A DNA stretch of 33,844 nt, from NCBI GenBank assembly GCA_012837715.1, contig DUQR01000019.1:1-33844 (forward strand), written 5' to 3'. The notes under the pieces were generated by a model, which saw only the letters and a list, made by a program, of their open reading frames with translations, searched no databases and was not told where the DNA came from. This document shows, one piece after another, positions 1 through 33,844 of the stretch. The translations under genes were made by a program, and so were the position numbers. Each line of letters opens with the position of its first letter. Position 1 is the first letter of the stretch. The stretch is from Bacillota bacterium. Its GTDB lineage: Bacteria > Bacillota > UBA4882 > UBA10575.

Positions 1-264
1 ATATAATCAACCATAAATCCAGCCATCACCTAAACAGCGCGCTCAAAGCCTGAACACCCCATTGTTCCTTTGGATTGTTCTTTTCTGTGTTTTTTCCATA
101 CAATTTATTAACCGCCCGAGATAGGCTAAACACAATCTCTTGAAGCTAAAAAACCCTTTTCTGGAGAGGGATAAGAACTGATCATTGAATAATTCCCCAA
201 GTTATGCTAGGTTAAATGAAACGAGTCTTTTCTTTGAAAAACGAGAAACAAAGGAGCTTAACAA
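1..264 (+). promoter_or_regulatory. Upstream region of degV (weak promoter candidate)
   Basis: No convincing gene is visible here. A weak sigma-A-like pair, TTGAAT at 185-190 and TAGGTT at 208-213 with a 17-base spacer, could drive degV. The ribosome binding site AAGGAG is at 251-256, eight bases before the ATG. The promoter call is a guess; the ribosome binding site is clear. Confidence 0.3.
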
Positions 265-1125
265 ATGAAGATTGCCATAATCGCCGATAGTACCTGCGAT
301 CTCCCCAGTGAATATCTTCAGGAGTATCAGATCGAAGTCTTTCCCTTTACCGTTACCTTTAATAACACTGATTATTTGGATGGGATCAACCTTACCACCG
401 AAGAGCTCTACCAAGCGATGAAGGAAGGACATCACCCGAAGACCGCCCAAGTCAACCCCATGCTGATGAAGGAATCCTTTCTTAACCATGCGCGTAAAGG
501 CGAAGCCTGTATCTATGTTGCCTTTTCGGGAGCAATGTCCGGTACGTACCAAACCAGTCTTTTGATGGCCGCCGAAGTTAAAGAGGAATATCCGGACTTC
601 GAGATTGAAATTATTGACAGCCGCGCCGGATCCCTCGCTTCCGGATTGGTTATTTTAAAAGCAGCCCAAATGGCCCGGGCTGGAAAGGATAAGGACGAAA
701 TTGTCCGCTTCATTACTCAACAAACCCGACATATGGAACATATCTTTACCGTGGATAGTTTAGAAACCCTTTACCGGGGGGGGCGCCTTAATCGCACCGG
801 GCTTCTGATCGGGAACATCCTCAATATAAAACCCGTTCTCCATTTGGAGAACGGGCGGATTGGCTTATTAGGAATGGTTCGCGGAAAAAAACGGGCGTTA
901 GAAAAGATCTTGGATCTTATGGAAGAGCGATGCGCCCAGGCAAAATCGCAAATTATTGGCATTGCCCATGCCGCTGATCTGGACATGGCCTTAAAACTTA
1001 AAGCCTTAATCGAAGAGCGCTTTGGCTTTACTGACTTTATCATTAATATGATCGGTAGTGTTCTCGGCGCCCACATTGGTATCGGCGGCATCGGGGTCTT
1101 TTTTGCCAATGAAGTCTATGCTTAA
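265..1125 (+). CDS. DegV family fatty-acid-binding protein
   Basis: This 286-residue protein matches the DegV family in length and layout. DegV proteins (FakB in staphylococci) bind a fatty acid and present it to a fatty acid kinase. The N-terminal segment reads IIADSTCDLP, the usual strand plus Ser/Thr turn that holds the lipid carboxylate, and a second conserved element, FSGAMSGTYQ, lies near residue 92. The segment LYRGGRLNRTG around residue 172 and the glycine-rich C-terminus (HIGIGGIGVFF) are also family features. The start is fixed by AAGGAG eight bases upstream. No FakA kinase gene is nearby, so the partner must lie elsewhere. It converges on the glucosaminidase gene with only two bases between the stop codons and no terminator between them. 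The particular lipid bound cannot be read from the sequence. Confidence 0.93.
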   Translation: MKIAIIADSTCDLPSEYLQEYQIEVFPFTVTFNNTDYLDGINLTTEELYQAMKEGHHPKTAQVNPMLMKESFLNHARKGEACIYVAFSGAMSGTYQTSLLMAAEVKEEYPDFEIEIIDSRAGSLASGLVILKAAQMARAGKDKDEIVRFITQQTRHMEHIFTVDSLETLYRGGRLNRTGLLIGNILNIKPVLHLENGRIGLLGMVRGKKRALEKILDLMEERCAQAKSQIIGIAHAADLDMALKLKALIEERFGFTDFIINMIGSVLGAHIGIGGIGVFFANEVYA

Positions 1126-1127
1126 TA

Positions 1128-1601
1128 CTAATCTATAGGCTCCGCTTCATCTCTGATATATTTACGCATAATTTGAATAAGTTTCTCCGCATAACGGGGG
1201 TCTTCGGCATAACCGGCCTGTTGAATCCGGCGGACATAAGCTTCCGGATCTTCCGCTACGGCCAACGCCGGTTGGTACCGGGGGTTTTCCGTAATTAATT
1301 GGGCGTAATCGATAAAAGATTCTTCATAGTTATGATAAGCCCGGAATTGATGGACTCTCTTAACTAGCCGGCCATTGATATATTGATGATCATAAGCTTT
1401 AACACTCCCCGCTGGTCCTTGCCCTTTAATATTGAATAAATTGTAGGAGTTCCGGCCGGTTTCCAGATCGGTAACGGGAGCCCTTAGCCATCCGGTTTCC
1501 AAAGCCGCTTGCGCGAGGACTGCCCGCCAGGGTAGGCCGAACACCTCATAAACTATTTTGGCATAGGGTTTAAAGGTTTCCACAAAAGCTTCCGGCGTCA
1601 T
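1128..1601 (-). CDS. Glucosaminidase-domain (FlgJ/LytG-like) peptidoglycan hydrolase
   Basis: This 157-residue protein is essentially one glucosaminidase (GH73-like) domain, which cleaves the glycan strand of peptidoglycan. The motif AQAALETGW (Glu35 the likely catalytic acid) and the following YNLFNIKG segment are the hallmarks, and the C-terminal half carries the FRAYHNYEESFIDYAQLI and YAEDPRYAEKLI segments typical of the family. It has no visible signal peptide, membrane segment or cell-wall-binding repeat, which is unusual for a wall hydrolase; export through a lysis-like or non-classical route, or a spore or phage-derived role, is possible. AAGGAGG sits seven bases before the ATG at 1601; a GTG immediately upstream (1604) is too close to it. 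A small inverted repeat (1622-1638) lies just upstream. Confidence 0.85.
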   Translation of the reverse strand: MTPEAFVETFKPYAKIVYEVFGLPWRAVLAQAALETGWLRAPVTDLETGRNSYNLFNIKGQGPAGSVKAYDHQYINGRLVKRVHQFRAYHNYEESFIDYAQLITENPRYQPALAVAEDPEAYVRRIQQAGYAEDPRYAEKLIQIMRKYIRDEAEPID

Positions 1602-1621
1602 CACCGTTCCTCCTTGTGTTT

Positions 1622-1638
1622 TGGTCAGCTCCTGACCA
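1622..1638. repeat. Inverted repeat upstream of glucosaminidase gene
   Basis: TGGTCAG and CTGACCA are perfect 7-base arms around a 3-base centre. The repeat sits between a minus-strand TATAAT (1654-1659) and the ribosome binding site, so it could be an operator or a leader hairpin. No binding protein can be assigned. Confidence 0.45.
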
Positions 1639-1858
1639 TTTCCTATACTAGCTATTATATGAACCTCCTTCCTCTCTCTTTAACGGTTAAAAGCATATTC
1701 TTTGCTTATCTTCAAAATCCGCTGTGCGAATAATCATCCTTTACCGCATAATTCCGCTTAACGGAGAGTCATTGGTCCAATCCCGGGTCAGAACGTTGGT
1801 CAAGGCAATCATTGATCCAAGCCACGCCTTTCAAGGAATGGGCAAGCTCATCCCTACA

Positions 1859-1892
1859 AAAAAAACCTTGATGTTTAACATCAAGGTTTTTC
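1859..1892 (-). terminator. Rho-independent terminator of the GH30 gene
   Basis: CCTTGATG (1866-1873) pairs with CATCAAGG (1879-1886) around a 5-base loop, and the stem is flanked by A-tracts and T-tracts on both sides. On the minus strand this gives a hairpin plus U-run 27 bases after the GH30 stop codon. The symmetry would also let it stop transcription from the opposite direction. Confidence 0.85.
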
Positions 1893-1918
1893 TTTATTGC
1901 TTAACCTATTTACGTTCC

Positions 1919-4654
1919 TTAGTCGGTGTCTTCTTTAACACGCACTTCACGGACGACCACGTTATCGACGTAGTAATCAACACCCGCACCTGGTCCTTCC
2001 GTATATAATTCCAAGGCTTGTAAGGTTCCTTCTACATTGAGCTCATATGTGCCACTGATTAGGGTCCATTCTTCATCATTGATGGTCTTCGAATCCACCC
2101 AGGAATAATTATCGCCCCGGTCATCCGTCTTTTTGATACTAAAGCGGCCGGCATCATTCATTTTGTTTTTTAGTTTAAGCCAACCGGATATCTCATAAGT
2201 CCGACCGGGCTCCATCACCGCCGTAAGATCCTGGGCAATTCCCTGCCAAGTTTCGCTTCGGTTCGTGACTAACGCCGCGTAGGTTCCGGTCTGGGCCGTT
2301 TCATCGGTAACCATGATCGCGGTATCCTCCCCAAAATTAAACCAGCCTTCGGTTGTTCCCCTTTCGAACCCGGGGTTCTGGAGAAGCGAGGGTTCATTGC
2401 CCCAGCAGAGCTGGTCTTTAACATAACCGGGCGTCGCCGCCCAGTCGACCATTCCCTCCGCTTGTGGTTGGAAAGAAAAATCATTATCCTGTTGATAAAA
2501 GCCTCCTAAGTTAGTAATAACTCCGCCAACCGCTAGCTTTTCCCCGGGTTTCAAGTCTCCGGCCGCCTCGGTAAAACCGATCTCTAAATAATAGTTGGCG
2601 TCTGGAGTCACGCCGGTCATCCGCACCAAAGCAGCGGAAATTACCGCAGCCGGAAGGGAACCGCCGCTACACGTAAACTCCTGGCCTCCCGTTCCCTCAA
2701 AAGTGTAATAGTATCTAAGCTTTACCTCAGCCAGGTTAACCGGTACTTCTCCGGTGTTAACGATCGAGAACTTCAGTTTTATTTGATCAGTGTTCGTGTT
2801 TGGGGAAGCCGTCTCCATTTGGACTTTGATCTTTCCGGAGGGTAGTTTTACCGGAGCCTTAAACTCTAACGACTCCACCTTGCAATAAGCGCCCTCATCC
2901 CACGGGGTATAGACTAAATAGAAATCATTGACGCCCCGTATCTGTTCCGTAGGTAAAACAACGGTTTTCCAGCTTTCGCCGGTCGTACCCTCTTCCGCTA
3001 AAATAGAATATCGGGCCAAGGGCAGACCAAGGACCGGACCATGCAAGACTAATTCTAATTTACCCCGCCCTTGCGCGGCAACCCGTAATTCACAGGTGGC
3101 GGTTCCGTTGCCAAAGTTATAATTATGATAAGCCGTATAGGCGCCTTTGTTTTTAAAGACAACCACCCGGTTTCCTCCGGCATTTTCCTCCAGCTCAATA
3201 CCGTTTTGATCGTCATAATTCGCTGCCGTCAACGGAGAAAGGAGTTCCCGGAAACTTAATTCGCCGGGTAGTTCATGGGTGGCGGCAATAAAGGTAGTGA
3301 CGCTTTTGGCCTTTAAAACCGCGGTGAACTCTCCTTGGGCCACCGGAACAGGCGCTAATTTAGCCAAATCTTCCGTCCCTGAAGTCCGATAGGGAATAAC
3401 CGCTTGGAGTTGAGGAAAATGCTTTAAAGCAAACTTGATCCTCTGCTCATGCTCGCCACTGTTAATTGCCACCAAGGCGAACTGGCCGCTGGTCTCATCC
3501 TTAAAGGCCGTTACCGAAAGATCGGCCCCCGGAGAAGCTTCTGTATTAAGCCGCACGTAGCCGGGACGGACAAAACGGCTATAGTTGCCAATGGTATACA
3601 ACCGCTTGAAGGTAGTGAAAGTTTTGAGTGTAGGATCAATATGGATTAAGGCTTCCCCCGGTTTATACGCTGCTAACCACCAGAACAACCAGGCATTAAC
3701 TTCGGTGATGGTTAAGTGATCATGCAGTAACTTGGCATATTTTAAGCCATCGTCAATGCTGCCGTCGTTAAAACCGATATTGGAGACCTCCGTCTGCCAG
3801 ATGGACTTATTTAGGCTTTTGGCTACGGGAAAGGGTTGCGCTTTAAAATCGTAAGCATGGGTGCCAATAATATCTACCCCCTGCCGTGCTTCCTCATCAT
3901 ACAAAGTGGCCAGGGCATAGTCTTCACCAAAGTTCATCCCCTCCGGAATAATCACTTTAACCGTGACCCCTTCCCGTTTCAGGGTGGGCGTTAGGTTGTT
4001 TTTGATGAAGTCCCGCAACTCTTCCCCAGTCCAGCGGCAGGAAGAATAACTTGTGGTTAAATCCGGTTCATTCGTCGGTGAAATGGCGTAAAGATCAAGG
4101 CCATGATGCTCCTTGTACCCCTTCACGTATTTGGCTAAATACTCGGCAAAGGCTTGATATTTGTCGGGACGAAGTTTTCCCCCGTTAATCACACTATTGT
4201 TCGTCTTCATCCAGGCCGGAGGACTCCAGGCCGTACTGATAAACCGGGTGCACCCGCGCCGCCGAGCTTCTTGCATCAACCAAATCTGATCTTCATCACC
4301 CGACCAATTCCAGACTCCTTCTTCCGGTTCAATACTGGGTGTCGGTCCGTCGATTTTTTCGCCCCAGTCCCCACCATCTCCGATGATGTTCCGAACAATA
4401 CTCAAACCGACCCCCTTTTCCTGGGAAAAGAGCAGATCGAGAATGAGTTCCTGATCCCGTGCGGGAAAGGTCATTAAATTGGCGGCTTGGTGAAAAGCGC
4501 CGGAGCCTCCAAACCCTTCAATGACTTGCCGTTCATCTTCCCAATCCACGGTACAAATAGGAACCGCCGGCTGAGCGCCCCTTACCGTTATACAAACAAG
4601 AATGAAAAAGAAAACCGTAAGCACTAGGCTCTTTTTCTTGTCCGCTTTTCGCAT
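1919..4654 (-). CDS. Secreted multidomain GH30 glycoside hydrolase with CBM6-, CBM3- and CBM4/9-like modules (xylanase-like)
   Basis: This 911-residue extracellular polysaccharidase begins with a signal peptide (charged start, hydrophobic core about residues 9-22, likely cleaved near residue 26). The GH30 barrel follows at about 35-365 with its side beta-sandwich to about 458. SPTNEPD carries the acid/base Glu196 and WQTEV the nucleophile Glu289. Residues about 475-600 look like a CBM6-type beta-sandwich (AYTAYHNYNFGNGTA), about 606-752 are a CBM3 (ending in the typical CWGNEP), and about 754-905 are a CBM4/9-like module (LLQNPGFERGTTEGW). The arrangement suggests attack on cellulose-associated xylan. 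The arginine-containing loop that makes B. subtilis XynC-type enzymes glucuronate-dependent is not evident after FWWLAAY, so the exact subfamily and specificity are open. Ribosome binding site GGAG is 10 bases upstream. A cre-like site overlaps the promoter, and the gene has its own terminator; it appears to be a lone accessory gene. Confidence 0.93.
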   Translation of the reverse strand: MRKADKKKSLVLTVFFFILVCITVRGAQPAVPICTVDWEDERQVIEGFGGSGAFHQAANLMTFPARDQELILDLLFSQEKGVGLSIVRNIIGDGGDWGEKIDGPTPSIEPEEGVWNWSGDEDQIWLMQEARRRGCTRFISTAWSPPAWMKTNNSVINGGKLRPDKYQAFAEYLAKYVKGYKEHHGLDLYAISPTNEPDLTTSYSSCRWTGEELRDFIKNNLTPTLKREGVTVKVIIPEGMNFGEDYALATLYDEEARQGVDIIGTHAYDFKAQPFPVAKSLNKSIWQTEVSNIGFNDGSIDDGLKYAKLLHDHLTITEVNAWLFWWLAAYKPGEALIHIDPTLKTFTTFKRLYTIGNYSRFVRPGYVRLNTEASPGADLSVTAFKDETSGQFALVAINSGEHEQRIKFALKHFPQLQAVIPYRTSGTEDLAKLAPVPVAQGEFTAVLKAKSVTTFIAATHELPGELSFRELLSPLTAANYDDQNGIELEENAGGNRVVVFKNKGAYTAYHNYNFGNGTATCELRVAAQGRGKLELVLHGPVLGLPLARYSILAEEGTTGESWKTVVLPTEQIRGVNDFYLVYTPWDEGAYCKVESLEFKAPVKLPSGKIKVQMETASPNTNTDQIKLKFSIVNTGEVPVNLAEVKLRYYYTFEGTGGQEFTCSGGSLPAAVISAALVRMTGVTPDANYYLEIGFTEAAGDLKPGEKLAVGGVITNLGGFYQQDNDFSFQPQAEGMVDWAATPGYVKDQLCWGNEPSLLQNPGFERGTTEGWFNFGEDTAIMVTDETAQTGTYAALVTNRSETWQGIAQDLTAVMEPGRTYEISGWLKLKNKMNDAGRFSIKKTDDRGDNYSWVDSKTINDEEWTLISGTYELNVEGTLQALELYTEGPGAGVDYYVDNVVVREVRVKEDTD

Positions 4655-4694
4655 CGGCTGATCACTCCTTCCTTGGGTATTTATATTTTATTAC

Positions 4695-4723
4695 AATATA
4701 GTGAAAATAACAAACGTTTTCGA
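4695..4723 (-). promoter_or_regulatory. GH30 promoter with overlapping cre-like (catabolite repression) site
   Basis: On the minus strand TCGAAA (4718-4723) and TATATT (4695-4700) are 17 bases apart. The sequence at 4709-4722, read on the minus strand as CGAAAACGTTTGTT, matches 12 of 14 positions of the Bacillus CcpA consensus TGWAARCGYTWNCW and overlaps the -35. This would make the glycosidase repressible by preferred sugars. The site could instead belong to another LacI-family regulator. Confidence 0.55.
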
Positions 4724-4732
4724 AGCCTCATC

Positions 4733-4757
4733 AAAAAAAGCAACCCTGCTGGGGTTT
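4733..4757 (-). terminator. Candidate terminator within the palindromic element
   Basis: Read on the minus strand, AACCC-CAGCA-GGGTT is followed by GC and a run of seven T. It could end transcripts coming from rlmH about 140 bases upstream, so the element may have been recruited as a terminator. Confidence 0.5.
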
Positions 4758-4889
4758 TTTCCGTTGTTCTTTGCCTTGTAAAGACCGATACAATATATTG
4801 GCATCTGGATTTTGGTTAAATACTATATATTGTACTACAGTCTTTTTGATGATTACAACGGAAAAACTTTTCCGGCGCAGGTTGCTTTT
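4736..4889. mobile_element. 154-bp palindromic MITE-like element
   Basis: The two halves of this segment are imperfect inverted copies of each other. The ends AAAAGCAACC (4736-4745) and GGTTGCTTTT (4880-4889) are perfect 10-base terminal inverted repeats. Further in, TTTTTCCGTTGT (left arm) matches the complement of ACAACGGAAAAA (right arm), AAAGAC matches GTCTTT, and TACAATATAT matches ATATATTGTA. It codes for nothing and ends five bases before the rlmH stop codon. No clear target-site duplication is visible. It is best described as a MITE-like or degenerate IS-derived palindrome; no second copy was noticed in the window. Confidence 0.6.
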
Positions 4890-4894
4890 GACCG

Positions 4895-5359
4895 TCAGAG
4901 ATGGTATGGTTCACCCCGTAAAATTTTGAAGCCACGGTAGATCTGTTCCAATAAAAGCAAACGGAATAACTGATGGGGGAAAGTAAGCGCGGAAAAAGAA
5001 AGCCGGTCATCAGCCCGGGCGATCACTTCCGGATCAAGTCCCGCCGCCCCGCCGATCACAAAACAAACGGTTTTTCCCTCTCTTTCCCGGGTAGCCAGCC
5101 ATTGGGCGAATTCTTCGGAGGTTATGACCTGTCCTTGTCGGTCGCAGACAGCCACGTAAGCAGAAGTTTTCAGGACACCGCTTATTTTTTTTCCTTCTGC
5201 TTGTATTGTCCAAGCCGGGTCCCGTCCTAAAGGAAAATCGGGAACTTCAATGATCTCCAGTTTTGTGTATGCCCGCAGCCTTTTTTGGTATTCGGCGATC
5301 CCTTTCCGCAGATAATCCTCTTTGACTTTACCAACCGCGATAAGCTTCAGATGCAACAT
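4895..5359 (-). CDS. rlmH: 23S rRNA (pseudouridine1915-N3)-methyltransferase RlmH
   Basis: This 154-residue protein is a complete SPOUT-class methyltransferase of the RlmH (YbeA/YydA) family, which uses S-adenosylmethionine to methylate pseudouridine 1915 in helix 69 of 23S rRNA. The start MLHLKLIAVGKVKEDYLRKGIAEY, the SAM-knot segment FVIGGAAGLDPEV, the LSFSALTFPHQLFRLLLLEQIYR block and the C-terminal RGEPYH are all diagnostic. The last residue is Leu where Lys or Arg is usual in the family. GAGG lies five bases before the ATG. It follows htrA by nine bases and is probably cotranscribed with it, as is common near the origin in Bacillota. Confidence 0.96.
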   Translation of the reverse strand: MLHLKLIAVGKVKEDYLRKGIAEYQKRLRAYTKLEIIEVPDFPLGRDPAWTIQAEGKKISGVLKTSAYVAVCDRQGQVITSEEFAQWLATREREGKTVCFVIGGAAGLDPEVIARADDRLSFSALTFPHQLFRLLLLEQIYRGFKILRGEPYHL

Positions 5360-5368
5360 TCTTCCCTC

Positions 5369-6514
5369 TTACTCCAGCGGGCCAGCGGTAATCTCTACCT
5401 TAAACTGGCGGTTTCCTCGGTATAGCTCCATGGTTACCCGGTCACCAACCTTTAGATCGAGACCGGTAAAGTTGGCGCCTTCCGTGATCTTTTGTCCATT
5501 AATGGCCACAATGACATCACCGGCTTTCAGCCCGGCTTTGGCCGCCGGACCGGAGAAGACACGGGTGACCAAGAAACCCTGATCTACCGGCAGATCGATC
5601 CGATATCTCTTTTCCAGCAGCTTCTTATTGGCTTCATCAAAGGGCACATAACTAATGCCAATTGCCCCGGGACGCCTTAATTTCCCTTTAATGATCTGGT
5701 CGGCAATTTCCCGGGCTTTGTCGATGGGAATGGCAAAACCAATGCCTTGGGCTTCCTTGATAATCGCCGTGTTGATCCCAATCACTTCCCCTTTACTGTT
5801 CAGTAAAGGACCTCCGGAATTTCCGGGGTTAATCGAAGCATCGGTTTGGATCAAATCACGCAGCGCTGACCTTTCACTCGTCGCGATACTACGGTTTACG
5901 GCACTAACCACCCCGGCCGTAACCGTGTTTTTTAATCCTTCCCCAATCGGATTGCCAATGGCGATCGCCAGTTGTCCCACACGAAGGTTGGAAGAAGTTC
6001 CGAGCTTAGCAGCAGGATAATTATCCCCTTCAATCTTTAAAACAGCCAAATCATTGTCGGGATCGGCCCCGACCAATTTAGCCAGGAGTTCCCGGCCATC
6101 ATTTAAGACCACGATGATCTCTTCCGCCTTCTCGATGACATGATAATTGGTGAGAATATGCCCGTCTTGGCGGTAAATCACTCCGGAACCCAGGCCCTGC
6201 ACCGGTTGGTAACCGACTAACCCGAAGAAAAAATCTTTCACTTCAACCAGACTAGTCGTGGTAATCATCACCACACTAGGCCCTACTTTGTTCACCACTT
6301 CAATGGTGGCATGTTCATAATCGGTAATCTGCAAGGGCGCCGGTTCTTTTTCCACCGCTTCCTGGGGCGCCGTTGGGGGTACCACTAGGGCTTGACCTAA
6401 ACCGGTAAAACGCACCGCCAATAAAATAAACAGACCACCCATAAAAGCCGCGCTCAACAGTAAAATAAAAAGACTTGTCCGGGAGGAAGGATATTCCCCT
6501 CGGTATTTCGTCAT
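5369..6514 (-). CDS. Membrane-anchored HtrA/DegP-type serine protease (S1C) with one PDZ domain
   Basis: This is a 381-residue quality-control protease. A short cytoplasmic tail is followed by one membrane helix (about residues 15-34), a linker, the trypsin-like domain and a single C-terminal PDZ domain (about 285-375). The triad is intact: His125 in TNYHV, Asp155 in DNDLAVLK and Ser233 in GNSGGPL. The active domain faces the outside of the cell, where it would degrade or refold damaged proteins. GGAGGT is seven bases before the ATG at 6514; an in-frame GTG nine bases upstream lies inside that ribosome binding site, so the ATG is preferred. It sits between rlmH and the YhaN-like gene. The general HtrA call is firm; the specific paralog name is not. 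Confidence 0.95.
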   Translation of the reverse strand: MTKYRGEYPSSRTSLFILLLSAAFMGGLFILLAVRFTGLGQALVVPPTAPQEAVEKEPAPLQITDYEHATIEVVNKVGPSVVMITTTSLVEVKDFFFGLVGYQPVQGLGSGVIYRQDGHILTNYHVIEKAEEIIVVLNDGRELLAKLVGADPDNDLAVLKIEGDNYPAAKLGTSSNLRVGQLAIAIGNPIGEGLKNTVTAGVVSAVNRSIATSERSALRDLIQTDASINPGNSGGPLLNSKGEVIGINTAIIKEAQGIGFAIPIDKAREIADQIIKGKLRRPGAIGISYVPFDEANKKLLEKRYRIDLPVDQGFLVTRVFSGPAAKAGLKAGDVIVAINGQKITEGANFTGLDLKVGDRVTMELYRGNRQFKVEITAGPLE

Positions 6515-6613
6515 CTTTTCCACCTCCGAAAGGGGGTTGCCACCGTTTTCCCTATTTTCCCCGGAAAAAGTTTATTTACTACCCTGGTCCAATCGCCGCC
6601 GGGGCCATTGGGG

Positions 6614-8431
6614 TTAATGGGTTGAATAAGCCAATTCCCTCACCCGGGAGATAATTTGTCCGTCCGCGAAATCCTCGGCCAACAACTGGCGTAAAGCTTG
6701 CTCGGCTTTGGGCATTAACCACGGGAAAAAGTCATCGAATAACAGTAAGGGACGGCTTTTTCCCTTTTCCCAAACCGACTTTGCCAGGGCCAGCCGAAAA
6801 GCCAGATGCGCCCATGGCCGCCGGGGAAAAACAGCCTCCTCCGTACACCAGTCGGTCCCGGAGCCTACCATAAAATGTAATGTATTTCCTTCCAGACGGG
6901 GTTTTATGCTTTGATAGTCTCCTGCGGTCAACGCGGAAAGATAACGTCCAGCATCCCGGTATACCTTCGCCAGGGTGGAAGCTTCTCCACTTACTAATAC
7001 CTGAGCCTTCGTTTCCTCGGTTTTCAGTTGTTCTTCCTGCTGCTCTCTTTTGGCCAGTAAAAGACGGCGTGCATCTTCCGGCGTTGCTCCACCTACCTTT
7101 TTTAAGAAAGCGGCCAGTTCTTCCTCGGCCTGTCTTCTCCGGGCTTTCCAATCCGCCAAGGCCTTTACGTTTTCTTGCACCGTCTCTATATCTTCGGTTC
7201 CGGCCAAGGCGAGGAGCTTCTCTCTTTTCTGGCGGAGTTCTTCTTCCCTTTGTCGAATCCGATCCAATTCCTCCAGCGAGTACTGGTCCTTTCCCTTGAA
7301 CAGAGCAGGCGTTTCTAGACGCGATAAATCATTTTGGTACTGTTCCAAGAGGGTTTTTTCTTTTAAAAAATCTTCCGGCTTCTTGTTTTTTAACAAAAAC
7401 CTTAATTCTGCGCGGAGGCGCGCTAAATCTTCCAAGATCCGGCCCATGCGTTGTTTAATCTCAGCTTCCTTCTCTTTACTCCCCAAGCGGTGCCAATAAC
7501 TCTTCCGACTAAATTGTTCCAAGGCTTCCTCTTCCCTCTGTAAACGCTGATTCAGTTCAGCCCGGTATTTTAACAAGCGGATAACTTTTTGCTCCGTTTC
7601 AGCCGTATAAAGGAAGGGATCGAAAGAAGCAATCTTTTGACGCAAAGTTGCCACTTCTGTTTCCAAAATTCTCCTGGTCTCTACTTCTTCCCGCAGTTGT
7701 TCTTCGTAAAAACTCTTTTCCAAGGCCACCGCGGTATATTCCCGCGCGGTTAAGGCCAATAAATCTTCTCCTTCGGGCGAAAGAAACTTTTCATAATCCC
7801 GGTAATGAGCTTCCTCCGCTTTGATCCGCTCGACTTCTGCTTGGTATCGGTCCAATTCGGCAATTAGTCCGTCGATGTCCACTCGTTCTGCGGCCATCTT
7901 TTGTTGCTGTTCTTCTTCTCCGTCCGTAGAGACCATCAGTAATTCGGTAAAATCCTCATACAGCCTTATTTGCCGGGTATGGTCCCGCACCAGAGGCGCG
8001 TTTTGGTCTAAAAGTAATTTCTCCTTTTGATAAAAGGCGATGACCTGAAAATCCAAGGGATTCAAGATCCCCATCTCCTTATAGAGCAGATCCATTAAGA
8101 CCATCGGAGATAAAGAAGACAACCGTTTATCTTCCAATTTAAAGATTTCCAAGGTTTCCTGGGCAAAATGACGACCAAGCAAGTACTGGCCTTCGCCGGT
8201 TTCCACCATCATGGCCGCTTGGTATTCGTCTTTGCCCCGTACTGGAATAAAGCGTTCTTTTTTTAGCCGTTGCGGAGGAGAAAACCCGAACAAGAGCGCC
8301 ATGATCACTTCGTTCACCGTTTCCTCCCCTTCTTCCTCAGGAAAAGGAATCTCCGTCCAAAAGGGACGGAAATCGTATTCCCGGTTGCGCAGGGCGCCAA
8401 AACCTTTAACGATCAGTTTTTTTATGCGCAC
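6614..8431 (-). CDS. YhaN/SMC-like coiled-coil protein with a degenerate ATPase site
   Basis: This 605-residue protein has the layout of YhaN/Rad50/RecN-type ABC ATPases: an N-terminal MRIKKLIVKGFGAL strand region, about 350 residues of Glu/Lys/Arg-rich coiled coil (roughly 170-500), and a C-terminal lobe with a Walker-B-like LLLFDD at 562-567. The P-loop expected at residues 30-38 (family pattern GPNEAGKST) reads FPEEEGEET, so the essential Lys is Glu36 and the next Ser is Glu37. The ABC signature before the AFRLALAK helix is also gone (it reads VFPRRPWAH). ATP hydrolysis by this chain alone is therefore doubtful, and a structural or pseudo-ATPase role is inferred. The frame is intact and codon use looks normal. 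It starts at a GTG 12 bases after the gyrA stop codon, suggesting translational coupling to gyrA. Confidence 0.8.
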   Translation of the reverse strand: MRIKKLIVKGFGALRNREYDFRPFWTEIPFPEEEGEETVNEVIMALLFGFSPPQRLKKERFIPVRGKDEYQAAMMVETGEGQYLLGRHFAQETLEIFKLEDKRLSSLSPMVLMDLLYKEMGILNPLDFQVIAFYQKEKLLLDQNAPLVRDHTRQIRLYEDFTELLMVSTDGEEEQQQKMAAERVDIDGLIAELDRYQAEVERIKAEEAHYRDYEKFLSPEGEDLLALTAREYTAVALEKSFYEEQLREEVETRRILETEVATLRQKIASFDPFLYTAETEQKVIRLLKYRAELNQRLQREEEALEQFSRKSYWHRLGSKEKEAEIKQRMGRILEDLARLRAELRFLLKNKKPEDFLKEKTLLEQYQNDLSRLETPALFKGKDQYSLEELDRIRQREEELRQKREKLLALAGTEDIETVQENVKALADWKARRRQAEEELAAFLKKVGGATPEDARRLLLAKREQQEEQLKTEETKAQVLVSGEASTLAKVYRDAGRYLSALTAGDYQSIKPRLEGNTLHFMVGSGTDWCTEEAVFPRRPWAHLAFRLALAKSVWEKGKSRPLLLFDDFFPWLMPKAEQALRQLLAEDFADGQIISRVRELAYSTH

Positions 8432-8443
8432 AGCCTCACCCCG

Positions 8444-10894
8444 CTATTCGCCGTCTTCGCCTGCTTCGTGCCTACTGATTACCCGCGCCACCGCGACGAT
8501 CCGGTCTTTCTTTTCCAAATGCATGATTTTAACGCCTTGCGTGTTCCGGCCCATCGAAGAAATATCGTTCACCGTAACGCGGATCACTAAGCCGCTGGCA
8601 TTAATCAGCATCAGTTCATGTTCGGGGTAAACGACACCCCCACCAATCACCTCTCCGGTTTTGGCCGTTTGGTTCAATGTTTTGATCCCGAACCCGCCGC
8701 GGGATTGTGCCCGGTATTGATCAAAGGGGGTCCTTTTTCCGTAACCTTGCTCTGTGATCACCAACAGCTCCGCATCGCTCCGAATTACGTCCATCCCCAC
8801 AACTCGATCATTCGCCCGAAGGTTAATCCCCCTTACCCCCCGGGTATTCCGGCCCATTGGTCTGATCTCCGACTCGTGACAGCGGAGCGCTTGACCTTTC
8901 CGGGTAAACATGATAATCTCCCGGGTACCGTCGGTTAAACGCACGCCAATCAACTCATCACCCTCATCCAAGGCAATCCCGATTATACCGCTTCTCCGGT
9001 TATTGGCAAATTGGGAGAGGGCGGTCTTTTTTACTACCCCCTTTTCCGTGCACATCAGGAGGTACTGATCTTCCCGGAACTCCTTCACCGGAATATAGGT
9101 ATTAATCCTTTCGTCCGGTTCCAATGGAAGCAAATTCACGATGGCCATCCCCCGGGCCTGCCGGGAAGCTTCCGGAATATCAAAGCCCCGCAGTTGGTAT
9201 ACCCGGCCGCGGTTGGTAAAGAATAAGACATTATCATGGGTGGAAGTAATAAAGAGATGTTCAACAAAATCCTCTTCCTTCGTATTAATCCCCGTGATTC
9301 CTTTTCCACCCCGCCGTTGACTCTTATAAGTGTTGATGGGAAGCCTTTTGATATAACCATTATGGGTAATCGTGACCACGATATCTTCATCGGCGATCAG
9401 GTCTTCGATCGAAATCTCCTCTTCATTGCGGGCAATCTCTGTCCGGCGCGGATCGGCGTATTTTTGTTTAATCGCCAACAACTCCGTTTTCACGACGCCC
9501 ATGATCTTCGCCGGATCACCCAGCAGTTCCCGGTAATAGCCAATGGTCTTTTGTAGTTCGGCATATTCCTCTTCCAACTTCTCCCTTTGTAAGCCGGTTA
9601 AACTTTGGAGCCGCATGTCCAAAATAGCCTGGGCTTGCCGTTCCGTTAAACCAAAATTCTTGATCAAACCCTCCCGGGCGATCTCTACCGTCCGGGAAGA
9701 ACGGATCACCTTAATCACAGCGTCAATATGGTCAAGGGCAATACGTAAACCTTCGACGATATGCGCTCGTTCTTCCGCTTTATCCAGATCAAAACGGGTC
9801 CGGCGGGTGATAATCTCCCTTTGGTGCTCAAGGTAATGATAGATCAAATCCCGCAACCCCAAGACGCGCGGTTCATTGTTGACCAAGACAAGCATAATGG
9901 CGCCGAAAGTATCTTGAAGCTGAGTATGTTTATACAGCTGATTCAGGAGGATATTCGCATTCGTGTCCCTTTTAAGTTCGATCACGATCCGCATCCCGGA
10001 ACGGTCCGATTCATCCCGCAGATCGGTAATTCCTTCGATTACCTTCCCGCGCACCAAGTCGGCTATTTTCTCAATTAGCCGCGCCTTATTCACCTGGTAA
10101 GGAAGTTCGGTGACGATAATCTGGCTTTTTCCATTACTAAGGGTTTCAATCCTGGTCTTTGCCCGGACCTTTATACTTCCCCGGCCGGTGAGGTAGGCAT
10201 CACGGATCCCGTCGTGCCCTAAAATAATCCCGCCCGTGGGAAAATCAGGCCCTTTCACGATCTTCATCAAGGCTTCCGTATCCGCCTCCGGATCATCGAT
10301 CAATAAGATCGCCCCGTCAATAATTTCTCCTAAATTATGGGGGGGGATATTCGTGGCCATCCCGACCGCAATCCCCGCGGAACCGTTCACCAATAAATTA
10401 GGAAAGCGGGAAGGTAAAACCGCCGGCTCGTCCAGACTCCCATCAAAGTTGGGAGCGAAATCAACGGTCTTCTTCTCAATATCCGACAACATCTCCACGG
10501 CCAGTTTGGAAAGGCGCACTTCCGTATAGCGCATCGCCGCCGGTGGATCCCCATCCACCGAGCCAAAGTTTCCATGCCCGTCGACCAGCGGATAACGGTA
10601 AGAGAAATCTTGTGCCATCCGCACGATCGAATCATAAATCGCGGCGTCACCATGGGGATGATATCTCCCCATGACATCCCCAACAATCCGGGCCGATTTT
10701 TTATAAGGTTTATCCGAGGTCGTCCCCGATTCATACATTCCATAAAGAATACGACGGTGCACCGGTTTCAGCCCATCCCGGACATCCGGAAGGGCCCGGC
10801 CAACAATAACGCTCATTGCATAACTCAGGTAAGAGCGTTTCATCTCCTGCTCAATCTTGATCGGAATTACTTTTCCGTCTCTTTGTTCTGCCAA
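8444..10894 (-). CDS. gyrA: DNA gyrase subunit A
   Basis: GyrA is the DNA-cleaving and rejoining subunit of gyrase, the enzyme that introduces negative supercoils. The start is placed at a TTG at 10894 because GGAGGG lies six bases upstream and this puts the catalytic tyrosine (in MRYTEV) at residue 123, the same number as in B. subtilis; a longer frame from another TTG at 10948 exists. The protein is then 816 residues. The C-terminal wrapping domain contains the GyrA-box QRRGGKG, which separates it from topoisomerase IV ParC. At the quinolone hot spot the motif is [10 protein letters not shown]: Ala84 replaces the usual Ser while the Asp at 88 is kept. It lies 105 bases downstream of gyrB. 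Confidence 0.98.
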
Positions 10895-10999
10895 AAATAT
10901 CCCTCCATTGGCTCCATCTTCTTTCCTGAGGGAATCGCATAAGACCAAAGTCTTTATTTGACCCCTTAACCGGCTTCGGGTTTACCCTCCTCTGTGTCT

Positions 11000-12919
<1,920 letters not shown>

Positions 12920-12928
12920 CTAGCTTCC

Positions 12929-13168
12929 CTACATCATAGGCCTTTGCCTCAGTCTTTTTCGCAATGTTAACGAAGAGATCGGGGATAAAATGATCTTTTG
13001 ATCCGTATAGATCGCCGACTTCGGCCTTCCCTCCGCAATATCAACAACTTCTTTCCCTGTTTTTTCTTGTTGACGGAGCCAGCCTTCCAATGGAGTTTTC
13101 TCTAAATTTTCTACCGCAATTAACTCCGCCGTATTAATGATCATCATACCACCTAAATGTAAATACAT
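12929..13168 (-). CDS. remB: RemB/YaaB-like extracellular-matrix regulatory protein (DUF370)
   Basis: This is a 79-residue DUF370 protein. The start MYLHLGGMMIINTAELIAV and the segment RPKSAIYTDQKIILSPISSLTLRKR match YaaB/RemB of B. subtilis, which sits at the same place between recF and gyrB. RemA and RemB are DNA-binding regulators that help activate matrix (biofilm) genes in B. subtilis; the role here is inferred from family and position. GGAGG lies three bases before the ATG. Its targets in this organism are unknown. Confidence 0.85.
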   Translation of the reverse strand: MYLHLGGMMIINTAELIAVENLEKTPLEGWLRQQEKTGKEVVDIAEGRPKSAIYTDQKIILSPISSLTLRKRLRQRPMM

Positions 13169-13255
13169 CCGCCTCCCCCTTTGCCGGGCTTTTTGCGTCG
13201 CCCTTTTTGCCTCTTTTTGGGGTCACAACGCAAAAACCTTTCCTAAAACTTGGTC

Positions 13256-13714
13256 TTAACCAAAAGTTTTTCGTCTTTCGTGCGCATAGTAAAAATTGGT
13301 AAAGGCCTTTTTTAAATCGGAATCTTTTATTTCCGTAAGCGCCGCCGGTAGAGTAAGATCCGAAGCGGGGAGAAGTTTACCCTTAGTTTTCCCTTTTTGG
13401 TCATCAACATCAACCGCCGACAGGGCCCCTACCGTCACTCTAACCCCGCGGATGTTTTTTTTCCCTAGATAGCGGCGGTATTTATTAATAATCTCTTTTT
13501 TAAAAAAAGTCAAGTTGTAAGCTAAGGCCGGATCCGGAGTTTTAATCCATAAAATCCCGTTTTTGACCTGGCTGACCTCGGTTTTATCCTTTAAAGCCTC
13601 CCCAATCACTTGTGGCCAGTAATAGGCGGCTAATCCGGTTTGCATCGGAGAGTTTTGTGACCAGTTTGTTAAAAAACCCGTAATAATCTGAGCTAACGGT
13701 GTCACTTTACGCAC
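13256..13714 (-). CDS. DciA-like protein (DUF721), candidate replicative helicase loader
   Basis: This 152-residue protein fits the DUF721/DciA family. DciA proteins load or help the replicative helicase DnaB in bacteria without DnaC or DnaI. Visible features are the N-terminal helix-strand core with YWPQVIGEALKDKTEVSQVKNGILWIKTPDPALAYNLTFFKKEIINKY, typical of the KH-like fold, and a basic C-terminal tail. The GTG start overlaps the recF stop codon by eight bases, so translation is coupled to recF. Its position next to dnaA-dnaN-recF supports a replication role. The family assignment is good; actual helicase loading is an inference. Confidence 0.8.
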   Translation of the reverse strand: MRKVTPLAQIITGFLTNWSQNSPMQTGLAAYYWPQVIGEALKDKTEVSQVKNGILWIKTPDPALAYNLTFFKKEIINKYRRYLGKKNIRGVRVTVGALSAVDVDDQKGKTKGKLLPASDLTLPAALTEIKDSDLKKAFTNFYYAHERRKTFG

Positions 13715-14819
13715 TACTGATCACTCCTTTTTCAACCTTAAAAGTTTTCCGTGGTCCCTCAAAAGCAATCTCCTCTTTTAACTCGGTGGTACTGATCAAG
13801 GTCTGGGTACCGACCGTCAGCAACTGAAGGAGTTCTTGTTTCCGGCTGTCATCGAATTCGGAAAAGACGTCATCTAACAGTAAAAGCGGGGCTGTCCCTT
13901 GCGTCTTTTCAATTAAATCAACCATGGCTAGTTTCAGGGCTAAAGCTGCCGTTCGTTGTTGGCCCTGCGAACCGTAGACCCGTAATTCCCAGCGGTCATT
14001 AAGAAGGATTTGCATCTCGTCCCGGTGCGGACCAACCAAGGTATATCCGCGTCTTAACTCTTCGTCCGCCCGCCGATGCAAAGCCCGGCAAAATCCGTCT
14101 TCAATCTGTTTTAGATCCGGCTCCTGCGCCGCTTCCCCCGGCGACCTGTAGATACAACGCAGCGATTCCTGTTGGTTACTCATCGCCCGGTGATACTGAT
14201 TCAACCAAGGGCTGATCTCCGCTAAGGCTTGCTGGCGGTAAAGAATAACGCGGCTTCCTTCTTCCACGATCCGCTGCGACCAGATCTCCAGTTGGTTTAA
14301 ATTGCGGGCGCCTTCTTTCAACCTTTTCAACAAGGCGTTTCTTTGGTATAACGCCCGATAAAAGCGTAAGTAAACCTCGCGGTAGGCGGGATAAGCCTGC
14401 GCCAGATATAGATCAAGAAACTCCCGCCGTTTTTCGGGGCCACCCTTTACGATCTGTAAGTCATCAGGGGTAAAGATCACCGTCCGGACCCGCCCGAAGA
14501 GTTCCCTTTTACTTTTATAAGCAACACCGTTGATCTTCACGAGCACCCGGTTTAGATCATTCCCAACCTCAAGAGTAAGATCTTCTCCGTCCTCTGTAAA
14601 CTCTCCTTTTAAATAAAAACCCTCCGCGGCATCCTTAATCAGTTCTTCGTCCCGCCTCGTCCGAAAAGATCGACCTAATGTCAGAAAAGCGACCGCTTCC
14701 AAAAAATTGGTTTTGCCTTGGCCGTTCTTCCCCCACAAAATATTGAGGCGGGGAGAAAGTTCTACTTCCGCAGAGGTATAGTTGCGAAAATTATCGATTC
14801 TGATCTTTTCTAGGTACAC
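13707..14819 (-). CDS. recF: RecF DNA repair and gap-filling ATPase
   Basis: RecF is a 370-residue ABC/SMC-like ATPase that helps RecO and RecR load RecA at gapped DNA. The N-terminal KIRIDNFRNY strand, Walker A GKNGQGKT at residues 30-37, the signature SQGQQRTAALALKLA and Walker B PLLLLDDVFSEFD are all intact, in contrast to the nearby YhaN-like protein. The start is a GTG at 14819, six bases after AAAGGAGA, giving exactly the B. subtilis RecF length; upstream codons in the same frame run through the yaaA gene and are not used. It starts one base after the yaaA stop codon and overlaps dciA by eight bases. Confidence 0.97.
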   Translation of the reverse strand: MYLEKIRIDNFRNYTSAEVELSPRLNILWGKNGQGKTNFLEAVAFLTLGRSFRTRRDEELIKDAAEGFYLKGEFTEDGEDLTLEVGNDLNRVLVKINGVAYKSKRELFGRVRTVIFTPDDLQIVKGGPEKRREFLDLYLAQAYPAYREVYLRFYRALYQRNALLKRLKEGARNLNQLEIWSQRIVEEGSRVILYRQQALAEISPWLNQYHRAMSNQQESLRCIYRSPGEAAQEPDLKQIEDGFCRALHRRADEELRRGYTLVGPHRDEMQILLNDRWELRVYGSQGQQRTAALALKLAMVDLIEKTQGTAPLLLLDDVFSEFDDSRKQELLQLLTVGTQTLISTTELKEEIAFEGPRKTFKVEKGVISSA

Positions 14820-14820
14820 T

Positions 14821-15039
14821 TTACTCTCCTTTAACCCGGACCTGCCAGCAGGTGCTGTCGGGCATGAGCACCCGATCCCCGTCTTTGAGCTGAAACCCCC
14901 GCCGCCGTTCGGTCCGGCCATTCACTTTCACCATGCCTGCTTGAATCAGTGTTTTAGCTTCCCCGCCGGAGAGCACCAGCCCGGCTAATTTCAAAAACTG
15001 ATCCAGACGGATCGTCCCCTGCACAACAATGTCTTCCAT
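14821..15039 (-). CDS. yaaA: S4-domain RNA-binding protein YaaA (RlbA-like)
   Basis: This 72-residue protein is a single S4 RNA-binding domain: IRLDQFLKLAGLVLSGGEAKTLIQAGMVKVNGRTERRRGFQLKDGDRV contains the classic helix-turn pattern with the GGEAK and VNG segments. YaaA lies between dnaN and recF in many Bacillota and is thought to act in ribosome or RNA metabolism, but its exact role is unclear. GGAGG is five bases before the ATG. It is tightly coupled to recF. Confidence 0.92.
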   Translation of the reverse strand: MEDIVVQGTIRLDQFLKLAGLVLSGGEAKTLIQAGMVKVNGRTERRRGFQLKDGDRVLMPDSTCWQVRVKGE

Positions 15040-15116
15040 TCTTCCTCCCTAAACCAGCTCTTTGCGTTGTCCTTTCCTTCCGGTTTTTACTGGGGCTTTC
15101 AGCAACGGATAAAGCT

Positions 15117-16262
15117 TTAATAGTTAAGACGTAACGGCATTAAGACGTAGGTATAATCATTATTGTCTTTCACCCGCAGCACTGAAGCCTTCATGCCATT
15201 AGATAGTTGAAAAACAATCTCTTTCTCGCTACCAATCGCCCGTAAAAAAGCAGTAATATATTGGGCGTTAAACCCAATCGCAAAAGGTTCGCCCGCATAA
15301 GCGCAACTGACTTCTTCCACAAATTGGCCCAACTCGGGATCGGAAGCAAAGATCGTCAGTAGATCGGGCGCAAAACTTAGTTTTACCGCTTTATCGATAA
15401 GTAAACTTCTTGTTAAGGCGCTAACAATTGTCATCCGGTCAAAGCGGGCTTCTCCATCAAAGCTTTCAGGAATCACCTGTTCGTAACGGGGAAATTGCGC
15501 ATTGATTAGCCGCGTATAATAGATTATCCCGCTTCCAGCCGCATATAGCTGCCGGTTAATTAAGAAGAAAGTCAACTCCCTTTCTGGATCATTCCCAAAA
15601 ATCGTCGCCATTTCTTTGAGCGCTTTTACAGGCACTAAAAAACTCTCTTCACGATTGGCGTCAACCTTCAAGTCTTTAATCACTAAACGGTTAATATCCG
15701 TCGCCACTAAGCGTAAAGCTTCCGGCTTTAATTCCCATAAAACACTGGAGAGAAACGGTCGGGAATCATTGGGCGCTGTCGCATAAATACTTTGACGAAC
15801 CGCTTCTTCAAACACGGAAGCCGAAAGGGTAAAGAGAGGAGCCTTCCCGGGCTCTTCCGTCTGTTCTTCCGTGTAAAGATAGACGGTCCTTAACCCGTCC
15901 GGGACTGCTGGATATTCTTCCGCCGGTAGAATATTCAGTGTAAAAAAGGTATGCGCTGTCTTTATGCCAAACGTTCTTCGGTCTTCAGCGATCTCCATTT
16001 CGATGCGGCCCGGTGGTAAATGACGGATGACATCATAAAACGTCCGTCCGCCGAGAACAACCCGTCCAGGAGTGATAATCGTGACACCGGGAACCTTAAT
16101 TTCGAGCCCATTCTCCAAATCACTTCCAAAACAGTATAATTGATCATTTCTTGTTTCTAAAACCAAGCCATTAAGCACGGGAATACTGGTTTTAGCCGGT
16201 AAAACCCGAGTGGCTATTTGTAAGGATCTGGCCAGCTCTTCTTGGGAACAGATTAGCTTCAT
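15117..16262 (-). CDS. dnaN: DNA polymerase III beta subunit (sliding clamp)
   Basis: DnaN forms the ring-shaped dimer that keeps DNA polymerase on its template. The 381-residue chain has normal clamp length for three repeated domains. It opens with MKLICSQEELARSLQIATRVLPAKTSIPVLNGL and ends with the canonical YVLMPLRL, part of the hydrophobic pocket that holds client proteins. AGGAGG lies seven bases before the ATG. It follows dnaA across the 296-base gap that carries origin elements, and yaaA-recF follow 77 bases later. Confidence 0.98.
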   Translation of the reverse strand: MKLICSQEELARSLQIATRVLPAKTSIPVLNGLVLETRNDQLYCFGSDLENGLEIKVPGVTIITPGRVVLGGRTFYDVIRHLPPGRIEMEIAEDRRTFGIKTAHTFFTLNILPAEEYPAVPDGLRTVYLYTEEQTEEPGKAPLFTLSASVFEEAVRQSIYATAPNDSRPFLSSVLWELKPEALRLVATDINRLVIKDLKVDANREESFLVPVKALKEMATIFGNDPERELTFFLINRQLYAAGSGIIYYTRLINAQFPRYEQVIPESFDGEARFDRMTIVSALTRSLLIDKAVKLSFAPDLLTIFASDPELGQFVEEVSCAYAGEPFAIGFNAQYITAFLRAIGSEKEIVFQLSNGMKASVLRVKDNNDYTYVLMPLRLNY

Positions 16263-16558
16263 TCTTTTAACCTCCTAAAAATAGGTTAAGTGTTATCAAC
16301 AAGAACGAATAAGTAAGAGAGAAATATATATATTAAAGATCTAATTAGTCGTAGTAATAGTATACCAGAATATGTGGATAAATCCTTCTTATCCTGTTCG
16401 GGACGGGTTTTGGGGCAGGAAGAAGCTGTGGATAGAAAAGAATGTTATGCACAGCTTTCACATATCAACAGGCACAGGGGGACTGTGGATAAAAAAGGAC
16501 ACAGGTTTTCCCCAGCCCGTCTACACCTTTACCCCCACCTTCATAAAGGAACAGTTTT
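16263..16558. other. oriC: oriC downstream part (dnaA-dnaN gap, incC-like) with DnaA boxes
   Basis: Perfect DnaA boxes (TTATNCACA or complement) lie at 16373-16381, 16445-16453 and 16484-16492; near-matches are at 16427-16435 (TGTGGATAG), 16462-16470 and 16293-16301 (TTATCAACA). Reading away from dnaA, the order is box cluster, trinucleotide track, AT-rich segment, dnaN, which matches the unwinding half of the B. subtilis origin. No gene is present. Confidence 0.85.
16316..16372. other. Candidate DNA unwinding element and DnaA-trio track
   Basis: The stretch at 16320-16346 is strongly AT-rich (ATATATATATTAAAG core). Next to it, at about 16346-16363, comes a run of triplets TAG-TCG-TAG-TAA-TAG-TAT that resembles the DnaA-trio motif used by DnaA to melt DNA, ending ten bases before the perfect DnaA box at 16373. 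The arrangement is as expected for a melting site, but the exact trio register is inferred. Confidence 0.6.
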
Positions 16559-17893
16559 TTATTTGAGTTGTTGCGTTAAATCTCTAACTGCTTGATTAAC
16601 TTGGGGATCATTAATCATAAATTCTTTAATCCGGTCACACGCGTGAATAACGGTTGTATGATCCCGCCCCCCAAATTCTTCACCAATTTTTGGCAAGGAA
16701 GAATCAGTAATTTCCCGGGCTAGATACATGGCGATCTGCCGGGGTAAAGTAATATTTTGCGTACGCCGCTTCGATTTTAAATCTTCGATGGTGAGGTTAA
16801 AATACTCGGCGACCGTCTGCTGGATTTGGGGGATGGTTATTCTACTGGTCTGTTGAGAAGGGATAATATCCTTCAAAACTTCTTCCGCCAATTCGATTGT
16901 AATGTCCCGTTTAGTTAAGGAAGCGTAGGCGATCACCCGAATGAGTGCTCCTTCTAACTCTCGGATATTGGAATTAATTAAATTGGCGATATAAACCATC
17001 ACTTCGTTGGGGAGTTTCCAATCTTCGGCTACAGCCTTCTTTCTTAGAATTGCAATCCGCGTTTCCAGATCCGGCGCTTGAATGTCGGTAATTAACCCCC
17101 ATTCAAAACGGGAACGGAGCCGATCTTCCAGGGTAGGAATCTCTTTTGGCGGGCGGTCACTGGAGATAACAATCTGTTTACTGGCTTCATGTAAAGCATT
17201 AAAAGTATGGAAAAATTCTTCCTGCGTGCTTTCTTTTCCCGCCAGAAACTGAATATCATCAACCAACAAAAGATCAACCGTCCGGTATTTCCCCCTGAAA
17301 CTAGCAGTTTTATTTTTTTGGATGGCATTGATCAATTCGTTGGTAAATTTCTCCGAGGAAACGTAGACAACTTTAAAGTAGGGATTATTTTCAATTACAA
17401 AGTGGCCGATGGCCTGCATAAGATGGGTTTTGCCCAGACCAACCCCACCGTAAATAAATAAAGGGTTGTAGGCACGGGCCGGAGCTTCAGCCACAGCGAG
17501 AGAAGCCGCATGAGCAAAACGGTTACTATCGCCAACCACAAAAGACTCAAAAGTATATTTTGGATTGAGATTAAGTAAATTTTCTTCGTTCGCTAAGGTT
17601 CCGGGCAGGACCGAAACGGCTTGTCCTTCCTCCGTTGCGTTTTTGAGGATTACGAATTTAAGTTGGAAATCGTCGGGAATATACTGTAGTAAGATTTCTT
17701 TAATGGCTGCCGCATACCTGCTTTCCAACAGATCACGGGCAAATTCATTGGGTACTTCAATATATAAATAATTTTCTTCGATTTTCCAGGGTTTTGTTGG
17801 CTTCAACCAAGTCTCAAAGCTTGGTTTCGTCATTTGCGGTTCCATCTCTGCTTGAACCTGCTTCCAAATGTCTTCTAGTTGTTCAATGGTCAT
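16559..17893 (-). CDS. dnaA: Chromosomal replication initiator DnaA
   Basis: DnaA binds the origin boxes and opens the duplex. The 444-residue chain shows domain I (residues 1-80, with KPSFETWL), a short linker, the AAA+ domain (Walker A GGVGLGKT at 149-156, Walker B LLLVDD at 208-213, sensor VISSDRPP near 242, and the box VII segment [12 protein letters not shown]), and the DNA-binding domain with the signature [15 protein letters not shown]. The ATG at 17893 is preferred, eight bases after AGGTGG; the upstream in-frame GTG (17905) lies inside that ribosome binding site. A promoter at 18150-18178 and several DnaA boxes between it and the gene suggest autoregulation. Confidence 0.98.
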
Positions 17894-18149
17894 AAGATAA
17901 CCCACCTTTCAAACAGATCAACAGCTAAACAGCGTCAAAATCCACAACTTATCCACAACCTGTGCATAAACTGTGTGTAAAAATGAGGATAAGAATGGGG
18001 AGAAGAGTGAAGACGGGGTTTTCCAGCGCTTGTGGAAGGAGTCACTAATTACGAAAACGGGTCTGAAGTGAGCTTTTAAAGAATATAAGTTATCAACATT
18101 ATCCCCAGGAAAAAGAAGGTGCTTGTGGATAAACTAAGACGCGAGAATA

Positions 18150-18178
18150 ATAATACCAAATTCTTGTGGCTTTGACAA
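18150..18178 (-). promoter_or_regulatory. dnaA promoter (sigma-A type)
   Basis: On the minus strand TTGTCA (18173-18178) and TATTAT (18150-18155) are separated by exactly 17 bases, each matching 5 of 6 consensus positions. A perfect DnaA box lies 17 bases downstream (18124-18132), so DnaA could repress its own gene. The resulting leader would be about 250 bases. Confidence 0.7.
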
Positions 18179-18282
18179 ACTTACTTTTTACCGGAAAGAG
18201 CAGAAAAACTGGAGTTTTAGGGTGAGTTTTCGCGAAATACGCAAACAAGGAAGGATTTGTGGATAACTTTCTCGCGGAAATG

Positions 18283-18311
18283 TTGACAACCGGCAGCGAG
18301 CTATTTATAAT
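18283..18311 (+). promoter_or_regulatory. Perfect-consensus promoter of rpmH-rnpA-yidD
   Basis: TTGACA at 18283-18288 and TATAAT at 18306-18311 are both perfect and 17 bases apart. The promoter begins 16 bases after a perfect DnaA box (18258-18266). It should be very strong, as expected for a ribosomal protein gene. Confidence 0.92.
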
Positions 18312-18349
18312 AAACACAAATAAAAGAAGCCCAAAGCGAGGTGAGATCG

Positions 18350-18484
18350 GTGAAGAGAACTTTTCAGCCTAATAATTTAAAGCGGAAAAGAAAGATTGGC
18401 TTTTTGGTTAGAATGTCTACCCGCGGTGGGCGACAATTAATTAAAAGGCGACGGGCGAAAGGAAGAAAGGTTTTATCAGCCTAA
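18350..18484 (+). CDS. rpmH: 50S ribosomal protein L34
   Basis: This short gene encodes 44 residues with the typical L34 sequence: [20 protein letters not shown], then [20 protein letters not shown] and VLSA. It is highly basic and binds 23S rRNA in the large ribosomal subunit. The start is a GTG, six bases after AGGTG. It is the first gene of the rightward operon and ends one base before rnpA, the usual order in bacteria. Confidence 0.97.
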
Positions 18485-18485
18485 A

Positions 18486-18830
18486 ATGAAAGCTTTCCAA
18501 AGTTTAAAAAAAAACTGGGAGTTTCAAGAGGTTTTTAAGAAAGGGCAATCATATTATAATGCTTGGCTAGTGCTTTATGTTTGCCCTTTACCCGAGCAAG
18601 CAAGCCAATTAAAGGTGGCTTTCTGCGTGGGGAAAAAATTAGGAACCGCCGTGCGGCGGAACCGGATTAAAAGAAAGATGAAACATGCTTTTCTGGCGCT
18701 TAAGGATCAGGTGAAAAGCGGATATAAATTGATCATCATCGCCCGCGGACGGGTGGAAGAACAGGAATACGCCCGATTGTGCCGTTCACTGCAAGAACTT
18801 ATAAACCAGGCCGGCCTGCTCAGGAGTTAG
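18486..18830 (+). CDS. rnpA: Ribonuclease P protein component
   Basis: RnpA is the small basic protein partner of the RNase P ribozyme, which trims the 5' leader of tRNA precursors. The 114-residue chain shows the conserved RNR motif in AVRRNRIKRKMK (residues 55-66) and the aromatic/basic cleft residues near the N-terminus (FQEVFKKGQSY). It starts one base after the rpmH stop codon and abuts yidD, so translation is likely coupled. The RNA partner rnpB is not in the window. Confidence 0.96.
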   Translation: MKAFQSLKKNWEFQEVFKKGQSYYNAWLVLYVCPLPEQASQLKVAFCVGKKLGTAVRRNRIKRKMKHAFLALKDQVKSGYKLIIIARGRVEEQEYARLCRSLQELINQAGLLRS

Positions 18831-19094
18831 ATGTTAAAGAAAATAGCCGTTGGGTTAATCCGTTTTTACCAAAAATATCTTTCGCCGTTAAAACCGGCTG
18901 CCTACCGATGTCGCTTCTACCCCAGTTGCTCACAGTATGTCTTAGAAGCAATTGAACGTTTCGGTTTAGGTAAGGGAGTGGTGCTGGGTCTTTATCGGCT
19001 TGCTGCTTGCCACCCCTGGGGCCAAGGGGGCATTCAGCCCATTCCTGAAGAATGGCCTGGCTGGAAAAGTATACTCGGTCGTAAGAGGGGCTAA
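18831..19094 (+). CDS. yidD: YidD membrane protein insertion efficiency factor
   Basis: This 87-residue protein has the YidD core: LIRFYQKYLSPLKPAAYRCRFYPSCSQY, then AIERFGLGKGVVLGLYRLAACHPWGQGG. It carries three conserved cysteines and an amphipathic N-terminal helix that rests on the inner face of the membrane, where it assists YidC-dependent insertion. Its ATG directly follows the rnpA stop codon. The operon ends here, because a terminator overlaps its stop codon. Confidence 0.95.
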   Translation: MLKKIAVGLIRFYQKYLSPLKPAAYRCRFYPSCSQYVLEAIERFGLGKGVVLGLYRLAACHPWGQGGIQPIPEEWPGWKSILGRKRG

Positions 19095-19111
19095 AAGGCC
19101 CCTTTCTTTTT
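19086..19111 (+). terminator. Terminator after rpmH-rnpA-yidD
   Basis: AGGGGC (19086-19091) pairs with GCCCCT (19098-19103) around a 6-base loop that contains the yidD stop codon; TTCTTTTT follows. Transcription of yidC should therefore need its own promoter or read-through. Confidence 0.85.
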
Positions 19112-19301
19112 ACGTGGTCTAAACGGGATTCGTGCTTTAAGCCTCATGATCAACAAGAAGCACCCTTCCTGAAACGACGGAAAGGCCAGAAGCTAACTTT
19201 CTTTAGGTAATAATTTGCGTAAGAAGTGAAAAAATACGGAAGAGGATTTCCTTGGCAGAAGGAGAATAATGTCGAAGTAGTGATTATCTCGGGTATGTGA
19301 C

Positions 19302-19338
19302 GACCTAAGCTTTTTGCGTTGCAAAAAGCCGGACCTAA
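19302..19338. repeat. Perfect 9-bp hairpin flanked by GACCTAA direct repeats
   Basis: GCTTTTTGC (19309-19317) and GCAAAAAGC (19321-19329) form a perfect stem around GTT. The hairpin is bracketed by the identical heptamers GACCTAA at 19302-19308 and 19332-19338. It lies in the 270-base yidD-yidC gap, about 27 bases before yidC, with no T-run on the plus strand. It could be a leader structure or a relic of a small insertion; the rest of the gap (19112-19301) shows nothing recognisable. Confidence 0.5.
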
Positions 19339-19364
19339 AAGAGAAAGGTGTGGAATATTAACCG

Positions 19365-20003
19365 ATGATATCTTCGATCTTAGCCACCATTATGACCTTT
19401 TTCCATGACTCCTTAGGGGTGGGATGGGGAATGGCGATTATTTTATTGACGCTTGTGGTGAAAACTGTTTTGTTCCCCTTTACCTTGAGCCAGATCCGGT
19501 CGACGGAAGGAATAAAAAAGATCCAACCGGAACTCCAAAAAATTCAAACGAAATACAAAAACAATCCGGAAGAACAACAACGGAGAATAATGGAACTCTA
19601 CCAAAAAAATAAGGTGAACCCGTTAGGCGGGTGTTTACCCCTTCTTTTACAGCTCCCTGTTTTGTGGGCTTTGTTTGGACTTTTAAATACGCCCGAAAAA
19701 TACAATATTGATTTTACGAATGCCTTATTTTTGACGATGGACCTAACCAAAAGTGGTTATTATGTCTTAGCGATAATCTCAGCCGGCACTTCATTTTTAC
19801 AACAGAAAATGACTACCGTCTCGACGACGGATACCTCCCAAAGCACATTTTTATATATCATGCCGCTCTTTATGGGTTATATCACTTACACCTTGAAAGC
19901 AGGAGTTGGTTTGTATTGGGTGGCCAGTACGGTAATTGGCATTGTGCAACAATGGGTCATTACCCGCTTTTTCATCAAAGAAGAAGAAACTGAGCTAAAA
20001 TAA
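19365..20003 (+). CDS. yidC: YidC/SpoIIIJ/Oxa1-family membrane protein insertase
   Basis: This 212-residue insertase places membrane proteins into the lipid bilayer, alone or with the Sec translocon. It has the conserved core of about five membrane helices, with the groove arginine Arg45 in LSQIRSTEG, the cytoplasmic helical hairpin (KKIQPELQKIQTKYKNNPEEQQRRI) and the LGGCLPLLLQLPVLWALF segment. It lacks the N-terminal signal/lipobox extension found in B. subtilis SpoIIIJ: an in-frame TAA occurs two codons before the ATG, so the start cannot move upstream. The ribosome binding site is weak (GGTGTGG about 13 bases away). Jag follows after 42 bases, the usual pairing. Confidence 0.95.
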   Translation: MISSILATIMTFFHDSLGVGWGMAIILLTLVVKTVLFPFTLSQIRSTEGIKKIQPELQKIQTKYKNNPEEQQRRIMELYQKNKVNPLGGCLPLLLQLPVLWALFGLLNTPEKYNIDFTNALFLTMDLTKSGYYVLAIISAGTSFLQQKMTTVSTTDTSQSTFLYIMPLFMGYITYTLKAGVGLYWVASTVIGIVQQWVITRFFIKEEETELK

Positions 20004-20045
20004 GGGAATTAATTAATTTCCCCTCTTCCAAGGAGGTTTATCTTA

Positions 20046-20681
20046 ATGAAATCAGTGGAAATTGTGGCGAAAACAAAAGAGGAAGCCCTGGAATTAGCTT
20101 TGAAGGAACTAAATGTGGATGAAAGTAAGGTTAAGGTAGAGGTGTTAGAAGAAACCTCGAGTAAAGGGTTTTTAGGTTTATTAAGTGTGAATCGGGTAAA
20201 AGTTCGGGTGAGCATCAAGGAAGACATCGCCCAGAAGGCGGTCCGTTTTTTACGGGAGATTCTGGTGAATATGGGGATCTTCGCGCAAGTGGAGATGTTC
20301 AAACGCCCGGGATACGTGATGTTAAATATTAATGGGGATGACCTTGGGAAATTAATTGGCCGCCATGGACAGACCCTTAACGCCCTTCAGTATTTAGTTA
20401 ATTTGGCGGTACACAAAGACACTGATGAGGAAGACCGGGTCATTATTGATGTGGCCGGTTACCGGAAGCGCCGCGAAGAAAATTTAAAACGATTGGCCCT
20501 GTCTACCGCGGAACGGGTAAAGAGAAGAGGAAAGAAAGAGGTACTTAACCCCATGTCTCCCCAGGAACGACGTATTATTCATTTGACCCTCCAAAATAAT
20601 AAAGAGGTGGTTACGCACAGCGAAGGAGAAGACCCTTACCGCCGGGTGATTATCGCTCCCCGTAATAGTGTCATTAACTAA
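20046..20681 (+). CDS. jag: Jag/KhpB (EloR) RNA-binding protein
   Basis: This 211-residue protein has three domains: the Jag N-terminal domain (1-53, with SSKGFLGLL), a KH domain with the GxxG loop GRHG (105-108), and an R3H domain (Arg175-xxx-His179 in RRIIH). Jag/KhpB works with KhpA as an RNA chaperone controlling cell elongation and wall synthesis in Gram-positive bacteria. AAGGAGG lies nine bases before the ATG. It is cotranscribed with yidC and ends at a strong terminator. Confidence 0.95.
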   Translation: MKSVEIVAKTKEEALELALKELNVDESKVKVEVLEETSSKGFLGLLSVNRVKVRVSIKEDIAQKAVRFLREILVNMGIFAQVEMFKRPGYVMLNINGDDLGKLIGRHGQTLNALQYLVNLAVHKDTDEEDRVIIDVAGYRKRREENLKRLALSTAERVKRRGKKEVLNPMSPQERRIIHLTLQNNKEVVTHSEGEDPYRRVIIAPRNSVIN

Positions 20682-20708
20682 CGTGCCTGCCGGCACGTAT
20701 TATTTTTC
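20681..20708 (+). terminator. Terminator after yidC-jag
   Basis: ACGTGCC (20681-20687) pairs with GGCACGT (20692-20698) around TGCC, followed by ATTATTTTT. The stem begins at the last base of the jag stop codon. Confidence 0.88.
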
Positions 20709-20764
20709 AGGGAAGAAAGAAAATAAGGTCGACTTTTCTTTTAAAACAGGTAAAGGATAGAGCG

Positions 20765-22147
20765 ATGAAAATAACAGAGACCATTGCGGCCATTGCCACT
20801 CCTCCTGGTGAAGGGGGGATTGGCATTATTCGAATCAGTGGGGATGAAGCTTTGATGGTGGGCAGGAAAGTCCTCCGTCATTTGTCGGGAAAGCCGATTG
20901 CTTCTTGGCCGGAAAGGAAGGTTCGTTTAGGCTATGTGGTGACTGCCGCTGGGGAAATTGTGGATGAAGTCATCTATTTCTATTTTAAGAAGAACCGTAG
21001 TTATACTGGGGAAGACGTCTTAGAGATTCAAGGTCACGGCGGATACCAGAATCTTAAAAAAATTATGACAATAATCTTTGAGGCTGGCGCCCGTTTGGCT
21101 GAACCGGGCGAATTCACGAAAAGAGCCTTTCTAAATGGACGGTTGGATTTAGCCCAGGCCGAGGCCGTGATCGATTTGATCCGGGCTCGGACCGATCTGG
21201 CGCAACAAGTTGCGATGAAACAGCTACAAGGGACTCTTTCCACGGTCATTAAAGAACAGGAGAATCGTTTATTGGCGCTCTTAGTTCCGATCGAAGCGGC
21301 ACTGGATTTTCCCGAAGATGAGATCTCAACGCCGGAAAGAGCGAGCGCTTTGGAGGAGGTCAGAAAGGTCCGCCTTACTTTAGAGGAAATCTTGGCCCAA
21401 GCCGACCAGGGAATCATTCTACGGGACGCCGCTACGGTAGTGATCGTCGGCCGACCCAATGTGGGCAAGTCTAGCTTGCTTAATCAATTATTAGGGGAAG
21501 AGAGAGCGATTGTCACACCAATTCCAGGAACAACCCGCGATTTTGTCTCGGAGGTCATTGATTTGGAGGGCGTTCCCGTCCGCTTGATTGATACAGCGGG
21601 CATTCGCCCCATTGAAGATCCGGTGGAAAAAGTGGGAGTGGAAAAAGCCCGGCACTTAATGGAGGAAGCCGATTTAATCATAACCCTTTTTGACGCCGCC
21701 ACCCCGTTGACTCAAGAAGACTATGCATTAATAAAATTTTTACAGGAAAAGAATCCTTTAGTTGTCCTCAACAAAACCGATTTGCCGGTAAAACTATCGG
21801 TGGAAACGTTAAAAGCCGCCTTTCCTCAGTCCAAACTCCGTTCGATCTCTGCTTTGCAGGGCGAAGGGGTTCAGGAATTAAAAGGAGTAATTAGAGCTGA
21901 ACTGATCGGGGCCGGAGGAAGGGAAGAACAACCGGTGCTCGTGACGAAGGTCCGCCATAAAGAAGCGTTAACTGAAGCCGTGGAAGTTTTAATCCAGGTT
22001 GAACAGGGAATAGAGGAACAGGGGAGCGAAGACCTAATCGCTGTTAACTTACGGGCAGCTTTGGAAGCCTTAGGAAGGATTACCGGACGATCGGTGGCCG
22101 AAGAGATTATAGAGGAGATCTTTTCCCAGTTTTGTATTGGGAAATAA
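20765..22147 (+). CDS. mnmE: tRNA modification GTPase MnmE
   Basis: MnmE (TrmE) works with MnmG to build the 5-carboxymethylaminomethyl group on uridine 34 of certain tRNAs. The 460-residue chain has the N-terminal tetrahydrofolate-binding domain (1-118), a helical domain, and an inserted G domain with P-loop GRPNVGKS (229-236), GTTRDF, DTAGIR and NKTD. It ends with the essential C-terminal motif FCIGK, whose cysteine is kept. AAAGG lies nine bases before the ATG. It leads the mnmE-mnmG-rsmG cluster. Confidence 0.98.
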   Translation: MKITETIAAIATPPGEGGIGIIRISGDEALMVGRKVLRHLSGKPIASWPERKVRLGYVVTAAGEIVDEVIYFYFKKNRSYTGEDVLEIQGHGGYQNLKKIMTIIFEAGARLAEPGEFTKRAFLNGRLDLAQAEAVIDLIRARTDLAQQVAMKQLQGTLSTVIKEQENRLLALLVPIEAALDFPEDEISTPERASALEEVRKVRLTLEEILAQADQGIILRDAATVVIVGRPNVGKSSLLNQLLGEERAIVTPIPGTTRDFVSEVIDLEGVPVRLIDTAGIRPIEDPVEKVGVEKARHLMEEADLIITLFDAATPLTQEDYALIKFLQEKNPLVVLNKTDLPVKLSVETLKAAFPQSKLRSISALQGEGVQELKGVIRAELIGAGGREEQPVLVTKVRHKEALTEAVEVLIQVEQGIEEQGSEDLIAVNLRAALEALGRITGRSVAEEIIEEIFSQFCIGK

Positions 22148-22158
22148 GGTGAGCTAAA

Positions 22159-24018
22159 ATGCAGCAGTGCTATGATGTGGCTGTGATTGGAGCGGGCCAC
22201 GCCGGTTGTGAAGCCGCTAATGCCACCGCGAAGATGGGTTTTAAAACCTTACTTTTAACCATTAATTTTAATAATATTGCGTTTATGCCTTGTAATCCCT
22301 CGGTGGGCGGACCCGGGAAAGGCAACTTGGTCCGGGAAGTGGATGCCTTAGGCGGATTAATCGGACGCAATACCGACCGTGCACACCTACAGATGCGCGC
22401 GTTAAACACGAATAAAGGCCCGGCGGTCCGGGCATTACGTGCGCAGGCCGATAAGCATTTATATCAGCAGTTGATGCAAAACTATTTGGAACAACAACCG
22501 TTAATCACCATCCGCCAAGGTGAAGTTGTTGCCCTTGATCCGGCTAAAAACCACTGGCGGATAACCTTAAGCACCGGGCTTAAATATGAAGTTTTAGCAG
22601 TAGTAATTGCCACCGGAACCTTTCTTCGGGGCAAGGTGCACATCGGCGGGTTATCCTTTCCCTCCGGACCGCAAGGACAACATCCGGCGATTGCCTTTGG
22701 CGAATTTTTGGAAGCGCAGGGCATTAAGTTTAAACGGTTCAAAACCGGAACTCCGGCCCGGGTACGCAAACGTTCTCTGAATTTCGCGGTGATGGCTGAA
22801 CAACCTGGCGATCAACTGGAGCATGGTTTTTCCTATTGGCTTCGGTGGAACCCGCGGGAACCGGTTTCTTGTTGGCTGACTTATACCAATGAAAAGACCC
22901 ATGAAATTATTAGAAGAAATTTACATTTAGCGCCTATGTATTGTGGCGCGATCACCGGAGTCGGAACCCGCTATTGCCCAGCCATTGAAAACAAGGTGGT
23001 TAACTTTCCCCAGCGGGAGCGCCATCAAGTCTTTATCGAGCCCGAGGGTTTAAATACTGATGAAATGTATATTGCTGGTCTTTCCAGCAGTTTACCGGAA
23101 GAAATCCAAGATCAATTTATAAGAACGGTTCCCGGCTTAGAAAAAGTGGAGATTGTCCGGCCGGGATATGCCATTGAATATGATGTGATTGCCCCCGAAC
23201 AACTTACAACCTCGCTCCAAATTCGCGGATGGCCGGGGGTCTTTAGTGCCGGACAGCTCAACGGTACCTCCGGCTATGAAGAAGCTGCTGCGCAGGGTAT
23301 AATGGCAGGGATCAATGCAGGTTTGTATCTAAAAGGGGAGCAGCCCTTTGTTCTGCATCGGAATGAGGCCTATATCGGGGTTCTAATCGATGATTTAATT
23401 ACTAAAGAGAACAACGAGCCTTACCGGGTCATGACCTCCCGTGCCGAATTTCGTCTTTCTCTACGACAGGATAATGCGGATTTACGCTTAACCGAATATG
23501 GCCATCGTTTCAATTTGATTTCCAATGAAGAATATGACCGTTTTCAAGCGAAACGACAAAGAATTGCCGAGAAATTAAGTTATTTAGAGCAAAACCAAAT
23601 AACACCCGGTTCAGAAGCTGCTCAGGCTCTGCAGGACGCAGTCGGCGTCACTGTTCAACAGAGGATGAGTTTGAAACAATTACTTAAAATGCCAGCCGTT
23701 AAGGTTTCCGCCCTTTGGGCCCTTTTTGCCCCGGAACAGATTTTTACCTTAGAGGATGAAGTCGTGGAAAACTATATTAAGTACGAAGGATATTTGGAAC
23801 GCGAAGCAAAAATGGCCGCCCGCTTAGCCAAGATGGAGGAGAAAAAAATTCCTGAAGACTTCGACTATACCGTTGTACCCAATTTATCCTTTATTGCCCG
23901 GGAAAAATTGAGTAAACTGCGCCCAGCCACGATTGGTCAGGCGGGAAGAATAAGTGGGGTTAGTCCGGCCGATTTAAACACATTATTGATCTGGCTTACC
24001 AGGAGCGGAAGGCGATGA
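22159..24018 (+). CDS. mnmG: tRNA uridine-5-carboxymethylaminomethyl(34) synthesis enzyme MnmG
   Basis: MnmG (GidA) is the FAD-dependent partner of MnmE. The 619-residue chain begins with the Rossmann motif VAVIGAGHAGCEAA (GxGxxG at 11-16) and has the family signature CNPSVGGPGKGNLVRE near residue 46. GTPARV, the GYEEAAAQGIMAGINAG flavin segment and the C-terminal helical domain that contacts MnmE are also present. GGTGAG lies five bases before the ATG, 11 bases after mnmE. It overlaps rsmG by four bases. Confidence 0.98.
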   Translation: MQQCYDVAVIGAGHAGCEAANATAKMGFKTLLLTINFNNIAFMPCNPSVGGPGKGNLVREVDALGGLIGRNTDRAHLQMRALNTNKGPAVRALRAQADKHLYQQLMQNYLEQQPLITIRQGEVVALDPAKNHWRITLSTGLKYEVLAVVIATGTFLRGKVHIGGLSFPSGPQGQHPAIAFGEFLEAQGIKFKRFKTGTPARVRKRSLNFAVMAEQPGDQLEHGFSYWLRWNPREPVSCWLTYTNEKTHEIIRRNLHLAPMYCGAITGVGTRYCPAIENKVVNFPQRERHQVFIEPEGLNTDEMYIAGLSSSLPEEIQDQFIRTVPGLEKVEIVRPGYAIEYDVIAPEQLTTSLQIRGWPGVFSAGQLNGTSGYEEAAAQGIMAGINAGLYLKGEQPFVLHRNEAYIGVLIDDLITKENNEPYRVMTSRAEFRLSLRQDNADLRLTEYGHRFNLISNEEYDRFQAKRQRIAEKLSYLEQNQITPGSEAAQALQDAVGVTVQQRMSLKQLLKMPAVKVSALWALFAPEQIFTLEDEVVENYIKYEGYLEREAKMAARLAKMEEKKIPEDFDYTVVPNLSFIAREKLSKLRPATIGQAGRISGVSPADLNTLLIWLTRSGRR

Positions 24019-24731
24019 AGACAGAAAAGGAATATTTGGAAGCGATTTTACAACCCTTTTCGGAACTTGACGCCAAGAAAAGCAGTCAGATCCATAGCTA
24101 CCTTAAGCTAGTACTGGCAGCAAACCAGAAGACTAATTTGACCGCTATTACCGACTGGAACGAAGCAGTCGTCAAACACTTTTATGATTCTTTAGCGATT
24201 ACCCGTTGGCCCTATTGGCGGGAGGCCACAAAAATTGTGGACCTTGGCGCGGGCGCCGGCTTTCCCGGGCTCCCTTTAGCCATTCTCTATCCCCACCGGT
24301 CTTTTTATTTAATTGAAGCCAGTAAAAAAAAGGCCGCCTTTCTCACCTTTGTAAAAGACCGTTTGTCCTTAAACAACACAGTTGTTTTGAACGAACGGGC
24401 TGAAACCATCGCCCACCAAAGCACTTACCGGGAACAGTTTGAGGTGGTAACCGCCCGTGCCGTTGCTACGGTGGCTGTCCTTCTAGAACTGGCGATTCCC
24501 CTTTGTCAACCGTATGGTTATTTTATCGCTTACAAAGGAAGAAACTATCAGGAAGAGATGGACCGGGCTCAAAACGCCATGCAAATTCTAGGCGCCGCTT
24601 TAACCGATGAGATCCACTATGAACTCCCGAATGCTTTGGGCGAGCGCACCCTATTGGCCTTCCAAAAAAGGCAAAACAGCCCAAGCAAATATCCGCGTCG
24701 TCCCGGTATTCCTGCAAAAAGGCCACTTTAA
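24015..24731 (+). CDS. rsmG: 16S rRNA (guanine527-N7)-methyltransferase RsmG
   Basis: RsmG (GidB) methylates G527 in the 530 loop of 16S rRNA using S-adenosylmethionine; its loss gives low-level streptomycin resistance in several species. The 238-residue chain carries motif I VDLGAGAGFPGLPLAI (residues 75-90), the acidic ribose-binding segment LIEASKKKAAFL, and the VTARAVA and AYKG catalytic/binding segments. It overlaps mnmG by ATGA, so translation is coupled. The last 20 residues are a basic, proline-rich tail (KYPRRPGIPAKRPL). Confidence 0.97.
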   Translation: MKTEKEYLEAILQPFSELDAKKSSQIHSYLKLVLAANQKTNLTAITDWNEAVVKHFYDSLAITRWPYWREATKIVDLGAGAGFPGLPLAILYPHRSFYLIEASKKKAAFLTFVKDRLSLNNTVVLNERAETIAHQSTYREQFEVVTARAVATVAVLLELAIPLCQPYGYFIAYKGRNYQEEMDRAQNAMQILGAALTDEIHYELPNALGERTLLAFQKRQNSPSKYPRRPGIPAKRPL

Positions 24732-24770
24732 AAAGGCTTAATTTTGTCCTTGCGAAGGAAACCGTTACAA

Positions 24771-24786
24771 TGTTTCACGTGAAACA
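24771..24786. promoter_or_regulatory. parS: parS centromere site 1
   Basis: TGTTTCACGTGAAACA is a perfect 16-base palindrome and identical to the conserved bacterial parS consensus bound by ParB. It lies about 40 bases after rsmG and 370 bases before parA. Confidence 0.97.
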
Positions 24787-24871
24787 GACCCGGAAAGAAG
24801 CCAACCCCAATTTCCCTACAGAGGACTGGGGAAGGCCGCTCAGAAGTGAAGACAACGGTCTAACCAAAAAC

Positions 24872-24909
24872 GCCCGGCCGGTATAGAACGGCGCGGGCTT
24901 AACTTTTAT
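24872..24909 (+). terminator. Probable terminator of mnmE-mnmG-rsmG
   Basis: GCCCGGCCG (24872-24880) pairs with CGGC (24889-24892) and CGGGC (24894-24898), with one bulged G and an 8-base loop. A modest T-rich tail (TTAACTTTTAT) follows, so strength is uncertain. Confidence 0.6.
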
Positions 24910-25157
24910 CTTGTAACGGTTATAAGGAATCTGATAAAAGATCAAGAAAAAATTAGTTAAACTTTACCTCTAGAAAAATAATGGTTGTTGTCGGAAAGGC
25001 AAAGCAAAAAAGCCTTTTAAGTGCAGAAGAATATTAGTATTGCCCGCTTTAGCCAGGCCTTATTTATTTCCTTTTCGGATACGGCAGGAAGAAGCGGAGG
25101 CGGTCGCGAACATAAATAAAGCGCATAGTGTTCATAGTTCTAAGGAGGGAGATTGAG

Positions 25158-25919
25158 ATGGGAAAGGTATTCGCCATCACCAATCAAAAGGGTGGCGTTG
25201 GCAAAACGACAACGGCTGTTAATTTAGGCGCCTATTTGGCGGTATTAAGAAAAAAAGTTTTGGTCCTGGATAATGACCCGCAAGGAAATGCCACTAGCGG
25301 AATGGGAATTAAAAAAAGTGAGGTCAAAAAATGTATATATGATGTCCTCATTAGTGAGCTTCCTATTGAAGAGGTAATTTTACCTACCCAAGTGCCGAAG
25401 CTGGACGCCGTTCCCGCAACTATTCGCCTCGCCGGTGCCGAAGCTGAATTGGTAGGGATGATGGCCCGGGATCAGCGGTTACGCCGTTCCATAGAACCTG
25501 TTCGCAATCTTTACGATTACATTCTGATCGACTGTCCGCCTTCGCTTGGCAATTTAACCTTAAACGCCTTAGCGGCCGCTGACGCGGTAATTGTCCCTAT
25601 ACAGTGTGAATATTATGCTCTCGAGGGCCTTAGCCAGCTGATGAAGACATTGCAGCTGGTGCAAAAATACTCTAATGCTGCCCTCAAGGTAGAAGGGGTT
25701 ATTTTAACCATGTATGACCACCGGACAAACTTATCCCAACAGGTGGCGGAAGAGGTTCGCAATTATTTTCAAGATCGGGTCTATAATGCCGTTATCCCCA
25801 GAAACATTCGTTTAAGTGAAGCCCCTAGCCATGGGTTACCGATTAACCTTTATGATAGTCGTTCAAAGGGGGCCGAATCTTATTTAGAATTGGCTAAGGA
25901 AGTGATCAATCGTGAGTAA
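25158..25919 (+). CDS. parA: Chromosome-partitioning ATPase ParA (Soj)
   Basis: ParA/Soj is a Walker-type ATPase that binds DNA as an ATP dimer, is released by ParB, and in B. subtilis also regulates DnaA. The 253-residue chain has the deviant Walker A KGGVGKTT (11-18), LDNDPQGN (Asp40) and IDCPPSLGNLTLNAL, and matches B. subtilis Soj in length. The ATG at 25158 is nine bases after AGGAGG. It overlaps parB by eight bases. Confidence 0.97.
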   Translation: MGKVFAITNQKGGVGKTTTAVNLGAYLAVLRKKVLVLDNDPQGNATSGMGIKKSEVKKCIYDVLISELPIEEVILPTQVPKLDAVPATIRLAGAEAELVGMMARDQRLRRSIEPVRNLYDYILIDCPPSLGNLTLNALAAADAVIVPIQCEYYALEGLSQLMKTLQLVQKYSNAALKVEGVILTMYDHRTNLSQQVAEEVRNYFQDRVYNAVIPRNIRLSEAPSHGLPINLYDSRSKGAESYLELAKEVINRE

Positions 25920-26793
25920 AGCTCGGGCTTTAGGCAAAGGACTGGGGGCGTTAATTCCCCAGATAGAAGAGGAGGATTTGCAAAACACACAGGAAATACC
26001 GATCGTTGAAATAGTTATTAACCCGGATCAGCCCCGGCGAAACTTCGATCCCGAGAGCTTGCAAGAACTGACCGAATCCATCAAAATTCATGGCGTTCTC
26101 CAGCCTCTTTTGGTGCGAAGAAAAGGCCTTGGCTACCAACTTGTCGCCGGGGAACGAAGACTAAGAGCGGCCAAACTTGCCGGATTAGAAAAGGTCCCGG
26201 TGGTAATTAAGGAATTAGATGACCGAGCGGTAATGGAGATTGCCCTCGTTGAAAACTTGCAAAGGGAAGATTTAAATCCAATTGAAGAAGCTCAAGCCTA
26301 CCGGCGGCTCACTGATGATTTTAAGCTAACCCAGGAAGAAGTAGCCAAAGCGGTTGGTAAGAGTCGTTCTGCAGTCGCCAACACCATGCGTCTGCTGCAC
26401 CTTCCGGAGCCGGTTCAACTAATGGTTATTAACGGGCAACTATCCATGGGGCACGCCCGGGCTTTACTTAGCTTGGAAGAGCCGGAGCAACAGCTGTTTA
26501 TCTGCGAAAAAATTATTAATGAAAACCTTTCGGTCCGGGAGACGGAAGAGATCGTCCGCTTGACCCATGCTTCTCTTGTTTCACGTGAAACAACGGAAAA
26601 AGAAGAAAAGAAGAGAGAGCCACGGACCGGTCAGAAACTTGACCCTAACCTGCAAGCGATCGTGGAAGATATGACTCGTTTGTTTGGGACAAAGGTGCGG
26701 ATTAAAAAAAGTGGAGACCGGGGAAAAATTGAGATTGAATATTATTCCCAAGAGGAGTTGGAACGAATTACAGAGCTTCTGCTAAGTCTATAA
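25912..26793 (+). CDS. parB: Chromosome-partitioning protein ParB (Spo0J)
   Basis: ParB is a CTP-dependent DNA clamp that loads at parS and slides along DNA to organise the origin. The 293-residue chain starts with ALGKGLGALIP, followed by the CTP-binding core with GERRLRAAKLAG (from residue 80) and ENLQREDLNPIEEA, then the helix-turn-helix LTQEEVAKAVGKSRSAVANTMRLL (139-162) and a C-terminal dimerisation region. The GTG start overlaps the parA stop codon. The gene itself contains a perfect parS site at about residues 222-227. Confidence 0.97.
   Translation: MSKARALGKGLGALIPQIEEEDLQNTQEIPIVEIVINPDQPRRNFDPESLQELTESIKIHGVLQPLLVRRKGLGYQLVAGERRLRAAKLAGLEKVPVVIKELDDRAVMEIALVENLQREDLNPIEEAQAYRRLTDDFKLTQEEVAKAVGKSRSAVANTMRLLHLPEPVQLMVINGQLSMGHARALLSLEEPEQQLFICEKIINENLSVRETEEIVRLTHASLVSRETTEKEEKKREPRTGQKLDPNLQAIVEDMTRLFGTKVRIKKSGDRGKIEIEYYSQEELERITELLLSL
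26577..26592. promoter_or_regulatory. parS: parS centromere site 2, inside parB
   Basis: A second perfect copy of TGTTTCACGTGAAACA lies within the parB coding sequence, in the stretch encoding LVSRETTE. An internal parS in parB/spo0J is also known in B. subtilis. Confidence 0.97.
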
Positions 26794-27343
26794 CCGCCCG
26801 GTAAGGATTGGTTAAAAAATTTTTTGTTATAACCAGATCAAACGGGTCCGACTTTAACAAACCGTGTTCAAGGTGAAAGATCAAGAGATCGATGGGCGAG
26901 AAATTATGAAAGCATCGAACAACGGAAAAAGGTGGATTAGATAGAGCGTCTGGGGCGGCAGGAACGATCGGGTTAAAAACCTGGCAAAACGGAGTTATAA
27001 AAAAGGGAATAAAGAACCGGCTTGGACAAGACAGATTTGCCGACCGAAAGACCGAACAGCCGTTCGGTCTTTGTGAATGCCACTCGTTGTTAGCATCACC
27101 TTTGCCCCGGCGGCGCCATGGTGTATGCTCTGCCTTGGATTTCTTGACAAAGGATGGCTGCCGGTGGATTTACCTGGTTTCCAATTTTCATCATTCACGC
27201 GTGGGCGGTAGTCAGCGTGAGCGAGTACTTACCATAAATGGAAAGAAAAAATTCCCAAGAAAATAGTGCTTTAAGAAAGGATGTCGCAAGCCGAACAAGA
27301 ATTATAGGAGTATAAAAAGATTGGACAAGAAGGAGCGTTCGAA
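26794..27343. other. 550-bp non-coding region after parB with strong hairpins
   Basis: No gene is supported. The most marked feature is a perfect 11-base-pair hairpin, AAAGACCGAAC (27047-27057) and its complement (27062-27072) around AGCC; it lacks a real T-run. A second, imperfect structure pairs CCGGC and GCCAT (27107-27121) with ATGGC and CCGGT-side bases near 27154-27164. A lone TTGACA at 27144-27149 has no good -10. A further small repeat TCACGC / GCGTGA lies at 27195-27220. The part from 26794 to 27040 shows nothing recognisable. Confidence 0.5.
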
Positions 27344-27847
27344 GTGGAAGCAACATTCTTCAGTAAGCTTTCCCCCGAGGAGAGTATGGGCTTCATAATC
27401 CTGGTTGTACAGGGGCTTTTCCTGTTTTTACTGCTCATCAATGGTATACGGTTACATAAATTAATCAAACGCTACCGGTCCTTACTTGCCGGTAACCAGG
27501 GGAAAAATTTAGAGGAGATACTCCTTGGTTTAGGTGAAAGAATGAAGAATGCGGAAGCAAGTATTGCGAACATGGAGACCAAAATCGCCCGGATGGAGGC
27601 GGAAGCTACGCAATACATGCAAAGATGGGCTCTTCAGCGGTATAAAGCCTTTGCGAACATCGGGGGAGAACAAAGCTTCTCTTTTGTGCTTCTAGACCGT
27701 AATGGTGATGGCGTAATGATTAGCAGTATTCACGGACGGGATGAATCGCGGGTTTATGCTAAATCGATCAGTGCCGGTAAGGCCAATTATCCCCTGTCTG
27801 ACGAAGAACAAGAAGTCTTAGCTGCTGCGATCAAGAAAAGAAATTGA
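27344..27847 (+). CDS. DUF4446 family membrane-anchored protein
   Basis: This 167-residue protein has one N-terminal membrane helix (about residues 14-36), a coiled-coil stretch (about 55-88) and a C-terminal domain with the family signature YKAFANIGGEQSFSFVLLDRNGDGVMISSIHGRDESRVYAKSI. DUF4446 proteins occur next to parAB in many Bacillota, but their function is not known. The GTG start lies eight bases after AAGGAG. Proximity to parAB and to the wall-hydrolase cluster suggests a link to envelope or segregation, which is inference only. Confidence 0.85.
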   Translation: MEATFFSKLSPEESMGFIILVVQGLFLFLLLINGIRLHKLIKRYRSLLAGNQGKNLEEILLGLGERMKNAEASIANMETKIARMEAEATQYMQRWALQRYKAFANIGGEQSFSFVLLDRNGDGVMISSIHGRDESRVYAKSISAGKANYPLSDEEQEVLAAAIKKRN

Positions 27848-27996
27848 GGATAAAAGCGAAATAAAGGAAGGAGTTTCTAACAAAAAGGAGAATAAAAGAT
27901 AAGTCCTAAAATTTAAACGAAGCCAAAAGGTAATAGTATAGATAAATCCATTGAAAAATGGAATAATAAATCTTGGTACCTGGCAACTGGTAAGCG

Positions 27997-28407
27997 GTGA
28001 TGATAGTGGTAGACAACCATTCATCGGTTATGAATAAAATTAAAAAGTTATGGCGCAAAAAAAAGGAAGTGCGTTATACTTTTATGCTTGTTCCCCGTTC
28101 TGCGGGGGTAACGAAAAGTATAAACATTCCTTTCTTCGTCATTCTGTTTTTTCTGTTCTTATTTGCGGCTAATGTCTACTTTTTAGTCCGTTATCCCTTA
28201 CGTCTTTCGGAGATCGATAATTTAGACCGAAAAGTATATCAGTTGAATGATGTAATTACCAGAAACGATAATGATTTAAAGGTCATTGATCCGTCGATCA
28301 AAAAAACGGAAGAGTTTGAAACAATCGTTAAAGAGCAAAATGAAATCCTAAAACAGATCGAAGCCCTCCATAAATCAATTCAAGAGAAAAAAGCGGGTAA
28401 GTTTTGA
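27997..28407 (+). CDS. Catalytic-domain-less paralog of the downstream M23 peptidases (membrane stub)
   Basis: This 136-residue protein matches only the N-terminal part of the M23 proteins encoded at 28439 and 30023. Shared features are a basic cytoplasmic tail, a segment like YTFMLVPRSAGVTKSINIPF, a membrane helix (about residues 44-63) ending in NVYFLVRYPLR, and a short periplasm- or wall-side coiled coil with the pattern LDRKVYQLNDVITRN..LKVIDPSIKKTEE. It stops before the second coiled coil and the M23 domain. The coding frame is intact, so it is a real small protein rather than an obvious frameshift. The start is uncertain: GTG 27997, ATG 28000 or ATG 28030 are possible and none has a strong ribosome binding site. 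It could act as a partner or regulator of the full-length proteins. Confidence 0.7.
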   Translation: MMIVVDNHSSVMNKIKKLWRKKKEVRYTFMLVPRSAGVTKSINIPFFVILFFLFLFAANVYFLVRYPLRLSEIDNLDRKVYQLNDVITRNDNDLKVIDPSIKKTEEFETIVKEQNEILKQIEALHKSIQEKKAGKF

Positions 28408-28438
28408 AGTTTAATGATTATTTTTTAAGGAGATAGAT

Positions 28439-29428
28439 ATGCAAAGGGTCAAGAAAAATAAGCGGTTAAGGCTTTTGTCCTCCCGGCGGAGGAAATGGAG
28501 AAAAGACTTTACGCTTATGATGCTCCCCAACAAACCAGGGAAGGTAAGGAGTGTCTATCTTCCTTTTGCGCTGATTATCGCATTTGTTTGCTTAATGGTT
28601 GCGAATTTATATTTTCTTCTCCGTTATCCTTTGCGTATTCATCAAATCATCACTTTGGAACAGCAGATCGCCCTCTGTCGACAGACCATTACCAATCAAG
28701 AAAAAGAGTTAAAACGGATTAACCCGGCGATAACATCAACACAGGAATTAGGGGAATTAATTAACTTACATAATAAAATCGCCTTAGAATTTGAAGGAAA
28801 ATACAGTGAGCTGAAAACGAAGACGACCTCACGGACGAAGGTCAGTCGGGGAGGTTCTTACCGTCCTTTTCAATTACCCCAGTATAAGCTATCTAGTGCC
28901 GATTCGGAAATGACCAAATTGAACGTACTCAATAGCAATCTGGAGTTTATTGGGGAAGAACTGGACAAGACCAATAAGCAGTTGCAAGATCTTTATACTC
29001 GTTATGCTGCTTACGATCGGGAATTAGATTATACCCCCACCATCTACCCCTTAGTCACTAAAGGCTACATTACTTCCTATTTTGGTTACCGGCGAGATCC
29101 GGTTACGGGAAGGCTTGGCGTCTACCATGAAGGTTTAGATATTGCGGCCCGGAAGGGGACACCGGTCCGGGCGACGGCGGACGGAACGGTGACCATGGCC
29201 CGCTCTTATGGCACTTACGGACTGTTCGTCGAAATTCAACATGGATCTTATGGGTACAAGACCAGGTACGCCCATAACAGCAAAATCTTAGTAAAAGTAG
29301 GACAAAAGGTGAAGAAAGGAGATATCATCGCTTACGTGGGGAGTACGGGAAAAAGTACAGGTCCCCATCTTCACTATGAAGTCCTTGTCAATGGTAAGCC
29401 GGTAAACCCCCAGAATTATCTACCGTAA
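28439..29428 (+). CDS. M23 family metallopeptidase, membrane-anchored (copy 1)
   Basis: This 329-residue protein is a predicted peptidoglycan endopeptidase of the LytM/M23 class. It has a basic cytoplasmic tail, one membrane helix (about 41-61), a coiled-coil region (about 70-195) and a C-terminal M23 domain (about 210-329). The zinc site is complete: His230 and Asp234 in HEGLD and His312 in HLH, with catalytic His279 and His310. It should cut wall cross-links outside the membrane, or be kept in check by the coiled coil. AAGGAG is six bases before the ATG. It is followed after 16 bases by a bactofilin gene, a pairing known in cell-shape modules of other bacteria. Confidence 0.9.
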   Translation: MQRVKKNKRLRLLSSRRRKWRKDFTLMMLPNKPGKVRSVYLPFALIIAFVCLMVANLYFLLRYPLRIHQIITLEQQIALCRQTITNQEKELKRINPAITSTQELGELINLHNKIALEFEGKYSELKTKTTSRTKVSRGGSYRPFQLPQYKLSSADSEMTKLNVLNSNLEFIGEELDKTNKQLQDLYTRYAAYDRELDYTPTIYPLVTKGYITSYFGYRRDPVTGRLGVYHEGLDIAARKGTPVRATADGTVTMARSYGTYGLFVEIQHGSYGYKTRYAHNSKILVKVGQKVKKGDIIAYVGSTGKSTGPHLHYEVLVNGKPVNPQNYLP

Positions 29429-29444
29429 TTGAAGGAGGATACTG

Positions 29445-29885
29445 ATGAGAAAAAACGCGCCAGAGATTAGCAACAGAGTCGGGAATAAAAAAATCGACAC
29501 CTTAATCGGAAAAGATTCCGCCTTTACAGGTAATATTGAATCGACCGGTACGATTCGCATTGACGGGAAATTTGAAGGTGAAATCATCACCAAAGGAGAT
29601 TTGGTGATTGGCGAAAGCGGACAAGTCCAAGGTAAGATTAAGGCCGAAAATATCACAATCGCCGGGAAAGTGCAAGGAGAAGTAGAAGCCTCCGGTAAAT
29701 TAGAACTGGTTCCCACCGGTAATTTGCAAGGTGAAGCGAAAATGACTTTGCTGGTGGTGGAAGAAGGTGCTGTTTTCCAAGGAAACTGCCAGCAATTTAG
29801 TAAAGACCGAAAAGAAAGGGGCAAGTTCCTACAGATTGAGACTCCGCCGGAGAAAACCGGGCAAATGAATGCCGGTAAGAAGTAA
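29445..29885 (+). CDS. Bactofilin (copy 1)
   Basis: Bactofilins polymerise without nucleotides into cytoskeletal filaments. This 146-residue protein has the right-handed beta-helix core from about residue 17 to 118, with the repeating pattern ..GKFEGEIITKGDLVIGESGQVQGKIKAENITIAG.., flanked by a short N-terminal tail and a charged 30-residue C-terminal tail. AAGGAGG is eight bases before the ATG. It likely works with the upstream M23 peptidase, whose activity it could position. A terminator follows immediately. Confidence 0.93.
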   Translation: MRKNAPEISNRVGNKKIDTLIGKDSAFTGNIESTGTIRIDGKFEGEIITKGDLVIGESGQVQGKIKAENITIAGKVQGEVEASGKLELVPTGNLQGEAKMTLLVVEEGAVFQGNCQQFSKDRKERGKFLQIETPPEKTGQMNAGKK

Positions 29886-29894
29886 ATATGCGTC

Positions 29895-29920
29895 AAGCCC
29901 GATTATGGGCTTAGTTTTTT
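29895..29920 (+). terminator. Terminator between the two M23-bactofilin pairs
   Basis: AAGCCC (29895-29900) pairs with GGGCTT (29907-29912) around GATTAT and is followed by AG and six T. The second pair therefore probably has its own promoter, though none is clear in 29921-30022. Confidence 0.8.
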
Positions 29921-30022
29921 CTTCAACACAGCGATCGGTGAAAGCAGAGAATTGGAGCTTAGGGTAAGAAGGAGAGGGGGATTGTTCTATTCCCCTAGTA
30001 TTTATAAATGTTGGTGGCATAG

Positions 30023-30994
30023 ATGAGTGACGAAGTAATACGGGCTATTTTGCCTAAACGAAAAGGTAGAACCAACCGAAAGAAGCAAGGTTATTTGTTG
30101 ATGATCATCCCCAACACAAAGGGAAAGATTCGATCGGTAAATATACCTTATCTTATTTTTGTCTCTTTCTTTATCGTATTAGGAATCAATCTCTATTTTC
30201 TCTTTCGTTACCCTTTTCGGATTTCTGAAATTTGGAACCTGGAATACCGAATTTATAGTTTACATCAGACCATCACCCAACAGAATAAAGAGTTACGTCG
30301 GCTGGATCCCTGCTTGAAAACAACTCAGGAATTGGCCGTCCGTTTAAATCAAGCTAATGAGTTCTTTGTGGAAATGGAAGGAGAATATAATCGGCTTCGG
30401 AACCGGAAGAGCAATAATGAAGACGGGGGATTCCGAGAAGTCCATTTGCCTGGGTATCATTTATCCAGCGCTGATCAGGATCTGTCCAAACTGGAGATTT
30501 TAAATGGGAATTTAGCTTACCTAGAAGAAGAAATAGAGTTTACCTGTCAATCTCTGGACAATCTATTGTCCAAATATAAAGCCTATGACCGACAAATGGA
30601 TTTTACACCCACCATTTGGCCGCTGGCCCGGGACAAGCGGATCTCCTCGGGTTTTGGTTATCGGCGGCATCCGGTCTATCGTCGCCTGATCAAACACCAA
30701 GGAATTGATCTCCCCACCCGCGTGGGCACTCCAGTACGGGCGACAGCCGAAGGCAAGGTTACGATTGCGGGAACGCGGGGAGGTTATGGTCTGTTGGTAG
30801 AGATCGACCATGGTTATGGTTACCGTACCCGTTACGGACATAATAGCCGCTTGGCGGTGAAAGTAGGGCAATGGGTGAAGAAAGGACAAGTAATTGCCTA
30901 TGCTGGTAATACTGGAGTTAGCACCGGCCCTCATGTCCATTATGAGGTACGGGTGAACAATGTTCCGGTAAACCCAGTCCCATATCTTAATTAA
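30023..30994 (+). CDS. M23 family metallopeptidase, membrane-anchored (copy 2)
   Basis: This 323-residue protein is a close paralog of the one encoded at 28439, with the same order: basic tail, a GKIRSVNIPY segment, membrane helix (about 43-60), NLYFLFRYPFR, coiled coil, and M23 domain. The shared central segment LPGYHLSSAD also matches copy 1 (LPQYKLSSAD). The zinc ligands are present in HQGID and HVH, and the TRYGHNS and STGPHVHYEV segments are kept. GGTGG lies seven bases before the ATG. Copy 2 is followed after 13 bases by a second bactofilin gene, so the whole pair is a tandem duplication. Confidence 0.9.
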   Translation: MSDEVIRAILPKRKGRTNRKKQGYLLMIIPNTKGKIRSVNIPYLIFVSFFIVLGINLYFLFRYPFRISEIWNLEYRIYSLHQTITQQNKELRRLDPCLKTTQELAVRLNQANEFFVEMEGEYNRLRNRKSNNEDGGFREVHLPGYHLSSADQDLSKLEILNGNLAYLEEEIEFTCQSLDNLLSKYKAYDRQMDFTPTIWPLARDKRISSGFGYRRHPVYRRLIKHQGIDLPTRVGTPVRATAEGKVTIAGTRGGYGLLVEIDHGYGYRTRYGHNSRLAVKVGQWVKKGQVIAYAGNTGVSTGPHVHYEVRVNNVPVNPVPYLN

Positions 30995-31007
30995 AGGGGC
31001 CGATTGC

Positions 31008-31349
31008 ATGGAAGACAAAAGAGGTAAAAACCAGATCCAAACCATAATAGGTAAAGCCACTACTTTTTTGGGGACCATTAGTTCGGCGGAGAACATCCAG
31101 ATTGATGGAAAGCAAGAAGGAGAAATCACCACCAAAGGTGGGGTGGTCATCTCCGAAACAGGGAATGTGCAGGGTAAGATCCAGGCGGAAAGTCTTTTGC
31201 TGGCCGGTAGTTTCGAAGGAGAAACCATCGTAAACGGTAAATTAGAGATTCTTGCGACCGGTAAATTACGGGGTCAAGCGGAAATGGCGATCCTGATTGT
31301 GGAAGAAGGCGCCCAATTTGAAGGAGAGTCCCGCCAGAACAAAAAGTAA
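31008..31349 (+). CDS. Bactofilin (copy 2)
   Basis: This 113-residue bactofilin has the beta-helix core from about residue 10 to 108 (ENIQIDGKQEGEITTKGGVVISETGNVQGKIQAE). It has a shorter N-terminal tail than copy 1 and lacks its 30-residue charged C-terminal tail, ending at ESRQNKK. The matching segments ITTKGG and VQGKI show clear paralogy to copy 1. The tail difference suggests the two may co-polymerise or bind different partners. AGGGG lies nine bases before the ATG. Confidence 0.92.
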   Translation: MEDKRGKNQIQTIIGKATTFLGTISSAENIQIDGKQEGEITTKGGVVISETGNVQGKIQAESLLLAGSFEGETIVNGKLEILATGKLRGQAEMAILIVEEGAQFEGESRQNKK

Positions 31350-31399
31350 ACGAGCATATAACCCCTGGGCTTCTGAGATAATAGGGCCGAGGGGGTGAA

Positions 31400-31648
31400 A
31401 TGTTGGCTAAATATCGCATTGCGGTGGAAAATGGGCTTACCCAAATTGAGGACGCTTTGCGGCAGGAAGGGTATCAGGTGGTCGACCCGGAAGAGTCTGG
31501 TTCAAACGTGGATGCCGTGGTGATTACCGGAATGGATGAAAACCTCATGGGGATTACTGACATGATGACCACAGGCGTGGTTATTGACGCCTCTGGGTTG
31601 GATGCGAACGAAGTACTGACCGAATTAGAAAGACGCTTGTCGAGGTAG
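31400..31648 (+). CDS. UPF0180 (YkuS-like) family protein
   Basis: This 82-residue protein fits UPF0180: it has the start AKYRIAVENGLTQIEDALRQEGYQVVDPEE and the VVITGMDENLMGITDMMTTGVVIDASGLDANEV segment. The function of this family is unknown; members are small cytoplasmic alpha/beta proteins of Bacillota. GGGGG lies four bases before the ATG. A strong terminator lies 136 bases downstream. Confidence 0.88.
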   Translation: MLAKYRIAVENGLTQIEDALRQEGYQVVDPEESGSNVDAVVITGMDENLMGITDMMTTGVVIDASGLDANEVLTELERRLSR

Positions 31649-31784
31649 TCCCCGACGCTGGCTTGAGCAAAGTGATGAAAATTGAAGGCTAAGCGAAAAG
31701 ATGGAAATTAGCTGTGCTTTAATTGTGAAGGCAAGTCATTCACACGAGCGACGAGAGCTCTTTTAAAACAGAAGGCAAGAAAAT

Positions 31785-31808
31785 ACGCCCCGCGAAAGGG
31801 GCGTTTTT
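31785..31808 (+). terminator. Strong Rho-independent terminator
   Basis: ACGCCCC (31785-31791) and GGGGCGT (31798-31804) form a perfect 7-bp stem around GCGAAA, followed by a T-run. It ends the bactofilin-UPF0180 transcript. The 136 bases between the UPF0180 stop codon and this hairpin show nothing else. Confidence 0.92.
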
Positions 31809-31884
31809 AGTAATAAGCGGACAAAAGGATGGGTCGTGGCGGACGTTAATAAATACAATGGTATAAAAAGAAAAGGTGAGTAGT

Positions 31885-32307
31885 TTGCGGTTTGAACCTT
31901 CCAAAACAGGCGCCCAACGATTACTAGCCGAAAAGCTAAGGGCGGAGGGAATCTCTTTTACGGAAAATCAATGGTTAGAAGGCTGGGAAGTGGACCTTTT
32001 TTTATCCCGGTATTATTTAGTCATTGAGCTTGACGGCTTTTATCATTTGAGTGCCAAGCAACAAGAGAAGGATCTCGCCAAAGATCGAAGGTTACAAGCC
32101 GCAGGATACCATGTTTTACGTTTTACCAATTCCCAGGTTTACCAGGACTGGAAAAGTTGCCTCGCCCAAATTAAAAACGTCATTAATAATCAAGAGCGTC
32201 AAGTAAAAAAAGGAGCACAGGTTGCTTCCGGTCCTACCCAGTGGCAAGAACAGCTGGCGGCCATTAAAAAGAAACTAACCGCGGCGGAAGAGAACAACCA
32301 AACGTAG
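31885..32307 (+). CDS. DUF559 domain endonuclease-like protein
   Basis: This 140-residue protein carries a DUF559 (Vsr-like, PD-(D/E)XK-type) core. The strand IELDGFYH, preceded by EVDLFLSRYYLV, followed by QQEKDLAKDRRLQAAGYHVLRFTNSQVYQD, is diagnostic, with Asp and Glu residues suited to metal binding. Such proteins are predicted nucleases of unknown target, often near mobile or repair genes. The TTG at 31885 is chosen because GGTGAG lies four bases upstream, as in mnmG; a GTG at 31876 lies within that ribosome binding site. It converges with gcvPB, with ten bases between stop codons. The C-terminal 35 residues are a charged helix. Confidence 0.82.
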   Translation: MRFEPSKTGAQRLLAEKLRAEGISFTENQWLEGWEVDLFLSRYYLVIELDGFYHLSAKQQEKDLAKDRRLQAAGYHVLRFTNSQVYQDWKSCLAQIKNVINNQERQVKKGAQVASGPTQWQEQLAAIKKKLTAAEENNQT

Positions 32308-32317
32308 GTGGTTCGGA

Positions 32318-33781
32318 TTACCATCTTAAGATAGGATGACGAGCCGCTTCGGTTTCATTCAGCCGGCGAACAGGTGTGGTATAAGGGGCCTCTTTCAGTT
32401 TTTCCGGATCAGCTTTTGCCTTTGCGGCCAATTCTTTCATGGTGACCACAAAGGAATCAAGTAAATTTAAAGTTACGGACTCGGTGGGTTCGATCATCAG
32501 GGCTTCGTTGACGATCAGCGGGAAATAAATTGTTGGCGGATGGACCCCGTAATCGAGAAGGGCCTTAGCCAAATCCAAGGTGCGGACTCCCGCCGGATTA
32601 TCTTTAAGGCCACTTAAGACGAATTCGTGCATACAGGTGCGGTCGTAGGGAAGATGATAATCTTCTTTTAGTAGGGTTTGAAGGTAATTAGCGGCTAGGA
32701 CGGCATCGGCCGAAACTTGCTGGAGGCCGGTGAATCCTAACTGAAGAATATAAGCCAAGGCTTTTATAATAACCGCAAAATGACCCCAAAATCCTTTAAC
32801 TTTGCCAATGGACCGGGGCCGATTATAGTCCCACCGATATCCTTCCCCGGTTGTTATCACACGGGGAATGGGCAGGTACGGCGCTAAATGAGCTTTGACA
32901 CCAAGGGGACCGGATCCCGGACCGCCACCTCCGTGGGGGGTGGCAAAAGTTTTATGCAAATTGAGATGAACGAGGTCAAACCCCATATCACCCGGACGGG
33001 CCCACCCCATAATGGCGTTGAGGTTGGCTCCATCATAATAAACCTCGCCTCCGATCTGGTGAACCAGCTGGGTAATTTCGCGAATATGCTCTTCGAACAA
33101 GCCTAAAGTATTGGGGTTGGTCAGCATTAAGCCAGCCACCCGTGGGGTAAGATAGGGTTTGAGCGCTTCCGGTTCAATGATCCCGGCCTCCGTGGAAGGA
33201 ATCTTTTGGACTTGAAAGCCAGCTAAGGCCGCACTGGCCGGGTTAGTGCCATGGGCCGAGTCGGGAATCAGGATCAGATCCCGATCGGCTTCGCCCCGGT
33301 CTTTTAGAGCTGCTTTTAGAATTAACATTCCTGTTAGCTCACCATGAGCGCCGGCGGCTGGTTGTAACGTAAAGGCATCCATTCCTGTGATGGCGGTAAA
33401 GATCTTTTCTGCTAAGTCGATTATAGCTAACGCCCCTTGTAACTGGGATTCATCTTGCAAGGGGTGAAGGTCTTGCAATCCGGCCAGACGAGGTAAAGTC
33501 TCTAAAAACTTGGGGTTATACTTCATGGTGCAAGAACCTAAGGGATAGAATCCTTGGTCAACGCCAAAACTCCGCTGCGCCAAAGCGGAAAAGTGGCGGG
33601 TAACTTCCATCTCGCTGAGTTCCGGTAAATTTAAAGGAGTCTGCCGCCGATAAGCGGAAGGAATTAAGGACTCAGCAGTGGTAGGCGGGACATCGGAGAG
33701 CGGCGGTAAATAACCCCGCCGCCCTTTTAGCGAGGCCTCATTTAGCATCTTTGGTCTTGTTTTCTTATTCACGAGAGACAC
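32318..33781 (-). CDS. gcvPB: Glycine dehydrogenase (decarboxylating) subunit 2 (P-protein beta)
   Basis: GcvPB is the pyridoxal-phosphate-bearing half of the two-chain P-protein, which decarboxylates glycine and passes the aminomethyl group to the lipoyl arm of GcvH. The 487-residue chain has PLGSCTMKYNP, DSAHGTNPASA, and the cofactor lysine Lys277 in LHLNLHKTFATPHGGGGPG (the first residue of that segment is approximate). The C-terminus MIEPTESV and LNETEAARHP is typical. The GTG start lies nine bases after AGGAGG and overlaps the end of gcvPA by 13 bases. The split P-protein is common in Bacillota. Gene orientation is opposite to the rest of the right arm. Confidence 0.97.
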   Translation of the reverse strand: MSLVNKKTRPKMLNEASLKGRRGYLPPLSDVPPTTAESLIPSAYRRQTPLNLPELSEMEVTRHFSALAQRSFGVDQGFYPLGSCTMKYNPKFLETLPRLAGLQDLHPLQDESQLQGALAIIDLAEKIFTAITGMDAFTLQPAAGAHGELTGMLILKAALKDRGEADRDLILIPDSAHGTNPASAALAGFQVQKIPSTEAGIIEPEALKPYLTPRVAGLMLTNPNTLGLFEEHIREITQLVHQIGGEVYYDGANLNAIMGWARPGDMGFDLVHLNLHKTFATPHGGGGPGSGPLGVKAHLAPYLPIPRVITTGEGYRWDYNRPRSIGKVKGFWGHFAVIIKALAYILQLGFTGLQQVSADAVLAANYLQTLLKEDYHLPYDRTCMHEFVLSGLKDNPAGVRTLDLAKALLDYGVHPPTIYFPLIVNEALMIEPTESVTLNLLDSFVVTMKELAAKAKADPEKLKEAPYTTPVRRLNETEAARHPILRW

Positions 33782-33844
33782 TTCTCAACCTCCTCACAAA
33801 AGCGATCCATCTCCGCTTTGGTCCGCAATTCAGATGTATATAAG
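33769..33844 (-). CDS. gcvPA: Glycine dehydrogenase subunit 1 (P-protein alpha), C-terminal fragment
   Basis: Only the last 24 codons and the TGA stop lie inside the window. They read LYTSELRTKAEMDRFCEEVE then KCLS; the Y-T-S-E-L/I-R-T-K-x-E pattern fits the end of GcvPA. Together with its position upstream of gcvPB, this supports the call, although so short a piece would not be convincing alone. It runs off the right edge of the window and overlaps gcvPB by 13 bases. Confidence 0.8.
   Translation of the reverse strand, partial: LYTSELRTKAEMDRFCEEVEKCLS

Follow-up and report, generated by a model that had tools for sequence, protein, structure and literature searches.

A Rad50/YhaN-type pseudo-ATPase encoded directly behind gyrA in one family of uncultured Bacillota

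What does a Rad50-like protein do once its ATP motifs are gone? Rad50, SMC and YhaN proteins are understood as ATP-gated machines. The window analyzed here, a 33,844-nucleotide stretch of Bacillota DNA, carries a gene behind gyrA whose product, here called X, was originally predicted from the letters alone to be a YhaN/SMC-like protein with a P-loop converted to acidic residues. Table 1 lists the features of this locus.

The locus and the lost nucleotide motifs

The reading frame of X runs from a GTG start through 605 amino acids with zero internal stops, in agreement with the intact 605-codon frame first reported. The gene order dnaA-dnaN-recF-dciA-gyrB-gyrA-X-htrA-rlmH places X in the replication-origin cluster; dnaA, dnaN, recF and gyrB are named from position and general knowledge and are presumed to be these genes. 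The gap between gyrA and X is identical in length, 12 nt, in all eight genomes of the window's genus, and it contains the ribosome-binding-like sequence GCGGGGTGAGG. A hairpin with an 11-bp stem (window 8374-8348, minus strand) resembles a terminator and lies within the first 90 bases of X, before the P-loop codons. Its reading as an attenuator was rejected because the stem is not kept in orthologs.

Elsewhere in the window, a DciA-type helicase loader gene (13256-13714, minus strand) lies between recF and gyrB. A 911-aa glycoside hydrolase (1919-4654, minus strand), GH30/GH59-like with CBM6, CBM3 and CBM4_9 modules, is flanked by rlmH and a glucosaminidase near the origin. It occupies the matching place in G003, G004 and G007, and not in G001, G002 or G005.

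Table 1. Features of X and its surroundings, in window coordinates
Feature	Position	Strand	Evidence
X, pseudo-ATPase of 605 aa with a Rad50/YhaN-type head that an antiparallel coiled coil interrupts	6614..8431	-	ORF, fold, orthologs, dN/dS
gyrA, directly upstream of X	8444..10948	-	16/16 genomes
gyrB	11000..12913	-	Location ahead of gyrA; conserved throughout the family
gyrA-X gap, 12 nt, Shine-Dalgarno-like GGGGTGAGG	8432..8443	-	Sequence comparison
HtrA-type protease gene, downstream of X	5369..6523	-	Absent at the same place in G010
rlmH	4895..5359	-	ORF and neighbourhood comparison
Degenerate Walker A loop codons, residues 28-38, IPFPEEEGEET	8318..8350	-	GK[ST] in 0/15 orthologs vs 19/19 intact relatives
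Invariant patch peculiar to X, residues 112-128, LMDLLYKEMGILNPLDF	8048..8098	-	Ortholog alignment
Coiled-coil tip, residues 309-319, RKSYWHRLGSK	7475..7507	-	Site of a transmembrane hairpin in most intact relatives
Degenerate ABC signature, residues 531-539	6815..6841	-	0/15 orthologs vs 17/19 intact relatives
Walker B-like LLLFDD, residues 562-567	6731..6748	-	D-[DE] in 5/15 orthologs vs 19/19 intact relatives

Motif counts compare 15 aligned copies of X with 19 intact YhaN-type relatives. The Walker A loop of X aligns gap-free with VVGPNEAGKTT of its closest intact relative, in genome G018, and with IYGPNEAGKST of others, so that FPEEEGEET stands against the intact pattern GPNEAGKST. Residues 35-37 read GEE in X and GKT or GKS in the intact relatives, again without gaps. 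This alignment bears out the proposed register, in which the catalytic Lys becomes Glu36 and the Ser or Thr becomes Glu37. The spacing and flanking residues are conserved as described, including the beta-1 and beta-2 strands around the loop and the subsequent ALLFGF helix. No GxxxxGK[ST] is hidden in other reading frames near the loop in the 15 orthologs.

A conserved conversion to acidic residues is not supported. The residue pair 36/37 is EE, DE, AE or TE in the window's genus and QE, QQ, QR, KT, LK or GK in sister genera; Glu36/Glu37 is typical only of the window's genus, and the loss alone is conserved. Loop charge varies from EEEGEET to neutral or basic sequences elsewhere, such as KKGKEKT in G011. 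Genus g3 has AGKT, but it sits one residue away from its place in the intact proteins, with its Gly out of register.

The remaining motifs are also lost. FPRRPWAHL stands in place of the ABC signature LSxGTxxQ, whose absence had been recognized from the sequence and extends to all 15 aligned orthologs. The Walker B-like LLLFDD is indeed present in X as reported, but it is not a maintained motif, since so few orthologs keep D-[D/E]. The D-loop Asp occurs in 1 of 15 X orthologs versus 19 of 19 intact relatives. The Q-loop and switch fail in X as well and are less sharply defined even in the intact set (10/19 and 17/19). As a group, X orthologs do not keep what characterizes YhaN (AAA_27) ATPases, namely a GxxxxGK[ST] Walker A, the signature, Walker B and the D-loop.

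Distribution, age and selection

X is found in 16 of 16 genomes of its family, which are MAGs of uncultured Bacillota from six genera, and always directly after gyrA, confirming the tight linkage that had been claimed; in G014 the contig ends inside X. The family MAGs are recorded as Bacillota, Firmicutes and, in one case, Hydrogenispora sp., and no cultured member was found here. Among 13 other genomes of the class, gyrA was located in 11, while G016 and G026 gave only a ParC-like match. No X stands behind gyrA in these genomes wherever the contig reaches far enough; the G018 contig stops at gyrA. A contig scan for X returned only this family and four weak matches, and both of the two inspected had normal P-loops. 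Matches outside the family among 398 genomes of the phylum likewise had intact P-loops, and the idea that X is a widespread family was rejected for this reason.

Phylogenetic analysis recovers X as monophyletic with a bootstrap of 100. The motif loss therefore either dates back at least to the origin of the family or reached completion on its early branches. Outside the family, the nearest relative is an intact 765-aa protein encoded in G018, a genome of this class, on a contig that lacks gyrA. This YhaN-like protein (L041:6239-8536, G018:C151) has a transmembrane hairpin, and no SbcD gene adjoins it within the stretch read.

Among pairs whose dS is not saturated, the dN/dS of X is about 0.12-0.27 (Nei-Gojobori); in the two pairs that were also divided by segment, each head half and the coil proved to be constrained. 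Mean pairwise identity of the P-loop is 0.68 in intact relatives, the highest of the tested segments, and 0.26 in X, among the lowest; because the two sets differ in overall divergence, this contrast in rank counts more than the raw identities. Right behind the loop, X has a well-conserved helix (0.63). A decaying pseudogene or an assembly artefact could explain the missing catalytic motif, but this explanation is refuted for practical purposes by 16 genomes in six genera without internal stops, by the low dN/dS and by the lack of a hidden P-loop. The unbroken frames and the empty alternative frames led to the rejection of sequencing error or frameshift, and the dN/dS to that of recent decay. 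Orthologs with a normal GKST loop, which the original prediction had named as the evidence that would overturn it, did not appear. X is a maintained YhaN/Rad50/SMC-type pseudo-ATPase, as predicted: its motifs are lost, yet it remains under selection.

Fold, invariant patch and coiled-coil tip

An AlphaFold model of X built from 14 orthologs (mean pLDDT 85.5) shows a Rad50/SMC head on a coiled coil. Among solved structures, Rad50 heads match it best (Z 20.1, 263 residues, 4.0 Å, 17-18% identity), and the N- and C-terminal lobes form one head joined by the coiled coil, as in Rad50/SMC-type ABC heads. From sequence alone, a profile of X orthologs matches the C-terminal part of the Rad50 head with an E value of 4e-14. 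X itself has no significant family in Pfam, NCBIfam or PADLOC, all Pfam matches being below cut-off, and its G010 ortholog passes the AAA_27/YhaN cut-off in the genome search (29.7 bits vs 22). The tree places X beside intact YhaN-type proteins. Taken together, the Rad50 fold match, the profile match and the G010 match identify X as a Rad50/YhaN-type protein. Comparison with a viral structure library turned up nothing more specific than general SMC/Rad50 matches. The fold matches include SMC/Rad50-like chains from Lamassu complexes, and an anti-phage defence role was rejected because no PADLOC match appears at E values up to 1.

A patch at residues 112-128 sets X apart, with a mean identity of 0.70 in X versus 0.24 in intact relatives. 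It contains the invariant residues L112, M113, E119, N124, P125, D127 and F128 and the motif NP[L/I]DF, and it may be the surface that a nucleotide-independent adaptor uses. At the coiled-coil tip, most intact relatives have strong, mostly paired hydrophobic peaks. In a comparison that sets aside the intact relatives G059 and G053, the maximum 19-residue hydropathy is 0.88-1.66 across X versus about 2.0-3.0 in most intact proteins. The alignment locates the missing hairpin between RKSYWH and RLGSKEKE, and no transmembrane-type peak occurs anywhere along X in the 19-residue hydropathy profile. X is predicted to be soluble. Neither the hairpin loss nor the patch, nor the separate intact YhaN elsewhere in the genome, was visible to the original prediction. 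Additionally, most orthologs are mildly acidic (pI 5-7), which does not favour broad DNA binding.

Possible role and comparison with known systems

The ATP motifs and the membrane segment are lost, yet natural selection persists, so X is probably a structural protein and not an ATP-driven machine. The likeliest picture is a soluble scaffold that works independently of nucleotide and is produced along with gyrase. Its ancestor would have been an ATP-hydrolysing, membrane-anchored YhaN/Rad50-type protein. In the common ancestor of one Bacillota family, the gene for it would have settled permanently after gyrA within the replication-origin cluster. There, X would have given up its transmembrane hairpin and its capacity to bind ATP (Walker A, Q-loop, signature, Walker B, D-loop and switch), while its head fold and coiled coil would have stayed under purifying selection. 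No nucleotide would be needed to hold the head in shape, a partner would dock on the invariant surface near residues 112-128, and the coiled coil would space or dimerise two heads. The position 12 nt behind gyrA and the conserved ribosome-binding site suggest that X is probably made from the gyrBA operon, and this probable co-production makes gyrase or gyrase-bound DNA near the origin the likeliest partner. The leading reading, a former YhaN/Rad50 protein fixed behind gyrA and now serving as a soluble adaptor with that partner, is put forward tentatively, at slightly less than even confidence. Sequence, prediction and comparison show that the motifs were lost, how old this loss is, that X is under selection, which fold it has and that it is linked to gyrA; the gyrase partnership is suggested by linkage only and is the weakest step. 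The originally suggested role, a DNA- or protein-binding scaffold related to gyrase or repair, is likewise an inference, drawn from gene linkage and fold. A stricter version, in which X is an SMC/Rad50-like structural protein dedicated to gyrase and attaches, without nucleotide, to gyrase or to its DNA crossings close to the origin, is unlikely; if it is true, chromosomes can be served by the Rad50/SMC fold with no ATP cycle at all.

Linkage to gyrA within one family may reflect only common ancestry and a convenient promoter. X could be structural with a function unrelated to gyrase, such as a nucleoid or cell-division scaffold or an adaptor for its HtrA-type neighbour, and merely use the gyrBA promoter. 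This alternative is less probable, although it deserves serious weight: in nearly all genomes checked, the gene after X is htrA, and housekeeping genes of diverse function crowd the origin cluster. In one genome pair X has 67% identity and GyrA 92%, so X evolves much faster than gyrase and the two are not in tight lock-step. However, in G010 the htrA linkage is broken while X remains with gyrA. HtrA acts outside the cytoplasm, and X has no membrane segment, which speaks against an HtrA adaptor. A remodelled, non-Walker pocket might still let X bind nucleotide, a proposal that draws on the retained ABC-type head fold, the conserved helix after the loop and the shifted AGKT of genus g3. It is highly improbable, as all the other ABC motifs have disappeared as a set and the loop ranks near the bottom for conservation within X, with a charge that varies between orthologs.

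X might also be a regulatory or structural partner of an SbcD-YhaN nuclease complex, for example a dead heterodimer half or a decoy. YhaN (AAA_27, PF13514) is the SbcC-like partner of YhaO/SbcD, and degenerate subunits are well known in ABC-type dimers. On a different contig from X, the window genome carries an intact SbcD-YhaN pair, with orthologs of this YhaN in 12 of 16 family genomes; G010, G014 and G015 have a different, distantly related intact YhaN adjoining an SbcD-like gene. An intact YhaN thus stands beside an SbcD-like gene in most genomes tested, which lends this idea some appeal, but it is doubtful on several counts. X lacks both Walker A and the signature, making a composite ATP site with YhaN impossible. 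The YhaN proteins form two clades (G000/G006/G007/G008/G011 and G010/G014/G015, bootstrap 100 each) while X is orthologous across both; the supposed partner would have been exchanged, which argues against X as a dedicated subunit of one YhaN. Moreover, G009 has no YhaN above cut-off in the genome search, and the linkage of X is to gyrA and in no case to sbcD.

Among known systems, YhaN is the closest group to X in the tree, and both share the head fold, the beta-1 motif R[IL]xxLxIxGFG, the ALLFGF helix, the LTxGxY and ALRLAL helices and the coiled-coil layout. Unlike YhaN proteins, which have roughly 640-1000 residues, X has 605 and lacks the nucleotide motifs, the transmembrane hairpin and an adjoining SbcD gene; in place of an SbcD/YhaO phosphoesterase, it has gyrA before it and, in nearly all genomes, htrA after it. 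Rad50 requires ATP for head engagement and dimerises through a CxxC zinc hook. X resembles Rad50/SbcC as its best solved-structure match (Z 20, 17-18% identity), but it has no ATP motifs and zero CxxC in its sequence. The Lamassu protein LmuB, an SMC/Rad50-like fold match, has a naturally weakened ATPase in which the Walker B Glu is changed to Gln (PMC10586767). In LmuB one motif is altered within a defence operon, whereas X has lost all motifs, lies in the origin cluster and has no PADLOC match.

No description of such a gyrA-linked pseudo-ATPase was found in open-access text, and X points to an undescribed gyrase- or origin-linked protein. Having long retained the fold next to gyrA after losing its ATP-binding elements, this bacterial family offers a natural test of what the Rad50/SMC fold does without ATP. 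The family's active YhaN proteins have a variation of their own: in the five genomes read (L046:8059-11049 in G000:C3, and L107-L110), Walker A has Ala for the first Gly, as APNETGKST, APNESGKST or APNERGKST.
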